A DNA stretch of 64,000 nucleotides, from contig NZ_FOMH01000001.1 of the NCBI RefSeq assembly GCF_900112575.1, positions 324,543-388,542 on the forward strand. Reading direction: 5' to 3'. The notes beneath the pieces were generated by a model, which was not told the origin of the DNA, made no database searches, and saw nothing but the letters and a program-made list of their open reading frames with translations. Numbering within the stretch: position 1 is the first letter of the stretch; each line of letters begins with the position of its first letter. Source of the DNA: Flavobacterium phragmitis (lineage in GTDB: Bacteria; Bacteroidota; Bacteroidia; Flavobacteriales; Flavobacteriaceae). Of this stretch, positions 1-64,000 are shown one piece after another. The position numbers and the translations under genes were made by a program.

Positions 1-1228
1 TTGGTTTAAAGATTATTCCGTGATGAGCCAGCAATTGATTTAATGCTTTTTCGTTTCCAAATCCTAGCGAAATATTTTTCAAGCCGTCTTTGTTTCGTAG
101 AATTTCCGAAGCAATTTTAGGATTTACTTTTGGATTTTCAGACAAAAGTTCCTGCATTCTTTCAAAGCGATATTCAGAATGACTGTTCGAAATTTGTTCC
201 AGATTTCGTTTATCTGCTGCAAAAGCATCTCCCTGAAAATGATTCGAACAAATTAATTGGTCTGAATTTGGAACATCATAAACATCCATTTTATTGGGAG
301 AAACTTCAATCAAAATCGCTTTGTTGTCATTTGCACTTCCGACCATAATAGATTCAGAAACAAATACTTTTCTTTTTTTTGCAATAGCAATCGCTTCGTC
401 TAAATTTTTGGCGTGCTGTAAAATTTCGCGAGTGAGAATCGAAATGGGAGTTTTTGCGCTAAGCGGAATTTTAGACTTAGAAGCATTTATGGTTACAGTC
501 AAACCTTCAAGATTCATTCCCGAAACAGCGCCAATCATTCCGGGCCAGGTTACCATCATAAACGGAAATCCTTCTTTTGGTTTTATAAAGGCCACAATTT
601 TATTTTCCGCGAAAGCGTCATTCACATAAAAATCAAAATTTCGAGCCAGAATTAAATTCCCATCTTCCGACTTTTCGTTCCACGCAGCAAAAGAAGAACA
701 GCCAACCAAAGCCAAATCTTGTAAAGCGTGTCCAATGTCGTGTGCCGCATGCAGATATAAACTGCGCTGGTATTGCGGTGCGATGTTATCAAATTCGTTT
801 GATGTATATTGAGAAACACCATAAATTTCGGTTTGATATTCATTGGGAACATTCAAATACAATTTGCGATTGAACCATTTTAAAAACTGACGAAGTATTT
901 TCTGCTGAAATTTGGACGGAACAAAATCGGTTATTTTGGAAAAAAAAATACGTTGTTGTTTTTGTAAAAGTGAGTCGGTTAGAGCGCCAGTGTTCAGACC
1001 AATTTCGAGCGGATCTCCTTCGGCGTATAATTCCCAAAGTCCTTGTTTATTTTTTAAAAGTGAATTTTTTCCGGAAACAAAAACACTGTCTGATATTTTG
1101 GTTACGACAGGTTTTGTATTATTAAAAGCCGTAAGATCTGGTTTATGATGTTTTGATTTTGATGTACCGCAGGAAGTCAGTAAACTGAAAAAACCGATAA
1201 GGAAGAAATAAAAAATTCGGTTTTTCAT
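1..1228 (-). CDS. C45-family (acyl-CoA:6-APA acyltransferase-like) lipoprotein, 3' end outside window
   Basis: The frame is open from the ATG at 1228 to the window edge, so at least 409 codons are present and the C-terminus is missing. The N-terminus is a lipoprotein signal with an LTSC lipobox, placing the lipidated cysteine at residue 20. Around Cys177 the motif GCSSF is followed by a W-N-E...N-L-I-L-A-R-N-F-D segment. That is the N-terminal nucleophile region of the C45/acyl-CoA:isopenicillin N acyltransferase-like Ntn hydrolases. Here the cysteine is internal, so autoproteolysis may not follow the classical pattern. The gene starts 7 bases after the phytoene-desaturase-like gene and is probably co-transcribed with the pigment cluster. 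A role in forming or cleaving an amide or ester of the pigment is inference. The family call is fairly secure. Confidence 0.8.
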   Translation of the reverse strand, partial: MKNRIFYFFLIGFFSLLTSCGTSKSKHHKPDLTAFNNTKPVVTKISDSVFVSGKNSLLKNKQGLWELYAEGDPLEIGLNTGALTDSLLQKQQRIFFSKITDFVPSKFQQKILRQFLKWFNRKLYLNVPNEYQTEIYGVSQYTSNEFDNIAPQYQRSLYLHAAHDIGHALQDLALVGCSSFAAWNEKSEDGNLILARNFDFYVNDAFAENKIVAFIKPKEGFPFMMVTWPGMIGAVSGMNLEGLTVTINASKSKIPLSAKTPISILTREILQHAKNLDEAIAIAKKRKVFVSESIMVGSANDNKAILIEVSPNKMDVYDVPNSDQLICSNHFQGDAFAADKRNLEQISNSHSEYRFERMQELLSENPKVNPKIASEILRNKDGLKNISLGFGNEKALNQLLAHHGIIFKP

Positions 1229-1235
1229 GATTTAA

Positions 1236-2753
1236 TTATTCAGAAGCTTTTTTAATTTTTTCCAGCAGATATTCTTTTCCTACAATTTCTGAGCAGGTTA
1301 TGACGGCTCCAACCGTAACTCCCAAGACACCATGCATGTTAATACTTTGCCCTGTAAGATACAGATTTTCTAGTTTAGTTTTTGTCGGAATTAAAGTTTT
1401 CATCGGATTATTAGAATCTTTAACATATCCGTACATATTTCCGCCGTCTCCGCCAATATAATCGCGGTACGAAAGCGGAGTAGAAGTATGAACCGATTTG
1501 ATACATTCTCTAATTCCAGGGAATTTCTTTTCGATTTCTTCTAAAAGTTTTTCGGCTTTTTCAGCTTTGAAATCTTCGTAACTTTTACCTCGTTCGTTTT
1601 CTTCAAAAGTGGTATTAAAAGTGTTTTCCCAAGCTTTTACATCATCATATTTCATGTACGTTATAAATGTCATTCCGTCTGCCCATTCTTCGTCTTTTTG
1701 TGACGGATTCATTGAAGCCATAAAAGTTTTCGGCCATGAATTGTCATCATAATCATGTGCAGTCCAAACATCTTTTGAACTTTTAAAATGGTAATAATTA
1801 TGATTGATGTATTTAAAAGTTTTGGGCTTAAAAACGATATAAAGACTAAAGGCAGAAAGAACACTTTCAAGACCTTGAATTCTGTTGAAAAACGGTTTTC
1901 GGAAGTTTTCCTGACCCGCCATTTTCAAAGTTGTTTTAGGTTCGATATTAGAAATAAAAAGCTTTCCCAAAACCTCGGTTCCGTCTTTCATTTTTACCGA
2001 ATTTACCTCCTGATTTTCAACTTCAAATTTGGTTACTTCTTTATGTTTGAAGAATTCTCCTCCGTATTTTTTTAATTGTTTGAGAAGCTGTTTTGTAATT
2101 TGGCTTCCTCCGTTTATACAACGCCACGAACTTTCGATATAAGAATTTACAACAAGTGCGTGAACATAAAAAGGCGATTTATCCGGAATTCCGGCATACA
2201 GAAAATTAGAACCCGCCAAAACCGCTTTCAGTTTTTCGTTTGAAGTAAAAGAATCGATTGTTTCTTTCGCGTTAAGCGCTAAAATTTCATCATCATATTT
2301 CCCTTTTGATTCCAGATTATAAAGCGGAAAAGCTTTGCATACCGACTTTATTTTTTGACAGTAATTTTCGAGATTTTCTTTTTCTTCGGGAAAATAACTG
2401 GCCAATTGCTGAATGAAATTTTCGAAGCCCTGTGCATGCGGATATTCGCTTTTATCATCATCAAAAGAAATAATGTCAAAACCATTTTCATCCAGTTTTT
2501 TCAGATTTAAATGATCCATTATTCCAATGTATTTGAAATATTGATGGAGATTCTGACCTTCGTCTAAACCGCCGATATAATGAATTCCGGTATCGAAAAT
2601 AGTTTTGTCGCGAACAAAAGTCTGAAGATTTCCTCCGTACTGATTGTTTTTTTCGAGTACACAAACTCTGTAGCCTTCTTTTGCCAGAATAACAGCAGAA
2701 ATCAATCCGCCCAAACCGCTGCCAATGATGACTACATCGTACTCTTTTTTCAT
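1236..2753 (-). CDS. Phytoene desaturase/carotene isomerase-like FAD-dependent oxidoreductase
   Basis: A 505-residue flavoprotein of the CrtI/CrtH/retinol-saturase type. The N-terminal FAD-binding Rossmann motif GSGLGG lies at residues 11-16, followed by an acidic beta-2 end (VLEKNNQYGG). The C-terminus carries the second FAD-contacting motif (GQSINMHGVLG, about residue 470). Length is usual for the family. Its ATG overlaps the stop of the upstream MMPL gene by one base (TAATG), which indicates translational coupling. In this context it probably acts on the conjugated polyene of the flexirubin, by desaturation or cis-trans isomerisation. The exact reaction cannot be read from the sequence. 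Confidence 0.85.
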   Translation of the reverse strand: MKKEYDVVIIGSGLGGLISAVILAKEGYRVCVLEKNNQYGGNLQTFVRDKTIFDTGIHYIGGLDEGQNLHQYFKYIGIMDHLNLKKLDENGFDIISFDDDKSEYPHAQGFENFIQQLASYFPEEKENLENYCQKIKSVCKAFPLYNLESKGKYDDEILALNAKETIDSFTSNEKLKAVLAGSNFLYAGIPDKSPFYVHALVVNSYIESSWRCINGGSQITKQLLKQLKKYGGEFFKHKEVTKFEVENQEVNSVKMKDGTEVLGKLFISNIEPKTTLKMAGQENFRKPFFNRIQGLESVLSAFSLYIVFKPKTFKYINHNYYHFKSSKDVWTAHDYDDNSWPKTFMASMNPSQKDEEWADGMTFITYMKYDDVKAWENTFNTTFEENERGKSYEDFKAEKAEKLLEEIEKKFPGIRECIKSVHTSTPLSYRDYIGGDGGNMYGYVKDSNNPMKTLIPTKTKLENLYLTGQSINMHGVLGVTVGAVITCSEIVGKEYLLEKIKKASE

Positions 2754-5700
2754 TATTTTTTCTTTAAAATAACTAATGCATTTTCGTCAGAAATAATTTC
2801 AAAATTCTCAAACTGATTTTTTAAACCAGAACAATTCACTAAAATAATTAAAGAAGCAACTGGAATTACTTTTTCAATTTCATCTTTATAACTTTCGTCA
2901 GAAATCAAAAGAACATCGTAATGATTTTCAAGTGACGATTCCAATCTATCTAAATAAACTATTTTTCGCTTTGAAACAATGTAATTGGTTTTGGCCACCA
3001 ATAATTTTTCTTCATCCTTTATAAAAGAAACTATTTTGCGCTGAGGTTCCTGCAATGCTAATAAAACATCCAACTGTCCGTAATCATTTCCTAAATGAAG
3101 GATTTTTGCTTTTGGCTGAATGTGTTTATTTAAATTATAATAAACTTCAAGATTCTGTTTTAAATCTTTTTTGACGCTGTTTCCAATTTCGATTTCTTTA
3201 TAATCGTAACTATTAATCAGCATTGTTTTGAAATAGTCCGGACCTTCAAGTTGTTCACGAATTTTACGATATTCGGCTTTAAAGAATGCACTTATTTGTT
3301 TGGTTCTTTCGGTATAATTTGTTCCAAATGAATCATTAGCAGGAGCAATTCTTTCTAAAATCGTAACGGTTAATTTTCCGTGATGAATGACAAAATCGCC
3401 TTTCGGAATTAGTTCTGAAGCGCCATGAATCACGACAGGAATAATATCCAGATTGAATTCTTCGGCAAGGAAAAAAGCTCCTTTATGGAATCTTTTTATC
3501 ACATTACTTTCAGAACGTGTTCCTTCTGGAAATACCATTAAAGAATAACCTTGTTCTACTTTTTTGCGAAGATGTTCAACACCGCCTTCCAAACCTTCAG
3601 AAACCGGATAAAAACCAGCTTTTCTAACAACACCGCCAAAAATAGGAGAGTTGTAAACCCAGTCGCTTACGAGGAAAATAATTTTAGGACTCAACATTCC
3701 GATTGACAAAATATCTAAAAACGAAGAATGATTGGCAATAATTACGGCTGGTTTCTCGAAAGTTTCATTGAAATTATTAACGACTCTTTTGCGAATAAAC
3801 GGATTCGAATACAATACTGATTTCATAAATTTTGAAATCACATATCGGAAGGCTTTCATTTTTGCTTTTTTGCTGAATGGCAAAATCGGCATAATGGTAA
3901 AACTGAAAATCGACATTACGATTCCGCCCAAACCATAATAAGCAAACGAAATTACACCATGAACAAAGGTTCGCAACTGAAAAGGCGGATTTCCTTTTTT
4001 GGGACGATTCGACAGAAATACTTTGAACAGAATTGGATAAAAAATGAAAGTAATAATCAAAGCCGCAAAAACCCCAATTAACGAAACGGATGAAATTGAA
4101 GTAAGTGCAGGATGTTTGGCAAATATCATTGCACCAATTCCTAAGATTGTTGTGATAACAGCCAAAATAATTGATGTTCTGTAAATGGCAATTTCATTAA
4201 CTCCGTTCGAATATTCTTTTTGCAACGCGCTGGTCATGAAAATACTGAAATCAACTCCGTGACCAAAAATTAAGGTACACACAATCATGCTGAAAATATT
4301 CATCTGAATGCCAAAAATACCCATAATTCCAGCCGTTACAATTCCCGTTAGAGCAATTGGAATACAGCTGATGATTACCAATTCTATTCTTCGGAAAAAG
4401 AAAAATAAAATCAGAATTACGGCGACAAATGAATAATTGACAAGTGAATTAAAATCGGTTTTTAAAGTGCTGAAAAATGTTTCGTTCATCTGCTGACGAT
4501 CGATTGCCACTACATTTTCTTTTGCCGAAGTTGATTTTACAAAAGCATCACGCTGTTCCGGCGCTACTTTTACTAAAGTTGAAATCGTATAAAAACCATT
4601 TTTTTCGGTAATGAATTCCTGTAATTGTAAAGCTTTGATTTTTAAAAATTCTGACGAAGAAACGGGTTTGAAATCAAAGTCCAAATGATTAAAAAAGAGT
4701 TCATAAGTTGTAGGTTTAAAACCAAGTTTGGAACCTTCGGAAATCAATTCAAATTTTACAAATTGTTTTTTTTGTGAAGCCCAGAATGAATTCCATTTGT
4801 TTATTTTTTCGATTTGCGCTTGTTGCGAAAGTACAATACCGCCAACCGAACTAAAGTTTAGAATTTTGTTCTGCTGTTTTTCTTTTGCTAAATCTCCAAA
4901 AAGTTGGCTGTTATGCTGTAAAGCTTCTTCCATAGTTTTTCCGTAAGAAGCGACATAAATTGTTTTGGAAGTTAAACTGGTACTTTCTTCCAATTGTTTT
5001 TCGGCAGCTTTGATTTCTTTTGGAATAAAATTCAGCTGTGATAAATCATTATTAAAACCAACATCATTATAAGTAAAACAGCAGATAATGGTAATAATAA
5101 CACAAAGTCCGATTAAGATTTTATTATTATGAAAAGAAAAATGAGCCATTTTATCGATCATATTCTTTTTATGTTCTGCCGGATTTTCGTGTGGTTTGTA
5201 TAAATGTGGAACAATTAAAAGCGAGAAAATTCCAGTTGCCATTACAATTACGGCAGCAAAAATTCCCAAATCATTCAACGCATCCGATTTTACAAAAAGC
5301 AGACATAAAAAAGCAACAGCAGTTGTAGAACTGCTCATAATGACCGGCATTGTAATGTCTTTGTACAACGTTTTGACATCGCTGTTATGTTTGTAATGCG
5401 TGAGAATGTGAATAGAATAATCAATCGTAATTCCCAATAAAATAGAACCAATTCCAAGAGAAATTGCGGAGATTTGTTCTCTCACAAAATATAAAAAGGC
5501 AACGGCAAATAATCCTCCGAATACCGTCGGCAGAAAAATAATAAGCGGAATTAAAACTTTGCGGTAAAATAAAATTAGAATCAGCATTAAGGTTAACATC
5601 GCAATGGATGTCGTTAGAATAATATCGCCTTTGATCTGATTGGCATTGGCAACAGCAATTAAGGCAGAACCAAAATAACTGATAGAAGTTTTTCCTTTAA

Positions 5701-6427
5701 ATTTCTGATTTAGATTTTCCTGAACTGATTGTAGTTTTTCAGCAAAAAGGGTATTTTTTTCTGTTTCACTTGATGGAATATTAGAAGTAATAAAAAGCAG
5801 TAATTTCTTTTTATCCTTTGTCATTACAAAACCATTTTCGAGTGTAAAATCGTCACCAATATTTAGTTGCTGTAATTTTTTTAAAGCAATAAAAGAAATT
5901 CCAAATGGATCCTGCAGAATAAAATCCTTCGTAATAAATCCAGATGGAGAAATAATCGATTTATAATTTCCTTGAACCGTTGCTGCAATGCTGTCTTTCT
6001 GCAGTTTTTGTTCGATGTTTTTATAATCTGCATCATCCAGAAAAAGAGGCAGATTGTTGTAAACAAAATCAATAGTTTCCTGAATATTTTCTTCGTCAAC
6101 TTTTCCCTGAATTCCAGTTATGTAAGATTTACAGGATTTAGAGACACTGTCTGAAAAAGTGGTTGCCATTTCTTTTAAATCATCGGCAGATCCGTTTTTT
6201 TCGAGTTTAAAAATGACAGTGGTTTTGTCGGCAAAATTGAGTTGTTTCAGCACTTTTGCCGTAACATCGGTTTTATCGTTTGTTGGGATAAGTTTGGTAA
6301 TGTCTTCTTCAAATTTCAATCTTGAAGCAAAAAATCCAAAAACAAGCAGCATCAAAACAGCCAAAAGAACCGAGAGTGATTTTCTTCGGTTTACAAATAA
6401 ATGAATGGCGTAAAAGTATTGATGCAT
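2753..6427 (-). CDS. MMPL/RND-type exporter fused to PlsC acyltransferase and a C-terminal methyltransferase-like domain
   Basis: A 1224-residue multidomain protein. Residues 1 to about 800 form an RND/MMPL-like lipid exporter: an N-terminal membrane helix, a periplasmic loop, a block of membrane helices, a second loop and a second helix block. Around residues 880-1070 lies a PlsC-type acyltransferase domain with the HX4D motif NHSSFLD (His900) and the FPEGTRSE motif near 965-972. From about 1100 to the end there is a smaller Rossmann-like segment (HLGNDYGQLDVL) resembling part of an S-adenosylmethionine methyltransferase fold. It is too short to be sure it is active. E. coli-type aryl-polyene clusters carry acyltransferase and MMPL functions on separate genes, so the fusion suggests acylation coupled to export of pigment to the outer membrane. 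The stop overlaps the next gene's start. Confidence 0.85.
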   Translation of the reverse strand: MHQYFYAIHLFVNRRKSLSVLLAVLMLLVFGFFASRLKFEEDITKLIPTNDKTDVTAKVLKQLNFADKTTVIFKLEKNGSADDLKEMATTFSDSVSKSCKSYITGIQGKVDEENIQETIDFVYNNLPLFLDDADYKNIEQKLQKDSIAATVQGNYKSIISPSGFITKDFILQDPFGISFIALKKLQQLNIGDDFTLENGFVMTKDKKKLLLFITSNIPSSETEKNTLFAEKLQSVQENLNQKFKGKTSISYFGSALIAVANANQIKGDIILTTSIAMLTLMLILILFYRKVLIPLIIFLPTVFGGLFAVAFLYFVREQISAISLGIGSILLGITIDYSIHILTHYKHNSDVKTLYKDITMPVIMSSSTTAVAFLCLLFVKSDALNDLGIFAAVIVMATGIFSLLIVPHLYKPHENPAEHKKNMIDKMAHFSFHNNKILIGLCVIITIICCFTYNDVGFNNDLSQLNFIPKEIKAAEKQLEESTSLTSKTIYVASYGKTMEEALQHNSQLFGDLAKEKQQNKILNFSSVGGIVLSQQAQIEKINKWNSFWASQKKQFVKFELISEGSKLGFKPTTYELFFNHLDFDFKPVSSSEFLKIKALQLQEFITEKNGFYTISTLVKVAPEQRDAFVKSTSAKENVVAIDRQQMNETFFSTLKTDFNSLVNYSFVAVILILFFFFRRIELVIISCIPIALTGIVTAGIMGIFGIQMNIFSMIVCTLIFGHGVDFSIFMTSALQKEYSNGVNEIAIYRTSIILAVITTILGIGAMIFAKHPALTSISSVSLIGVFAALIITFIFYPILFKVFLSNRPKKGNPPFQLRTFVHGVISFAYYGLGGIVMSIFSFTIMPILPFSKKAKMKAFRYVISKFMKSVLYSNPFIRKRVVNNFNETFEKPAVIIANHSSFLDILSIGMLSPKIIFLVSDWVYNSPIFGGVVRKAGFYPVSEGLEGGVEHLRKKVEQGYSLMVFPEGTRSESNVIKRFHKGAFFLAEEFNLDIIPVVIHGASELIPKGDFVIHHGKLTVTILERIAPANDSFGTNYTERTKQISAFFKAEYRKIREQLEGPDYFKTMLINSYDYKEIEIGNSVKKDLKQNLEVYYNLNKHIQPKAKILHLGNDYGQLDVLLALQEPQRKIVSFIKDEEKLLVAKTNYIVSKRKIVYLDRLESSLENHYDVLLISDESYKDEIEKVIPVASLIILVNCSGLKNQFENFEIISDENALVILKKK

Positions 6428-6449
6428 GTTTTAGGTTTTAATTTTTTTT

Positions 6450-6587
6450 GCCACAGATTAAAAAGATTAGTTTTAGTTTGTCACCCTGAGCGAAGTCGAA
6501 GGGCGTTCCAATTGGACGTGGGCTTCGACTTCGCTCAGCCTGACAATCTGGATGTAAAAAATCATTTTAATCCTTTTAATCTGTGGC
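6450..6587. repeat. Nested inverted repeat, copy 1 (GAGCGAAGTCGAAG family)
   Basis: The inner palindromic core (about 6479-6544) begins TGTCACCCTGAGCGAAG and ends CTTCGCTCAGCCTGACA. An outer inverted repeat, GCCACAGATTAAAAAG...CTTTTAATCTGTGGC, surrounds it. The same nested design recurs at 38647-38789 and, more decayed, at 34764-34900 and 39625-39691. There is no ORF inside. It sits between the MMPL gene start and the end of the glycosyltransferase gene, both on the minus strand, so a transcript would fold into a long hairpin. Confidence 0.85.
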
Positions 6588-6596
6588 AAACTTAAT

Positions 6597-7781
6597 TTAA
6601 ATATTCGTTTTATTCTTAGAACTAAAAGTCGTCAAAAGCAAATAACTTATAAGACCAACTGATAGTGCTGAAACGGTTGCTAAAATAAGACTTCCTACGA
6701 TATATTGTGTGGCATTTTTTTGAATATCGTCTAATGTTATCGAACTGTCCAAAACCAAAGGTGCATCAGCGGAAACAAAAAGACTTCCGATTTTCAAAGA
6801 GCCATAAATGATAAACGGAATAAAAGGGGGAAAGCTCACATTGGAAGTCAAAAAAGCAATGACTTTATTGAGTCTGAACAAAGCGGCTAATGAAAAAAGC
6901 AAGATGGTTTGAAATCCCCAAAACGGTGAAAGTCCAATAAAAATTCCCAAAGCAATCGCAGCCGATTTTTTAAAATTAGAATCGGAGCTTTCTAAAATAT
7001 CTTCTAAAAAGAATTTTTTAAAACCTTTTTTTTTTGCCCGGCGAAAGAAATCCCGAGGTTTAATGTATAATAAAGCATTGGTTACCAAAACGGTATTTAA
7101 AATACTGATTCTGGTAAAATCCTGGAATGGACGAAAATGTGAAACTCTTTCGGCAGGATCATACAAAACCTGAATAGGAATGTTTTTAACCACAATTCCT
7201 TTCCACGCCGCACGTACAATCACTTCGATTTCAAACTCAAATTTATTGGTATAAAATCGTTTTGGAAGCAGTCGAAGTGGATATAATCTGAAACCAGATT
7301 GTGTATCTTCTAAAACAATTCCGGTTTCAAATTTGAACCAGAAATTAGAAAATTTGTTACCGAAACTACTTTTCTTAGGAACATTTTCCTGTGTCATGTT
7401 TCGGCTTCCAATCAACAGAGCATTGGGTTCCTTCTGAATTTCTTCAATGAAAATTGGAATATCTACAGCAAAATGCTGTCCATCAGAATCGATTGTTATG
7501 GCATATTCAAAATTTAGTTCAAGTGCTTTTCTAAACCCATTTCTAAGCGCACGTCCTTTTCCCAAATTTTTAGGGTGATGAATCTGCGTGAGCTGCGAAT
7601 ATTGTTTTAGAATTTCGCTGGTCGAATCGGTTGAACCATCATTAACAATAATGACATTTGAAGTGAAATCTAAAATAGAATCCAGCACTTTTTTCAATGT
7701 TTTCTGATTATTGTAAGTGGGTACAATAACACAGAAAGAAGTTGAATCGAGCAGATCCTGATTGAATGCGTTAGGTTTCAT
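6597..7781 (-). CDS. Family 2 glycosyltransferase fused to DUF2062 membrane domain
   Basis: 394 residues. The N-terminal half is a GT-A family 2 (dolichol-phosphate-mannose-synthase-like) domain: PTYNN at 21-25, NDGSTD at 47-52, and the metal-binding D-S-D at 98-100 (DSDGQH). The C-terminal 130 residues contain several hydrophobic segments with the DUF2062 signature (LGIFIGLSPFWGFQ). The transferase would work at the inner-membrane face. Aryl-polyene and flexirubin clusters commonly carry such a gene; the sugar and acceptor are unknown. The next gene upstream ends about 20 bases before this ATG. Confidence 0.85.
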   Translation of the reverse strand: MKPNAFNQDLLDSTSFCVIVPTYNNQKTLKKVLDSILDFTSNVIIVNDGSTDSTSEILKQYSQLTQIHHPKNLGKGRALRNGFRKALELNFEYAITIDSDGQHFAVDIPIFIEEIQKEPNALLIGSRNMTQENVPKKSSFGNKFSNFWFKFETGIVLEDTQSGFRLYPLRLLPKRFYTNKFEFEIEVIVRAAWKGIVVKNIPIQVLYDPAERVSHFRPFQDFTRISILNTVLVTNALLYIKPRDFFRRAKKKGFKKFFLEDILESSDSNFKKSAAIALGIFIGLSPFWGFQTILLFSLAALFRLNKVIAFLTSNVSFPPFIPFIIYGSLKIGSLFVSADAPLVLDSSITLDDIQKNATQYIVGSLILATVSALSVGLISYLLLTTFSSKNKTNI

Positions 7782-7800
7782 CGAAGAAGTTTTCTAGAGC

Positions 7801-8286
7801 TTATTTTACAAATTGTTTCTCTTTGTCGGAGAAACTTTTAGACTGTAAAACAAAGTCTTTAAGATAATCTTTCAGAGCACCATTTTGCGCTGCATAATGT
7901 GAAGTGATGAATTTTTTATCTTCTTTAATATTTTTCTTGTAACCCGTTATTCCAGGAACATTTTCCTGAATGCTTAAACGAATCATTCTAATTTCGATAT
8001 TGTTAGGTTCGCCGGCAATAACAGATTCCAGAAGTTTTGCACCTTCTTTAAAACGGTCAATTTTATCACCTAATTTTTTCTCAAACTTCGAATCCAATAA
8101 AATAGAGGCCGCTTTATAGGCCACTAGAATTTTATCGTCATTATTTGAAATTCCAGCCATTTTTTCCACAAAATCTTTAGCATTAGTCTCTGATTTTGTA
8201 ACCTCCGGATACAATTTACGAATAGAAGCCAAATCTGGCGCACCCGCAAAACTTACCCATAAAAGTAATGTCATTAATAGTTTCAT
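7801..8286 (-). CDS. Small secreted protein of the pigment cluster, function unknown
   Basis: 161 residues with an N-terminal signal sequence (MKLLMTLLLWVSFAGA, cleavage probably near residue 16). The rest is a soluble, mostly helical and lysine-rich domain with no catalytic motif that I recognise. It is placed 2 bases after the dehydratase-like gene and 19 bases before the glycosyltransferase gene, so it belongs to the same transcript. A periplasmic accessory role in pigment transport is inference from position only. Confidence 0.75.
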   Translation of the reverse strand: MKLLMTLLLWVSFAGAPDLASIRKLYPEVTKSETNAKDFVEKMAGISNNDDKILVAYKAASILLDSKFEKKLGDKIDRFKEGAKLLESVIAGEPNNIEIRMIRLSIQENVPGITGYKKNIKEDKKFITSHYAAQNGALKDYLKDFVLQSKSFSDKEKQFVK

Positions 8287-8288
8287 AA

Positions 8289-8660
8289 TTATATTTTTTT
8301 GTACACATTGCTCAGTTTAAGAGCAGTAGTGTCGTTAAAGTAAGTCGTGTTTTTCACTTTTACTAAATCATCTTCAGTAGTTGTAATATCAAGCTCTAAA
8401 CGTAATTCTGGAGTTACTTCAGGATTAATCAGCGCCATGAATTTTACATTTGCCAAAGACTGGATCATCAGTGAACTGTTAGTAATAGATTCTGTCAGTT
8501 CTTTGATAATCTGAATCATGCAAACACCAGGCATAATAGGATTTCCAGGGAAATGCCCTTTAAAAACCTCATGTTTCTCATTGACTAAAATCGTAATATT
8601 ATATTTTGAATCGGAGATTTTTTCTTCCGATAGTATTTTGTAAAAATCTTTTAAAATCAT
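8289..8660 (-). CDS. FabZ/FabA-like 3-hydroxyacyl-ACP dehydratase (hotdog fold)
   Basis: 123 residues, shorter than FabZ (about 145) but with the diagnostic active-site loop GHFPGNPIMPGV, with the catalytic histidine at about residue 36. It would dehydrate 3-hydroxyacyl-ACP intermediates during polyene elongation. It is the only one of the cluster's three dehydratase-like proteins to keep the GHFPG signature; the genes at 21723 and 22194 lack it. It lies 5 bases downstream of a PorT-like gene in the minus-strand operon. Confidence 0.85.
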   Translation of the reverse strand: MILKDFYKILSEEKISDSKYNITILVNEKHEVFKGHFPGNPIMPGVCMIQIIKELTESITNSSLMIQSLANVKFMALINPEVTPELRLELDITTTEDDLVKVKNTTYFNDTTALKLSNVYKKI

Positions 8661-8665
8661 ATTCT

Positions 8666-9277
8666 TTATTTTCCAAATGAGTAGGAAACGCCTAACTGAA
8701 AATTGATATTGGTGTTATAATCTCCAAACAAATAATAATTATTAGAATCGTTCTGATAATAATCGCTGCTCAAAACATCAAGCAGACCTTTTTTAAATCT
8801 CGCTTCAAATGTTAATCCCGAAGGCAATGCATACGCAACACCTAAAACCAAACCAAGATCATTTTGTGCTTTTCTAACCGCAAGATTATCATTCAATAAA
8901 ATATCTAAAGTTGGTCCTGCCTGAAACTGAATTCCCATTGGCAAAGTAAACTTATTCATTACCGAAAGAGACAAATAGTTGATATCTAAATCTAAATATT
9001 CAACTTTATTGGTCTGGCTGACTTCGTCATAATAATTTCGCGCTACATTATTAGAACCTTGTCTGCTGTAATTAATTTCAGGTTGTAACGAGTAAATTTT
9101 AGTAATCTTGATATCAGTAAAACCACCAACATAAAAATCAGTTTTATAATCGGCATGCATTTCAGAAATGGTAGAAAAACTAAATCCACCTCTTAAACCT
9201 GGTTTGACACTTATTTGGGCTTGTATATTTAAGACTGCAAAAAAAACAGCAATAAAAAGAACGATTTTTTTAGTCAT
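8666..9277 (-). CDS. PorT-family outer-membrane beta-barrel protein (copy 2)
   Basis: 203 residues with a cleavable signal (MTKKIVLFIAVFFAVLNIQAQ). It then alternates polar and hydrophobic residues typical of an eight-stranded barrel and ends in an aromatic-rich strand (FQLGVSYSFGK). The motif SVKPGLRGGFSFST after the signal and the YSLQPEINYSRQG strand are shared with the neighbouring gene at 9283, so the two are tandem paralogues. It probably lies in the outer membrane, where flexirubin accumulates. A pigment-specific role is inference. Confidence 0.8.
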   Translation of the reverse strand: MTKKIVLFIAVFFAVLNIQAQISVKPGLRGGFSFSTISEMHADYKTDFYVGGFTDIKITKIYSLQPEINYSRQGSNNVARNYYDEVSQTNKVEYLDLDINYLSLSVMNKFTLPMGIQFQAGPTLDILLNDNLAVRKAQNDLGLVLGVAYALPSGLTFEARFKKGLLDVLSSDYYQNDSNNYYLFGDYNTNINFQLGVSYSFGK

Positions 9278-9282
9278 GGTTT

Positions 9283-9876
9283 TTACTTCGTTTTAAATTT
9301 ATAGCTTATTCCAATCTGGAAAACTTGATTTAAAATTGCATCATTAGTATAATATCCGTCGTTATTATAATAATCATAACCATAAATATCTACCAATCCT
9401 TGTTTGATTCTGGCTTCAAAAGTTAGCCCGTTTGGTAATGTATAACCAACTCCTCCAACTATGGCAAAGTCAAAATCTTCTGGATTCGTATTGATGTAAT
9501 TATCACTAACTTTAAGATCCAATGAAGGACCTCCTAAAATGTGAAAACCACCACCGTTAAAGTTAAACTTTGCAACTGCTCCAAGTGTTATATAATTTAG
9601 CTCATACTTTTCAGAATAATAACGGCCGTTTTCAAAATACCTTCCTTCATCACCTTGTCTGGAATAATTTATCTCTGGTTGAAGAGAGAAAAATTTATTA
9701 AATCTAATATCTACCAGTCCACCAATATAAAAATCAGTTTTAGAGCTATTATCATCTATATTGGTTAAAGTGGAGATATTTAATCCGCCTCTTAAACCCG
9801 GACTAACTCTTACTTGCGCTTCTGAAGATTGAATCCCGAAGAACAAAACAAATGCAATTACCACAAAATTTCTCAT
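9283..9876 (-). CDS. PorT-family outer-membrane beta-barrel protein (copy 1)
   Basis: 197 residues with a signal peptide ending near SSEAQ, followed by VRVSPGLRGGLNIST and FSLQPEINYSRQGD. These segments match those of the adjacent 203-residue protein. The C-terminal strand ends VFQIGISYKFKTK. The two genes are separated by 5 bases and arose by tandem duplication. Divergence is substantial in the loops and clear in the strands, so the duplication is not recent. The function in the pigment operon is not known. Confidence 0.8.
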   Translation of the reverse strand: MRNFVVIAFVLFFGIQSSEAQVRVSPGLRGGLNISTLTNIDDNSSKTDFYIGGLVDIRFNKFFSLQPEINYSRQGDEGRYFENGRYYSEKYELNYITLGAVAKFNFNGGGFHILGGPSLDLKVSDNYINTNPEDFDFAIVGGVGYTLPNGLTFEARIKQGLVDIYGYDYYNNDGYYTNDAILNQVFQIGISYKFKTK

Positions 9877-9913
9877 TTCGAATTGATTTAAAGTTTATTA
9901 TTAGTTTAATTTT

Positions 9914-10549
9914 TTATTCTGATTTAAAATAATTCAGCTCGATTTTAAGCTTAATATTTTGATGAATTATCTGAATCTTTTCAGCAAAAATATTGTTTTC
10001 TGAACTGAAAAGCAGTGTAAATTTTTCTTTTGTTTTAGAAGCATGAACAATCTTTTCCAGTTTTTGATCTTTTTTGGAGATGAAAATATAGTTGTCGCGT
10101 TTACCGTCTTTTGATTTATAAATTTTAGCTGACTCATTTTCAAACTGTTCCTGAATCGAATATTCCTTTTTTAAAAGCAAACGAAAATCTTCTTTTAAAG
10201 TATTGATTAATATTTTTCGGTCTAATTCTGAAACGATGGAATTGACTTTAAAATCGTTTTCTGAAATTTCGAAATCCATTAATTTATTTCCGAATTCTGT
10301 AGTGAAAACAACACGATGCGTAGTGTCGTTTATTTTCTTGGCAATGAAAATTCCGGATAACTCATTTCCGTAAACGCTGATATTAGTTTTATAAACATAA
10401 TCGGTTTTTGAATCGGAGAAATACGGAACCGTATAAGACGTTTGGTCTAATTTTTTAGGCGTATAGTTTTTTGTAACCGAACCGCAGGAAACGAATACAA
10501 GAGCTAAAACGAAATTAATTAGTAAAAACTGAATCGTCGATTTTTGCAT
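9914..10549 (-). CDS. Lipoprotein of the flexirubin/aryl-polyene cluster, function unknown
   Basis: 211 residues. The signal sequence ends in the lipobox FVSC, with the lipidated Cys near residue 22, so this is an envelope lipoprotein. The mature part is a beta-rich domain without recognised catalytic residues. The start at 10549 lies inside the 3' end of the LolA-like gene (35-base overlap), which suggests coupled translation. A LolA-like carrier paired with a lipoprotein recalls LolA/LolB, and both genes are recurrent in aryl-polyene clusters. Together they may carry the lipidic pigment across the periplasm. That role is inference. Confidence 0.75.
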   Translation of the reverse strand: MQKSTIQFLLINFVLALVFVSCGSVTKNYTPKKLDQTSYTVPYFSDSKTDYVYKTNISVYGNELSGIFIAKKINDTTHRVVFTTEFGNKLMDFEISENDFKVNSIVSELDRKILINTLKEDFRLLLKKEYSIQEQFENESAKIYKSKDGKRDNYIFISKKDQKLEKIVHASKTKEKFTLLFSSENNIFAEKIQIIHQNIKLKIELNYFKSE

Positions 10550-11141
10550 TGATCACTTTATTTTTAAGTACAATTCGGGTATAATCTTCTGAAGACTCTA
10601 ATAATTTTACCTGAACAACAGTTGCTTCTTCTTTGTCAAAAGTCAGTTCAATTTGCTTGATGTATTTTTTTAGCGTCGCATCTTTCGGAATAAACTTTGC
10701 TAGATTCTGACCTTTCACTTTGAAATACGAAATCGTAAATTCTTTATCGTCAAACATGTTTCCGCTTACACTTCCCACAATTAATTTATTGATGCGGGCA
10801 AAGATTTTACTGTTGCCAATATCAACGGCGCTTTTCTTTCCTTCGTCATTAATCAGGATTTTTCCGTTTTTAAAGGTAATGCTGTAATTGTATGGTTTTT
10901 TGTATTGCCATTGAAGCAAAGCGGGTTCTTTAAAAACCATTTTTCCGGATGTTTCAATATCTTTCGAAAGAAAATCCAAATGTTTGTACTGAACAAAATC
11001 GGTACTAAGTGTTTTGATTTTTTTGGCAACCACATTTACGTCTTCTTTAAATTGCGCAATTTCTGCAGCAGTCATTTTTTGCTCCTGAGCAAATAAACTG
11101 CCTGAAATAAAAAGGATTAGTAGGGATATTTTAGTTTTCAT
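10515..11141 (-). CDS. LolA-like periplasmic lipoprotein/lipid carrier
   Basis: 208 residues from the preferred ATG at 11141, which gives a clean signal peptide (MKTKISLLILFISGSLFAQ). An in-frame ATG six codons upstream, at 11159, would add a charged leader and is less likely. The mature protein has the LolA layout: an early helix (STDFVQYKHLDFL), then SGKMVFKEPALLQWQY and repeated antiparallel strands. It would bind a hydrophobic cargo in a half-barrel. In this cluster the cargo may be the polyene lipid rather than lipoproteins. It overlaps the following lipoprotein gene by 35 bases. Confidence 0.85.
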   Translation of the reverse strand: MKTKISLLILFISGSLFAQEQKMTAAEIAQFKEDVNVVAKKIKTLSTDFVQYKHLDFLSKDIETSGKMVFKEPALLQWQYKKPYNYSITFKNGKILINDEGKKSAVDIGNSKIFARINKLIVGSVSGNMFDDKEFTISYFKVKGQNLAKFIPKDATLKKYIKQIELTFDKEEATVVQVKLLESSEDYTRIVLKNKVINAKIDDSVFTN

Positions 11142-11260
11142 ATTTTTTAAATTGTGCATTGTTTTTTCGCCACGAATTGCACCAATTTTTGCGAATTTTT
11201 AATTTAATAAAATCCGTTTAAATCCGCGTCTTCGCGATAGCGAATCTGTTTCATCCGCGT

Positions 11261-12037
11261 TCAATCTCCATAAGCTTTAAGATTCAAAAGTTCTTCAATC
11301 GAAACGACCTGATAATTATTTTGCTGTAAAAATTGCAAAAACTGTTCCAAGACCAAAACAGAGTGTTTGCCTGTATCATGCAAAAGTACGATTCCGCCGG
11401 GAGAAACTCGTTTTGTAATTCGGTTTAAAATCAATTCCTGATTTTTTGTTCCTCCATCAAGTGAACGAATATTCCAGCCAATAACTTTGTGATTTGTTTT
11501 TTCTAATACTCTTCTAATCGAAGGAGTTGTAACTCCATAAGGCGGACGAAAAAAGTTGATTTTTTTGGAAGTGAATTTTTCCAGGAGTGTATCTGTTTTC
11601 TCAATTTCCTCCCTGATTTGTTTTGCATTATAAAAATCAAAAAACTTAGAATGAGAATAGGAATGATTTCCAACTAAATACCCTTCATCAATTACTTTTT
11701 GAAGAATTTCAGGATGCGCTTCAATATTTTTTCCAATACAGAAAAAAGTAGCGCTGGCATTATATTTTTTCAGAAGCTCTAAAACTTCTAAAGTATAAGG
11801 GCTTGGCCCATCATCAAAAGTAAGCGCAATTTTTTGCTCTGTTTCTAATGGATTACTGCAATAGGCTTTTACATGATAATTAGAAGAAATTCTCGAAGAG
11901 CCAATAGCATTTATTCCAAGCCAAAGAAAAACTACAGCCCAATAATACCATATATTTATTGGCATAATAAAGTTTGCAATAAACATTAAAAGCAATAAAA
12001 GGATGAAAAATATCGAGATGTTTTTATGCGTTATCAT
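11261..12037 (-). CDS. Polysaccharide deacetylase-family (NodB) protein
   Basis: 258 residues. Two N-terminal membrane segments span residues 8-40. The NodB domain begins with ALTFDDGPSP (Asp75, Asp76) and has the metal-binding HSYSH motif (His125, His129). RPPYG and HD motifs further on complete the usual five-motif set. It is predicted to be membrane-anchored with a hydrolase domain outside the cytoplasm. Its ATG overlaps the stop of the upstream ketosynthase-like gene by 4 bases, so it is clearly part of the pigment operon. The substrate (N-acetyl or O-acyl group) is unknown. Confidence 0.85.
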   Translation of the reverse strand: MITHKNISIFFILLLLLMFIANFIMPINIWYYWAVVFLWLGINAIGSSRISSNYHVKAYCSNPLETEQKIALTFDDGPSPYTLEVLELLKKYNASATFFCIGKNIEAHPEILQKVIDEGYLVGNHSYSHSKFFDFYNAKQIREEIEKTDTLLEKFTSKKINFFRPPYGVTTPSIRRVLEKTNHKVIGWNIRSLDGGTKNQELILNRITKRVSPGGIVLLHDTGKHSVLVLEQFLQFLQQNNYQVVSIEELLNLKAYGD

Positions 12038-13098
12038 TTGGATAGTAACGTAAAACTATGATTTTTGCCACTTAATTGATTGTACAATAAAATGGTTTTG
12101 TAAGCTGGTTTTGTCACCGAATTTACTTTTACAATTTCCGGAACTTCCTGTGTTTTTAAAATTTTAGAAGCCATCCAAAAAGCAAAAGCCGAAGCCGTAT
12201 CGTATTCGCCGCTCAAATGTTTGTAATATAAAACAGGAGTTTGGGCAAAGGCATTTTCAGCGAGATTTCTGTAATAATTTTCAAAATTCGCATTTCCGTC
12301 AAAACCTAAAACTAAAGCATCGATATCTGAAATTTCTAAATGATTGGATTTCAAAAAAGATTTAATCTCAGATTCTACTTCGTTTACTTCCAAAGTATTT
12401 ATAATACTAACATCTAAAAGTTCAGCGTAAGTATTGTCTTTTTTTTCATTTTCTAAAACAAAAAAACTGGCACCTTCACCATAAACGGCACCACTTGTTT
12501 TAGAAGTCAGTACATCATAAGGCGCAGTATTATCGGCTTTAATGCGTCCGTTTAATTTGAAAAGAGCAGTTGTATAATCTCCGTTTTCGTCAACGCCTCC
12601 CACTAAAATGGAATTCGCTTCGTCTTCTTCAATCTGCATTTTAGCATCAATCAAAGCCGATTCAAAAGAAACCGCACCGTTTACATAGGTAAAATTATAA
12701 CCTTTACATTGCTGTAAAAGTGCAATCTGAGCACCAACTGTATTATGAGTAGATTGAATGAAAGAAGTCGGAGTTAGGAATTCTTCTTTATTATCTAAAA
12801 TACTTTTCAGGAACTTTTCAGAATCTTCGATGCACCCTAAACCTGTTCCAGTAATGATAGCATCAACACTTTCTACATTAGCATCTTTCATGGCTAGGGC
12901 AGAAGCAACAATTCCGTTTTTTACTCCTTTAGCCATTCTTCGGCTTGCTGCCGGCGAAATATATTCTTTGTATGCCGGCGGAACAATTGCCAATACATTT
13001 TCATCGTGATTTACATTGGCTTCTTCCAAAAAAACAGTATCAAATGTTTTTTGAGTCGAAATACAGCCTACTCCATTTATATATGTTTTTTTTGTCAT
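12034..13098 (-). CDS. Ketosynthase-like chain-length-factor subunit lacking catalytic residues
   Basis: 354 residues with a thiolase/ketosynthase fold, including the GTGLGC and YGEGASFFVLEN segments. The active-site cysteine region reads YVNGAVSFESA instead of S-A-C-S-S. The HGT motif is replaced by FDGN, and GH[TS]xGA by SGEYDTA. All three Cys-His-His residues are therefore missing, as in chain-length factors. The stop overlaps the next gene's start (ATGA) and its own ATG overlaps the active ketosynthase's stop. Heterodimer formation with the protein at 13098 is inferred by analogy with the ApeO-ApeC pair of aryl-polyene synthesis. Confidence 0.85.
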   Translation of the reverse strand: MTKKTYINGVGCISTQKTFDTVFLEEANVNHDENVLAIVPPAYKEYISPAASRRMAKGVKNGIVASALAMKDANVESVDAIITGTGLGCIEDSEKFLKSILDNKEEFLTPTSFIQSTHNTVGAQIALLQQCKGYNFTYVNGAVSFESALIDAKMQIEEDEANSILVGGVDENGDYTTALFKLNGRIKADNTAPYDVLTSKTSGAVYGEGASFFVLENEKKDNTYAELLDVSIINTLEVNEVESEIKSFLKSNHLEISDIDALVLGFDGNANFENYYRNLAENAFAQTPVLYYKHLSGEYDTASAFAFWMASKILKTQEVPEIVKVNSVTKPAYKTILLYNQLSGKNHSFTLLSK

Positions 13099-14297
13099 TA
13101 GCTTTTTGAAAATATAAGGGTGGAACAGTTTCCTCCAAATCCGAAAGAGTTAGATAAAACGTGTTCTATGGTTGTATTTTTTAAAGAGGTCTGTGGTGTC
13201 AAATCGAATTCCTCCATCTGCGTTTCAAAATTCAAATTCGGATAAACCACATTATTTTGAATAGACAATACGCTATAAACAGCTTCAATTGCCGCTGCAG
13301 CTGCTAATGTATGTCCGGTAAAAGGTTTTGTAGAACTAAAATCGGGCACTTTTTTGTCTTCGTAAATTCTTCGTAAAGCTCTTCCTTCAGATAAATCGTT
13401 GTTAGGCGTTGCTGTTCCATGAACGTTGATATAATCAATTTGAGAAGGTTTTAAACCCGAAACTTCAAAAGCTTTTTTCATTGCCAGATAAGCGCCGTCT
13501 CCGTTTTCAGAAGAAGCAGTTTGATGAAAAGCATCATTTGCATTTCCATAACCAGAAACTCTTGCCAGCACTTTTTTATTTTGTTTCTCAACAATTTCAT
13601 CCGATTCTAAAACCAAAAAAGCTGCGGCTTCGCCAAGGTTTAATCCTTTTCTGTTGTTGTCAAAAGGTTTGTTGTAATCGTCAGACAAAATCATCAAAGT
13701 TTTAAATCCGTTGATGGTGAATTTTGACAAAGCATCGGCTCCGCCTACAATTACACGATCCAGTTTTCCGGTTTTGATTAATCTAGCGCCCAGCATAATT
13801 GAGTTTGCTGCAGATGAACAAGCGGTACTAATAGTAGAAACCATTCCTTTTAAACCCAATTCTTCCGCAATTTTTTCGGCAACATCACCGCCGTCATGAC
13901 AGGTAATATATTTAACCAATTCCGGTTTTTCGAAATAATCGTAATAATGTTTCTCTGTCATGTCCATTCCGCCCACGCTTGTAGCCGAAATAAGTCCTGT
14001 TCTAAATTCGTTGATATTGGTTATGCCGGCATTTTCAACAGCTTGTTTTGCTGCCAAAGTACCAATCATAGCAGTTCTCGAAAAATTATTATCACTGTTT
14101 AACTCCAGTTCGGCGATTAATTCATCGTTGGTTTTTTTAATTTCGCCGACTTTGATAACATCTGCATGAACTGTAGAAATATTGGAGATACGGGAAATCC
14201 CGATTTTATTTTCGATTAGCGAATGAAAGTTTTCCTCAACCGAATTCCCGATTGCTGAGATAATTCCCATTCCCGTTATTGCAACACCTTTTGTCAT
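13098..14297 (-). CDS. FabF-like beta-ketoacyl-ACP synthase (catalytic partner)
   Basis: 399 residues, of usual length. The complete Cys-His-His triad is visible: STACSS with Cys160, NVHGTATP with His293, and FTGHTLAAAA with His329. The C-terminal SNSFGFGGNCSTLIF signature is present. It condenses acyl-ACP with malonyl-ACP to extend the polyene chain. Its stop overlaps by one base the ATG of the inactive ketosynthase-like partner, which suggests co-translation of a heterodimer. It is preceded by a 132-base palindromic spacer that separates it from the ACP gene. Confidence 0.92.
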   Translation of the reverse strand: MTKGVAITGMGIISAIGNSVEENFHSLIENKIGISRISNISTVHADVIKVGEIKKTNDELIAELELNSDNNFSRTAMIGTLAAKQAVENAGITNINEFRTGLISATSVGGMDMTEKHYYDYFEKPELVKYITCHDGGDVAEKIAEELGLKGMVSTISTACSSAANSIMLGARLIKTGKLDRVIVGGADALSKFTINGFKTLMILSDDYNKPFDNNRKGLNLGEAAAFLVLESDEIVEKQNKKVLARVSGYGNANDAFHQTASSENGDGAYLAMKKAFEVSGLKPSQIDYINVHGTATPNNDLSEGRALRRIYEDKKVPDFSSTKPFTGHTLAAAAAIEAVYSVLSIQNNVVYPNLNFETQMEEFDLTPQTSLKNTTIEHVLSNSFGFGGNCSTLIFSKS

Positions 14298-14298
14298 T

Positions 14299-14428
14299 TT
14301 AGATTTATGATTTTAGATTCTCGAAACTTTGTCAAAGTTCAAAACTTTGACAAAGTTGAAGGATTTTAAAACAGTTTAAATTTTAGATTCCAGTTGGAAA
14401 TCTAAAATCTAAAGTCTAAAATCTACAA
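14299..14428. repeat. Palindromic intergenic repeat between ACP and ketosynthase genes
   Basis: The centre (14325-14356) reads AACTTTGTCAAAGTT, a short spacer, then AACTTTGACAAAGTT. Each arm is itself a palindrome and the arms pair with one another. It is flanked by imperfect TTTTAGATT/AATCTAAAA inverted repeats (about 14308-14318 and 14396-14426). There is no coding potential. It interrupts an otherwise compact operon, so it is probably a mobile or REP-like hairpin inserted between genes. It might also modulate read-through or mRNA stability. Confidence 0.75.
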
Positions 14429-14429
14429 T

Positions 14430-14687
14430 TTATTTCGTTCTATTGGCGCTAATGTACGCTGCCATAGTTTCGATAGACTGGAAAATAGTTTTTCCTTCTT
14501 TCGGGTCAACTAATTTAATTCCGTAATCTTTATCTAAAATCACAATCAATTCAAGTGCATCAATTGAGTCTAAACCTAAACCATCTCCAAACAAAGGATC
14601 GTTATCAGCAATGTCTTCTACTGCAATATCTTCAAGGTTTAGAGTCGTGATAATTTTGTTTTTCAATTCTTCTTTTAATGCTTCCAT
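14430..14687 (-). CDS. Acyl carrier protein 1
   Basis: 85 residues, acidic, with the phosphopantetheine attachment motif GLGLDSIDALEL (Ser41). It carries the growing acyl chain for the pigment ketosynthases. The stop of the upstream KS-like gene lies 2 bases before its ATG. A second ACP gene (25855) is in the same cluster, so polyene and dialkylresorcinol arms may use different carriers. That division is inference. Confidence 0.93.
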   Translation of the reverse strand: MEALKEELKNKIITTLNLEDIAVEDIADNDPLFGDGLGLDSIDALELIVILDKDYGIKLVDPKEGKTIFQSIETMAAYISANRTK

Positions 14688-14689
14688 GC

Positions 14690-15307
14690 TTATTTATTGT
14701 ATAATGTATTGATAGTTTCGTTTGTAAATTTTGTGTTTTCTTCCTTGCTGATGGTGCAAAGAAAAGCTTTATAATCGTCTTTAAAAAACTCTACCCAGCC
14801 ACACAAAACCATATCTGCTTTATTCGTATTCAAAAGAATATTAGAATAATTAGACATAAATTCTGTGTTAAAGGTGTCAAATATAAAGAAAGAATTTTCA
14901 CTTTTCAGCTGATGACGGATACTTATTTCGCCCAGACAAATATTTGGCAGTGTATAAACGAAAACTGCCGGACTCGGAAAATAGTTTTCTTTATCTGAAA
15001 TCGATTCCTGATATTTTACATCAGTATCTAAACTTGACGATTTATTGGCTAAAACCAAAGCGATATTATTTTCTTCTTCTGTCGAAGTTATCGGACTCAA
15101 AAGTAATTCTGATCCTAAAAAAGCCAGTTTGCTCAAAGCATCCATTTTGAAAAACTTTGGATACTGCATTTCAAAATTACGATAGGCTTGTTTAGAGAAA
15201 TCAGCAAAATCTGTTGGTTCAATTTTGAAAACAGAAGTTCCGTTCAAAACAATTTCGTTGTTTTGAATGGTGATGTAGGATTGTATGTTGGTTTTGTTTT
15301 GAGTCAT
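14690..15307 (-). CDS. Truncated ketosynthase-like protein (Ketoacyl-synt_2-type)
   Basis: 205 residues, about half a ketosynthase. The segments YPKFFKMDALSKLAFLGSEL and PSPAVFVYTLPNICLGEIS resemble the N-terminal beta-ketoacyl-synthase-like domain (PF13723) of aryl-polyene clusters. No active-site Cys/His is present, so it is unlikely to condense on its own. It sits directly upstream of ACP 1 with a 2-base gap. It may be an accessory or scaffold subunit of the synthase. The family call rests on remembered motif similarity and is moderate. Confidence 0.7.
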   Translation of the reverse strand: MTQNKTNIQSYITIQNNEIVLNGTSVFKIEPTDFADFSKQAYRNFEMQYPKFFKMDALSKLAFLGSELLLSPITSTEEENNIALVLANKSSSLDTDVKYQESISDKENYFPSPAVFVYTLPNICLGEISIRHQLKSENSFFIFDTFNTEFMSNYSNILLNTNKADMVLCGWVEFFKDDYKAFLCTISKEENTKFTNETINTLYNK

Positions 15308-15327
15308 TGTTTATTATGAAAATTCTA

Positions 15328-15939
15328 TTACGAAATCCAAGTGTCAATAATTTTTGAAATATGCCATTTTCCAGATTTGTTTTCAATTGTAATTTCAAAT
15401 CCTCTGCCACATTTTCCACCTCCGCATGAAGCACTTGCTTCTAAAATTCCTGATGTTTTAGTTTTATTGAAATGAATTTTATGAATTGTAATAGTGCCAA
15501 CCGGCATTTTGCTTTTTTTATCGTTTATGTCCCAATATATTTCCTCAGGAAATTTAGAGGTATATTGAAAATCAAATTTTTTGTTTTTTTTGAATGGTGT
15601 CAAATCAAATTTTTCATCATTGACTCTATTACTAATTATAAAATCGTGAACACCAATTAAAATTTTGTTTTTGTCATTTTTAATAGAATCTTGTTCAATT
15701 TGATATCTTTTTAATTTATCATGATAGCCAATAGTATCTTTTTTATTCGTTTTGAAATCGATCTTTGGCATTGGTGGCGGATACATAATTCTTCGATCCA
15801 TATAAATAGAATCTACAATTTCGACAAAAACACTATTTAAAACCTCTTTTTCAAAATTAGATTCAGACACTTCTTTCTTTTTACATCCAAAAGATGAAAT
15901 AAGAACAAGAGTTATAAATATAAATTTTGATAGTTTCAT
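15328..15939 (-). CDS. Lipoprotein of unknown function inserted in the pigment cluster
   Basis: 203 residues starting with a lipoprotein signal (LISSFGCKKK, lipidated Cys near residue 19). A lysine-rich region follows, then a C-terminal part with GGGKCGRGFEIT, resembling a small beta domain with paired cysteines (SCGGGKCG). It is very AT-rich and lysine/asparagine-rich compared with its neighbours. With the divergent small gene at 16013 it looks like an insertion between the ketosynthase genes. No function recognised. Confidence 0.7.
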   Translation of the reverse strand: MKLSKFIFITLVLISSFGCKKKEVSESNFEKEVLNSVFVEIVDSIYMDRRIMYPPPMPKIDFKTNKKDTIGYHDKLKRYQIEQDSIKNDKNKILIGVHDFIISNRVNDEKFDLTPFKKNKKFDFQYTSKFPEEIYWDINDKKSKMPVGTITIHKIHFNKTKTSGILEASASCGGGKCGRGFEITIENKSGKWHISKIIDTWIS

Positions 15940-15973
15940 TTTTTTATTAATAATGTTGAACTTGTAAGATTTA

Positions 15974-16005
15974 TTTACAAGTTGGAATTAAATTTTATAG
16001 ATTTG
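15974..16005 (+). promoter_or_regulatory. Flavobacterial promoter of the 61-residue gene
   Basis: TTTA (15974-15977), 20 bases, then a perfect TAnnTTTG -7 element TAGATTTG (15998-16005). Only 7 bases separate the element from the ATG at 16013, so the mRNA should be leaderless or nearly so. Confidence 0.65.
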
Positions 16006-16012
16006 ATACCTT

Positions 16013-16198
16013 ATGAAATTCTACGAAAAATATCCGCTATTAAAACAAAAAAGCTTTTTATCAAAAGTTCTTGTTGACACTGTATATTCTACAATGGCTT
16101 TAGAAGATCAAGATGTTTCAAAAATACAAATCATTAAAATTGTTGATACTATTTTGAAAGAAAGAGAACTAAACGGCTCAGCATTCTTTACTAAATAG
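16013..16198 (+). CDS. Small 61-residue protein, possibly an antitoxin-like (VbhA/Fic-inhibitory) peptide
   Basis: 61 residues, the only plus-strand gene inside the pigment cluster. A perfect -7 element (TAGATTTG) lies 7 bases upstream, which supports a real, nearly leaderless gene. The middle part, VYSTMALEDQDVSK, resembles the inhibitory helix of Fic-associated antitoxins ((S/T)xxxE(G/N) followed by VS), but has Asp in place of Gly/Asn. No Fic protein is adjacent. The similarity is from memory and weak. Otherwise it is a conserved-looking small protein of unknown function. It ends 14 bases from the convergent ketosynthase gene. Confidence 0.6.
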   Translation: MKFYEKYPLLKQKSFLSKVLVDTVYSTMALEDQDVSKIQIIKIVDTILKERELNGSAFFTK

Positions 16199-16211
16199 TT
16201 TATATTATTAT

Positions 16212-17351
16212 CTAATTCACTTTCTCAAAAACCACAGCCGTATTACAACCTCCAAATCCAGAAGCCGTTTTCAAAAAATACTTAATAGTCGCCTCTTCAT
16301 TTTTCTCAATAACATTTACCTTTTCACTAACTCCAATTTCATCAAAACCTTTCGATTCAAAAAGTGTATTTTGATTCGCTGATTCTATCGCAATTACAGT
16401 TTCCAATAATCCTGAAGCACCTAAAGTATGACCGTAAAATCCTTTTAAACTATTTACGGGAACATTCTGTAAGCCTAAACGATTTAGAGCAATGGCTTCC
16501 ATTTCGTCATTATAAGGCGTTGCAGTTCCGTGAGCTGAAATATAATCTAAATTATCAGTTTCAATCTGAGCTTCTTTCAAAGCATTCTGAATACTTCGAA
16601 ACAAACCTTCGCCTGTTCTTGACGGCCCGGAAATATGGTTTGCATCGTTTATAGAACTATCGCCGATTACTTTAATTTTAGCATTTTTGGCTTCCGCCGA
16701 AACTAAAACGGCTGCTGTGGCTTCGCCTAAACTTACGCCAGTCCTGTTTTTAGAATACGGTTTACAAGGCAGTTCACTCATCGCCTGAAACGCATTAAAT
16801 CCAGATAAAACAAATTCTGAAACTTCGTCTCCGGCAACAACAAAAATATTGTCGTAAAGTTCAGACTGAATCATTCTTTTGGCAACAGAAACGGCTAAAA
16901 TTCCAGAAACGCAGGCATTTGAAACTACAATGGGTTGTGTTTGAAATCCGAAGAAATTGGCAACGTTTTGGGCTAAAACATCTAAATGTGCGTTATTAAA
17001 ATTTTCTTCTGAATTCTCTTTTAAAGCGGTTACATTTCCTTTTGTCGTCGAAAGTATAAAAGCAGTTTTTGAATTCAATTCAATACGCGAATTTTTGAAA
17101 ATCGGCTCTAAAGCCAAAATCATCATTTTCTCTAAACGGGAATATTTTGTTTTATTACTGATTTTTGAAAAAGCACTGTTTATTTTTTCATCAGAAATAA
17201 TCGAAGCATAAAATGAATTGGGCATTAAGGAAATGTCACTATGAAGCTGAATGCCAGAATTGCCGCGAAGAATCGCCTCAACATTTGATTCGACATCAAA
17301 ACCCAGAGGTGTGATGCAATTGGTTTCTGTAATGTATATTTCTCTTAACAT
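16212..17351 (-). CDS. FabF-like beta-ketoacyl-ACP synthase 2
   Basis: 379 residues, slightly short for FabF, with an intact triad: SNACVSG (Cys147), SAHGTATP (His274) and FYGHTLGASG (His308). The C-terminal ASGFGGCNTAVVF signature is present. It catalyses condensation on ACP-bound acyl chains in pigment synthesis. A 187-base spacer with an inverted repeat lies upstream, and downstream is the convergent 61-residue gene. It resembles the third ketosynthase of aryl-polyene systems. The distribution of tasks among the ketosynthases cannot be told from sequence. Confidence 0.88.
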   Translation of the reverse strand: MLREIYITETNCITPLGFDVESNVEAILRGNSGIQLHSDISLMPNSFYASIISDEKINSAFSKISNKTKYSRLEKMMILALEPIFKNSRIELNSKTAFILSTTKGNVTALKENSEENFNNAHLDVLAQNVANFFGFQTQPIVVSNACVSGILAVSVAKRMIQSELYDNIFVVAGDEVSEFVLSGFNAFQAMSELPCKPYSKNRTGVSLGEATAAVLVSAEAKNAKIKVIGDSSINDANHISGPSRTGEGLFRSIQNALKEAQIETDNLDYISAHGTATPYNDEMEAIALNRLGLQNVPVNSLKGFYGHTLGASGLLETVIAIESANQNTLFESKGFDEIGVSEKVNVIEKNEEATIKYFLKTASGFGGCNTAVVFEKVN

Positions 17352-17368
17352 TTTATGATTCTCGATTT

Positions 17369-17498
17369 CTCCTGCAAGGTTTCCAAAACCTTGTAGGTAT
17401 GTTTTTTATTTAAAAGCGTTATCTTCAAAAATGATTTCACGCAGATTTGTATCAATCTTAATTATTTATACCTACAAGGTTTTGGAAACCTTGCAGGA
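17369..17498. repeat. Long-range inverted repeat with palindromic ends
   Basis: The left end (17370-17400) contains CCTGCAAGGTTTCCAAAAC and CTTGTAGGTAT. The right end (17469-17497) contains the reverse complement, ATACCTACAAG and GTTTTGGAAACCTTGCAGG. Each end is also self-complementary (CAAGGTTTCCAAAACCTTG). About 68 bases without an ORF lie between them. The layout looks like a miniature inverted-repeat element. It sits between the thioesterase and the ketosynthase genes. Confidence 0.75.
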
Positions 17499-17538
17499 AA
17501 ACGAAAATTAATTCGTGCTAATTTGTGCAATTCGTGTT

Positions 17539-17988
17539 TTATTTCAACAACCCAACTTTCCTTTTCCATTCTTCATAAAAAGGAGGATTCGTCAGCATTA
17601 AATTTCCTGCTGCATCTAAAAAAACCTGAGTGGTTTCGCCTGTGCAGGCTACTTCTCCTTTGTCATCAATAATTTTAAAACGATAAATCATTTTAGCTGC
17701 GGGAGTGTCAACAACCGTGGTTTCTATTGTTACGACATCACCATAACGCAATGACAATTTATGTTCGCAGGTCGATTTTACAATTGGGGTTGTATAACCC
17801 GTTTTTGCAATATCCAAATACGTTAATCCATGTTCACGTCCAAATGCCTCACGTCCATCTTCGAAATAGGTGATATAATTGCCATGCCAAACAATTCCAA
17901 GCGGATCAGTTTCGTTAAAACGAATTCTGATTTCGTGGGAAACGGTTAGGTTCGTGGCTTCTTTAAACTGCTCTTTTCTTTTGATCAT
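17539..17988 (-). CDS. YbgC/4-hydroxybenzoyl-CoA thioesterase-like acyl thioesterase
   Basis: 149 residues, of family length. The N-terminal hotdog active-site motif reads RFNETDPLGIVWHGNYITYFE (Asp-x-x-G-x-V-x-H-x-x-Y), with the catalytic Asp in ETDPLG. It would hydrolyse or transfer the finished acyl chain from ACP or CoA. The ATG lies inside the 3' end of the ABC permease gene (26-base overlap). The same family occurs in aryl-polyene clusters. Confidence 0.88.
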   Translation of the reverse strand: MIKRKEQFKEATNLTVSHEIRIRFNETDPLGIVWHGNYITYFEDGREAFGREHGLTYLDIAKTGYTTPIVKSTCEHKLSLRYGDVVTIETTVVDTPAAKMIYRFKIIDDKGEVACTGETTQVFLDAAGNLMLTNPPFYEEWKRKVGLLK

Positions 17989-19246
17989 AAAATAATGCGA
18001 TGGCTGATGTGAGAATAAAAAACAAAAAGGATAAACTTATTTCAGGAATAATTTCTAACAATGAAACGTTGCGCAACAAAACATCATAAAAAGCTTCTAA
18101 TCCCCAGTTCATTGGAGAAGATTTGGCAATGATCTGCATGATGCTTGGCATGGCAAAAACAGGAACCCAAATACCACCGATTGCAGCTAAAATAATTACG
18201 CTAGTTGCACCAAAAGGAGCCGATTGTTCCTGCGTGCTTGCAATTGTTCCCAATAAAATTCCGAATCCGATAGCGGCAAAACCTGAAAATAAGGCAACGA
18301 CACTCATTAAAAACAAATGTCCTTCGATATTTAAAGAAGGCAATCCTATGGATGGAAATAAGAATACGGCAACGGCAACCATCATATAAAACTGAATCAT
18401 ACAAATGACAGAATAAGTGATCGTTTTTCCGATAATCACAACAACATTAGAAACCGGATTGGTTCTTAACCGCACAAAAGTTCCCTGTGATTTTTCTTTT
18501 ACAATATTGATGGATAACGGAATTACAATAAAAAATATCGCAAAAAGTGTCCAGGCCGGAACGTTGTGTTGTACTGAATTTGGACGTACTTCTTTATTAT
18601 TAATCGTTGGAATTATTTCTTTGAAAGTAATAAAACTTTTCTGTTCAAAATCAGTAGTTCCTTCACCTAATTGATTTTGAAAAGTAGTATAAATGGATTT
18701 GGTTTCAATCTGCGAAATCATTTTGTCGATAGAACTCATGACAGCATTTTTGAAACTCATTTGTACCGCAGGATCAAAGTATAATTTTACTTCTTTTTCT
18801 TTTATAATGCGTTGAGGTTCGGCTGATGCAGTGCTGTCCGTCATTCCTAAACTGCTGACAATTTTTTCTACATTTTGATCTACTTTGGCCTGTAAATCTG
18901 TACTTAAATCTTTTGGAATTATAATAGCCAATTGAAATTTTCCTTTGTGGACATTTTCTCTGGCAACATCTTCTGTAATAGCTTTGTTGTCAATCTGCGT
19001 GACAACACTGAATAAATTGCTTTTTTCTAAATTCTCAAAAACAGTTTTTGAAACAGAACCTTTGTCATTGTCAACCAATAAAATCGGAATTTTAGAATCG
19101 CTTACCGTTTTAAAAGTGCTGTCTTGAATTAAAGTCACAGTGATAACCAAAACTAATGGCATTACAAACAGAATAATCAAACCGCCTAAATCACGTTTAA
19201 GCAGTAAAAATTCTTTCACAACCGACATCCAAATTTTATATAGCAT
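17963..19246 (-). CDS. ABC-2 type transporter permease
   Basis: 427 residues: one N-terminal transmembrane helix, a periplasmic domain of about 190 residues, then five to six C-terminal membrane helices (residues about 225-420). This is the usual ABC-2/YhiH-like exporter layout. It pairs with the ATPase at 19236, whose stop it overlaps by 11 bases. It is likely to export a pigment precursor or related lipid across the inner membrane. The substrate is inferred from cluster context. Confidence 0.88.
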   Translation of the reverse strand: MLYKIWMSVVKEFLLLKRDLGGLIILFVMPLVLVITVTLIQDSTFKTVSDSKIPILLVDNDKGSVSKTVFENLEKSNLFSVVTQIDNKAITEDVARENVHKGKFQLAIIIPKDLSTDLQAKVDQNVEKIVSSLGMTDSTASAEPQRIIKEKEVKLYFDPAVQMSFKNAVMSSIDKMISQIETKSIYTTFQNQLGEGTTDFEQKSFITFKEIIPTINNKEVRPNSVQHNVPAWTLFAIFFIVIPLSINIVKEKSQGTFVRLRTNPVSNVVVIIGKTITYSVICMIQFYMMVAVAVFLFPSIGLPSLNIEGHLFLMSVVALFSGFAAIGFGILLGTIASTQEQSAPFGATSVIILAAIGGIWVPVFAMPSIMQIIAKSSPMNWGLEAFYDVLLRNVSLLEIIPEISLSFLFFILTSAIALFYDQKKRAV

Positions 19247-19988
19247 CTCTCAAAGCTTTACCGGTTAATGAAATAAAAACATCTTCGAGATTTCGGGCAT
19301 CTTCAACAGAAGCAATTAAACTTGAAGGAGTTCCTTTAGTAAAAATTTGTCCTTGATCGATGATGGCAATATTACTGCAGAAATCTTCGGCTTCAGCCAA
19401 ATGATGAGAAGTATAAATAATGCTTGTTCCGTTTTGGTTCAATACTTTTAAGTAATCGATAATTGCATTTTTAGACTGAACGTCAACACCAACAGTTGGC
19501 TCGTCTAAGAATAAAACTTTTGGATTATGCAGAATTCCGGCAATCAGATTAACACGGCGTTTCATTCCGCCTGAAAAAGTTTGTACTTGTTTGTCGGCAA
19601 ATTTTAAAAGCCCTAAAAGATCCAGAGTTTCGATTACTTTGTCTTTTAAATCATTTCCTTTTAAACCATACATACTGCCAAAATAAAGCAAATTTTCTCT
19701 GGCTGTAAGAGTAGGATATAAGGCATATTCCTGAGGAACAACACCAATAATTTTTTTAATTTTTGAAGAATGATGCTGATAATCTAAACCATCAATGGTA
19801 AAATGTCCAGAAGTTGGTTTTATTAATCCGCAGAGCATGGAGATTAAGGTTGTTTTTCCAGCACCGTTTGGACCAAGTAACCCAAAAATCTGCCCTTGAG
19901 TTATATCCAGCGAAACATTGTTCAAAGAATACATTTCTGCATTTTTGTACTTTTTCGACAGGGATTCTATTTTAATTATGGACTGCAA
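19236..19988 (-). CDS. ABC transporter ATP-binding protein
   Basis: 250 residues with all ABC ATPase motifs: Walker A GPNGAGKT near 37-44, Q-loop VPQEY, signature FSGGMKRR, Walker B VLFLDEPTVGVD, and the switch histidine in TSHHL. It powers the permease encoded directly downstream with an 11-base overlap, and lies 8 bases after the BtrH-like gene. It is a single-domain ATPase of normal length. Confidence 0.93.
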   Translation of the reverse strand: MQSIIKIESLSKKYKNAEMYSLNNVSLDITQGQIFGLLGPNGAGKTTLISMLCGLIKPTSGHFTIDGLDYQHHSSKIKKIIGVVPQEYALYPTLTARENLLYFGSMYGLKGNDLKDKVIETLDLLGLLKFADKQVQTFSGGMKRRVNLIAGILHNPKVLFLDEPTVGVDVQSKNAIIDYLKVLNQNGTSIIYTSHHLAEAEDFCSNIAIIDQGQIFTKGTPSSLIASVEDARNLEDVFISLTGKALRDAI

Positions 19989-19996
19989 AATATATT

Positions 19997-20995
19997 TTAG
20001 CTGATCGCTTTTTTTAATTTTTTGAAAAAGATTTCTTCCCTATTGGCAATGTCCAAAAGTTCATCGGCAATAGTATTGTAAGCATCTTCTTTGGCACTTC
20101 TGTTTTTATAAATTCGCGAAGCTTCAACAGCAAAATCTCGCCATGAATCTCCAATTTTTGTCATTTCTTTAGAAAGTTCTTTCAGTTCTTCGTTACCTAA
20201 AATAACCGAAGCTTCCTGTAAAAATGCCGCATAAATAAAACGGAAACCACCGCCTCCGGTTCCAATTTCTTCCTGCATACGAACCATTTGCGCCAGATAA
20301 TGATTGGCTTTTTTGGTTCCGTGTTTTATCGGCCATTTTCTAATTTGCTTGGAAACAAATTTGATGCCGCGAACGCCTACAATTGGCATTGGTGCCAACA
20401 TATCACGGCAAGTATTTTTAATTCCTTTAATTATCGCGCTTTTTAAATCAACGTTTTGTGGAATCTGAATTGGATAATACATTTGACCACGTGGTGCAAA
20501 AGCTCCTTTGGCAAAACGGACTTTATCCAGTTCTTCGTGGGTTAAAGTCGTAACGGTTTCCATTACAGGATCGCTTACTAAATAATCAGTATCGGTTTTT
20601 CCGTAAACAACTAAATTGTGTGCGTTGAAATGGAAACGATATTCATCTGGAAAATAACTTAAGTTGTAAACGCCAACCTGTAATCCTGTTGGAATATTAT
20701 TTTTTAAATTTTCATCTAAAGCTTTGTTAGCGTTTGAAACAGAAGAAAATTTTTGTCTTTTTATTTTTAAATTTAAACGAGTGGCGACTTTATTAAAAAT
20801 CTGTCCAGGCAAAGTTCGGTAACTTATTGCCGGTGCATAATTCACTTTGATAAAAGGCAGGTATACAAAAAATAATCCTGAGCCAATACCAAAAACCATC
20901 GGTTCGCTGATGTTTAGTCCGCTGTTTTTTAGCAGATTTGACGCTACTCCATTCTCGCAATGAGCAGACTGATGATGTGTGAAAGTTAATTCCAT
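19997..20995 (-). CDS. BtrH N-terminal domain acyltransferase-like protein
   Basis: 332 residues. The N-terminus, HHQSAHCENGVASNLL, with Cys13 in an H-C-E-N-G motif, is the BtrH_N (PF14399) signature, a papain-like fold. The C-terminal half is the helical domain usually found with it (DUF4872-like). BtrH itself moves an acyl group from an acyl carrier protein onto an acceptor in butirosin synthesis. By analogy this protein could transfer the ACP-bound aryl polyene to the dialkylresorcinol, the ester-forming step. That is inference, with strong context (ACPs, DarA/DarB). The neighbouring 134-residue gene starts just upstream. Confidence 0.8.
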   Translation of the reverse strand: MELTFTHHQSAHCENGVASNLLKNSGLNISEPMVFGIGSGLFFVYLPFIKVNYAPAISYRTLPGQIFNKVATRLNLKIKRQKFSSVSNANKALDENLKNNIPTGLQVGVYNLSYFPDEYRFHFNAHNLVVYGKTDTDYLVSDPVMETVTTLTHEELDKVRFAKGAFAPRGQMYYPIQIPQNVDLKSAIIKGIKNTCRDMLAPMPIVGVRGIKFVSKQIRKWPIKHGTKKANHYLAQMVRMQEEIGTGGGGFRFIYAAFLQEASVILGNEELKELSKEMTKIGDSWRDFAVEASRIYKNRSAKEDAYNTIADELLDIANREEIFFKKLKKAIS

Positions 20996-21400
20996 TTATT
21001 GGGTAATGCTGTTTTTTAATTCTTCAATTGATACTTCAAAAGTATCAGCATATTTTTTTAAAATCTTATCGTTTAGTTTTGCAAAAACACTCGGTTTAAA
21101 ATGTCTTTTTACGCGCCATTTCCAAAATCCTACATAACTGGATAAAATAGTAAGATCCATTTTATTGACTTCCATAAAATACACAATCGGACTTGCTTCC
21201 CCATTTAGAACCTGTTGTTTGGCATCGGCAATACGTTCGTTTATTTCATCGATCGAATTCGAAAGTGCGATTGTTTTTGGTTCCCAGCCTGTACTCAATG
21301 TTGTGGTGTAATTTCCATTTTCATCTGTTGCGTACAAAAGTTCTTTAACGTTGTTTTTCGTTAAGTTGCTGGTATCTTGTGGTACTTTATCTTTTTCCAT
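20996..21400 (-). CDS. Conserved small soluble protein, possible partner of the BtrH-like enzyme
   Basis: 134 residues, hydrophilic, with no signal or membrane segment and no motif that I recognise. Notable segments are VKELLYATDENGNYTT and a C-terminal KYADTFEVSIEELKN helix. The stop at 20996 directly abuts the ATG of the BtrH-like gene at 20995, which suggests coupled translation and perhaps a physical partnership. Gene order is the only functional hint. Confidence 0.75.
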   Translation of the reverse strand: MEKDKVPQDTSNLTKNNVKELLYATDENGNYTTTLSTGWEPKTIALSNSIDEINERIADAKQQVLNGEASPIVYFMEVNKMDLTILSSYVGFWKWRVKRHFKPSVFAKLNDKILKKYADTFEVSIEELKNSITQ

Positions 21401-21409
21401 TTTGCTAAT

Positions 21410-21730
21410 TTAATTGATTAGGAACATACAGATTACAACTATACATAAACTAATTATTAAAAATCCAAGATTGGCGAAAGCTAAGGTTCGCTGTTTCTTT
21501 ATGAATAAATAAATCATTTCTATTAGTAATCCCAAATAAAACATTTGGGTTATCAAAAATATCAGGACAAAAAATCCTAAACCGCCGTCAACATGTCTGT
21601 GTCCGGTTTCGTCGCAATATTTATGAGGGTCGTAAGTGAAATACCAAAATAAGAAAACCAACCCAAGCAAAAGAACGAGAATTCCGATTCGGATTACGAG
21701 ATGTAAAATAATTTTTTTTGAATTATTCAA
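21410..21730 (-). CDS. Small integral membrane protein of the pigment cluster
   Basis: 106 residues with three hydrophobic segments (about 8-30, 50-72, 80-104). Between the first two is a polar loop rich in His/Asp/Cys (DPHKYCDETGHRHVDGG), which could bind a metal. It overlaps the upstream hotdog gene by 8 bases. No family recognised. It is probably in the inner membrane. Confidence 0.75.
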   Translation of the reverse strand: MNNSKKIILHLVIRIGILVLLLGLVFLFWYFTYDPHKYCDETGHRHVDGGLGFFVLIFLITQMFYLGLLIEMIYLFIKKQRTLAFANLGFLIISLCIVVICMFLIN

Positions 21731-22190
21731 CCGAAACTGTTTTTTGAATGAACAAATTAATTTCGCATTCTAAGAGTATCTGGTCTTCGACTGAGCTTTG
21801 ACAGCTCATCGTGCATAATGTGTAATCGTCGCCAGCGAATTTTGAAATTAAATTTGCTTTAGTAATTATAGTATCGCCGACTTTAGGCAACGAATGAATT
21901 TTTACATTTTTTAAGGCACTTATAAATCCAATTACATTTACGTTCTCATTTTCTGTTCCGTCTTCGTCAAAAAAATATTTTTTTCCAACAATAGACGAAC
22001 AGGTCTGCGCCGTATTTTCAATTAAACCCGCTTCGATAAAAACATTATTTTGAACAAAAATATTGTCTTCTTTTATCAAAAATATGGTTTCTACGAAATT
22101 GGAATCAATATCCAAAATCAAATCCACCATAAGCATTGGTGCTCTGTGCGGTAAATAATTTTGTATGTCAACTCCGGTATTCAAAATCAT
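21723..22190 (-). CDS. Hotdog-fold dehydratase-like protein (ApeP/FabZ-like), GHFPG motif absent
   Basis: 155 residues. The opening YLPHRAPMLMVDLIL is typical of FabZ/ApeP-type hotdog proteins. The catalytic GHFPGxPVMPG loop is replaced by NIFVQNNVFIEAGLIENTAQT. The adjacent gene at 22194 shows the same replacement, so the two probably form a heterodimer, as described for ApeI-ApeP-type dehydratases. It overlaps the membrane-protein gene by 8 bases. Whether it is catalytic is uncertain. Confidence 0.8.
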   Translation of the reverse strand: MILNTGVDIQNYLPHRAPMLMVDLILDIDSNFVETIFLIKEDNIFVQNNVFIEAGLIENTAQTCSSIVGKKYFFDEDGTENENVNVIGFISALKNVKIHSLPKVGDTIITKANLISKFAGDDYTLCTMSCQSSVEDQILLECEINLFIQKTVSVE

Positions 22191-22193
22191 ATA

Positions 22194-22625
22194 TTATTTG
22201 GCTAAAACGGTTTTCATTTGTCCGTTTGCAATTTCTTCGTTATTTAATTTTGTTACGATATTCACCAAAGTAATCCCGGCAAATTCCTGTAAAATAGTTA
22301 CTTCAGATTGAATGTTGTCGTTTAATCGAGGCAGTTTTTTTATTTCAATTTCTTTAATAGAACCGATGTAACCTGTTGGGGCAATTTCGTTTCTCAAAAA
22401 ATATTGATAACCCGTATGCAATGCTACAGACTGTGCCATGTGTTCAATTAAACCTGCTTCCAGAAAAAGTTCATCGTTTACAAAAATGTTATCCTGCTGA
22501 ATTTTTAAACCCGAAACCAAAGAAGTTTCGGTATAAGAATACATCGCATCGACCATCACAAAAGGGAACTTTTGCGGTAGTAAATTTTCTACCATTTCTT
22601 TTTCTAAAGAAGTCATTGTTTCCAT
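22194..22625 (-). CDS. Hotdog-fold dehydratase-like protein (ApeP-like), partner of 21723
   Basis: 143 residues from the ATG at 22625. This start overlaps the darB stop by one base (TAATG); a TTG two codons upstream also lies in frame but is less likely. LLPQKFPFVMVDAM and NIFVNDELFLEAGLIEHMAQS align with the sister gene 3 bases downstream. The His of GHFPG is missing, and Glu in the EAGLIE motif could be the acidic catalytic residue, as in other hotdog enzymes. It is predicted to act in polyene dehydration together with its neighbour. Confidence 0.8.
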   Translation of the reverse strand: METMTSLEKEMVENLLPQKFPFVMVDAMYSYTETSLVSGLKIQQDNIFVNDELFLEAGLIEHMAQSVALHTGYQYFLRNEIAPTGYIGSIKEIEIKKLPRLNDNIQSEVTILQEFAGITLVNIVTKLNNEEIANGQMKTVLAK

Positions 22626-23758
22626 TAGCAAACTGTTAAATACGCATAAGCAAAAGAAAATCTTCCGCTTTCAGGAACTGATAAAAGAATATGATCTCCT
22701 TTTTTCAATTTCCCTGAATTCATTAATTCTTCCAGTGCCAGATAAATTGAGGCAGAACCTACATTACCCACTCTTGAAAGATTCATGAACCATTTTTCGT
22801 CACTCATTCCAATTCCTTTTTCGCTTAATCCTTTCTTTAATCCTTCCACAAAGAAATTAGAAGAAACGTGAGGAATGAAATAATTAATATCTTCCGATTT
22901 GATGTTGTTTTTATCCATTGCCTCTTTCATGCTTTCCGCACCTTTCGAAAGGATAAATTCATCTAATAATTTTACGTCTTGTTTGATTGAAAAAACAGAT
23001 TCGTTCAACCATTGTTCTGGTGCATAATCGCTCCAGCCTTTGATTTCTCCGTTTTCTAATTTGTCTCCTCCCGCATACATGCAAGTCTCTAATTCGTAAG
23101 CATACGAAAAAGCTTCCATCCATTCGATTTTTAAGGAGATTGGTCCGCGTGGTTTGTTTTCTAATAAGAAAGCACCAGCACCATCCGAAAGCATCCATCT
23201 TAAGAAATCTTTTTTGAAAGCAATAATAGGTTGTTCTTCAAGATTTTTTAAATTTTCTGCTTCGTGATTGTATTTTTGAGCATTCAGCCAAGTCGAAACT
23301 TTTTCTGAACCTGTACAGATGGCATTGTTTGAATTTCCGGAACGCACAGAAAGAAAACCAAATTTAAGAGAGTTCATTCCAGCGCAGCAAACTCCTGTTG
23401 AAGAGTTTAGTTCTACCGATTTATTTTTTAGTAAACCATGTACCATCGCAGCATGCGAAGGCAGGAAAATATCCGGAGTTGAGGTTCCGCATGAAAGTAC
23501 TTCTAAATCCTGCGGTGTGAAATTTTCGTCGAATAATGGTAAAATAGCATTACGTGTTAATTCGGCATTGCTGTGTGTACTTTTACCTGTTTTGTCAACA
23601 GCGTAATATCGGCTTGTAATTTTATTATTGCGCAAAATAATACGTCTTGCTTTTGAAGCAGTATCGTTGATAAGACCTAAATAGGCTTCCATTTCATCGT
23701 TAGAAACAGCTTCATTTGGCAAATATTTTGCAGCTTTTGTAATATATACTTCAAACAT
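22625..23758 (-). CDS. darB: DarB: ketosynthase III-like enzyme of dialkylresorcinol synthesis
   Basis: 377 residues of the KAS III/FabH type. STGVCCAGMNS holds the active cysteine (Cys125, or less likely Cys124), FIPHVSSNF gives His298, and RVGNVGSAS gives Asn333, completing Cys-His-Asn. It is directly downstream of darA with a 17-base gap. In DarA/DarB systems, DarB joins a beta-ketoacyl thioester with a second activated acyl chain and DarA completes cyclisation to the dialkylresorcinol. The symbol rests on the darA neighbour and KAS III motifs. Confidence 0.9.
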   Translation of the reverse strand: MFEVYITKAAKYLPNEAVSNDEMEAYLGLINDTASKARRIILRNNKITSRYYAVDKTGKSTHSNAELTRNAILPLFDENFTPQDLEVLSCGTSTPDIFLPSHAAMVHGLLKNKSVELNSSTGVCCAGMNSLKFGFLSVRSGNSNNAICTGSEKVSTWLNAQKYNHEAENLKNLEEQPIIAFKKDFLRWMLSDGAGAFLLENKPRGPISLKIEWMEAFSYAYELETCMYAGGDKLENGEIKGWSDYAPEQWLNESVFSIKQDVKLLDEFILSKGAESMKEAMDKNNIKSEDINYFIPHVSSNFFVEGLKKGLSEKGIGMSDEKWFMNLSRVGNVGSASIYLALEELMNSGKLKKGDHILLSVPESGRFSFAYAYLTVC

Positions 23759-23775
23759 AATCTAAAAATAGTCTT

Positions 23776-24681
23776 CTAAACTCCTTGATAATATTGAGTT
23801 TCTCTTTTTATGGTTTTTAACTTAAAAGGGTAGGAAATCAAGTGCAATATATACACTATTGGTGAGATTAACCAAATTGCAAGGAATAAATAAACATTAA
23901 ATACTTTTAGAAGCTGTTTTCGTTTTTTTTGATTTTTATAAATGATGTTTGACCATTTATTAAAAATTTTATTGGCTGTTTTGTCAACAGTCACTAAGTA
24001 AGAACTAATTTTTACAGCTCCCGCGTTTACTAATTTTGGCTGTAAATCGGTGGTTAAACTATTTTTGTTGAAAGAATCCAGCATAATTTCTCCAAACTGA
24101 CTTGATTCTTCGATGTCTTTATCTGAAACTCCCGGAAGCGGAAAAATACCTAAATATTTTTTTTTAACTCCGGAAAACATCCATTCTACAATGGTGATTA
24201 CGCTGATTAAATTTCCAACGCGGTCTACCAAAGCTACATTTCCAACCAAATTGGCATTTGCCTCCTTTAATAAGGCTTTGATTTTTTCCTGCGCCATAAT
24301 CCACATGTTTCTTGAACCGCTTATGGTAATAACAGGAGTATTGTTCAATAATTTTTTGGCATCGTCACTTTTCAAAAAGGAATTGATAGGAATAGAAGGC
24401 GATAAATACCAAACCTGATAATGAAAGAGTATCAAATCAAATTTTGTATTTACAATTTCTTCCGGAACTGGTTTTAATGCTGTGGGAATCTGTAAAAAAG
24501 ATTCCGGGAAAGCATCAAAAAAAGAATCCTTGTTCCATGGAAAAGGAAAAGGTTTCTCCAGTTGTATTTCGTGAAAAGTTACATTTATATTCTCATCATT
24601 TAAAAACGGTTTTGCAATGTTTCGTGCAATAGTTTCTAGCTGTCCTGATTGAGAATAATAAATAACTAGGACATTTTTCAT
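23776..24681 (-). CDS. darA: DarA: dialkylresorcinol condensing enzyme
   Basis: 301 residues. The N-terminus (MKNVLVIYYSQSGQLE) is a flavodoxin-like beta-alpha start, followed by LILFHYQVWYLSPS and ISGSRNMW, which are characteristic of DarA proteins. Hydrophobic segments near residues 160-180 and 262-290 suggest membrane association. It acts with DarB to form the dialkylresorcinol that is esterified to the polyene acid in flexirubins. A 292-base spacer precedes it, so it is likely to be the first gene of its transcription unit. Confidence 0.93.
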   Translation of the reverse strand: MKNVLVIYYSQSGQLETIARNIAKPFLNDENINVTFHEIQLEKPFPFPWNKDSFFDAFPESFLQIPTALKPVPEEIVNTKFDLILFHYQVWYLSPSIPINSFLKSDDAKKLLNNTPVITISGSRNMWIMAQEKIKALLKEANANLVGNVALVDRVGNLISVITIVEWMFSGVKKKYLGIFPLPGVSDKDIEESSQFGEIMLDSFNKNSLTTDLQPKLVNAGAVKISSYLVTVDKTANKIFNKWSNIIYKNQKKRKQLLKVFNVYLFLAIWLISPIVYILHLISYPFKLKTIKRETQYYQGV

Positions 24682-24973
24682 TTAGGTTACTTGCTTAGGT
24701 TGCGAACAAAAGTAATTAAATTTTATTTAAACAAATTTTCTTGTTTTGACTAACGCTTTTTTTAAGCCACGAATTCACGAATTAGTAAATACAATCGTGA
24801 TGAATGATTTTGATTAAATTATGAATACTGTTTATTTCACGAATTATGATTCATAAAGATTATGATTTTACAAAAAAAGTAGTAATTCTAAGTAAAAATA
24901 CTATTCCAATAATTAGCGAAAATTTGTGAATCGCTTTGCAAGTTCACTATCGCTTGGGTCGTGGCAAAAAAAA
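24682..24973. other. Noncoding spacer upstream of darA
   Basis: About 290 bases with no credible ORF. It holds degenerate CACGAATT repeats (around 24770-24850) and AT-rich DNA. The darA promoter should lie near 24690-24730, but I do not see a perfect TAnnTTTG element. Confidence 0.5.
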
Positions 24974-25855
24974 TTACGACTTTAAATCGTTCCAAAAGTC
25001 AAAATAGTTAAACCATTGTAAAGGATATTGTCGCAGAATGCTTTCTACGCTAGTAACATATTCCTTAAGAAGACCTTTTTCGTCACGATGTTTTACCGTT
25101 GCTTCTCTAGCATATAAATGATAATGAAGGTTTGGCTCTTTCATTACATATACAAAAACAACAGGAACTTTTAATCTTGAAGCAATTAAAAAAGGTCCAG
25201 CAGGAAAGTTAGCTTCTCTGCCTAAAAGATTTTCAGATAGAGATTTGGTGCCTTCAAAATAACGATCGCCTGTAAAACAAACCAATTCATTCTTGGCCAA
25301 GGCTGAATTGATCTCAAAAATATGAGACAAATCTTCTTTGATAATGATAAATTTTACAGTTGGTTTTTGCGTGACACTTTCTAAGTAATTTTTTATGGCA
25401 GAATGCTCTAAATCTGTTGTAACCAGATTGATTTGAAAGTTGAGGTCGATGTCTCCTAAAAAGTGTTCGGCAATTTCAAAATTACCAACATGGGCACTAA
25501 TTAAAACACCGCCTTTTTTCTCGGCAAGCAGTTTTTTGAGGGTTTCAATTCCGTCAAACTCATAAGTGAATTTGTTTCGCATTCCGGCAGAAATCGAAAC
25601 TTTATCAATAATGGTTTGTCCAAAAGTGTAGTAACTTTTGAAAACCATTTTTTTAGATTTGAACCAGGAATACTGCAGCCTCTCTTTAAAATAATAAAAG
25701 ATAGCACGATTGCTTTTCTTCAAAAATAAAAAGTAATAAGAAGCAACGAAATAAAGTAATACGTAAGCAGCTTTAACACCCGCTTTTTTAATCAAAAAAA
25801 CGAATATTCTATAACCTAAAACAGTTCCTTTTGATTTGCCATCCCATTGACTCAT
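24974..25855 (-). CDS. LpxL/HtrB-family lysophospholipid acyltransferase-like protein
   Basis: 293 residues with an N-terminal hydrophobic anchor (about 28-47) and the HX4(D/E) acyltransferase motif HVGNFE (His122, Glu127). Such enzymes move acyl groups from ACP to lipid or polyketide acceptors. Aryl-polyene clusters include a related acyltransferase that anchors the pigment. The ATG is adjacent to the stop of ACP 2 (one-base overlap), which points to that ACP as the donor. The acceptor is unknown. Confidence 0.85.
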   Translation of the reverse strand: MSQWDGKSKGTVLGYRIFVFLIKKAGVKAAYVLLYFVASYYFLFLKKSNRAIFYYFKERLQYSWFKSKKMVFKSYYTFGQTIIDKVSISAGMRNKFTYEFDGIETLKKLLAEKKGGVLISAHVGNFEIAEHFLGDIDLNFQINLVTTDLEHSAIKNYLESVTQKPTVKFIIIKEDLSHIFEINSALAKNELVCFTGDRYFEGTKSLSENLLGREANFPAGPFLIASRLKVPVVFVYVMKEPNLHYHLYAREATVKHRDEKGLLKEYVTSVESILRQYPLQWFNYFDFWNDLKS

Positions 25856-26109
25856 TAAGCTGATTTGGCTTTTATTTTAGTTTCGATAAGATCATAAAAA
25901 CTTTGGAAATCAGAAATTCCAACAAAATCTGCTTCAACTAGTTTTACGCCAAAGTTAGATTCGATTGAAACTACTAAATCAACATAATCTAAACTATCTA
26001 ATCCAAGCGTATCTTTTAAATTAGCATTTGGTTCAATGTCGTCATTATCAACTTCAAATTCATCAACTAAAAAACCATTAATTTTTGCTATAATCTCTTC
26101 TTTATTCAT
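25855..26109 (-). CDS. Acyl carrier protein 2
   Basis: 84 residues, acidic, with the phosphopantetheine site LGLDSLDYVDL (Ser39). Its ATG lies inside the end of the ketosynthase gene (8-base overlap) and its stop overlaps the acyltransferase gene's start. The three genes are tightly coupled. It probably delivers a fatty-acyl or aryl-polyene chain to these two partners. Confidence 0.93.
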   Translation of the reverse strand: MNKEEIIAKINGFLVDEFEVDNDDIEPNANLKDTLGLDSLDYVDLVVSIESNFGVKLVEADFVGISDFQSFYDLIETKIKAKSA

Positions 26110-27337
26110 CGTTCAATTTAAACTTTTTAACCACCAACGCCGAGTTGGTTCCTCCAAACCCGAAAGAATTGGACAAAAATATATCAAATTTTTTGTTTAA
26201 CGTAGTTTTAACTAAATTTAATTTTGAAGCATCTTCATCTGGATTTTCTAAATTGATGTTTGGTGCAATGAAATCGTTCTGCATCATTAAGATAGAGTAA
26301 ATAATTTCACTTGCCCCGGCCATCCAGCATTCGTGGCCTGTCATTGATTTGGTAGAACTTACAGGCGGATTTTTTTCGCCAAAGACTTCAAAAATCGCTT
26401 TGGCTTCGTTTGCATCACCAACAGGAGTTGAGGTTGCATGCGCATTTATATATTCAATATCTGAAGCTTGTAACTGGGCATCATCAAGAGCTCTTTTCAT
26501 AGCTGTTGCAGGTCCTTCAACGTTTGGAGTTGAAATATGACCGCCATTAGATGAAAAACCATAACCGCCAATTTCTGCTATAATTGTAGCGCCTCGGGCA
26601 ATGGCAGATTCGTAACTTTCCAAAATTAAAGTTGCACCACCGCCACTCGGAATTAGTCCGTCGCGCCCGGCATCAAAAGGTCTTGAAGCTTTTTCAGGAT
26701 CACTTTCTCTATTAGAAAAAACACCCAATCCGTCAAAACTGCTCATGGCATATTTATTAATTTCCTGGGCACCGCCAGTAATTATGATGTCCTGAAAACC
26801 GCTTTTAATTAAAAAATACGCTAAACCAATAGAATGTGAACCGCTCGCACAAGCTGCACTTACCGTTAAGTTGATCCCTCTAAGTTTAAAAATCGTTGAA
26901 AGATTCATAGTTACGGTAGAATTCATCGACTTGAAAATTGCACCAGAACCAATAAGAGCAGTATCTTTTTTTTCTCGTACAATATCGGTAGCGTCAATAA
27001 TAGCTTTAGAAACACTATCATTTCCATACATAATACCTACTTCGTGCTCATCAAAAAAAGCATCATCGATATTAGCATTTTTTAGCGCTTCTATAGTCGC
27101 CATATAAGCATATTCGGTTTCTTCACCGATGCTCATACGTTGTCTGCGCGTCAATAGATTTTTTAAATCAGCTTTTGGAACCATTCCTGTAAGGGCCGAT
27201 TGAAAACCAAATTCTTTTCGTTCAGCGTCAAACTGAATGCCGGATTTTCCTTGATATAATGAATCTTTTACTTCGTCTAAAGAAGTTCCGATACAAGAAT
27301 AAATTCCCATTCCAGTAATTACAACTCTTCTATTCAT
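26102..27337 (-). CDS. FabF-like beta-ketoacyl-ACP synthase 3
   Basis: 411 residues with an intact triad: SAACASG (Cys163), NAHATSTP (His300; HAT replaces the usual HGT) and MTGHECWMAG (His335). The C-terminal SNSFGFGGTNSALVV signature is present. Of the cluster's ketosynthases it is the most FabF-like in length and motifs. It overlaps the ACP 2 gene by 8 bases and is separated from fabG by a 223-base repeat-bearing spacer. Confidence 0.92.
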   Translation of the reverse strand: MNRRVVITGMGIYSCIGTSLDEVKDSLYQGKSGIQFDAERKEFGFQSALTGMVPKADLKNLLTRRQRMSIGEETEYAYMATIEALKNANIDDAFFDEHEVGIMYGNDSVSKAIIDATDIVREKKDTALIGSGAIFKSMNSTVTMNLSTIFKLRGINLTVSAACASGSHSIGLAYFLIKSGFQDIIITGGAQEINKYAMSSFDGLGVFSNRESDPEKASRPFDAGRDGLIPSGGGATLILESYESAIARGATIIAEIGGYGFSSNGGHISTPNVEGPATAMKRALDDAQLQASDIEYINAHATSTPVGDANEAKAIFEVFGEKNPPVSSTKSMTGHECWMAGASEIIYSILMMQNDFIAPNINLENPDEDASKLNLVKTTLNKKFDIFLSNSFGFGGTNSALVVKKFKLNDE

Positions 27338-27479
27338 CGTCTTTCAAAAGTAATTTTTTTATCCTTAAAGTGTAATTTTTAAAACAAAGGCACAAAGTTT
27401 TTTTTAATCTTGCCGCAAAGGCACCAAGTCGCAAAGGTTTTTTCTAAAATCTTTATTTAATAAAACTTTGCGGCTCTGC

Positions 27480-27495
27480 TCCCGATAGCTATCGG
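27480..27495. repeat. Short perfect palindrome CCCGATAGCTATCGGG
   Basis: A 16-base perfect palindrome in the spacer between fabG and the ketosynthase gene, next to GCAAAGG/CCTTTGC-like half repeats (27410-27470). The same kind of motif is common between genes in Bacteroidota. Function unknown. Confidence 0.7.
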
Positions 27496-27560
27496 GATTG
27501 CGAACAATTTTTGTTGTTAAATAAAAAACTTAAAAACAAACTTCGCCAACATAGTATTCT

Positions 27561-28292
27561 TTAAGAATATATTCCGCCGTTAATATTGATAATTTCTCCT
27601 GTAATATAACTTGCTTTTTTAGAAATCAAAAAGCTTACCAAATCTGCTACTTCTTCGGCTTCGCCAAAACGATTTACCGGAATCAGTTTCAGTAACTCTT
27701 TTTCGTCCAGTTCGCTTGTCATATCTGTTTTGATAAAACCCGGAGCGACTGCATTTACCGTAATATTTCGTTTTGCCACTTCTTGTGCCAATGCTTTTGT
27801 AGCGGCAACAATAGCGCCTTTTGCAGCGGAATAATTGGTTTGTCCTGCAGTTCCTTTTACTCCAGAAACAGAAACAACATTTACAATTCGTCCATATTTA
27901 TTGCGAAGCATTTTTTGAATGAAAAACTGCGTTACATTAAAAAAACCATTCACGCTTGTATTCATTACGCCGTTCCAGTCTTGTGGTGTCATCCACATAA
28001 AAAGACCATCTTTTGTGATTCCGGCATTATTTACAATCGCTTCTACCAATTTTTCAGGATTGGCTTCCTGCCATTGTGTAAGAACGTTTTGTACTTGTTC
28101 AAAATCGGCAACATCAAAACCTAAAATTTCTCCTGTTGCGCCTAATTTTTGAATTTCTTGTAATGTTTCTTCGGCTGCTGTTTTATTCGAATGATAATTA
28201 ATCAGAATATGATAATCGGATTCTACGGCTAGTTTTTTGCAAATAGCACTTCCGATTCCTCTCGAACCGCCTGTTACTAATACACACTTCAT
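27561..28292 (-). CDS. FabG-like 3-oxoacyl-ACP reductase (SDR)
   Basis: 243 residues with the SDR cofactor motif TGGSRGIG near residues 7-14, NNAG near 88, the catalytic YSAAK (Tyr-x-x-x-Lys) near 153-157, and the PGFIKTDM loop. It reduces 3-ketoacyl-ACP with NADPH in each polyene cycle. The C-terminus is full length. It lies 9 bases downstream of the WG-repeat gene. I leave the symbol blank because a separate housekeeping fabG is expected elsewhere. Confidence 0.9.
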   Translation of the reverse strand: MKCVLVTGGSRGIGSAICKKLAVESDYHILINYHSNKTAAEETLQEIQKLGATGEILGFDVADFEQVQNVLTQWQEANPEKLVEAIVNNAGITKDGLFMWMTPQDWNGVMNTSVNGFFNVTQFFIQKMLRNKYGRIVNVVSVSGVKGTAGQTNYSAAKGAIVAATKALAQEVAKRNITVNAVAPGFIKTDMTSELDEKELLKLIPVNRFGEAEEVADLVSFLISKKASYITGEIININGGIYS

Positions 28293-28301
28293 AAGTGAAA
28301 A

Positions 28302-29528
28302 TTATTTCTTTTTCTTCGCTGCTGGTTTCGGTGTCGATTTGGCAGCTGGTTTGGTTGTTTTTGTTTCTTGTTTTGAGGCTTCAGCCGGAGCTGCCACTGG
28401 TTGTGGTTTTTCAGATTTCGAAAACAATTCAGCGTTTTCAAACCATTGGTTGGCTAAAACTGTGCCGTCTGGTTTAAGAAATCCCCATTTCCCTTCGTTT
28501 TTTACTCGTGCTACGCCACCAATAAATCCTTTGTCTTGCTGCACAAACATGGCAATAATAGCATTTGTTGTGATGCCGTACTGTGTTGGAATGACTAATT
28601 TTCCAGATTCGTTGATAAATCCCCAATTGTTTTCTTTAACTGGAGCTAAACCGTTTGTACTGAAAACTTCTGCATCACTGTAAGTTGGTTCAATTACAAA
28701 TTTTCCTTCCGGATTAATGAATCCCCATTTTTTTCCAACTAAAACGGGTGCCAGGTTTTTAGAAAACGCTTTTCCTTTATCATAAATAGGAAGAATTACC
28801 CAGTTTCCTTTTAAATCAATATAGCCGATTTTTCCATTTTTCTTTGCAAAAGTTAAATCTTGAGTTTCGAAATCCCAGATTTTTTCAGCTCCATCCACTG
28901 GAATGAATTTTCCGCCGCTTACCAATCCGAAAGTTTTATCTTTTCTGGCCCAAGTTGTTCCTTTAAAATAATTTCCGATTTCGGCATAAGCAGGTTCAAC
29001 CAGCTCTTTTCCTTCCGTATTGATGATTCCCCAGTTTTTATTTAATTCTACTCTCGCATAACCATTTTCAAAAGGTTTGATCTGATCGTATTTTGGCTCC
29101 AGAACAATAGTCATTTTGTTGTTGATTAATCCGACTTTATTGTTTTGTCTAATGAAGGCAACACCGTCATTAAAATCAAATACTTTATCAGAAACAGGTG
29201 CTTTTTGGATTTCTCCTTTTGTATTAATGTAAACCCAATCTTTATCTTTTTGTACAACTGCGATTCCGCTGTTAAAATCTTTAGCATCTTTAAAATCTGC
29301 TGGAATTATCCAACTTCCTTTTGCATCAATAAAACCCCATTTTCCGCCATTTTCTACAGCAGCCAAACCTTCAGAAAAACTTCTGGCCGATTTATATTGC
29401 GGTTCGATTTTAAAAGATCCATCTTTAGAAAGATATCCAATTTTAGAATTTTTTTTAACTAATGCCAGTTCTTGACTATTAACAAATTGAATACTTGCCA
29501 GTAGCAAAAAAATAAGTGTCTTTTTCAT
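28302..29528 (-). CDS. Secreted WG-repeat protein
   Basis: 408 residues with a signal peptide (cleavage near VNSQ) and about eight copies of a repeat of roughly 45 residues of the form KWGFIdxxGxxxIxPxYxxAxxFxxGLAxV. This is the WG/KWG repeat family (PF14903), a beta-propeller-like surface fold. The C-terminus is a low-complexity Pro/Ala/Lys tail ending KKKK. The gene is within the pigment operon, 9 bases before fabG. Function unknown; it may be a structural or binding protein in the periplasm or at the surface. Confidence 0.85.
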   Translation of the reverse strand: MKKTLIFLLLASIQFVNSQELALVKKNSKIGYLSKDGSFKIEPQYKSARSFSEGLAAVENGGKWGFIDAKGSWIIPADFKDAKDFNSGIAVVQKDKDWVYINTKGEIQKAPVSDKVFDFNDGVAFIRQNNKVGLINNKMTIVLEPKYDQIKPFENGYARVELNKNWGIINTEGKELVEPAYAEIGNYFKGTTWARKDKTFGLVSGGKFIPVDGAEKIWDFETQDLTFAKKNGKIGYIDLKGNWVILPIYDKGKAFSKNLAPVLVGKKWGFINPEGKFVIEPTYSDAEVFSTNGLAPVKENNWGFINESGKLVIPTQYGITTNAIIAMFVQQDKGFIGGVARVKNEGKWGFLKPDGTVLANQWFENAELFSKSEKPQPVAAPAEASKQETKTTKPAAKSTPKPAAKKKK

Positions 29529-29602
29529 GATTTTAAAAATTCAATGTTTAATGATTAAAAAACTAAAAACTCTTTTTGGGGGCATATGTGGTATGTTAAT
29601 CT

Positions 29603-31123
29603 TTAACTGTTGATCAAATAATCTTTTACTTTTTGAACAAAAGGATACATTACTTGGTCTTCCTTAAATGTTGGAATTATATTTCGAACATCGTCATACC
29701 ATTTTCTGGTTGCGGATGAAATTTTATCTTTCTGTCCTAAATAATCAATTGCCTGAACAATTGTGATGAATTCGATTGCTAAAACTTCAAAAGAATTTTC
29801 AATTACTTTTGATGTAATAACCGCCGCATTTGTTCCCATGCTTACAATGTCTTGGTTATCATTGTTGTTTGGAATACTGTGCACATACATTGGGTTAGAT
29901 AATGTCTGGCATTCTGCAGTGGTTGAAGTAGCAACAAATTGTACGCCCTGCATTCCGAAATTAAATCCTAATGTTCCTAAATTTACGAATGGAGGAAGAA
30001 TTTCGTTGATTTTTGAATTCAATAAATAATTCAATTGGCGTTCTGCAAGCATCGTTAATTTTGTAATAACAATTTTCAGTTTATCCATTTCAAGCGAAAT
30101 ATAATCTCCGTGGAAATTTCCACCATGGTAAACGTGTTTGTTTTTAACGTCGATGATTGGGTTATCGTTTGCCGAGTTAAATTCGTCTTCCAAAATAGAA
30201 GCGACATTATTAATAGTTTCTAAAACCGGTCCTAAAATTTGAGGAACACATCTTAAAGAGTAATATTCCTGAACTTTTTCTTTGAAGATTTCTTCTGTAT
30301 TTTCTCCAGAATATAAATGGTCTTCTCTTTTACGTATCAAAGTACTGTCAGAAAGGTTTTGTCTCATTCTTTCAGCAACTTCCTGCTGTCCTTTATGACG
30401 TTTGGTTTGGTTTAACTCTTCTGAGAAATGATCGTCGTAAGCCTGAACTAATTCGTTAATTGCACAAGAAGCTTTTAATGACCAGTCTAATAATTTTTTA
30501 GCATAATGAACATTTACTACTCCAATTCCTGTCATTACAGAAGTTCCGTTGATTAATGCCAAACCTTCTCTAATTTCTACCTGAATTGGTTTTAAACCCT
30601 CAATTTCGAAAACTTCTGAAGTTGAACGTCTTTGTCCTTTATAGAAAACTTCGCCTTCTCCAATTAAAACTAAAGCTAAATGTGACAATTGAACTAAGTC
30701 ACCGCTGGCACCAACACCACCGTGTTCAAAAATTAAAGGCGTAATATCTCTATTGATTAATTCGGCCATTAAATGAATAACAGAAGGATGAACTCCTGAA
30801 TTTCCTAAAGAAAGTGTATTTAATCTTGCTAGAATAGCTGCTTTTGCGCACTCTGCATTTAACGGTTTTCCAGTTCCAGAAGAATGGCTTCTAATTAAAT
30901 TGTATTGCAATTGAATTTGATCTGACTCCTTAATTCTATATTGAGCCATTGGTCCAAATCCTGTATTTACTCCGTAGATTACTTTGTTTCCTGAGAATTC
31001 TTTCAAGAAATTAAAACTTTCGTTTACTCGATTTAAGACCACATCGCTTATGGCAACTTTGTTTTTCCCAAAGATTATGGCTTCAAATTCTGCTAAACTT
31101 AAATATTCATTTATTGTATTCAT
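29603..31123 (-). CDS. Tyrosine ammonia-lyase (aromatic amino acid lyase)
   Basis: 506 residues from the ATG at 31123 (a TTG one codon upstream is rejected). The MIO-forming triad Ala139-Ser140-Gly141 is in GGVGASGDL, the catalytic Tyr50 is in IYGVNTGFG, and His80 is in LIRSHSSG. A histidine at that position is the known mark of tyrosine selectivity. The sequence is very close to the F. johnsoniae tyrosine ammonia-lyase as I remember it. It deaminates tyrosine to 4-coumarate, the starter of the flexirubin aryl polyene. Automated pipelines often call it histidine ammonia-lyase. Confidence 0.92.
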   Translation of the reverse strand: MNTINEYLSLAEFEAIIFGKNKVAISDVVLNRVNESFNFLKEFSGNKVIYGVNTGFGPMAQYRIKESDQIQLQYNLIRSHSSGTGKPLNAECAKAAILARLNTLSLGNSGVHPSVIHLMAELINRDITPLIFEHGGVGASGDLVQLSHLALVLIGEGEVFYKGQRRSTSEVFEIEGLKPIQVEIREGLALINGTSVMTGIGVVNVHYAKKLLDWSLKASCAINELVQAYDDHFSEELNQTKRHKGQQEVAERMRQNLSDSTLIRKREDHLYSGENTEEIFKEKVQEYYSLRCVPQILGPVLETINNVASILEDEFNSANDNPIIDVKNKHVYHGGNFHGDYISLEMDKLKIVITKLTMLAERQLNYLLNSKINEILPPFVNLGTLGFNFGMQGVQFVATSTTAECQTLSNPMYVHSIPNNNDNQDIVSMGTNAAVITSKVIENSFEVLAIEFITIVQAIDYLGQKDKISSATRKWYDDVRNIIPTFKEDQVMYPFVQKVKDYLINS

Positions 31124-31160
31124 CAAATCGATTTTGGTTGCGCTAATTTAATTTTATTTA

Positions 31161-31184
31161 TCAAAATAAATGTAGTTATTTTGA
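31161..31184. promoter_or_regulatory. Perfect 9-bp inverted repeat between lyase and halogenase genes
   Basis: TCAAAATAA, six bases, then TTATTTTGA. It lies between the divergent lyase and halogenase genes, just downstream of the lyase -7 element, where a repressor would block transcription. The size fits a MarR/TetR-type dimer site. No regulator gene is adjacent. Confidence 0.55.
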
Positions 31185-31190
31185 TGATGG

Positions 31191-31198
31191 CAAATGTA
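31191..31198 (-). promoter_or_regulatory. -7 element of the tyrosine ammonia-lyase promoter
   Basis: The minus strand reads TACATTTG, a perfect TAnnTTTG. It predicts an mRNA start near 31185 and a 5' leader of about 60 bases. No clear TTTG -33 element lies upstream. Confidence 0.55.
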
Positions 31199-31224
31199 GG
31201 TTAATTAATGATAATAATTCTAAT

Positions 31225-32475
31225 ATGACAAAGGAGTTTGTTGATGTTTTAGTGATTGGTGCAGGACCGTCTGGATGTGTCTCAGCATCGTATCTTTTTA
31301 AAAACAATGTTAAGGTTAAAGTTGTAGAAAAAACGAAGTTTCCGAGACTTGTGGTAGGCGAAAGCCTTATTCCGCGTGTTATGGATCATTTTGCTGAGGC
31401 AGAATTGTTTGACGCTCTTGATGCAATGAACTTCGAAAAAAAATTAGGCGCTCGTTTTATTAGAGGAGAAGAAATCTGCAATTTTGATTTCAGTGTGAAA
31501 TTTGGAGAAGGCTGGGACTGGACTTGGCAGGTTCCAAGAGCTGATTTTGACAACACAATGGCTCAAGAAGTTATAAGAAAAGGAATTGATTTAGAATTTG
31601 AAACAGAAGTTTTGGAAGTTTCTTTCGAAGGGAAAAATTCAAAAACAATTGTAAAAGATAAAGACGGAAACCTAAAAGAAATTCACGCTAAATTTATCAT
31701 CGATTCTAGTGGATACGGACGCGTTTTGCCAAGACTTTTAGATTTGGATACACCGTCAAAATTAGATTCGCATTCTTCTATTTTTACGCATGTTAAAGAT
31801 ATTAATAGAGAAGAAGGAGTAGAAGGAACTCAAATTTCGTTTGATATTCTGGAGACTGAAGTTTGGCTTTGGGTAATTCCGTTTTCTAATGGAAACACAA
31901 GTTTGGGTGTTGTTGGCCCAACAGATTTTATCAATTCTCTTTCTGAAAATAAAGATAATGCTGAGGCGTTGCGAAATGCGATTCAGAAATCAGATTATTA
32001 TATTAAACGATTCGCTGGAACAGAATTTTTGTTTGAACCAGTTAAATTAGAAAATTATTCAAGAGCTGTAAAAAGAATGTACGGAGATGGTTTTGCCTTA
32101 ACAGGAAATAGTTCGGAATTCTTAGATCCTGTTTTCTCTTCAGGTGTAGCTTTTGCAACCGAATCTGGAATGCTGGCAGCAAAATTATATTTGAAAGAAT
32201 CACAAGGAATTCCTGTTGACTGGGAAGTTGAGTTTACACAATACATGAAACGCGGAATTGCCGTTTTTACAACTTATGTGCAAGAATGGTACACAGGAAA
32301 TCTGCAGACATTGTTTTTCCATCAGCCTGAAAATCCAGAAGTGAAAGAAAAAATATGTGCGGTTTTAGCAGGTTATGTATGGAACGAAGAAAACTCGTTT
32401 GTCAAGAAACACGATCACGTAATTGCGAATATGGCCTATTTATTAAATATGCAAAAAGAACAAAGCCCTGAATAA
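31225..32475 (+). CDS. Flavin-dependent halogenase-like oxidoreductase
   Basis: 416 residues. The FAD motif GAGPSG lies at 12-17, followed by VVGESLIP, which fits the GxGxxxxP region of flavin-dependent halogenases. EVWLWVIP matches the family motif WxWxIP. The late segment FALTGNSSEFLDPVFSSG contacts the flavin. Some flexirubins are chlorinated, so a ring-halogenating role is plausible. The related FAD-dependent hydroxylases and geranylgeranyl-reductase-like enzymes cannot be excluded. It is divergent from the lyase gene and ends in a terminator that overlaps its own stop codon. Confidence 0.8.
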   Translation: MTKEFVDVLVIGAGPSGCVSASYLFKNNVKVKVVEKTKFPRLVVGESLIPRVMDHFAEAELFDALDAMNFEKKLGARFIRGEEICNFDFSVKFGEGWDWTWQVPRADFDNTMAQEVIRKGIDLEFETEVLEVSFEGKNSKTIVKDKDGNLKEIHAKFIIDSSGYGRVLPRLLDLDTPSKLDSHSSIFTHVKDINREEGVEGTQISFDILETEVWLWVIPFSNGNTSLGVVGPTDFINSLSENKDNAEALRNAIQKSDYYIKRFAGTEFLFEPVKLENYSRAVKRMYGDGFALTGNSSEFLDPVFSSGVAFATESGMLAAKLYLKESQGIPVDWEVEFTQYMKRGIAVFTTYVQEWYTGNLQTLFFHQPENPEVKEKICAVLAGYVWNEENSFVKKHDHVIANMAYLLNMQKEQSPE

Positions 32476-32490
32476 TTCAGGGCTTTGTTT
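32462..32490 (+). terminator. Terminator overlapping the halogenase stop codon
   Basis: AAAGCCCTGAA, the stop codon TAA as loop, then TTCAGGGCTTT with following T-rich DNA. The 11-bp stem is perfect. Confidence 0.85.
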
Positions 32491-32514
32491 ATAAAAAAAC
32501 AATTCATTTTGTAG

Positions 32515-32684
32515 ATTCATTCCGTAGGAATGTCTCGTCGGTAGAATTAAATTGTAATTATGATTATATACGTTCCGTAGGAACGTTTGATTAATATTTT
32601 ATTTCCATAAATTAAATGTCCCTACAGGACATATTACAAAACGGCAATATTTTTTTTCTACCGACGAGATATTCCTACGGAATA
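32515..32684. repeat. Compound inverted-repeat element
   Basis: The ends are ATTCCGTAGGAATGTCTCG/TCGGTAGAA (left) and TTCTACCGACGAGATATTC/CTACGGAAT (right), an imperfect inverted pair of about 28 bases. Two smaller palindromes lie inside: ACGTTCCGTAGGAACGT (about 32570-32586) and TGTCCCTACAGGACA (about 32618-32632). No ORF. It closes the pigment cluster and precedes the sugar-catabolic genes. Confidence 0.8.
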
Positions 32685-32697
32685 TTAAATAATAATA

Positions 32698-33300
32698 TTA
32701 TTTAGTTTTTTTAGCGATCAGCTTAGACATTGTTTTTGCCGTTTTAGCAAATCCTTCTCCAATTCTGGTTTCGTTGCTAAAGTTGCTTCCCCATTGGTCT
32801 CCTGGAGCTTCGTCACTGGTAATTTCCAATAATACATTTGATTTATTTGCCGTTTCAACAAATTTTAAATTCGTTGTTACTTTTGCAGGTTGTTTCATAA
32901 TTCCTGCATCCCAGCCTGGGTAAATCCATACTGCTTTTACAATTAAGGTATAAGGAGTATTTAAGCCTTCTTGAAAGTTTAAATCTTTTTTCTCTTTTGT
33001 TAAAACGATATTGGCAATTTCTAAAAATTTAGGAGTCCAGATTTGGTCTTTTGCTGCAATCCATTTTTTCTCCCAAATGTTTCCGTTTCCTTTTGCTTTT
33101 TCGTCAAGGTCAGCTTTGTGTTCTTTTACATATTGTGCTTCCGACTTTTTTTCTTTCATCATAGTAAAATCACTATAATCAAATACGGTGTTGATTTCTT
33201 TTTGGTCTTTTAAAAAGTCAAAATTTCCTTGAACAACATTAATGTCCTGTGCGAACACTGCCCCTGAGATAAAGAAGCATGCGATAATTAGTTTTTTCAT
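32698..33300 (-). CDS. Secreted protein of unknown function
   Basis: 200 residues with a signal peptide (MKKLIIACFFISGAVFAQ). The mature part begins DINVVQGNFDFLKDQKEINT and ends in a lysine-rich tail. It resembles a single compact alpha/beta domain with a GWDAGIMKQPAKV segment, without catalytic motifs I recognise. It lies downstream of the mutarotase gene on the same strand, but a weak terminator between them suggests a separate unit. Confidence 0.75.
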   Translation of the reverse strand: MKKLIIACFFISGAVFAQDINVVQGNFDFLKDQKEINTVFDYSDFTMMKEKKSEAQYVKEHKADLDEKAKGNGNIWEKKWIAAKDQIWTPKFLEIANIVLTKEKKDLNFQEGLNTPYTLIVKAVWIYPGWDAGIMKQPAKVTTNLKFVETANKSNVLLEITSDEAPGDQWGSNFSNETRIGEGFAKTAKTMSKLIAKKTK

Positions 33301-33404
33301 TTTTTGGTTAATTAGGTTTGATTTTTATGTGACTAAAATAATCAAAAGGATGAATATATAATTTGTTTTACATTAAAGTTTTAATCTCATTTTGTTTCAA
33401 AAAC

Positions 33405-33436
33405 AAAAAAGGATTCCAAAGTCGAAATCCCTTTTA
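33405..33436 (-). terminator. Imperfect terminator after the mutarotase gene
   Basis: On the minus strand AAAAGGGATTTC pairs imperfectly with GGAATCCTTTTTT and a T-run follows. One bulge weakens the stem. Confidence 0.5.
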
Positions 33437-33459
33437 TATCATTTAAATAAAGTTAGACG

Positions 33460-33795
33460 TTATAATCCGAAAATTTTATCCATTAAAATCCATTTTTGTC
33501 CCGGTTTTGCCCATGGTAAAGCTTGCTGGAATTTCCACATTAAAGTTTCCCATTCCTGAACTTTCTCGTTTACTGCATCAGCTTGATCTTTCTTTTCGAA
33601 AGTAAAATCGGCATCGGCTTCAATTATCATAAATAATCGGTTTCCGGTGCAGTAAATATCCAGCACTTCAATTCCGGAATCCTGAATGCTTTTTTTAATT
33701 TCCGGCCATACATTTTCATGCAGTTCTTTGTATTCTGCAATTAAATTTGCATCATCTTTTAGGTCTAACGCCAGATAGAATTTTTGAGTTGCCAT
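33460..33795 (-). CDS. L-rhamnose/L-fucose mutarotase-like protein (RhaM family)
   Basis: 111 residues of the RhaM/DUF718 ferredoxin-like fold: AEYKELHENVWPEIKKS contains the family's His in a Y-x-x-x-H-x-x-V-W-P-E pattern, and WETLMWKFQQALPWAKPGQKW closes the protein. It interconverts sugar anomers. It is 9 bases downstream of the FAH-type hydrolase gene, so it belongs to the deoxy-sugar operon. The C. jejuni fucose locus also contains a RhaM-type protein. Confidence 0.88.
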   Translation of the reverse strand: MATQKFYLALDLKDDANLIAEYKELHENVWPEIKKSIQDSGIEVLDIYCTGNRLFMIIEADADFTFEKKDQADAVNEKVQEWETLMWKFQQALPWAKPGQKWILMDKIFGL

Positions 33796-33804
33796 AATCT
33801 AAAT

Positions 33805-34659
33805 TTATCCTTGGTAAGCTACAGCTGTTTGTTTGCTTGTGCCTAAACCTTCAATTCCTAATTCGATTACGTCACCTGCTTTAATGTAAATTGGATCTGG
33901 TTTAATTCCTAGTCCAACTCCCGGAGGTGTTCCTGTACTGATTACGTCGCCAGGAAGCAATGTCATAAACTGACTTAAATAATGCACTAAAAATGGAATT
34001 TTAAAAATCAAGTTTGAAGTGTTACTGTTTTGGAACGTTTTTCCGTTTACAGTAAGCCACATTTTTAGATTGTTTACATCGCCAATCTCGTCTGGAGTTG
34101 CCATAATTGGTCCAAGAGGAGCGAAGGTATCAGAACCTTTTCCTTTTGCCCATTGTCCACCTCTTTCGATTTGGAAAGCTCTTTCGCTGTAATCATTTAA
34201 AAGACAGTATCCAGCGATGTAGTTTGGCGCATCTTCTTCAGAAACATAGCTTGCCTTTTTGCCGACAACAAATGCTAATTCTACTTCCCAATCTGTTTTT
34301 TCACTGTTTTTTGGAATGATCAAATTGTCATTTGGCCCGCATAAAGAAGTTGTTGATTTGAAGAAAATAATTGGTTCTTCTGGAATTGCAGCGCCAGTCT
34401 CTTCGCAGTGATCTACATAATTTAATCCAATACAGATAATTTTTGACGGACGCGCCACTGGCGAACCTAAACGAACTGAATCGCTTACTTCTGGAAGAGA
34501 GGGATTATTTTTTAAAGCTTTTTCTAATTTTGCTAATCCGTCGTTTTCAAAAAAAGCTTCGTTGTAATCTGTTACAATAGACGAAACATCGTATCTTTTA
34601 TCATTTAATAAAACGCCTGGTTTTTCCTTTCCTTCTTCTCCGAATCTAATAAGTTTCAT
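33805..34659 (-). CDS. Fumarylacetoacetate hydrolase-family protein (probable 2,4-diketo-3-deoxy-L-fuconate hydrolase)
   Basis: 284 residues with the FAH fold. KIICIGLNYVDHCEE precedes the metal-binding acidic set (E-E-P-I-I-F-F-K; WEVELAFVVGK) and YSERAFQIERGGQW. Full length for the family. In non-phosphorylating L-fucose pathways this enzyme cleaves 2,4-diketo-3-deoxy-fuconate to pyruvate and lactate. The assignment relies on the adjacent SDR and UxaA-type dehydratase. The analogous L-rhamnose route is an alternative. Confidence 0.87.
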   Translation of the reverse strand: MKLIRFGEEGKEKPGVLLNDKRYDVSSIVTDYNEAFFENDGLAKLEKALKNNPSLPEVSDSVRLGSPVARPSKIICIGLNYVDHCEETGAAIPEEPIIFFKSTTSLCGPNDNLIIPKNSEKTDWEVELAFVVGKKASYVSEEDAPNYIAGYCLLNDYSERAFQIERGGQWAKGKGSDTFAPLGPIMATPDEIGDVNNLKMWLTVNGKTFQNSNTSNLIFKIPFLVHYLSQFMTLLPGDVISTGTPPGVGLGIKPDPIYIKAGDVIELGIEGLGTSKQTAVAYQG

Positions 34660-35139
34660 ATTTTAATTTTTTTAGTAATGTGTATGTTTTTTGCCACGAA
34701 TTGCACCAATTTCCACGAATTATAATTTGTGTGAATTTGTGAAATTTGTGGTTTATATTTTTTGCCACAGATTATAAGAATTAAAATGATTCGCTCTGGT
34801 TTGTCACCCTGAGCGAAGTCGAAGGGCGTTCCAATTGGACGCGGGCTTCGACTTCGCTCTGCCTGACAATAATAGAAAACGAAAATCCTTCTATCTGCGG
34901 TTTAATTTTTTTTCAACACATAGAATCATAGTTTTACTTTGTCTAAAAAGTCATTTCATTTATCTAAATTCACATAGTTCTATGTGTTCAAATCTAGATT
35001 TGTTCTTTACTCTTTTTTGCTAATCAAAAAAAATCTATGTTTCTATGTGTTTAAAAATTTTTCACGCAGATTCTGCAGATTTTAGCAGATTTAATTTAAA
35101 AATCCTTTTAATCTTTATAATCTGTGGCTAAAGAAAATT
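34660..35139. other. 480-base repeat-rich spacer inside the deoxy-sugar locus
   Basis: No gene. It contains a GCCACGAATTGCACCAATTT-type repeat (about 34694, also at about 11170) and copy 2 of the nested GAGCGAAGTCGAAG repeat (34764-34900). It also has an inverted repeat of CACATAGAA/TTCTATGTG (34917-35060) and a CAGATT/AATCTG series near 35060-35130. The layers suggest repeated insertion of small palindromic elements at one site. Confidence 0.8.
34764..34900. repeat. Nested inverted repeat, copy 2
   Basis: The core at 34802-34868 begins TGTCACCCTGAGCGAAG and ends CTTCGCTCTGCCTGACA. The outer arms GCCACAGATTATAAG and CTATCTGCGG are degraded. Same family as 6450-6587, with one arm mismatch (CGCTCT for CGCTCA). 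Confidence 0.85.
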
Positions 35140-35904
35140 TTAGTTATTCAATTTAATAAAACCTCCATCAATTGGATAGTCAGAACCTGTGATGAAAGAC
35201 GATTCGTCGCTACATAAGAATAAAGCTAAAGTGGCGATTTCTTCCGGTTTTCCCATACGACCGATTGGCTGTGATTGAGATAATTTTTCGAAAATTTCTT
35301 CTTCTTTTCCAGGATAATTTTTAGCAATAAATCCGTCTACGAATGGTGTGTGGACTCTCGCAGGAGAAATAGAATTACATCTAATTTTATCGTGTAAATA
35401 ATCTTTTGCAACTGATAAAGTCATCGCCATTACAGCACCTTTTGCAGTAGAATAAGCAAAACGATCAGGAATACCAACCCAGCTTGCAATAGAAGCCAAG
35501 TTCAGGATAACTCCTCCGCCAGAACTTCTAAGCGCAGGAATCGAAGCATGAAGACAGTTGTAAACCCCTTTTACGTTTACATTCATGATGCGATCAAAAT
35601 CAGATTCTGCAGTTGTGTCTACTTTTCCAACGTGAGCAATTCCTGCATTGTTCACCAAAATATGGATATTTCCAATTTTCTCAAAAGTAGATTTTACCTG
35701 TTCGTGATTAGAAACGTCGCAAGCGTGAGCAAAAACAGTTCCTCCATTTGATTTAATTTCTTCAACAGTTTCTTTTGCGCTTTCTTCCGTCAATTCTAAA
35801 ACGTGAACTTCAGCTCCTTGTTTCGCAAATAAAACCGAAATCGCTCTTCCAATTCCGCTTCCTCCGCCTGTGATAATTGCTTTTTTATTTTGTAATGAAA
35901 ACAT
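35140..35904 (-). CDS. SDR dehydrogenase (probable 2-keto-3-deoxy-L-fuconate dehydrogenase)
   Basis: 254 residues with TGGGSGIG near 11-18, NNAG near 88, YSTAK (Tyr-x-x-x-Lys) near 152-156, and a usual C-terminus (YPIDGGFIKLNN). It lies 36 bases downstream of the UxaA-type dehydratase gene. In fucose pathways it would oxidise 2-keto-3-deoxy-fuconate at C4. It keeps the canonical catalytic set, in contrast to the other SDR of this locus at 38800. Confidence 0.87.
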   Translation of the reverse strand: MFSLQNKKAIITGGGSGIGRAISVLFAKQGAEVHVLELTEESAKETVEEIKSNGGTVFAHACDVSNHEQVKSTFEKIGNIHILVNNAGIAHVGKVDTTAESDFDRIMNVNVKGVYNCLHASIPALRSSGGGVILNLASIASWVGIPDRFAYSTAKGAVMAMTLSVAKDYLHDKIRCNSISPARVHTPFVDGFIAKNYPGKEEEIFEKLSQSQPIGRMGKPEEIATLALFLCSDESSFITGSDYPIDGGFIKLNN

Positions 35905-35940
35905 TTGATATAAATTTTTATGAGTTGTTTTAATAGTCTT

Positions 35941-37596
35941 TTACAAAGATACACCGCGTTTCCACGGAATAAAATCGTCTTGGTTTAATTGAACTGCTTT
36001 AGGAATAATTTCGCCGCTTGCCGCTTTGATACAATATTCTAAAATTTCCTCGCCCATTTCTTCAATAGATTTTTCGCCACTAATGATTGGTCCGCAGTCA
36101 ATATCGATAATATCTTTCATTCTTGTTGCTAAAACAGAGTTTGTTGCCACTTTAATTACCGGACAAACGGGGTTTCCTGTGGGCGTTCCCAATCCAGTTG
36201 TAAATAAAATTAAAGTTGCTCCAGAAGCCGCTTTTCCAGTTGTCGCTTCCACATCATTTCCTGGCGTACAAACCAAACTTAAACCTGGTTTTGTAACCAA
36301 TTCGGTATAATCTAAAACATCAACAACGGGAGAAGTGCCGCCTTTTTTGGCTGCTCCAGCACTTTTGATCGCATCCGTAATTAATCCGTCTTTGATATTT
36401 CCCGGAGAGGGATTCATATGAAAACCAGAACCTACTTTATGCGCCAGTTCATCATAGGATTCCATTAAATCGATGAATTTTTTAGCTTTATCTTCGGTAA
36501 TACATCTGTCGATTAAATTCTGCTCTGCACCGCATAATTCTGGGAATTCAGCCAAAAGAATTTTTCCGCCTAAAGCGACAACTAAATCTGAAGTATAACC
36601 AACCGCAGGATTTGCAGAAACACCGCTGAAACCATCACTTCCACCACATTTTACGCCAATACATAAATCGCTCAAAGGCGCATCAGTTCTTTCGTATTTG
36701 TTGATTTCGATTAAACCTTCAAACGTTTTTTTGATGGCATTGGTGATCAAAACTTCTTCGCTTTCGGTCTGTTGCTGTTCAAAAATAAATAATGGTTTAT
36801 CGAAATCTGGGTTTTGTTTTTTGACATCATTTACAAAATCCTGAACTTGTAAATGTTGGCATCCCAAACTCAAAAGCGTAATTCCTCCAACGTTTGGATG
36901 ATTGGCATAAGAAGCCAATAAAGCACTCAAAGTAGAAGCATCCTGACGCGTTCCGCCACAGCCGCCTTGGTGATTTAAGAATTTGATTCCGTCTACATTT
37001 TCAAAAACACGTTTGTTTTTTGGAGTTGGATTTAATTCAATATTAATATCGTTAATATCATTTCCGTTCAAATAACCTTCCAGCAGTTCGTGCGTAAATT
37101 GGTTGTATTTGTCTGTTACAGCATAACCCAATTGTTTGTGCAGTGCTTCTTTGATGACGTCCAGATTTCTGTTTTCACAAAAAACAGTCGGAATAAAAAG
37201 CCAGTAATTTGCTGTTCCAACACGTCCGTCTTTTCTTTTGTAACCTTTAAAAGTTCTATTTTCAAATTTAGAAACATCAGGTGCATTCCACTCATAAGAA
37301 GCATTTCTGTATGCGTAGGGATCTGCAGCATGTTTTAGGTTTTCGGTCGTCATTAAACTTCCTTTTGCCACATCATTTTGCACTTTTCCAACCAAAACGC
37401 CGTACATATTTACTTCTTCTCCCTGCTTCATGTCTTGCATGTAGAATTTATGTTTGGCTTTGATGAGGTCTTGTAAAACGTAAGTTTCGTTTTCAAAATG
37501 AATGGTTTCGCCTTTCTGAAGATCGGTTAAGGCAACCAATACATTATCGTCTGGATGCAGTTTTACAACCAGTTTTTTTGTGTTATTGTCAGACAT
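35941..37596 (-). CDS. UxaA-family altronate dehydratase-like protein (probable L-fuconate dehydratase)
   Basis: 551 residues: an N-terminal SAF domain (about 1-100) and the large UxaA/GarD-type catalytic domain, with HQGGCGG and LGCQH motifs carrying the metal-ligand Cys/His, plus CGGSDGFSG. Both halves are fused in one polypeptide, as in many UxaA enzymes. It dehydrates an aldonate to the 2-keto-3-deoxy acid. C. jejuni uses a UxaA-type enzyme in its fucose locus. Altronate is the main alternative substrate, but no uxaB/uxaC genes are nearby. Confidence 0.85.
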   Translation of the reverse strand: MSDNNTKKLVVKLHPDDNVLVALTDLQKGETIHFENETYVLQDLIKAKHKFYMQDMKQGEEVNMYGVLVGKVQNDVAKGSLMTTENLKHAADPYAYRNASYEWNAPDVSKFENRTFKGYKRKDGRVGTANYWLFIPTVFCENRNLDVIKEALHKQLGYAVTDKYNQFTHELLEGYLNGNDINDINIELNPTPKNKRVFENVDGIKFLNHQGGCGGTRQDASTLSALLASYANHPNVGGITLLSLGCQHLQVQDFVNDVKKQNPDFDKPLFIFEQQQTESEEVLITNAIKKTFEGLIEINKYERTDAPLSDLCIGVKCGGSDGFSGVSANPAVGYTSDLVVALGGKILLAEFPELCGAEQNLIDRCITEDKAKKFIDLMESYDELAHKVGSGFHMNPSPGNIKDGLITDAIKSAGAAKKGGTSPVVDVLDYTELVTKPGLSLVCTPGNDVEATTGKAASGATLILFTTGLGTPTGNPVCPVIKVATNSVLATRMKDIIDIDCGPIISGEKSIEEMGEEILEYCIKAASGEIIPKAVQLNQDDFIPWKRGVSL

Positions 37597-37759
37597 TGTG
37601 TTGTTTGTTTTTTTCTTTTTTTTTTTGATGTCGCTGCTTTCGTTTTAAAACAATTTAATCCGCTGATTTTGTATAGAATTCGGGCAGTTAACGAAAAATA
37701 AAATTAGCTTTTTTACACATTGGTTAATAGTCTAATATTATCCGTATCTAATCTTTAAT

Positions 37760-37767
37760 TATCTTTG
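37760..37767 (+). promoter_or_regulatory. -7 element of the AraC-family regulator gene
   Basis: A perfect TATCTTTG. Only 4 bases separate it from the ATG at 37772, so the mRNA should be leaderless. Confidence 0.6.
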
Positions 37768-37771
37768 CGGT

Positions 37772-38641
37772 ATGAAATTGGAACAAACCAAAATAGCGTC
37801 TTATCTCAACACCAAAGTTTCGGTGCTGAATCGTATTGAACCTTTTTTTCAGGCGCCGTTTCATTCGCATCCGGAACTGGAATTGGTTTATGTGAAAGAG
37901 AGTTATGGAAAACGTATTATCGGAAATTCGGTAATGCCGTTTGAGCCTGGTGATATGGTTTTTTTAGGTTCTGATATTCCGCATGTTTGGCTGAATGATG
38001 AGAAATATTATCAGGGAATTGAGGATTTAAGAGCCAATTCGATTGTCGTATATTTTCATAAAGATATTTTCGGACCAACTTTTTACGAGTTAAAAGAAAC
38101 CCAGAAAATCAACGAACTTTTTTTTCAGGCTGGAAAAGGAATTTCGATTATCGGAAAAACCAATAAACAGATTGCGAAAAAATTGGAAAAATTAGTTTCT
38201 AAAAAAGATTTTGAAGTTATCGTCGGACTGTTTGAGATTTTGTCTATTCTTTCAGAAAGTCAGGATAAGATTTACATCAACGACGAAATTTATTCGTTGA
38301 TGCAGAAAGATTCGAAAGTAGATCGTCTGTCAGAGGTTTTTCAATATGTCAATAAGAATTATAAAAAGAATATTTCCTTAGAAGAAATTGCCGCCGTGGC
38401 GAATATGACGCGGACTTCTTTCTGCAGAATGTTCAGAATTAAAACCAAGAAAAATTTTGTGGATTATCTGCACGAAATCCGAATTTCGAATGCTTGTAAA
38501 TTGTTATTGGAAACCGATAAAAGTATGTCTGAGATTGCGTATGAATGCGGTTATAAAACAGCATCAAATTTTAATAAACTTTTCAAAAAGGTTAAAGGAA
38601 TTACGCCTTCGGATTTTAAAAATAATGCGAAAGTGAATTAG
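37772..38641 (+). CDS. AraC-family transcriptional regulator of the deoxy-sugar locus
   Basis: 289 residues. The N-terminal cupin domain (about 25-110) has FHSHPELELVYV and FEPGDMVFLGSDIPHVW. The C-terminal pair of helix-turn-helix motifs (about 190-285) includes MTRTSFCRMFRIKTKKNF and the family signature IAYECGYKTASNFNKLFKK. It is divergent from the dehydratase operon (175-base spacer), so it probably activates that operon in response to the sugar. The likely leaderless mRNA is noted at its promoter. Confidence 0.9.
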   Translation: MKLEQTKIASYLNTKVSVLNRIEPFFQAPFHSHPELELVYVKESYGKRIIGNSVMPFEPGDMVFLGSDIPHVWLNDEKYYQGIEDLRANSIVVYFHKDIFGPTFYELKETQKINELFFQAGKGISIIGKTNKQIAKKLEKLVSKKDFEVIVGLFEILSILSESQDKIYINDEIYSLMQKDSKVDRLSEVFQYVNKNYKKNISLEEIAAVANMTRTSFCRMFRIKTKKNFVDYLHEIRISNACKLLLETDKSMSEIAYECGYKTASNFNKLFKKVKGITPSDFKNNAKVN

Positions 38642-38646
38642 TTTTT

Positions 38647-38789
38647 GCCACAGATTTAAAGGATTAAAATGATTTACGTTTGTCACCCTGAGCGAAGTCG
38701 AAGGGCGTTCCAATTGGACACGGGCTTCGACTTCGCTCAGCCTGACAAAACTGGATTTGAAAATCCTTTTAATCTGTGTAATCTGTGGC
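38647..38789. repeat. Nested inverted repeat, copy 3
   Basis: The core at 38681-38747 begins TGTCACCCTGAGCGAAG and ends CTTCGCTCAGCCTGACA. Outer arms GCCACAGATTTAAAG and CTGTGTAATCTGTGGC. It is almost identical to copy 1 and lies at the end of the AraC gene, convergent with the SDR gene, where it could act as a bidirectional terminator. Confidence 0.85.
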
Positions 38790-38799
38790 AAAAAACATT

Positions 38800-39579
38800 T
38801 TAAATAGATCGGTCTAAATGTGTATAACCACCATCCACATAAATAATCTGTCCTGTGGTGTGGCTTGACTTTTCAGACAATAAGAAAACCACCATATTGG
38901 CTATTTCTTCAGCTGTTGTCATTCGGTTTTCTAAAGGAATATTTTTAGTGATTGCAGCCAGTTTTTCTTCTTTATTTTCAAAAGTATTGATCCACGTTTC
39001 GTAAAGCGGCGTGTAACATTCCGCTACAATTACGGCGTTTACACGAATGCTGTATTTTAGTAATTCAACCGCCCATTCTCTAGTTAAAGCATTTCTTCCA
39101 CCGTTTGAAGCGGCATAAGCTGAGGTTCCGCCTTGACCCGTTTCGGCAGTTTTAGAGCCAATGTTTACAATGGCTCCTTTTGATTCTTTCAAATACGGAA
39201 GCGCGTGCTGCGCCATTAAATAATAATGCACTAAATTTTTGTGAAGCGAAGCGGCAAAATCTTCATAATTTCCGTTCTCCAATCCAACACCGTCATTAAC
39301 GCCGGCATTATTTACCAATCCGTTAATTCTTCCGAATTTTGCGATTACGGCTTCAACGGCTTTTTTGCAGTCTTCAGGTTTTGTTAAATCAGCAACAACT
39401 TGATGCGCTTCTTTTCCAATGGCTTTTAATTCTTCTACGGCTTTGATGTTGTCATTTTCGTTACGTCCAACGATAAACGGAATAGCATTTTCTTCGGCTA
39501 AAACCTTCACGATTCCTAAACCGATTCCTTTTGCGCCGCCCGTAACGATAATGATTTTTTGGGTTAATGATAACTGCAT
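38800..39579 (-). CDS. SDR oxidoreductase, probable L-fucose dehydrogenase, with altered catalytic lysine
   Basis: 259 residues with TGGAKGIG near 14-21 and NNAG in the right place. The active-site motif reads YAASN (Tyr155, Asn159) where YxxxK is expected. The DNA codon is clearly AAC. The rest of the fold and the C-terminal IIYVDGGYTHL are normal. In the pathway this would oxidise L-fucose to the lactone. Whether the Asn form is a natural variant of the sugar dehydrogenase subfamily or lowers activity is unknown. It is on the minus strand, separated from the other catabolic genes by the regulator. Confidence 0.85.
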   Translation of the reverse strand: MQLSLTQKIIIVTGGAKGIGLGIVKVLAEENAIPFIVGRNENDNIKAVEELKAIGKEAHQVVADLTKPEDCKKAVEAVIAKFGRINGLVNNAGVNDGVGLENGNYEDFAASLHKNLVHYYLMAQHALPYLKESKGAIVNIGSKTAETGQGGTSAYAASNGGRNALTREWAVELLKYSIRVNAVIVAECYTPLYETWINTFENKEEKLAAITKNIPLENRMTTAEEIANMVVFLLSEKSSHTTGQIIYVDGGYTHLDRSI

Positions 39580-39624
39580 GGTATTTATATATTATAATTT
39601 GAAATTCTTGTTTTATGAATGAGA

Positions 39625-39691
39625 TGTCACCATAAGCGAAGTCGAAGGGCGTTCCAATTGGACGTGGGCTTCGACTCCGCTCAGCCTAACA
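39625..39691. repeat. Nested inverted repeat, copy 4 (decayed)
   Basis: TGTCACCATAAGCGAAG at the left, CTTCGACTCCGCTCAGCC at the right, with the usual centre CGTTCCAATTGGACG. Outer arm remnants are AATCCTTTAATCTATGG (to about 39730). Several substitutions break the stem relative to copies 1-3. Confidence 0.8.
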
Positions 39692-39764
39692 AACCGGATG
39701 TAAAAATCATCTTAATCCTTTAATCTATGGTTATATTTTTTATTCAATGAATATACTTTAAAAA

Positions 39765-39801
39765 TTTACAGCTGTTGTTCATGACAAACAACAGCTGTAA
39801 A
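39765..39801 (-). terminator. Strong terminator of the SSS symporter gene
   Basis: A perfect 15-bp stem, TTTACAGCTGTTGTT/AACAACAGCTGTAAA, with a 7-base loop and a T-run after it on the minus strand. Confidence 0.85.
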
Positions 39802-39828
39802 AATAGAGAGAATAGAACTGATAATTTA

Positions 39829-41517
39829 TTACCAGAACTTAACATAAAGCGCAGCAATAATCAATAATGTAATAACGATTAAGACTGTTGTCTGCGGTTT
39901 AACTTTAAACATTTCAGAATCAATTTCGAATGCTTTAGGGTTTACTTTTGGACCAGCAAAACTTATTAAGATCATTGCAATCATTGTGAATAAGAATGAT
40001 AATCCCATACAGATGTGGAACGGAATTTCGAAAGCTCCTTTTCCATTATTGTAAGCTGTGTATAAAAGTGTGTCGTTTCCAAATAAAGCTGGAGCGTATT
40101 CGTTGAATAAAACAGATAATAAGAATCCTAAGATTACACCCACGATTGCCGCTGTTCCAGTAGTTCTTTTCCAGAACATACCCAAAAAGAACATGGCAAA
40201 AACTCCAGGGCTGATGAATCCAGTGTATTTTTGGATGTATGTAAATCCTCCAACGCCACCAATTCCTAAAACGTCATTCCATGTAAATAAAACAGCTAAA
40301 AGCATGGCAACAAAAACGGCAAGACGCCCAATGTTTACCTGCTGTTTTTCGCCAGCATTTTTTTGAATGTATTTTTTATGAACGTCTAATGTATAGATTG
40401 TAGAAATACTGTTTACTTTTCCTGCCAAAGAAGCTACAATTGCAGCAGTAAGAGCAGCGACTGAAAGTCCTTTTAATCCGGTTGGAAGGAATGTTAAGAT
40501 AGCAGAATATGCCTCATCTTTTACTCCACCCTCTAATTGAGGTAAGTGTCCGCTTGTGTATAAAACGTAAGCAGCAATACCAGGAAGCATTACAATAAGA
40601 GGCATTAATAATTTAAGCATACCAGCAAACAAAATTCCTGTACGTGCTGTTTGTAAATCTGCTCCAAGTGCTCTTTGTGTAATGTATTGATTACATCCCC
40701 AGTAGTTTAAGTTAATAATCCAAATACCAGCAGCATAAGATAATAATCCAGGGAAAGTTAAATATTTGTCGATCTCAAGCTGAGAAGACGTCGCAGTTGG
40801 TTTCGGAATAATCATTTTGAAATGTTCGGGAGCCTGCTGCATTAAAACTTTAAAACCGGCAATTGCATTTTGACCAACACCAAAAGCTTCCGCAACTGTT
40901 GTTAAAGCAATATAAGAAGTCACCAAACCACCGATAATTAATACAGCTACCTGTATAACGTCTGTATAGGCTACAACTTTCATTCCTCCAAGAGAAATAA
41001 ACAAAGCAAAAATAGCCAATCCAAGCATAATTACGTGAAGATATTCCCCACCAGCAAGTTTGTTAATCGCAACTGCTCCTAAATATAAAATAGAAGTAAG
41101 GTTTACAAAAACATATAAAAACAACCAGAATACAGCCATGATAAGTGCAGTAGATTCGTTGTAACGTGTTTTTAAGAACTGTGGCATAGTGTAAATCTTG
41201 TTTTTAAGATATACAGGGATAAACCACACAGCCACAATAATAAGCGCAATAGCAGCAAGCCATTCGTAAGCGGCAACTGCGATTCCTAAAAAGAAACCTT
41301 CACCACTCATACCGATGAATTGTTCTGCAGAGATGTTAGAAGCAATAAGAGAAGCTCCAATTGCCCACCATGTTAAATTTCCTTCAGCCAAAAAGTAGGC
41401 TTTAGCATCTTGTTCGTCTTGTTTACGTTTGCGGTAAACCGTGTAACCGTAGACAGAGACTACGATAAAATAAATAATAAAAACCGCATAATCTGCGAAA
41501 GCGAGGTTTTGGTTCAT
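39829..41517 (-). CDS. Sodium/solute symporter (SSS family) for a sugar, probably L-arabinose
   Basis: 562 residues with 13-15 hydrophobic helices (MNQNLAFADYAVFIIYFIVV start; ASNISAEQFIGMSGEGF, the sodium/sugar motif region of SGLT-like proteins). Length fits the vSGLT-like group. It lies downstream of galT, which would suggest galactose. But the 249-base gap has its own promoter (TACATTTG, 41661-41654) and a copy of the AARTGT-N7-ACAYTT palindrome shared with araR, the GH51 gene and araB. I therefore favour an arabinose symporter. Bacteroides arabinose loci also carry an SSS symporter. Confidence 0.88.
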   Translation of the reverse strand: MNQNLAFADYAVFIIYFIVVSVYGYTVYRKRKQDEQDAKAYFLAEGNLTWWAIGASLIASNISAEQFIGMSGEGFFLGIAVAAYEWLAAIALIIVAVWFIPVYLKNKIYTMPQFLKTRYNESTALIMAVFWLFLYVFVNLTSILYLGAVAINKLAGGEYLHVIMLGLAIFALFISLGGMKVVAYTDVIQVAVLIIGGLVTSYIALTTVAEAFGVGQNAIAGFKVLMQQAPEHFKMIIPKPTATSSQLEIDKYLTFPGLLSYAAGIWIINLNYWGCNQYITQRALGADLQTARTGILFAGMLKLLMPLIVMLPGIAAYVLYTSGHLPQLEGGVKDEAYSAILTFLPTGLKGLSVAALTAAIVASLAGKVNSISTIYTLDVHKKYIQKNAGEKQQVNIGRLAVFVAMLLAVLFTWNDVLGIGGVGGFTYIQKYTGFISPGVFAMFFLGMFWKRTTGTAAIVGVILGFLLSVLFNEYAPALFGNDTLLYTAYNNGKGAFEIPFHICMGLSFLFTMIAMILISFAGPKVNPKAFEIDSEMFKVKPQTTVLIVITLLIIAALYVKFW

Positions 41518-41653
41518 TGTTAGTAGTATTTTAAATAATTATTATAGGGTAAAGTTTGTTTATTTGGTTTTACAATCAGTTTTGTTTTATCTCATTAAAA
41601 ATGCAAGATGTGTTTTATTTCTGTTATTTTTTTGCGAAAATAAAAGCAGAAGC

Positions 41654-41661
41654 CAAATGTA
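41654..41661 (-). promoter_or_regulatory. -7 element of the SSS symporter promoter
   Basis: The minus strand reads TACATTTG, a perfect TAnnTTTG, with TTG 18 bases upstream (41682-41680). Confidence 0.6.
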
Positions 41662-41690
41662 AAATAAAAATTTAGAAATCAACCATCAGT

Positions 41691-41709
41691 AAATGTGTTT
41701 TTTACATTT
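41691..41709. promoter_or_regulatory. Candidate AraR operator at the SSS symporter
   Basis: AAATGT-GTTTTTT-ACATTT, a perfect 19-bp palindrome outside its 7-base centre. It is centred roughly 50 bases upstream of the predicted mRNA start. Confidence 0.7.
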
Positions 41710-41766
41710 ATAAACAGTATATTGTGTTAAATTTTTACATTCTGCATCTTAATAAAGCGACAATTC

Positions 41767-42825
41767 TTACACTTTTACAAGACTCTTGTAATGTACCTCT
41801 GATTGCTGCCTTAAAATTTCGGCACTTTTTTCAGGTGTAATATCACGTTGTGATTCTCCCAACATTTCGTATCCTACCATAAATTTCTTTACAGTTGCCG
41901 ATCTTAACAATGGCGGATAAAAGTGCATGTGGAAATGCCATTCTGGATGCTCTAATCCGTCAGTTGGTGATTGGTGAATTCCTGAAGAATAGGGGAAAGA
42001 AGTATTAAATAAGTTATCGTATTTCGTTGTTAACTGCTTTAAGATTTTAGCAAAAGCAGTGCTTTCTTCAGCCGTAAAATTGGTGATTTTGTTTACCGCT
42101 CTTTTGCTTACAATCATTGTTTCATAAGGCCAGATTGCCCAAAAAGGAACAAGTGCTACAAAATGATCATTCTCAATTACAATTCGATCACCAACTCTTA
42201 ATTCGGCTTGAACGTAATCTTCTAAAAGCGTTTTTTTATTTCTGTCGTAGTATGCTTTTAAACTGTTCTGTGTTTTTTCAACCTGAGTTGGAAGCGAAGA
42301 CTGAGCCCAGATTTGCCCATGCGGATGCGGATTGCTGCATCCCATTACACTTCCTTTATTTTCAAAAATCTGAACGTGATTGATATATTTGATGTTTCCT
42401 AAATCAGTATATTCTCTCTGCCAGGTTTTGATGATAGTTTCAATTCCTTCAAGATCCATTTCTGGCAAAGTCAAATCATGTCTTGGAGAAAAACAAACCA
42501 CGCGAGAAATTCCTTGTTCAGGTTTAGCTTTAAAGAAAGTATGTTTGATATCCTCTTCAAAAATAATTTCGTCTTGTTTCATAGCTGCGAAATCATTCTC
42601 AAAAACAAAGCTGCTTTCGTATGCAGGATTATGCATTCCGTTGGCGCGAACATTTCCTGGACACAAATAACAAGTTGGGTCGTATTTAGGAAGTTCTTCT
42701 GTTGAAATCGTTTCGTTTTGTCCTTGCCAAGGGCGTTTTGCACGATGAGGTGAAACCAAGACCCATTCGTTGATTAATGGGTTGAAGCGTCTGTGCGGAT
42801 CTTCATTAATGTCAAAATTTTTCAT
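41767..42825 (-). CDS. galT: Galactose-1-phosphate uridylyltransferase
   Basis: 352 residues, class I GalT. RFNPLINEWVLVSPHR is the N-terminal signature, two zinc-ligand-type cysteines lie in CYLCPGN, and CSNPHPHGQIWA carries the catalytic His-Pro-His. It transfers UMP from UDP-glucose to galactose-1-phosphate in the Leloir pathway. It is 16 bases downstream of galK, in the operon galM-galK-galT. Confidence 0.96.
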   Translation of the reverse strand: MKNFDINEDPHRRFNPLINEWVLVSPHRAKRPWQGQNETISTEELPKYDPTCYLCPGNVRANGMHNPAYESSFVFENDFAAMKQDEIIFEEDIKHTFFKAKPEQGISRVVCFSPRHDLTLPEMDLEGIETIIKTWQREYTDLGNIKYINHVQIFENKGSVMGCSNPHPHGQIWAQSSLPTQVEKTQNSLKAYYDRNKKTLLEDYVQAELRVGDRIVIENDHFVALVPFWAIWPYETMIVSKRAVNKITNFTAEESTAFAKILKQLTTKYDNLFNTSFPYSSGIHQSPTDGLEHPEWHFHMHFYPPLLRSATVKKFMVGYEMLGESQRDITPEKSAEILRQQSEVHYKSLVKV

Positions 42826-42841
42826 TGTAGTGTGTTGTAGT

Positions 42842-44002
42842 TTAAAGTAACGTTGTTCCGTTTGAGATTTTTACATCATAGAATTTTAATTCAATTCCAA
42901 ATGTATCTAAATAAAGCTTCGAAAACTTACTTTTAACCTCATTTTCATATCCTTTTTTTACTAAATTGATGGTACAGCCACCAAAACCGCCTCCCATAAG
43001 TCGAGAACCAATAATAGCATCGTCTTCTTTTGCAGTATCTACAAGGAAATCTAATTCCTCGCAGCTTACTTCGTATTCTTGCGATAATCCATAATGAGTT
43101 TCAAAAAGTAATTCTCCTAAAAGTTCAATATTTCCTTGATCCAAAGCTTCGCAGGCTTTGATCACACGGTTGATTTCTTTAACAACAAAATGAACTCTGC
43201 TGAACACTTTTTCAGTCATTTTATCTTTCAAACTCAAAACCTGTTCTTCGGTAGCATTTCTAAAACTTTTTACTTCTGGAAAATGAGTTTTTATAATTGC
43301 TAAACCTTCTTCGCATTCAACTCTTCTAGTGTTATATTCTGAAGTAAAAAGCGAATGTTTTACATTAGAATCCAATAAAATCAAAGAATAGTCTTTAAAG
43401 TCAGCATTGTGATATTCAAAATCCAAAGTGTTGCAGTCTAATTTGATTACTTTGTTTTCCAAACCATGAACGCTTGAAAACTGATCCATAATACCACAGT
43501 TGATGCCAACCCAGTGTTCTGCTTTTTGTCCTAATAAAGAAATATCTACTTTCTCGATTTTTAAATCAAAAAGAGATTTAATTCCGAAAATCATACCACA
43601 TTCTAAAGCCGCAGAAGAAGATAATCCTGAACCAACCGGAATATTACTGCTGAAAACACAGTTGAAACCGTCAAAAGTAAATCCGTTATCCTGCAGTTGT
43701 TTAATTACGCCTCGAATATAATTGGTCCAAACCACATCACTCAATTTAACTTCCTGAGTTAAGTCGATTTCAAATTCTTCGTTTAAATCGATAGCGATAA
43801 TTTTAGAGGTATTGGTGTTGTTTTTTTCAAAAGCAAAACAAATTACTTTGTCAATTGCAGCTGGTAAAACATAACCGTCATTGTAGTCAACATGTTCTCC
43901 GATAATATTGATTCTTCCTGGAGAAAGTACCGTTTTCTGTGGAGAAGATCCGAAAGATTTCTCAAAAAAAGCAACGGTATTTTGTATTAAAATATCATTC
44001 AT
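42842..44002 (-). CDS. galK: Galactokinase
   Basis: 386 residues, GHMP kinase family. The signature PGRINIIGEHVDYNDG lies near 28-43, the ATP loop GSGLSSSAALE near 130-140, and the third motif GGGFGGCTI near 340. It phosphorylates galactose at C1. It lies 239 bases after galM and 16 bases before galT. The spacer toward galM carries imperfect AATCTG/CAGATT inverted repeats. Confidence 0.96.
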   Translation of the reverse strand: MNDILIQNTVAFFEKSFGSSPQKTVLSPGRINIIGEHVDYNDGYVLPAAIDKVICFAFEKNNTNTSKIIAIDLNEEFEIDLTQEVKLSDVVWTNYIRGVIKQLQDNGFTFDGFNCVFSSNIPVGSGLSSSAALECGMIFGIKSLFDLKIEKVDISLLGQKAEHWVGINCGIMDQFSSVHGLENKVIKLDCNTLDFEYHNADFKDYSLILLDSNVKHSLFTSEYNTRRVECEEGLAIIKTHFPEVKSFRNATEEQVLSLKDKMTEKVFSRVHFVVKEINRVIKACEALDQGNIELLGELLFETHYGLSQEYEVSCEELDFLVDTAKEDDAIIGSRLMGGGFGGCTINLVKKGYENEVKSKFSKLYLDTFGIELKFYDVKISNGTTLL

Positions 44003-44241
44003 TATATAGTTAGTTGTATTGTGGTTTTTAGAATTTTATTAATGGGTTGAGTGAAATTATTTTTTCTAATTATAGCTTAAATTAAAAATCTGTCTAAATC
44101 AGCTTTAATCTTTTAAAATCTGCGTAAAAAAATCCTAGCAAAAGTATTTCACGAAGATTTTAAAAGATTTCAGCAGATTCAATTTGATTTTACTAGCTGG
44201 ATGAAACTATTTTTATTTTATCCCATCCAACGGTTATTATA

Positions 44242-45294
44242 TTAATCTAAACTTTCAAATTTGTAAACTGTTTTCTGTGTGTATTGTTCTCCTTTTTTCA
44301 AAACAGCGTTTGGGAAATGTGCCTGATTTGGCGCATCTGGAAAATTTTGTGTTTCAAAACAAATGCCGCTTTGTGCATTGTAATCGACGTTTTCTTTTCC
44401 TTTTAGTTTTCCGAAACAATTCCCGCCTACATATATATGTACACTTGGCTGATCGGTGAAAACATTCATTCTTAGTTTATTTTTTAAACTGATAAGCTGT
44501 GCAACGATTTCCGTTTCAGAATTGACTACAAAAGAATTGTCGATAGGAAACGGACAGTTTTTAGGAGATCTAAAATCAAAATCATGATTGTTTAAATCCG
44601 TAAAATCTCCCGTTGGAATATTATCTGAATTTGTTTCCAGCATTTTAGCCGATTTGATAAACATCTGCTGTTCTAAAACATTTCCATCATGTCCGTCAAG
44701 ATTAAAATAACTGTGATGTGTTAAATTAATAACTGTATCTTCTGTTGAAGTTGCTTTATAGTCTAGTTTCAATTCGTTTTCTTCTGTCAAAGTATAGGTT
44801 AAGTAAACCGTCATTTCGCCAGGGAAATTTTCATCTAAATGTTCGCTTCGAAGACCAAAAGTAATAGACGGATTTTTGCCAGTTTTTGCATCGATCACAC
44901 TCCAAGCTTTTCTTCCAAATCCCATCGTTCCACCGTGAAGCGTATTTCCATTATTGTTTGCGTCAAGCTGAAATTTTTTATCGTTCAGACTAAAAGTGGC
45001 TTTATGAATACGACCGGCGTAACGTCCAACAGTAGTTCCAAAATAAGGAGCACTTGGTAAATTATACGATTCTAAATACGATTCCAGATTGTCAAACCCT
45101 AATACAACATCAGTTAATTTTCCGTATAAAGGAATCTGAATTGAAGTTACAGTTGCACCATAATTGATGATTTGAACTTTCATTCCGTTTTTATTCACTA
45201 ATTCAAATGAATAAATTTCTTCCTTATCTGGCATTAAACCAAACAATTTGCAATTATGAGTGTCTTTTAAATGTGATATGTGTTTTATTTCCAT
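44242..45294 (-). CDS. galM: Aldose 1-epimerase (galactose mutarotase), cytoplasmic
   Basis: 350 residues from the ATG at 45294. The longer frame from 45333 would start upstream of the predicted mRNA start and is rejected. GalM motifs: NYGATVTSIQIP, GRYAGRI, GNTLHGG (catalytic His), THHSYFNLDG (catalytic His-x-Tyr) and the catalytic Glu near CFETQNFPDAPNQ. No signal peptide is present, unlike the paralogue at 53813. It is the first gene of the galactose operon, under a promoter shared divergently with the GntR-type regulator. Confidence 0.92.
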   Translation of the reverse strand: MEIKHISHLKDTHNCKLFGLMPDKEEIYSFELVNKNGMKVQIINYGATVTSIQIPLYGKLTDVVLGFDNLESYLESYNLPSAPYFGTTVGRYAGRIHKATFSLNDKKFQLDANNNGNTLHGGTMGFGRKAWSVIDAKTGKNPSITFGLRSEHLDENFPGEMTVYLTYTLTEENELKLDYKATSTEDTVINLTHHSYFNLDGHDGNVLEQQMFIKSAKMLETNSDNIPTGDFTDLNNHDFDFRSPKNCPFPIDNSFVVNSETEIVAQLISLKNKLRMNVFTDQPSVHIYVGGNCFGKLKGKENVDYNAQSGICFETQNFPDAPNQAHFPNAVLKKGEQYTQKTVYKFESLD

Positions 45295-45318
45295 ATAATT
45301 TTTACCAATAATGAAATC

Positions 45319-45326
45319 CAAAAATA
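45319..45326 (-). promoter_or_regulatory. -7 element of the galM promoter
   Basis: The minus strand reads TATTTTTG, a perfect TAnnTTTG. It predicts a short 5' leader of about 20 bases before the ATG at 45294. Confidence 0.6.
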
Positions 45327-45337
45327 GAAACATTCTC

Positions 45338-45364
45338 TATATTTGCATACCAGTACCTACCAGT
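45338..45364 (+). promoter_or_regulatory. Regulator promoter with a direct-repeat operator shared with galM
   Basis: TATATTTG (45338-45345) is a perfect -7 element for the regulator. TACCAGT occurs at 45348-45354 and again at 45358-45364, a 10-base (one helical turn) direct repeat. It covers the -33 region of galM and the mRNA start of the regulator, so one bound protein could repress both. Confidence 0.65.
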
Positions 45365-45384
45365 TTTTAATATTAATAGTCAAA

Positions 45385-46395
45385 ATGACTTTATTTATGA
45401 ACATCATTTCAATCCAAAATAATATAGGTCTTCCAAAATATAAGCAGATAATTCTGTCAATAGAAAAAGCTATTGAAGAGGGAAATTTGGTCAAAGGAGA
45501 TCGTCTTCCATCGGTGAATAAAGTCTGTTTGGCGTTCTCTTTGTCACGCGATACAGTCCTTTTGGCGTACGATGAATTGAAGAAAAGAGGAATTATTTAT
45601 GCTATTCCTGGCAAGGGATATTATGTTAAAAGCATTGAAATCACTATAGCTCAGAAGATTTTCCTGCTTTTTGATGAGTTGAATATTTTCAAAGAAGACA
45701 TTTACAATTCGTTTCTAAAAAATATTGGAAAAAATGTTCAGGTTGATATTTTCTTTCATCATTTCAATGTTAAGGTTTTTAAAAAACTGATTAATGACAG
45801 CAATGGAAATTATACAAAATACATTATCATGCCAACAAACTTAACTGATATTGTCGATTCGATAAAAACCCTACCAGTGAATGATGTAATAATTTTGGAT
45901 CAGACCAATTCGGACTTAAAATTATTTCCAGCAATTTATCAAAATCATCAAAAAGACATTTATGAAGGTTTGATGAAAGGCAAATCGCGGTTATCAAAAT
46001 ATAAAAAACTGATTTTGATTTTCCCAGGTTTTAGAGAACCGCCCGGAATGAAAATTGGTTTCGAATCGTTCTGTCAGGATTATGGTTTTGATTATGAAAT
46101 TATTTCAGATTTTAACAATCAAACTATCGTTTTGGGAGATTTGTATATCATTCCTCAAGATCGAGATTTACTTTTGGTAATTGAAAATGCGATGGGAAGA
46201 AAATTAAAATTGGGAGAAGATTTTGGAATTATCTCGTATAATGAAACACCGTTAAAGAAAATTGCTGCAAACGGAATTACCACAATTTCAACCAATTTTG
46301 AAATGATGGGAAAAATTTTGGCCGATATGGTTCTAAAAGGTATAAAAGAACAGATCGAAAATAAATCTGCTCTCATAGTGAGGAATTCTTTATGA
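45385..46395 (+). CDS. GntR-type regulator with a sugar-binding (LacI-like) domain, likely galactose repressor
   Basis: 336 residues from the ATG at 45385. A TTG-initiated frame from 45343 would begin before the predicted mRNA start and is rejected; an ATG at 45397 is a further option. The N-terminal winged helix (about 15-85) has LVKGDRLPSVNKVCLAFSLS and LAYDELKKRGIIYAIPGKGY. The C-terminal 230 residues form a periplasmic-binding-protein-like ligand domain (FGIISYNETPLKKIAANGIT). It is divergent from galM with an operator-like repeat between them. Control of galM-galK-galT is inferred. Confidence 0.88.
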   Translation: MTLFMNIISIQNNIGLPKYKQIILSIEKAIEEGNLVKGDRLPSVNKVCLAFSLSRDTVLLAYDELKKRGIIYAIPGKGYYVKSIEITIAQKIFLLFDELNIFKEDIYNSFLKNIGKNVQVDIFFHHFNVKVFKKLINDSNGNYTKYIIMPTNLTDIVDSIKTLPVNDVIILDQTNSDLKLFPAIYQNHQKDIYEGLMKGKSRLSKYKKLILIFPGFREPPGMKIGFESFCQDYGFDYEIISDFNNQTIVLGDLYIIPQDRDLLLVIENAMGRKLKLGEDFGIISYNETPLKKIAANGITTISTNFEMMGKILADMVLKGIKEQIENKSALIVRNSL

Positions 46396-46476
46396 TTTTT
46401 CCCGCAGATTTAGCAGATTTTTTTTGATAATTGATTAGCTAAATCTCCTAAATCTGCGAGAGAATAAATAAAGTTC

Positions 46477-47166
46477 TTATAAATTGAGTGCAAAGTTATT
46501 TTGCAGTTTTTCTTCGTATTTCTCTTTGTTAAAGGTATACAGGTAAGAACCTTTTCGAGAAGACTGCATATCTTTTTCTTCTAATTTATTTAAAATATCA
46601 AGAGAATTGATTTTACTGATGAAATTTCGTTTGTCCAGTTCTTTGCTCAAAATAGCTTCATACAATTCTAAAAGCTGACGCATCGTGAATTTCTCCGGAA
46701 GCAGTTCAAAACCAATTGGTTTTACAGAGGTTTTATAACGAAGTCTCTTAATAGCATTTTGAACCATTTCGTTATGGTCAAAAATCAAGTTTGGAGCATC
46801 ATTAATTGGAAACCATTCTGCATGATAATTTTGAATCAATTCGGCATTGTGGTTTTCAATATTAATTAAAGCAAAATAAGAAACCGAAATGGTTCTTTCT
46901 ACAGGATCACGGTCGATTTCACTGTAAGCATATAACTGCTCCATATAAATATCATTCAGACCTGTATAGGTATTTAGGATTCTGGTTGCGGCACTATCTA
47001 AAACTTCGTCGCGTTTTAAGAAACCTCCAATCAAGGACCATTTACCTTTTTCGGGTTCAAAATCTCTTTGGATCAAAAGGATTTTCAAACCTTCATGATC
47101 AAATCCAAAAATGATGCAGTCTACTGCCAGTAACACTTTATCGGCAGAACTATAGCTGTTTAACAT
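46477..47166 (-). CDS. araR: AraR: Nudix-related transcriptional regulator of arabinose use
   Basis: 229 residues. The N-terminal Nudix domain has the box region GGFLKRDEVLDSAATRILNT. The catalytic REUxEExGU glutamates are lost, so it is likely a ligand sensor and not a hydrolase. The C-terminal winged helix (about 145-229) contains FTMRQLLELYEAIL and ILNKLEEKDMQSSRKGSYLY. This is the NrtR-like family, known to include the arabinose regulator AraR of Bacteroides. Context (GH51, araB, araD, araA) supports this. A candidate operator lies 57 bases upstream. Confidence 0.87.
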   Translation of the reverse strand: MLNSYSSADKVLLAVDCIIFGFDHEGLKILLIQRDFEPEKGKWSLIGGFLKRDEVLDSAATRILNTYTGLNDIYMEQLYAYSEIDRDPVERTISVSYFALINIENHNAELIQNYHAEWFPINDAPNLIFDHNEMVQNAIKRLRYKTSVKPIGFELLPEKFTMRQLLELYEAILSKELDKRNFISKINSLDILNKLEEKDMQSSRKGSYLYTFNKEKYEEKLQNNFALNL

Positions 47167-47222
47167 ATATAATTAATTTGGATTGTAAATATATGAACTT
47201 CTTAAAACGTTTCATAATTTAT

Positions 47223-47241
47223 TAATGTTGTTTTTACATTT
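47223..47241. promoter_or_regulatory. Candidate AraR operator at araR
   Basis: TAATGT-TGTTTTT-ACATTT, matching the 19-bp consensus at 11 of 12 arm positions. It lies 57 bases before the araR start, consistent with autoregulation. Confidence 0.65.
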
Positions 47242-47596
47242 ATGTTAAAAATGTTGCAAAAAAAGCTTTATTAATGAAAAAAGAACGTTTTTTTTTCGAA
47301 TTCTTCCTCATTTTCTATGGAAATTATAAGTCAAAGGTAGAAACATTTTTAAAAGAGAATTGATTTGAGGATCATTAATTTAATGCTCAGAATTTAAATA
47401 AATTTTGGCTGTTGTTACAAAAACTAGAGAAATCAAGGTTTTTGTAAGTTTTTTTTGTTTCTTAACTTTTTGTAAATCTTGTAACAGCCCTTTGTTTCTG
47501 CCCTTTTTTTGAAATTCAATTGATAAATCTGCTTTTTGCAACCAGTTGTTTTACGAATTTAATTTTTTTACCTGACTTTTTTTTATTTAAATTTAC

Positions 47597-47615
47597 AAAT
47601 GTCAAACAGACACTT
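47597..47615. promoter_or_regulatory. Candidate AraR operator at the GH51 gene
   Basis: AAATGT-CAAACAG-ACACTT. It fits AARTGT-N7-ACAYTT and lies 77 bases before the GH51 start. Confidence 0.65.
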
Positions 47616-47691
47616 ATTAGTCTAAAAAACCGAAATCCTTTAAAAATATGAAACCACTATATTTTTTTAGGTTCCAAAAAACCAAAAAACT

Positions 47692-49236
47692 ATGAAAAAA
47701 CCATTTCTCCTGCTGTTTGCGGTCTTGTGTCTGCAAACAGTAAGTGCACAAAAGGAAGCCGTAACCATTGCAATAAAAAATGATGCTTCGGCACCAACGA
47801 TTAATAAAAACATCTACGGTCATTTTGCGGAACATTTAGGGCATTGTATCTATGGCGGATTTTTTGTTGGAGACACTTCAAAAATTCCAAATACAAATGG
47901 AGTTCGAAACGACATTGTCCAAGCATTAAAAGATTTAAAAATTCCGAATTTGAGATGGCCAGGCGGTTGTTTTGCCGATACCTATCACTGGAAAGACGGA
48001 ATTGGACCAAAAGAACAGCGTCCAACAATTGTAAACCAATGGTGGGGAGGAGTTACAGAAGACAATAGTTTTGGAACACATGATTTTTTAAATATGTGTG
48101 AACTATTAGGAGCAGAGCCGTATTTGTCAGGAAACGTTGGAAGCGGAACGGTTCAGGAATTAGCAGATTGGGTTCAGTATGCCAATTTTGGAGGTAAGAG
48201 CCCGATGAGTGATTTGCGTAGAAAAAATGGAAGAACAGAACCTTGGAAAGTAAAATATTGGGGAATTGGAAATGAAGCGTGGGGTTGTGGCGGTAATATG
48301 ACTGCGGACTATTATGCAGACGAATATAAAAAGTTTGCCACTTTTATGTCTGATTGGGGCAATACAGGAGGAATCACAAGAATCGCATCAGGGGCAAACA
48401 GTTCTGATTATAATTGGACAGAAGTTTTAATGAAGAACATTCCTTTAAGTATGCTTGGCGGTGTCGGTGTTCACCATTATGCAGTAATCAATTGGGAGAA
48501 AAAAGGTTCGGATGTTGATTTTACCGAAAAAGAATATTTTTTAACGATGCAGTCTGCCTTGAAAATGGAAGAATTAGTAACAAAACATGCTGCCGTTATG
48601 GATAAATATGATCCAGAAAAAAAAGTAGCCATGATTGTAGACGAATGGGGAGGCTGGTACGATGTTCAAAAAGGAACAAATCCAGGTTTTTTATATCAGC
48701 AGAATACTATGCGTGATGCAGTTTTGGCTGGAGCAACATTGAATATTTTCAATAATCACGCAGATCGAGTTCGTATGGCCAATTTAGCACAGTGTGTAAA
48801 CGTGCTGCAGGCTGTAATTTTAACCGATAAAGCCAAAATGATTACAACGCCAACCTATCATGTTATGAAAATGTACAGCGTTCATCAAGATGCTAAATTA
48901 CTGCCAGTCGATTTTAAATCGCCTTTATATACTTTCGACGGAAAAAGTATTCCAGCGGTTTCAGCGTCTGTATCAAAAGATCAAAAAGGATTGGTTCATA
49001 TTTCGTTGGTCAATGTTGATGCAGTAAATAAGAACAAAATTGAAATTGATGTAAAAGATTTGGGTGTAAAAAACTTTACAGGAAGTATCATTACGTCTTC
49101 AAAACTACAGGATTATAACTCATTCGAAAATCCGAATAAAATTGTTCCGGTAGCTTTTAAAGGTTTTGAAAACAAAAAAGGAAAACTGGAAATAACATTG
49201 CCGCCTTACTCTGTTTTGGTTTTAGAAGGAAAATAA
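47692..49236 (+). CDS. Secreted GH51 alpha-L-arabinofuranosidase
   Basis: 514 residues with a signal peptide (cleavage after VSAQ, about residue 20). The (beta/alpha)8 domain carries the acid/base Glu195 (GIGNEAWG) and the nucleophile Glu318 (IVDEWGGW). NIYGHFAEHLG and LRWPGGCFADTYHW are the N-terminal GH51 signatures. A C-terminal beta domain ends PPYSVLVLEGK. It releases L-arabinose from arabinan or arabinoxylan oligosaccharides in the periplasm or outside. It has an AraR-type palindrome upstream and precedes araB-araD-araA. Confidence 0.94.
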   Translation: MKKPFLLLFAVLCLQTVSAQKEAVTIAIKNDASAPTINKNIYGHFAEHLGHCIYGGFFVGDTSKIPNTNGVRNDIVQALKDLKIPNLRWPGGCFADTYHWKDGIGPKEQRPTIVNQWWGGVTEDNSFGTHDFLNMCELLGAEPYLSGNVGSGTVQELADWVQYANFGGKSPMSDLRRKNGRTEPWKVKYWGIGNEAWGCGGNMTADYYADEYKKFATFMSDWGNTGGITRIASGANSSDYNWTEVLMKNIPLSMLGGVGVHHYAVINWEKKGSDVDFTEKEYFLTMQSALKMEELVTKHAAVMDKYDPEKKVAMIVDEWGGWYDVQKGTNPGFLYQQNTMRDAVLAGATLNIFNNHADRVRMANLAQCVNVLQAVILTDKAKMITTPTYHVMKMYSVHQDAKLLPVDFKSPLYTFDGKSIPAVSASVSKDQKGLVHISLVNVDAVNKNKIEIDVKDLGVKNFTGSIITSSKLQDYNSFENPNKIVPVAFKGFENKKGKLEITLPPYSVLVLEGK

Positions 49237-49359
49237 ATGCAGGTCATGAAAAAATACCATTATTCTTTCATTAAGTATTTGTTTGACGCTTCTAATATTG
49301 CTTTCCAGCAAAACCGCCTGTTATTTGGTTTCCAGTTATTGAAGGAAACGCTCGGAATC

Positions 49360-49410
49360 GCCACAGATTAAAAGGTGTAAAAAATCGTTTGAATCTTTTT
49401 AATCTGTGGC
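49360..49410. repeat. Solitary outer-arm hairpin repeat
   Basis: GCCACAGATTAAAAG, about 20 bases, then CTTTTTAATCTGTGGC. These are the outer arms of the nested repeat without its GAGCGAAGTCGAAG core, so the arms exist as an independent element. Confidence 0.8.
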
Positions 49411-49512
49411 AAAAAATTAAAAATCAACTTTTAATAAAATAAAATTAGGTAAGATTTTAAAGTTCGTTTTGATAACGATTTGAAGATTAAGTTGAAATAA
49501 TTTCAGTATAAT

Positions 49513-49531
49513 AAATGTATTGTTAACATTT
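49513..49531. promoter_or_regulatory. Candidate AraR operator 1 at araB
   Basis: AAATGT-ATTGTTA-ACATTT, perfect arms. Centre 49522, about 128 bases before the predicted araB mRNA start. Confidence 0.7.
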
Positions 49532-49601
49532 GTTTTTTGAATGAAAGCTAAAATGCTGTTTTAATGCATTTATAGCAAAAATGAATTATGAAATTCAAGT
49601 T

Positions 49602-49620
49602 AAGTGTTTTATGTACACTT
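49602..49620. promoter_or_regulatory. Candidate AraR operator 2 at araB
   Basis: AAGTGT-TTTATGT-ACACTT, perfect arms, with both outer Y/R positions changed together so symmetry is kept. It overlaps the region just upstream of the -33 position. Confidence 0.7.
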
Positions 49621-49636
49621 ATAAAATAATTATCTC

Positions 49637-49644
49637 TATATTTG
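49637..49644 (+). promoter_or_regulatory. -7 element of the araB promoter
   Basis: A perfect TATATTTG, 23 bases before the araB ATG. No TTTG -33 element is seen; the operator 2 palindrome occupies that side. Confidence 0.65.
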
Positions 49645-49667
49645 TCAATATTTAAAAAAGAAATAGA

Positions 49668-51359
49668 ATGAAAAATTATGTAATAGGATTGGACTACGGA
49701 ACAGATTCTGTTCGCGCGGTGCTGATAGACGCTGAAAATGGACAGGAGTTGGCATCCAATGTTTCTCATTACAAAAGATGGAAAAACAAGCAATATTGTG
49801 ACGCCTCTATAAACCAATTTCGCCAGCATCCTTTGGATCATATCGAAGGATTGGAAATTACAATTCAAAATGTAGTTAAAGAAAGTAAAGTGGATCCTTC
49901 ATTAGTAAAAGGAATTTGTATCGATACAACAGGATCTTCTCCTGTGCCGGTTACAAAAGACGGAACTCCATTGGCTTTGACAAAAGGTTTTGAAGAAAAC
50001 CCAAACGCGATGATGGTTTTATGGAAAGATCATACTTCTATAAACGAAGCAAACGAAATTAACGAACTGGCAGTAAGCTGGGGCGGAGAAGATGTTACGA
50101 AATATGTGGGAGGAATTTACTCTTCTGAATGGTTTTGGGCAAAAATCCTTCACATTGCAAGACAAGACGAAGCGGTTAGAAATGCAGCACACACTTGGAT
50201 GGAGCACTGCGATTTAATGACCTATTTATTAATTGAAGAAAAAGATTTAAAAACCTTCAAAAGAAGCCGTTGCGCAGCAGGACACAAAGCAATGTGGCAC
50301 ACAGATTGGAACGGATTACCGTCAGTTGAATTCTTAGAAAAATTACATCCGTATTTAGCGCAACTTCGTGGTAATTTATATGACGAAACCTATACATCAG
50401 ATTTAGTTGCCGGAAAATTAAGCAAAGAATGGGCAGATCGTTTAGGGCTTTCAACAGAAACTGTTGTTGCTGTTGGAACTTTTGACGCACATTCTGGAGC
50501 AGTTGGAGCTAAAATTGAAGAAAATACTTTGGTTCGTGTTATGGGAACTTCAACCTGTGATATTCTGGTTGGTTCTTATGATGAAGTAGGAACAAAAACC
50601 GTTCGCGGTATCTGTGGACAAGTTGATGGATCTGTAATTCCTGGTTATATTGGACTTGAAGCGGGACAATCTGCTTTTGGAGATTTATTGGCTTGGTACA
50701 AAGAATTATTGATGTGGCCGACAGAACATTTATTAGGTTCTTCAGCTGTTTTGAATGATGCTCAAAAAGAACAATTAAGAGAAGAATTCAGTGATAAATT
50801 AATTGTAGAATTGACAAAAGAAGCGGAGAAAATTCCAGTTTCAGAAAGTCTTCCAATTGCTTTGGACTGGATTAATGGAAGAAGAACTCCAGATGCCAAC
50901 CAAGAATTAAAAAGTGCAATTTCGAATCTTTCATTAGGAACAAAAGCACCACATATTTTCAAAGCTTTAGTAAATGCAATCTGTTTTGGAGCGAAGAAAA
51001 TTGTAGACCGTTTTGAAGAAGAAGGTGTAAAAATCGACAGCGTAATCGGAATTGGTGGCGTGGCGAGAAAATCTCCTTTTATCATGCAGACTTTGGCTAA
51101 CGTTTTAAACAAGCCTATTAAAATTGCAGCTTCAGACCAAACTCCAGCTTTAGGGGCGGCAATTTACGCAGCCGTTGCAGCCGGAATTTATCCAAACGTA
51201 ATCGAAGCAAGCCAGAAAATTGGAAGTGATTTCGACGGAGAATATTTCCCTCAGACAGACAAGGTTGAAGCGTATCATAAATTGCTTTTAGGATACGAAA
51301 AATTAAGTGCTTTTGCAGATCCAACTATTAAAATTTCTCAAAATGAGTTCTCTTTATAA
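49668..51359 (+). CDS. araB: L-ribulokinase
   Basis: 563 residues, FGGY kinase family. The N-terminal phosphate-binding strand is GLDYGTDSVRAVLID, with MGTSTCDI and the C-terminal GIGGVARKSPFIMQ motif that binds ATP. Length matches ribulokinases (about 560) and not xylulokinases (about 500). It phosphorylates L-ribulose at C5. The 3' end overlaps araD by 17 bases. Confidence 0.95.
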   Translation: MKNYVIGLDYGTDSVRAVLIDAENGQELASNVSHYKRWKNKQYCDASINQFRQHPLDHIEGLEITIQNVVKESKVDPSLVKGICIDTTGSSPVPVTKDGTPLALTKGFEENPNAMMVLWKDHTSINEANEINELAVSWGGEDVTKYVGGIYSSEWFWAKILHIARQDEAVRNAAHTWMEHCDLMTYLLIEEKDLKTFKRSRCAAGHKAMWHTDWNGLPSVEFLEKLHPYLAQLRGNLYDETYTSDLVAGKLSKEWADRLGLSTETVVAVGTFDAHSGAVGAKIEENTLVRVMGTSTCDILVGSYDEVGTKTVRGICGQVDGSVIPGYIGLEAGQSAFGDLLAWYKELLMWPTEHLLGSSAVLNDAQKEQLREEFSDKLIVELTKEAEKIPVSESLPIALDWINGRRTPDANQELKSAISNLSLGTKAPHIFKALVNAICFGAKKIVDRFEEEGVKIDSVIGIGGVARKSPFIMQTLANVLNKPIKIAASDQTPALGAAIYAAVAAGIYPNVIEASQKIGSDFDGEYFPQTDKVEAYHKLLLGYEKLSAFADPTIKISQNEFSL

Positions 51360-52044
51360 AGATTTAAAACAAGAATGTTACGAAGCCAATATGCAGTTAA
51401 ATGCATTGAATTTGGTGGTTTATACTTTCGGAAATGTAAGCGCTGTGGACAGAAAAAATGGTGTTTTTGCCATTAAACCAAGCGGTGTTCCTTACGAAGA
51501 TTTAAAGCCGGAAGATATTGTTATTGTCGATTTTGATAATAATGTTGTAGAAGGAACAATGCGTCCGTCATCAGATACGAAAACGCACGCTTACTTATAC
51601 AAACATTGGCCAAATATTGGTGGAGTTGCACATACACATGCGACCTATTCTGTGGCTTGGGCACAATCGCAGTTGGATATTCCAATTTTTGGAACTACAC
51701 ATGCAGATCACTTAACGGCTGATATTCCATGTGCGCCGCCAATGGCAGATTCTTTAATTGAAGGAAACTATGAACACAATACAGGAATTCAGATTTTGGA
51801 TTGTTTCAAAGAAAAAAATCTTTCATACGAAGAAGTAGAAATGATTCTAATTGGAAATCACGGTCCGTTTGCATGGGGAAAAAATGCAGCAAAAGCAGTT
51901 TACAATAGTAAGGTTTTAGAAGTCGTGGCAGAAATGGCTTATTTGACTTTACAAATAAACCCAAACGCACCAAGATTAAAAGATTCATTAATAAAGAAAC
52001 ATTACAATCGTAAACACGGAAAAGATTCGTATTACGGACAGTAA
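51343..52044 (+). CDS. araD: L-ribulose-5-phosphate 4-epimerase
   Basis: 233 residues from the ATG at 51343. A longer frame from 51307 uses a non-ATG start within araB and is rejected. Class II aldolase/AraD family: GNVSAVDRKNGVFAIKPSGV near the start, VAHTHATYSVAWAQ and THADHLTADIP with zinc-ligand histidines, and a C-terminal HYNRKHGKDSYYGQ typical of AraD. It converts L-ribulose-5-phosphate to D-xylulose-5-phosphate. It overlaps araB and is 151 bases before araA. Confidence 0.95.
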   Translation: MSSLYKDLKQECYEANMQLNALNLVVYTFGNVSAVDRKNGVFAIKPSGVPYEDLKPEDIVIVDFDNNVVEGTMRPSSDTKTHAYLYKHWPNIGGVAHTHATYSVAWAQSQLDIPIFGTTHADHLTADIPCAPPMADSLIEGNYEHNTGIQILDCFKEKNLSYEEVEMILIGNHGPFAWGKNAAKAVYNSKVLEVVAEMAYLTLQINPNAPRLKDSLIKKHYNRKHGKDSYYGQ

Positions 52045-52195
52045 AATAATTTAGATTTTAGTGTGTAGATTTTAGATTTAGAATTGAAATCTGCAATATC
52101 ACAAAACCAAAAATAAAATAGTAAACATAACAATTCAATATTTTCAGATTCCAACCACATGAAACCTGAAACTTGAAACAAAATAAACAAAAACA

Positions 52196-53704
52196 ATGGT
52201 AGATATATCTCAAAAAGAAATTTGGTTTGTAGTAGGAAGCCAAGAATTATATGGTGAAGAAACGCTTAGAAAAGTAGCAGAGCATTCACAGATTATTGCA
52301 AAAGGATTAGATGCTTCATCTTCAATTCCAGTAAAAGTAGTTTACAAAGATGTAGTAAAATCACCTTCGCAAATCTTAGATGTATGTTTGGCGGCAAACT
52401 CTGCTAAAAACTGTATAGGAATTATTGCTTGGATGCATACTTTCTCTCCAGCAAAAATGTGGATTGGGGGATTGAATATCCTTAAAAAACCATTATGCCA
52501 TTTACATACACAATATAATGCTGAAATTCCGTGGGGAAGCATCGATATGGATTTCATGAACTTAAACCAATCGGCACACGGAGATCGCGAATTTGGTTTC
52601 ATTATGTCTAGATTACGTAAAAAACGTAAAGTAGTTGTAGGACACTGGGAAGATGAAAGAGTTCAGAAAAAATTAGGAATCTGGTCAAGAGTTGTCCTTG
52701 GATGGGATGAACTTCAAAACCTAAAAGTAGCTCGTATTGGAGACAATATGCGTGAAGTTGCCGTTACAGAAGGTGACAAAGTAGAAGCGCAGATTCGTTT
52801 TGGAGTTTCAGTAAACGGATACGATTCTTCAGATGTTACTAAGCATATAGAGAAAGTAACTGACAAGGAACTAAACGATTTATTAGCAGTTTATGAGCAA
52901 TCATACAATTTAACTGATTCTTTAAAAGAAGGCGGAGCACAAAGAAGCTCTTTAGTTGAAGCAGCAAAAATCGAATTAGGATTAAGAGCTTTCCTTGAAG
53001 AGGGAGGATTTGGCGCTTTCACAGATACATTTGAAAACCTTGGAGTTTGGAAACAATTACCGGGAATAGCAACACAAAGATTAATGGCCGATGGTTATGG
53101 TTTTGGTGGAGAAGGAGACTGGAAAACAGCTGCAATGGTTAGAGCTTTAAAAGTGATGTGTGTTGGTCTTGAAGGCGGAACTTCTTTCATGGAAGATTAC
53201 ACTTACCACTTCACACCACAAAAATCGTATGTTTTAGGATCTCACATGTTAGAAATCTGCCCATCAATTGCTGACGGAAAACCTTCTTGCGAAGTGCATC
53301 CATTAGGAATTGGCGGAAAAGAAGATCCAGCTCGCTTGGTGTTCAATTCTCCTGCTGGTGATGCCATCAATGTTTCTTTGGTTGATATGGGAACTCGTTT
53401 CCGTTTAATTGTAAACGAAGTTGAAGCAGTTAAGCCAATGGCTGAATTACCAAAATTACCTGTTGCACGTGTTCTTTGGGATTGTAAACCAAATCTAGAA
53501 GTTGCAGCAACAGCTTGGATTTTAGCTGGTGGAGCACATCATACCGTTTATAGCCAGTCAATCACGACCGAATATATGGAAGATTTCGCTGATATTGCGG
53601 GAATAGAATTATTGGTTATTGATAAAAAAACTACTGTAAGAGAGTTTAAAGATAAAATTAATGCCAACGAAGCATATTATCATTTGTTTCAGCACGGCCT
53701 TTAA
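52196..53704 (+). CDS. araA: L-arabinose isomerase
   Basis: 502 residues, close to the 500 of E. coli AraA. Motifs: [14 protein letters not shown] at the N-terminus, [12 protein letters not shown] and HLHTQYN in the middle, and FMEDYTYHF with catalytic Glu/His residues. It converts L-arabinose to L-ribulose. It follows araD after a spacer with AGATTTTAG-like repeats (52045-52195), so it may have its own promoter or be read through. Confidence 0.96.
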
Positions 53705-53812
53705 ATTAGTCAAAAGTCTAATGTCATAAAGTCTTAAAGATTTAGTTACTTTGAGGAATTGACTTTAAGACTTTCGGCTTTAAGACTTTACTAACTTAAA
53801 AAACTATCATTT

Positions 53813-54997
53813 ATGAATGTATTAAAACGTTCCCTTTTTATACTAAGCATGCTAGGTATTGCTATAGTTACAATTCAATGCAAAAGCGATAAAAAAATGG
53901 ATAACACTACAGTTTCTTCAGATAAAAAAGCAGAAGTAACAATCGAAAAATCGGAATACGGAACAACAGCTAAAGGCGAAAAAGTCGAGAGCTATAAACT
54001 GAAAAACCAAAATGGGATGGAGGTTGATATCATCACTTTTGGAGGAAGAATTACAGATTTGAAAGTGCCAAATAAAGCTGGTGTTTCAGAAAATGTGGTT
54101 ATCGGATTTAATTCTTTGGCACAATATGAAAAAGAAAATCCATTTTTTGGAGCTTTGATCGGAAGATTCGGAAACCGTATTGCTAAAGGAAAATTTACGT
54201 TAGACGGAAAAGAATATCAGTTAGCAATCAACAATGCACCAAATGCTTTACACGGTGGTCCACAAGGATTCTTCAATGTAGTTTGGAAAGCAGATGAGGT
54301 AAAATCTGGCGAAACCGCTTCTTTAAAATTATCTTATGTAAGTAAAGATATGGAAGAAGGTTATCCAGGAAACCTGAAAGTTTTTGTGACTTATACATTG
54401 ACAAATGATAATCAGTTGGAAGTTTTATATGAAGCAACAACTGACAAGAAAACGGTTGTCAACTTGACACAGCATTCATATTTCAATTTATCTGGAGATT
54501 TCACCAAAACCATCTTAGATCACGAATTGACTTTAAATGCAGATAAATTAGTTCCAGTTGATGCTGATTTAATTCCAACAGGAAAATTAGAAGATGTTGC
54601 TGGTACGCCTTTCGATTTCAGAACGCCAAAATTAATTGGAAAAGACATCAATGCTAAAAATGACCAATTAGAAAAAGGAAAAGGTTACGATCACTGCTGG
54701 GTGTTGAACAATCCTGAAAAAGGAAAAACAATCATTGCAAAAGTATATCACGCAGCGAGTGGAAGAGTTATGGAAATGACAACAGACGAACCTGGAATTC
54801 AGTTCTATTCTGGAAATTTCCTAGACGGAACTTTACCAATGCCAAACGGAGGAACTTTTGCACACAGAACAGGATTATGTCTAGAAACAGAACATTATCC
54901 AGATTCTCCAAATCAGAAAAATTTCCCAACAACGGTTTTAAACCCAGGAGAAAATTATAAAACGAAAACGACCTTTAAGTTTTCAGTACAAAAGTAA
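53813..54997 (+). CDS. Aldose 1-epimerase, exported lipoprotein
   Basis: 394 residues. The N-terminus has a lipoprotein signal (IVTIQCKSDKK, Cys near residue 23) and a linker of about 40 residues. A full GalM domain follows: TFGGRITDLKVP, GRFGNRIAKGKF, NALHGGPQGF (catalytic His), TQHSYFNLSG and CLETEHYPDSPNQ (catalytic Glu). It should interconvert anomers of sugars freed outside the cytoplasm, for example L-arabinose from the GH51 enzyme. A spacer of 108 bases with AAAGTCTTAAAG/CTTTAAGACTTT repeats precedes it, and a strong terminator follows. Confidence 0.92.
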   Translation: MNVLKRSLFILSMLGIAIVTIQCKSDKKMDNTTVSSDKKAEVTIEKSEYGTTAKGEKVESYKLKNQNGMEVDIITFGGRITDLKVPNKAGVSENVVIGFNSLAQYEKENPFFGALIGRFGNRIAKGKFTLDGKEYQLAINNAPNALHGGPQGFFNVVWKADEVKSGETASLKLSYVSKDMEEGYPGNLKVFVTYTLTNDNQLEVLYEATTDKKTVVNLTQHSYFNLSGDFTKTILDHELTLNADKLVPVDADLIPTGKLEDVAGTPFDFRTPKLIGKDINAKNDQLEKGKGYDHCWVLNNPEKGKTIIAKVYHAASGRVMEMTTDEPGIQFYSGNFLDGTLPMPNGGTFAHRTGLCLETEHYPDSPNQKNFPTTVLNPGENYKTKTTFKFSVQK

Positions 54998-55033
54998 ATT
55001 TTTTAGAATTTGTTAATTAGTTTAGTTCTCTAA

Positions 55034-55066
55034 AAAACCTCGAAAGTATTTAGCTTTCGAGGTTTT
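55034..55066 (+). terminator. Terminator after the lipoprotein epimerase gene
   Basis: AAAACCTCGAAAG/CTTTCGAGGTTTT, a perfect 13-bp stem with a 7-base loop, then T-rich DNA. Confidence 0.85.
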
Positions 55067-55111
55067 ATGTTTTTAGAAGCACCAGTTAAAATAAAGAGTT
55101 ACGCTCATTTT

Positions 55112-55210
55112 TGTCATTTCGACTGAGGAGAAATCTTCGTAAGTAACTCCGCAACGCAAACCCAATCTTTGTCGAGCTACTCGTGGAGATTTCTCCTCAG
55201 TAGAAAAGAC
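55112..55210. repeat. Inverted repeat with GAGGAGAAATCT arms
   Basis: GTCATTTCGACTGAGGAG at the left and GGAGATTTCTCCTCAG followed by AAAAGAC at the right. About 50 bases lie between. A common type of Bacteroidota intergenic repeat; no ORF. Confidence 0.75.
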
Positions 55211-55303
55211 AATATTGCGTTTAATCTCAGCGTCTTCGCGACTTTGCGAGATTAATTGATTTTCTACATCATAAAAAACTTAACTTAGCAATTAAAAGGC
55301 AAA

Positions 55304-55774
55304 ATGAAACATCTATTCAAAGCAGCGCTAAATTGGACTTCCCAACAAAATCAGAATAAATTATCTGAAAGGTTCTACAGTAAAACCCATCAAATAAAAA
55401 TTGAAGGGAAACCAGTTTTGGATGTTTCAGCAGCAAAAGCTTTTAAAGGCGATCCATCATTATACAATCCAGAAGATTTACTGTTAAGCAGTTTAGTTTC
55501 CTGTCATATGATGTCGTATTTATATGTCTGTTCTCAAAATGGAATAGAAGTTTTAGAATATTCTGATAATGCAGAAGCCACTTTAGAAGTAAATCCAGAC
55601 GGAAGTGGGCGTTTTGTTGAAGTAAGATTATATCCGAAAGTAAAAATTTCAAATCTAGATCAAATAGAATTGGCTTTAGAATTACATCAAAAAGCAAATC
55701 AATTGTGTTTTATTGCTAATTCCTGCAATTTTCCTGTTTTGCATGAAGCGAGTTGTGAGGTTCAGAAAATATAA
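55304..55774 (+). CDS. OsmC-family peroxide-handling protein
   Basis: 156 residues. OsmC/Ohr fold: GDPSLYNPEDLLLSSLVSCHM contains the first redox cysteine (Cys67-68 region) and FIANSCNFPVLHEASCEV the second, about 60 residues later. It should reduce organic hydroperoxides. A single gene ending in a bidirectional terminator shared with the convergent gene at 55839. Confidence 0.9.
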   Translation: MKHLFKAALNWTSQQNQNKLSERFYSKTHQIKIEGKPVLDVSAAKAFKGDPSLYNPEDLLLSSLVSCHMMSYLYVCSQNGIEVLEYSDNAEATLEVNPDGSGRFVEVRLYPKVKISNLDQIELALELHQKANQLCFIANSCNFPVLHEASCEVQKI

Positions 55775-55788
55775 AATAAGTAAAGAAA

Positions 55789-55820
55789 AAAGACCTTTTC
55801 AGTGAAGAAAAGGTCTTTCT
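55789..55820 (+). terminator. Bidirectional terminator between OsmC and the secreted unknown gene
   Basis: AAAGACCTTTTC/GAAAAGGTCTTT, a perfect 12-bp stem, with T-runs on both strands. Confidence 0.85.
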
Positions 55821-55838
55821 TTATATTGATTTGTAGAT

Positions 55839-57623
55839 TTAACAATAAGTATAAAGGTAGTTTAATGTGTTTGAGAAATAGATGATTTCGTCATGACTAA
55901 ATTTTTTGTTTTCCTGAATTAATTTGCAGATGTTTTTATATTCAAAAAAGACTTCTTTGTTCTGAACAGGAAATTTTTTATCTAAATAAGAAGTAATGTT
56001 AGACATTTTTTCTTTTATAAGATTATCAAACTTGGTAGTGTTTGTAAGTTGTTTAAGTGTCATTGCCATATTAAAATCAATGAAATCATGCGCTAATACT
56101 GTGTTTTCTGGTTTTGTGTATGCAATAGTTTTGTCAACGGCAACAGATAAGACATCATTAAATGAAGTGAACTCTTCTATTTTGTGAAGGCTTAAAAGAT
56201 GGTTTGTCAATTTGATTTTATATGAACTGGCTTCTTTTTTGAAATCAAAAGTAGCGTCAAATTTCTTTTTTTCTTCCTGTATTTTTTTGCAGAACAAATT
56301 AAAGTTTAGAACACTCTCGTTTGCTTCTTTAGGCAGGCTGGAATTTGATGCATTATCAGCATAAGTTGTAATGTTTATAAGCAAATCAGTTAATTTTGCG
56401 AAATTTTCTGAGCCAGGTTTGTTTTCTTTGATTAGGATACAAGCATTCTTGTAAATGTGCATGTCGTTTAGTTTAACATCAAATTTCCCTGGTTGAATAA
56501 TCATAAGTTCATTAATTCTATCCGCTTTCTTGTTTAAAAAACGAGTAAGGTCTGTTTTAGCAAAACGAGGAGGAATTGGAGAGTATATAATCTCTTTTTT
56601 TTCTGCAGAAACTGCATTTCTCTTTTTATTTGAAATCAAAGCGTCAGCAATTTCATTTCTTGTATCTATAGTTTTAAGATTGTTAGCAATTTCGTCTGTT
56701 TCAGTAAAATCTCTTAAAACATTATAACATTGTAAAATATTCTCTTGAATTGCGATGTAATATTTTTTGTTCTTTTTATCTTCAAGATTGGTAATTGTTT
56801 TTGCCTCTGTTTTCCATATCTCTAGAGCCTGTCTAACTTTTGTTTCATCAATAGGATCAATACCGGTATTAATTAATTGAGACGCTTTGTTAAAATTTTC
56901 ACCATTAAAATCTTTATCTTCTTTTAAGTAGTTAAATGCAAGATTAGCATATTTTCCGTGAGTATGGAATTTGTTTTGAAGAATGCTTCCTACTTTAATA
57001 CGTAGTTTTAACAATTGTATTTGATCTACAGTCTTAACTTCTGTCTTTCTTGGTAAGTTTAAATTTTTCTGTTCTCTATATTGATTGGCTTCAAATTCTG
57101 AAAGATCAGACAGTAAAAGAGTAGTGTTTAAATTATTAGGATAGTCTAAATACCCTAAATTAGAGTTGTAACCTTTTGTATTTCCAACAGGATTAACCAA
57201 ATCGGCATCTCCCAATTTAACTTCTTGAACATCAAAAACACCTTTCTCTGGATCAATCAAGAGTAAATTTGCATATAGATGAGAAATTACGGCAACCTGA
57301 TATTTTAAATCTTTTTTGATGATGTGTAAAGTAGCCGGTTGGTATTTGTATTCCAATAATGCAACAAGTTTAGGGCATCCTAGATTGTTAGCAATAAAAT
57401 TATTATGCAAAACGTCAGTATCTGCTACATAATATTGCATCGTTTGATCAGCAAAAAAATCTTGATCTGTTGAAGTGTATAAAAAGCCAACATCTAATGG
57501 GTTTTCTTTTAAAAACAGAGAAGGTTGTACTTCTCGTCTAACACTTAGATTGTCCCACCTGATTTTTTGGGCATTAGAAAGAGATGATATTAGTAAAATA
57601 AATAGTAATAAGTTGTTTTTCAT
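55839..57623 (-). CDS. Large secreted protein of unknown function
   Basis: 594 residues with a signal peptide (MKNNLLLFILLISSLSNAQ). The mature protein is Lys/Asn-rich and mostly helical in appearance, without repeats or catalytic motifs I recognise. Segment GYLDYPNNLNTTLLLSDLSE and a C-terminal YFSNTLNYLYTYC end are notable. It stands alone, convergent with osmC. Codon use looks like its neighbours, so recent transfer is not indicated. Function unknown. Confidence 0.8.
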   Translation of the reverse strand: MKNNLLLFILLISSLSNAQKIRWDNLSVRREVQPSLFLKENPLDVGFLYTSTDQDFFADQTMQYYVADTDVLHNNFIANNLGCPKLVALLEYKYQPATLHIIKKDLKYQVAVISHLYANLLLIDPEKGVFDVQEVKLGDADLVNPVGNTKGYNSNLGYLDYPNNLNTTLLLSDLSEFEANQYREQKNLNLPRKTEVKTVDQIQLLKLRIKVGSILQNKFHTHGKYANLAFNYLKEDKDFNGENFNKASQLINTGIDPIDETKVRQALEIWKTEAKTITNLEDKKNKKYYIAIQENILQCYNVLRDFTETDEIANNLKTIDTRNEIADALISNKKRNAVSAEKKEIIYSPIPPRFAKTDLTRFLNKKADRINELMIIQPGKFDVKLNDMHIYKNACILIKENKPGSENFAKLTDLLINITTYADNASNSSLPKEANESVLNFNLFCKKIQEEKKKFDATFDFKKEASSYKIKLTNHLLSLHKIEEFTSFNDVLSVAVDKTIAYTKPENTVLAHDFIDFNMAMTLKQLTNTTKFDNLIKEKMSNITSYLDKKFPVQNKEVFFEYKNICKLIQENKKFSHDEIIYFSNTLNYLYTYC

Positions 57624-57700
57624 TTAAGTTGGTTTAAGTTATTTTGGGCAATTCTATTAATTTGTAGTTTTTTTATTATAAATCAAAGGGCTTTTGGCAT

Positions 57701-57732
57701 AAAAAAACCTCTTCCATTAAGAAGAGGTTTAT
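57701..57732 (-). terminator. Terminator of the tRNA-Leu gene
   Basis: On the minus strand AAACCTCTTC/GAAGAGGTTT forms a 10-bp stem followed by seven T. It directly follows the tRNA 3' end. Confidence 0.85.
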
Positions 57733-57733
57733 G

Positions 57734-57813
57734 TACCCGGAGCCGGAGTCGAACCGGCACGGTTTCCCACAGGTGTTTGAGACCAGCGCGTCTACCAATT
57801 CCGCCATCCGGGC
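57734..57813 (-). tRNA. tRNA-Leu (anticodon CAA)
   Basis: The minus strand starts GCCCGGATGGCGGAATTGG. The acceptor stem pairs GCCCGGA with TCCGGGT. The D-loop has GGTAGACGC, and the T-arm GCCGGTTCGACTCCGGC is perfect. The variable arm is long, as in class II leucine tRNAs. The anticodon loop CTCAAAC gives anticodon CAA, reading UUG. The 3' CCA is not encoded (ACA follows the stem). Confidence 0.93.
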
Positions 57814-57971
57814 TTAGCAGACGAAAAAATAATCAAAAGTGATTATTTTAACGCAATAGAATGAAGTCATAAATGATGTCATTCCTTTAACACGGTGCAA
57901 ATGTAAAAAATAAATTTAAACCAACTACTAAAAATACTTAATTTTTTGCTTTCAGTGTTCAATAAATTTTA

Positions 57972-57979
57972 TAAATTTG
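57972..57979 (+). promoter_or_regulatory. -7 element of the prs promoter
   Basis: A perfect TAAATTTG, preceded by T-rich DNA at the -33 distance. It predicts a 5' leader of about 115 bases before prs. Confidence 0.6.
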
Positions 57980-58100
57980 CAGCTCGTTAAAACGAAGCAC
58001 ACACAACTAACTACATCCGAGATATTTATGTCGATTTTTCTTTGCTGAAAAAGATAAAGTCAAATTTTATAAGTGTAACGGAATAAAACAACACATTACA

Positions 58101-59042
58101 ATGTCGCACCTAGAACCAGAAGCTAAAATTTTTGCTTGTTCACAAAGTGTTTATCTTGCAGAAAAAATTGCAAAAGACTACGGGATTCCGTTAGGAAAAG
58201 TAACGATGTCAACGTATAGTGATGGAGAATTTCAGCCATCTTACGAAGAATCAATCAGAGGTTTACGCGTTTTTATCGTGTGTTCAACTTTTCCAACTGC
58301 AGATAATCTGATGGAATTGTTGTTAATGATTGATGCGGCAAAACGTGCATCAGCAAGACATATTACAGCTGTTATGCCTTATTTTGGTTGGGCAAGACAG
58401 GACAGAAAAGACAAACCAAGAGTGCCGATTGGAGCTAAGTTAGTAGCAAATCTATTAACAGCTGCAGGAGCAACAAGAATCATGACAATGGATTTGCACG
58501 CAGATCAAATTCAAGGATTCTTTGAAAAACCAGTAGATCATTTATTTGCCTCTACCATCTTTTTGCCTTACGTGCAGAGCTTAAATTTAGAAAATTTAAC
58601 CATTGCATCTCCAGATATGGGAGGGTCAAAAAGAGCTTATGCTTATTCTAAGTTTCTGGAATCAGATGTAGTAATCTGTTACAAACAAAGAAAAGCAGCT
58701 AACATTATCGACACTATGGAGCTAATTGGTGACGTAAAAGGTCGTAACGTAATCTTGGTAGACGACATGATCGATACAGGAGGAACTTTAGCGAAAGCGG
58801 CAGATCTTATGATAGAGAAAGGAGCGCTAAGCGTGAGAGCGATTTGTACACACCCAATATTATCTGGTGGGGCATACGAAAAAATTGAGAATTCAAAATT
58901 AACAGAGTTAATTGTTACCGATTCTATTCCGTTAAAGAAAGAATCTAAGAAAATAAAAGTGGTAAGCTGTGCGCCTTTATTTGCAGAAGTAATGCAGATG
59001 GTTCACCACAACAATTCCATCAGTGGAAAATTCATAATATAA
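58101..59042 (+). CDS. prs: Ribose-phosphate pyrophosphokinase
   Basis: 313 residues, of standard length. YSDGEFQPSYEESIRG, the catalytic/flexible-loop MPYFGWARQDRKDKPR, and the PRPP-binding motif VILVDDMIDTGGTL are all present. It makes PRPP from ribose-5-phosphate and ATP for nucleotide and amino acid synthesis. It is followed after 97 bases by the L25 gene, a common gene order in Bacteroidota. The product is the substrate of PurF, encoded at the window's end. Confidence 0.96.
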   Translation: MSHLEPEAKIFACSQSVYLAEKIAKDYGIPLGKVTMSTYSDGEFQPSYEESIRGLRVFIVCSTFPTADNLMELLLMIDAAKRASARHITAVMPYFGWARQDRKDKPRVPIGAKLVANLLTAAGATRIMTMDLHADQIQGFFEKPVDHLFASTIFLPYVQSLNLENLTIASPDMGGSKRAYAYSKFLESDVVICYKQRKAANIIDTMELIGDVKGRNVILVDDMIDTGGTLAKAADLMIEKGALSVRAICTHPILSGGAYEKIENSKLTELIVTDSIPLKKESKKIKVVSCAPLFAEVMQMVHHNNSISGKFII

Positions 59043-59139
59043 AACAGTAAACACTTTTTATATTTAAAAAAGCTTAAAGTCCAAGGCTTTGGCTTAAAAC
59101 AAAATAGAATATTTATATTAATAACTATATTTTTTTACA

Positions 59140-59751
59140 ATGAAATCGATTACAATTAAAGGATCAGAAAGAGAAAGCGTGGGCAAAGTGTCAACTAAAG
59201 CCTTACGTAATGCTGGAGCGGTTCCTTGCGTGTTATACGGAGGAAATCAAGCAGTACACTTCTCGGCAGACGCTGCAGCGTTCAAAAACTTGGTTTACAC
59301 TCCAAACGCACACACAGTTGTGATTGAGCTTGGAAAAGGAAAATCATTCAATGCAATTTTGCAAGACATCCAAGTTCACCCAGTTACTGACAAAATTTTA
59401 CACATTGACTTCTTCCAATTATTTGATGACAAAGAAATCACAATGGAAGTTCCTGTAAAAATCGTTGGTACATCTAAAGGTGTTCTTGCGGGAGGTGTTT
59501 TACGTTTAAACCAACGTAAATTAAAAGTGAAAGCTTTACCATCAAATCTTCCTGATTTTGTTGAGGCTGACATTACTCCACTTGAAATGGGTAACAAATT
59601 ATATGTTACTAAAGTTGGAAAACCAGAGTACAAAATTATGCACCCAGACAACACTGTTGTTTGTCAAGTAAGAATTTCTCGTGCTGCTATGAAAGCTGCT
59701 CAAGAAGCTGCGAAAGCTGCAAAAGCTCCTGCAAAAGGAAAGAAAAAATAA
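59140..59751 (+). CDS. rplY: 50S ribosomal protein L25/general stress protein Ctc
   Basis: 203 residues, the long (CTC/TL5) form. The N-terminal L25 domain covers about 1-90 ([22 protein letters not shown]), the C-terminal TL5 domain about 95-180, and the end is an Ala/Lys-rich tail ([14 protein letters not shown]). It binds 5S rRNA. It is downstream of prs and ends at a strong terminator. The tail is typical of flavobacterial versions. Confidence 0.94.
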
Positions 59752-59768
59752 TTTTTTTCAAACTATAC

Positions 59769-59803
59769 AAAAAGCCTCAATCTTTCGATTGGGGCTTTTT
59801 TTT
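59769..59803 (+). terminator. Terminator after the L25 gene
   Basis: AAAAAGCCTCAATC, a short loop, GATTGGGGCTTTTTTTT. A strong stem (with one G-T pair) and a run of eight T. Confidence 0.88.
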
Positions 59804-59999
59804 AGCCTCTAAGTTTCTAAGGTGCTGAGATGCTAAGTTTTTTTAGAAGCAGGAAATCCCGTTTTCAGAACAAGTGACCTTCCTGCCATCCGCTATATCT
59901 TTTCCCTGCTAAAGGAGCAGGAAAAAGGATGTCGCTTCTGTCAGGGCTAACTAGAATATATCTTTTTCATAAGATACTAAGTTGCTAAGTTTTTTCATC

Positions 60000-60092
60000 G
60001 TTGTCAGGCTGAGCGAAGTCGAAGCCCGCTCAAAGTATGGAATTTAGATTGTCGAGTTTCTTGGGTAACTTCAGCTTCTTTCAGTCTGACAA
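60000..60092. repeat. Diverged GAGCGAAGTCGAAG repeat
   Basis: TTGTCAGGCTGAGCGAAG at the left and TTCAGTCTGACAAC at the right. The arms match the family of 6450-6587, but the centre is different and longer, so this copy is a relict or subfamily. Confidence 0.7.
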
Positions 60093-60314
60093 CAAGAAAT
60101 CAATATAAATCGGCATAATCTGCCAAATCTGCGAGAGACCTTTCTTTGCGTTCTTTGTCCATCTAGATAGAAACTCTTTCTTAGCGTCCTTTGCGTAAAA
60201 CCTTTGCGCGCTTTGCGGTTAAATCGCACCAACAGACAATTGTCTAATTTGCACATTTTCAAATTATCTAATTATCCAATTGCCACATTCCCTAATTAAC
60301 CTTATTTTTGTCAA

Positions 60315-60944
60315 ATGATAAAATGGATAGCAAAACTGTTTTCATCAACACCAAAAGAAGAGAACATAGAAGACAATATGAAGAAATATTTAATCGTCGG
60401 ATTAGGAAATATAGGAGCTGAGTATGTAAACACCAGACATAATATCGGATTTAAAGTGCTGGATTTTTTAGCCAAAAAAGAAGGACTTTCTTTTGAAACC
60501 GTAAAACTAGGCTCATTAGCAGAATATAAGTTTAAAGGGAGAACCTTTTTTCTGCTTAAGCCGAATACTTATATGAATCTTAGCGGTAAAGCCGTAAAAT
60601 ACTGGATGGACAAAGAAAACATTCCGTTAGAGAATATTTTGGTTATTACAGACGATTTAAACCTTTCATTTGGAACAATCAGAATCAAACCAAAAGGAAG
60701 CGACGGCGGTCACAATGGACTAAAGAACATCAATTTAGTTTTAAATACACAAAATTATACCCGTTATAGATTTGGTATCAGCGATCAGTTCAAAAAAGGA
60801 CAACAGATTGATTATGTTTTAGGAGAATGGAATGCTGAAGAAGAAGCAAAACTTCCAGAGCGTTTAGAAACTTCGGCAGAAATTATCAAAACTTTTGGAA
60901 CTGCTGGTTTAGAAAACACAATGACGACTTTCAACGGAAAATAA
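60315..60944 (+). CDS. pth: Peptidyl-tRNA hydrolase
   Basis: 209 residues from the ATG at 60315. The core starts at Met22 (MKKYLIVGLGNIGAEY), where classical Pth proteins begin; an internal start at 60378 is possible. Motifs: NTRHNIGF with the catalytic His, KPNTYMNLSG, DDLNLSFG and GSDGGHNGLKNI. It frees tRNA from peptidyl-tRNA that drops off ribosomes. The N-terminal 21 residues are extra relative to E. coli. Confidence 0.93.
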   Translation: MIKWIAKLFSSTPKEENIEDNMKKYLIVGLGNIGAEYVNTRHNIGFKVLDFLAKKEGLSFETVKLGSLAEYKFKGRTFFLLKPNTYMNLSGKAVKYWMDKENIPLENILVITDDLNLSFGTIRIKPKGSDGGHNGLKNINLVLNTQNYTRYRFGISDQFKKGQQIDYVLGEWNAEEEAKLPERLETSAEIIKTFGTAGLENTMTTFNGK

Positions 60945-61039
60945 AGATTTCCAAGTATTTAATCTTTAAAAAATCGATTTATCAATTAATTAAATTGAAT
61001 TATAACGAAATAGTATTTTCAATTCCAAAGTTAAATGTC

Positions 61040-61047
61040 TAAATTTG
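61040..61047 (+). promoter_or_regulatory. -7 element of the superoxide dismutase promoter
   Basis: A perfect TAAATTTG, 36 bases before the ATG, with TTTC 19 bases upstream. Confidence 0.6.
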
Positions 61048-61083
61048 GGATAAATTATTATAAACCATAAAAATCATTATACC

Positions 61084-61695
61084 ATGGCTTTTGAATTACC
61101 ACAATTACCTTATGCATACGATGCATTAGAACCACATATTGATGCACGTACAATGGAAATCCATCATACAAAGCATCACAATGCTTATACTACAAATCTT
61201 AATGCAGCTATCGCTGGAACAGATTTAGAAGGAAAAACAATCGAAAATATCTTAATCAACTTAGATAAATCTAACGCTGCAGTTCGTAACAACGGTGGAG
61301 GTTTCTACAATCACAATTTATTCTGGACTGTAATGTCTCCAAACGGAGGAGGATTGCCAACAGGAGATTTATTAGCGGCAATCGAAGCTTCTTTTGGATC
61401 ATTTGAAGAGTTTAAAGCAAAATTTGCTAAAGCTGGTGCTACACAATTTGGTTCTGGATGGGCTTGGTTAACAGTTCAAAAAGGAGGAAAATTAGAAGTT
61501 GTAGGTACTCCAAATCAAGATAATCCATTAATGCCAGAAGTTGCTGGTCACGGTGGAACTCCAATCTTAGGAATGGACGTTTGGGAGCACGCTTACTACT
61601 TAAATTACCAAAACAGAAGACCAGATTATATCGAAGCTTTCTTCAGTGTAATTAACTGGACAGAAGTTGCGAGAAGATTTGCTTTAGATAAATAA
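61084..61695 (+). CDS. Superoxide dismutase (Fe/Mn family)
   Basis: 203 residues, of normal length. Metal ligands are visible: His in [12 protein letters not shown], His in [11 protein letters not shown], and Asp and His in [20 protein letters not shown]. Whether the metal is Fe or Mn cannot be settled from these motifs. The protein lacks a signal peptide and should be cytoplasmic. It is a single gene, followed by a bidirectional terminator and then the small-RNA array. Confidence 0.96.
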
Positions 61696-61717
61696 GAAAG
61701 TATAGCATAAAATATAG

Positions 61718-61749
61718 AAAAAAGACGAGCCATTGGTTCGTCTTTTTTT
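61718..61749 (+). terminator. Terminator after superoxide dismutase
   Basis: AAAAAAGACGA, loop GCCATTGGT, TCGTCTTTTTTT. Confidence 0.85.
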
Positions 61750-61810
61750 ATGCCCATTTTTAAAAGTCTTTATTCTATGCTTTATTTTCTTTTCTCTAAA
61801 AAAAAGAAAT

Positions 61811-61881
61811 AAAAAAGGCGGAATCACTTCCGCCTTTTTTGCCCCAAATCTACCATAAACTTAACCTACTAATGTTATGGT
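61811..61881 (-). ncRNA. Small RNA gene, array copy A
   Basis: Predicted 71-nt RNA on the minus strand. Promoter -7 TACCTTTA (61893-61886), with TTTT at the -33 distance. The RNA would start ACCATAAC. The first hairpin is ACCATAA/TTATGGT with a 16-nt loop. A conserved linker, AGATTTGGGGC, follows. The terminator is GGCGGAA, tetraloop GTGA, TTCCGCC, then six U. The third stem pair is C-G here and U-A in the other copies, a compensatory change. No ORF. Confidence 0.75.
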
Positions 61882-62140
61882 TTAGTAAAGGTATAGTAGT
61901 GATTATTTTGAAAAAAACATTTCGGATGAAAAGTAAGTATATCCGATAAATGGAATATACTTTATGACTGTGTCCTGTTAAAGGAAAAATATTTAAGATG
62001 AGAATCTGAAGAAAATAGAATAAAGAAAATAGAATAAAGAGAATAGAATAAAGATTTTAGGTTATAGAAAGAAGGGAAGCTTTTCTTTTAAAGAGACAAT
62101 CTATATTCTATTTTCTTTATTCTCTTAAAAAAAAAGAAAT

Positions 62141-62211
62141 AAAAAAGGTGGAATCGCTTCCACCTTTTTTGCCCCAAATCTACCATAAACTTAACCTACT
62201 AATGTTATGGT
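62141..62211 (-). ncRNA. Small RNA gene, array copy B
   Basis: Same 71-nt layout as copy A with -7 TACCTTTA (62223-62216). The 5' hairpin and linker are identical to A. The terminator is GGTGGAA, tetraloop GCGA, TTCCACC, six U. The promoter and over 100 bases of upstream DNA are near-identical to copy A. Confidence 0.75.
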
Positions 62212-62488
62212 TTAGTAAAGGTATAGTAGTGATTATTTTGAAAAAAACATTTCGGATGAAAAGTAAGTATATCCGATAAATGGAATATACTTTATAATCT
62301 TGTCCTGTTGAAGGAAAAAATATTTAAGATTATGATTTAAGAGAAGAGAATAAAGAGAAGAGAATAAAGAGAATAGAATAAAGAGAATAGAATAAAGATT
62401 TTAGGTTATAGAAAGAAGGGAAGTTTTTCTTTTAAAGAGACAATCTATATTCTATTTTCTTTATTCTTTTTTCTAAAAAAAAAGAAAT

Positions 62489-62559
62489 AAAAAAGGTGGA
62501 GTCACTTCCACCTTTTTTGCCCCAAATCTACCATAAACTTTACCTACTAATGTTATGGT
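62489..62559 (-). ncRNA. Small RNA gene, array copy C
   Basis: 71 nt, -7 TACATTTA (62571-62564). The 5' hairpin stem is unchanged and one loop base differs (GGTAAAG for GGTTAAG). The terminator is GGTGGA/TCCACC around AGTGAC, six U. The upstream region is partly diverged from A and B. Confidence 0.72.
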
Positions 62560-62673
62560 TTAGTAAATGTATGGCGGATATATTTTTGAAGAAAATTTTT
62601 CAGATAAAAGGTAAGTATTTCCGATGAAGAGAATGTAATGGGTTGTTTTAGAAATATTTGAGTTTGTTCCAAT

Positions 62674-62744
62674 AAAAAAGGTGGAATTGCTTCCACCCTT
62701 TTTGCCCCAAATCTACCATAAACTTAACCTACTAATGTTATGGT
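62674..62744 (-). ncRNA. Small RNA gene, array copy D
   Basis: 71 nt with the best promoter of the array: TTTG (62780-62777), 20 bases, TACTTTTG (62756-62749), a perfect Bacteroidota consensus. The RNA again starts ACCATAAC, with the same hairpin and linker. The terminator is GGTGGAA, tetraloop GCAA, TTCCACC, six U. It is the copy closest to purF and may be the ancestral one. Confidence 0.78.
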
Positions 62745-62844
62745 ATCTCAAAAGTATTGTAGCTTTTCAATTTTACCAAACAAACAGGATGAACGGCAAA
62801 AAAAACCGATGAAATGCACAAATTAACCTTTTATTAATACTTTT

Positions 62845-64000
62845 TTAATAAGCTCGAGCGTCTTTTCCTTCGTAAAAATTCATAAAAGCACGATTTACAA
62901 CTCGATTTCCACCTGGAGTTGGGTAGTCTCCCGTGAAGTACCAGTCACCTAAATTTTTAGGACACGCTTTGTGAAGATCTTCTACGGTTTGGAAAATAAT
63001 TTTCACTTCGGCATTTATTTCTGGTGAGCTTAACATTTCTGCAATTTTATCTGAAATTTCTTCATCAGTAAATTGGCTGTAAATTTCTGTTACATAATTT
63101 ACCACATCTTTATCTGCAAAATTTTCTTGCACTTTACATTTTGCATAGACTTCATCTACAATATGGTAAAGGTTTCTTTCTTTCAATAAAGCTAGTGCTG
63201 CTCTAAAAGCAACTAAACCTTCTAGTTTTGCCATATCAATTCCGTAACAATCAGGGTAACGGATTTGTGGAGCAGATGATACGATTACAATACGTTTTGG
63301 TTTTAAACGATCCATCATTTTAATGATACTCATTTTCAATGTAGTACCACGAACAATACTATCGTCGATAATAACCAAATTGTCTTCTGGTTTGATTACA
63401 CCATACGTAACATCATAAACGTGTGCGACTAAATCATCACGGCTACTGTCTTCAGTAATAAAGGTTCTAAGTTTAGCATCTTTAATTGCTACTTTCTCTG
63501 TACGTATTTTTACAGCTAAAAGTTCCTGAAGAGTTTCGGCAGTAAGTGTATTTCTATTTTCTAGAATATGATTGTTTTTTCTCTGATTTAAGAAATCCTG
63601 AGCCGCTTCAACTAAACCATAAAATGAAGTTTCGGCTGTATTCGGGATATAAGAGAAAACCGTATTATCTGTATCGCTGTCAATTGCTTTAAGTACAGCA
63701 GGTAAGATGAATTTACCTAAGTCTTTACGCTCTTGATAGATTTCGGCATCACTTCCTCTTGAGAAATAAATTCTTTCAAACGAACATGCTTTTTTGACAG
63801 TTGGTTCCAAGATTTGATTCATGGTAACTTTTCCGTTTTTCTTGATGATTAAAGCATTTCCTGGATCAATTTCCTGAACGCTTTCAAAAGGTACATTGAA
63901 TACAGTTTGAATAACAGGTCTTTCAGAAGCTACGACAACTACTTCGTCATCTTGATAAAAATAAGCTGGACGAATTCCGGCAGGATCTCTAAAAACAAAT
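62845..64000 (-). CDS. purF: Amidophosphoribosyltransferase, 5' part outside window
   Basis: The frame continues past the window edge. The internal ATG at 63822 is not the start, because the in-frame sequence upstream (RDPAGIRPAYFYQDDEVVVV) is the conserved N-terminal glutaminase domain. At least 385 codons are present. IYFSRGSDAEIYQERKDLG and the PRPP-binding LVIIDDSIVRGTTLKMS identify PurF. It makes phosphoribosylamine from PRPP and glutamine, the first step of purine synthesis. The small-RNA array lies directly downstream on the same strand. Confidence 0.95.
   Translation of the reverse strand, partial: FVFRDPAGIRPAYFYQDDEVVVVASERPVIQTVFNVPFESVQEIDPGNALIIKKNGKVTMNQILEPTVKKACSFERIYFSRGSDAEIYQERKDLGKFILPAVLKAIDSDTDNTVFSYIPNTAETSFYGLVEAAQDFLNQRKNNHILENRNTLTAETLQELLAVKIRTEKVAIKDAKLRTFITEDSSRDDLVAHVYDVTYGVIKPEDNLVIIDDSIVRGTTLKMSIIKMMDRLKPKRIVIVSSAPQIRYPDCYGIDMAKLEGLVAFRAALALLKERNLYHIVDEVYAKCKVQENFADKDVVNYVTEIYSQFTDEEISDKIAEMLSSPEINAEVKIIFQTVEDLHKACPKNLGDWYFTGDYPTPGGNRVVNRAFMNFYEGKDARAY

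Follow-up and report, generated by a model that had tools for sequence, protein, structure and literature searches.

The window analyzed here (64,000 nucleotides of the Flavobacterium phragmitis genome, contig NZ_FOMH01000001.1, positions 324,543 to 388,542) carries four 71-nt units on the minus strand of the interval between purF and a superoxide dismutase gene, all within positions 61811-62744:

61084..61695, plus strand: sod, Fe/Mn superoxide dismutase gene, the conserved convergent 3' neighbor of the array
61811..61881, minus strand: sRNA unit A, last copy, adjoining sod (98.0 bits, 71 nt)
62141..62211, minus strand: sRNA unit B (97.9 bits, 71 nt)
62489..62559, minus strand: sRNA unit C (93.1 bits, 71 nt)
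62674..62744, minus strand: sRNA unit D, first copy, adjoining purF (98.3 bits, 71 nt)
62845..63999, minus strand: purF, the 3' part lying in the window, conserved 5' neighbor of the array (neighbor analysis)

Such an array, with a promoter, a 5' hairpin, a UUUGGGGC linker and a terminator in each copy, had been predicted from the sequence, and we confirmed the four units together with these parts in every one of them (93-98 bits with R1, a covariance model from alignment A3 of 36 sequences, which include the window's four units themselves). These features support the reading as a putative multicopy gene for a structured small RNA with its own promoters. The original prediction as a whole stood in part; it did not include the conservation throughout the family, the address between purF and sod, or a paired site upstream of the units. 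The 325-aa part of PurF encoded in the window gave no Pfam match, and its orthologue at locus L232 matches the purF model TIGR01134 (E 9.9e-37) with 127 bits, below the model cut-off of 350. The complete genome (6.04 Mb) holds four good copies, all in the array (four matches at E<=1.6e-21, the next best at E 1.32), and a covariance-model search of it likewise returned four matches; a blastn search with unit D counts six, the extra two not being itemized. With copy A and its promoter (209 nt) as the reference, copy B is 93%, copy C 73% and copy D 62% alike, a pattern suggesting that A and B arose by recent duplication of a cassette, and unit D, on the purF side, is the copy common to close relatives. 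The spacers between the copies contain low-complexity repeats of the GAATAAAGA type (61990-62060, 62335-62400 and 62440-62480).

Folding reproduced both predicted hairpins, the 7-bp one at the 5' end and that of the terminator (z from -2.2 to -3.9, for stretches shifted by 4 nt). The GNRA loops that had been assigned to all copies did not hold up: copy C has an A.C mismatch and a 6-nt loop instead of a GNRA tetraloop, and the GNRA loop is not kept in relatives. Covariation, which had been claimed for the terminator stems, is clear there and nowhere else: of the 11 terminator pairs, 8 are changed on both sides in the 36 aligned sequences, as against 0 of the 7 pairs of the 5' stem. Among 145 distinct 50-mers, 106 read ACCAT/ATGGT, 20 read GCCAT/ATGGT, 11 have one mismatch and 8 miss the pattern; the sole double change in the 5' stem (C-G to U-A, beside a mismatch) occurs in the second unit of L167. 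Covariation was consequently rejected as proof of the 5' hairpin, which rests on folding energy and near-invariance because compensatory change is next to absent. Homologues hardly differ over the first 41 nt, and this core outlasts the terminator sequence. The most persistent RNA element is the linker UUUGGGG, which is retained even where diverged homologues have a changed stem and loop. For the diverged homologues found in G024 and G033, a pairing of AAAATA with TATTTT would be a shifted replacement of the 5' stem, which is suggestive only.

Each unit is preceded by a -7 box and by a paired direct repeat:

61886..61893, minus strand: -7 box TACCTTTA of unit A
61921..61954, minus strand: paired direct repeat of unit A (21.2 bits)
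62216..62223, minus strand: -7 box TACCTTTA of unit B
62251..62284, minus strand: paired direct repeat of unit B (21.2 bits)
62564..62571, minus strand: -7 box TACATTTA of unit C
62599..62632, minus strand: paired direct repeat of unit C (22.1 bits)
62749..62756, minus strand: -7 box TACTTTTG of unit D
62784..62817, minus strand: paired 20-bp direct repeat of unit D, LytTR-like (27.5 bits; second repeat starting 53 nt before the unit)

The fixed -7 element of the original prediction was recovered as a TAnnTTT(R) box ending 4 nt before ACCAT in 4/4 units, and the full promoter claimed for copy D (TTTG-N20-TACTTTTG) is present. Among non-redundant units of the homologous arrays (279, after 6 of 285 with no CCA start were set aside), 241 carry TAnnTT at -12 to -7 relative to the unit start, and 100 have the longer form TAnnTTTG; the -33 TTTG is weak, being found at -36 in 30 of the 279. 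The flavobacterial -7 box spans -12 to -5 (as described in PMC9723704), a position that would place the transcript start at the A of ACCAU.

An EM search of 285 non-redundant upstream regions revealed the direct repeat GC(A/C)(T/G)TT(C/T)A(T/A)C with a spacing of 20 in 226; in 227 regions the start of the second repeat falls between -53 and -55. No such repeat-spacing peak appeared in three shuffled sets. Scored with a matrix trained on these same regions, the paired site (at least 12 bits, spacing 20) occurs in 219/285 regions versus 0/1425 shuffled ones; when 53 regions served for training, the matrix recovered it in 149 of the 232 others, which include further Flavobacterium loci, versus 4/1160 shuffled. 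Across 467 units the site has spacing 20 in 379 and spacing 19, 21 or 22 in 15, the remaining promoters being of M-type (37), F-type (11) or other kinds (25). The 64-kb window contains four matches of at least 13 bits at spacing 20, all of them before the units, and 0.8 Mb of other DNA from the same genome contains six of at least 16 bits, one of them of at least 20 (reversed matrix: one of at least 16). LytTR sites consist of a pair of direct repeats, separated by roughly two turns of the helix, with the consensus [TA][AC][CA]GTTN[AG][TG]; a period of 20 bp lies at the lower end of their range. Our repeat fits this consensus except at the G of GTT, which is T in many copies, and looks like the site of a LytTR response regulator. 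Because the upstream DNA carries this conserved paired site, the notion that the pattern reflects selection on RNA and not on DNA was only half right.

Away from the units, a search of 1.31 Mb of flanking DNA, some of it redundant, gave 24 matches of at least 15 bits. About ten of these are a conserved paired-repeat-like stretch of Maribacter/Zobellia/Muricauda-like loci (L160 311-, L172 2124-, L191 3081-, L223 1903- and L254 6628+); in the three loci looked at (L160, L172 and L191), acpP lies about 80 bp downstream of this stretch. A paired site of 23.2 bits at L027 2411 (+) precedes a gene that by eye is TssD/Hcp-like, of type VI secretion, and L175 3835 (-) appears to be the relic of a copy, in which paired site and terminator remain and the RNA body is gone.

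The survey of the Flavobacteriaceae proposed with the original prediction revealed conservation throughout the family. By blastn, unit D matches 328/397 genomes and 207/237 genera of the family sample (E<=0.1; 16 of the 328 genomes only at E 0.001-0.1) and 164/199 genomes of the genus sample (E<=0.01). With covariance model R1, 26/196 genomes of an order sample and 15/198 of a phylum sample match, every one of them belonging to the Flavobacteriaceae; these two samples, which were run with stricter filters and with 25 first-look candidates scored per genome, yielded no match outside the family at this limited sensitivity, so that diverged forms there could be missed. An exact-pattern scan of named genomes matched at least 118 stretches, and among the 80 matches listed we take the record titles to be those of Flavobacteriaceae genera or of unclassified Flavobacteriaceae, Flavobacteriia, Bacteroidetes or Bacteroidota records. 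Phage and plasmid collections gave no blastn match, and viral contigs gave none with one exact pattern.

The array also has a fixed address. In 177 of 202 distinct arrays purF lies directly upstream on the same strand (the stretch end cuts 10 more), with a median of 101 bp from its stop to the first unit, and sod lies directly downstream and convergent in 154 (10 cut by the stretch end). Another 5' neighbor is found in 15/202, with sod still on the other side in 5 of these 15. The stretches hold one to six copies, never on mixed strands, and a single copy in 71/202, an upper bound because some stretches are cut. We also recovered purF loci from 18 of the 19 family genomes without a match. At two of them (L315 and L317) purF is accompanied by a diverged homologue (31-38 bits against R1), and a paired site lies before or close to it (25.3 and 22.8 bits). 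In 14 of the 18 no unit was recognized at purF, and of the 18 loci L316 reads N at the place of the array and the purF end of L328 was not located. The unit-less loci L327 and L329 keep purF, then a terminator, then sod (sod by eye), which indicates that the address is independent of the RNA.

Two classes of copies depart from this plan. M-type copies (37 units in 36 loci, among them L083, L086, L145, L160, L180 and L196) are the last copy in 36 of 37 cases, have no paired site and possess a conserved promoter stretch of their own; in 36/37 their linker is changed to UUUGGGACGAA or UUUGGGAUGAA. By record titles their hosts are Maribacter, Flagellimonas/Muricauda, Arenibacter, Eudoraea, Robiginitalea, Pricia and others. 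F-type last copies, in which a CTCATTTGCCTATCATCCCAATATATT-like upstream element replaces the paired site, occur in 11 loci (L041, L043, L053, L099, L156, L157, L167, L171, L188, L202 and L239). Judged by these promoters, M-type and F-type copies look like copies that split off under other control.

For the regulator we compared ten small RNA-positive genomes (six genera), chosen for smallness, in which few LytTR genes were expected. In six of them (G241, G461, G512, G290, G492 and G375) a LytTR protein has L267 as its best match in the F. phragmitis genome, at 35-47% identity, and each of these six carries the paired site at its usual position, with scores of 17.8-26.9 bits. The other four lack the site (best scores between -4.0 and -10.8): G384 and G554, which yielded no LytTR gene, and G362 and G538, whose only LytTR is L270/L282-like. 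A further RNA match in G362 lies too close to a contig end to be scored. The computed link is therefore 6/6 genomes with the L267 type versus 0/4 without it, or 4/4 versus 0/2 genera. An L270/L282-like protein is also the second LytTR of G512, G241 and G461, which shows that this type by itself does not track the site. The L267-type gene (G000:C17 in F. phragmitis, locus L394, 5379-6077) lies between rpsF and priA in 7/7 stretches, in five as the immediate neighbor of both and in two, from a single genus, separated from rpsF by one additional gene (rpsF and priA named by NCBIfam in F. phragmitis and by BLAST clusters in the others). Receiver (PF00072) and LytTR (PF04397) domains exceed the Pfam cut-offs in all three of the seven L267-type proteins that were scanned. 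No site of at least 13 bits was found in the locus of the L267 gene itself.

It is possible, if rather unlikely, that the same sRNA and the same activation through the paired site are served by an activator other than the rpsF-priA protein, either another LytTR protein or a member of another regulator family. The F. phragmitis genome has 26 LytTR genes to choose from, several of whose loci have weak site matches with spacings of 19-22, and among these loci L275 is the only one with a site of at least 20 bits (21.5), located before the LytTR gene. Relatives of this gene with a site in front are found in F. glaciei (27.6 bits) and F. flevense (18.9 bits), making three Flavobacterium genomes in all, and in the latter two the gene is in the sod-purF neighborhood, a few genes from the array and beside a TPR-HisKA_3 kinase. 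That the L275-type gene itself carries the site suggests that more than one LytTR protein may bind it, or that the site may serve other genes. Against another activator stands the L267 type, which tracks the site in 10/10 small genomes. L275 was rejected as the universal activator, since the type has a match of more than 100 bits in only 8 of the 19 RNA-positive genomes searched; of 11 RNA-negative genomes one has such a match and a second one of 94 bits. In G060 (L285) the L275-type gene has no paired site in front, and the 30 loci retrieved with the L275 query have no site of at least 15 bits before the LytTR gene, with two stray matches elsewhere.

Several observations concern the L275 type itself. 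A cluster of TPR-HisKA_3 kinase, L275-type LytTR and receiver genes occurs at L170 804-4204, L208 5594-8000, L232 1895-3916 and L284 3394-7478, and by eye its LytTR protein has Glu at the expected phospho-acceptor Asp. In some Flavobacterium this cluster or its kinase gene adjoins the sod-RNA-purF locus, and the LytTR gene has an upstream paired site. The RNA-negative G371 (L325) has no match to the L275-type query at E<=0.001, which fits a joint loss of the RNA and of LytTR genes.

Weighing dose, promoters and linker together, we consider a trans-acting sRNA under a LytTR regulator to be the best reading and, on balance, hold it probable that the array encodes a LytTR-activated, multicopy sRNA, probably acting via its G-rich linker, with the rpsF-priA LytTR protein as the likely activator. 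Each copy would be a transcription unit of its own, starting at the A of ACCAT, as we infer from the position of the -7 box, and ending at the intrinsic terminator. A LytTR-type response regulator, likely the one encoded between rpsF and priA, would bind the two direct repeats 20 bp apart, about 73 and about 53 bp upstream, and activate the promoter. The RNA would then pair with several mRNAs, most likely through the single-stranded UUUGGGGC stretch between 5' hairpin and terminator; extra copies would raise the dose, and in some lineages the last copy would have become a differently controlled variant. Loop and linker had both been proposed as the pairing site: the linker gained support from the persistence of UUUGGGG and from the M-type variant, and the loop lost it with the GNRA motif. 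Trans-action by base pairing is likewise something that we infer from sequence. The target check proposed with the original prediction was run for the linker: exact 9-mer complements (GCCCCAAAT) occur 24 times in the genome outside the array, versus 12 times for the reversed pattern, and they are not concentrated at gene starts, with 2/24 lying at an ORF start or up to 70 nt before one.

This last result fits the main rival to a trans-acting sRNA, a protein decoy. CsrB, for instance, titrates CsrA, and in a similar manner the invariant hairpin-linker core could titrate an RNA-binding protein, with copy number setting the capacity. Such a role, which we regard as unlikely, would explain why the 41-nt core, including the stem, is kept letter for letter, beyond the need of a short antisense seed, and it would suit the reiteration of copies (1-6 per stretch). 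It is at odds with the single copy in up to 71/202 arrays, with the single site that each 71-nt RNA would offer, and with the diverged homologues, which retain the linker and not the stem or loop.

A different question is whether the trans-acting sRNA favored here is already known from F. psychrophilum as an Rfp transcript, for which Rfp18 would be a candidate. Deletion of Rfp18 lowers two metalloprotease mRNAs in that species, and a homologue is expressed in F. columnare (PMC9723704). As described there, Rfp18 is widely conserved in Flavobacterium, a distribution that it shares with the array RNA (164/199 genomes of the genus). It pairs, according to the same source, through a third stem-loop, whereas the 71-nt unit has two, and the words purF, sod and copies are absent from the main text; we hold identity to be improbable. 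In the published sources covered, including parts of the main text of PMC9723704, of PMC11697453 and of PMC10197871, we found no report of the array RNA.

No match at gathering score was obtained for the array with Rfam 15. The best sub-threshold match in the array, STnc40, reaches 35.3 bits of the 45 needed, chiefly through the terminator, and this and the other sub-threshold matches (BTnc231, HrrF and others) were dismissed as terminator or A/T-rich look-alikes. Flavo-1 (RF01705), also a flavobacterial RNA motif, had been raised as a possible identity; the array is not Flavo-1, its model finding no match in 61811-62744 even at E<=10. The only Flavo-1 match (68 bits) is at 59875-59952 (-), 2 kb from the array and unrelated to it. 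A reading of the units as something other than RNA genes, either reiterated terminators or REP-like elements downstream of purF or else a short protein-coding gene, would accord with their position about 100 bp behind purF and their terminator ends. It is nevertheless very improbable given the -7 box and the paired site that stand at fixed places ahead of the units, a core that outlasts the terminator, the units found away from purF, the lack of any ORF of 50 aa in the sod-purF interval, and a one-base insertion (GGTAAGATTT for GGTAGATTT) in 41/145 distinct sequences that breaks any reading frame the units could share.

On the family-wide scale we propose, tentatively and at a little less than even chances, that the main output of the rpsF-priA LytTR protein is this one ultraconserved purF-sod sRNA, that tandem copies set its dose, and that lineage-specific copies have split off with new promoters and a new linker specificity. 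If this relay holds, the core sRNA circuit would be as old as the Flavobacteriaceae, with matches in about 200 genera, and would offer a clean case of tandem sRNA copies diverging into differently controlled variants. In marine, soil and freshwater habitats the Flavobacteriaceae are major degraders whose regulatory RNAs are little known; an RNA kept near letter for letter in about 200 genera, together with a candidate regulator and a fixed address, gives direct entry into such a circuit.

Known systems resemble the parts of this arrangement. The rpsF-priA protein combines a receiver with a LytTR domain and resembles BtsR, one of the LytTR regulators of the BtsR/YpdB type (PMC5552118, PMC10653868 and PMC4847170). 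Its score against the BtsR model (NF008677, 120 bits) is below the cut-off of 246, and no kinase gene was recognized by eye beside it in the seven stretches. From the same phylum come FopS and GibS of Bacteroides thetaiotaomicron, described as paralogous sRNAs of about 65-70 nt with canonical promoters and a conserved 5' part (PMC11697453); by that description FopS resembles the array RNA in size, promoters, conserved 5' part and paralogy within the Bacteroidota. The FopS family differs in having 14 members in the genome and in being described from the Bacteroidaceae (PMC11697453), whereas the array RNA is clustered, mostly at purF, with matches in Flavobacteriaceae only among the order and phylum samples. 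In circuit design the array would work like a third system, LhrC with LisR, an analogy that claims no membership in LhrC or in any sequence family. LhrC copies are tandem, LisR is of the OmpR type, and LhrC pairs through C-rich motifs. In Listeria monocytogenes LhrC1-5 are a multicopy sRNA family under a two-component response regulator (as described in PMC4132741 and PMC5880928), and a trans-acting role is the reading for both systems. The Firmicute LhrC is set apart from the array RNA by the LytTR-like sites of the latter, its G-rich linker and its presence in 207/237 sampled genera of one family. What the array has in common with LhrC/LisR, in its sequence features, is a set of nearly identical copies that each possess a promoter and a terminator, and a regulator-like site before each unit in the window (4/4).
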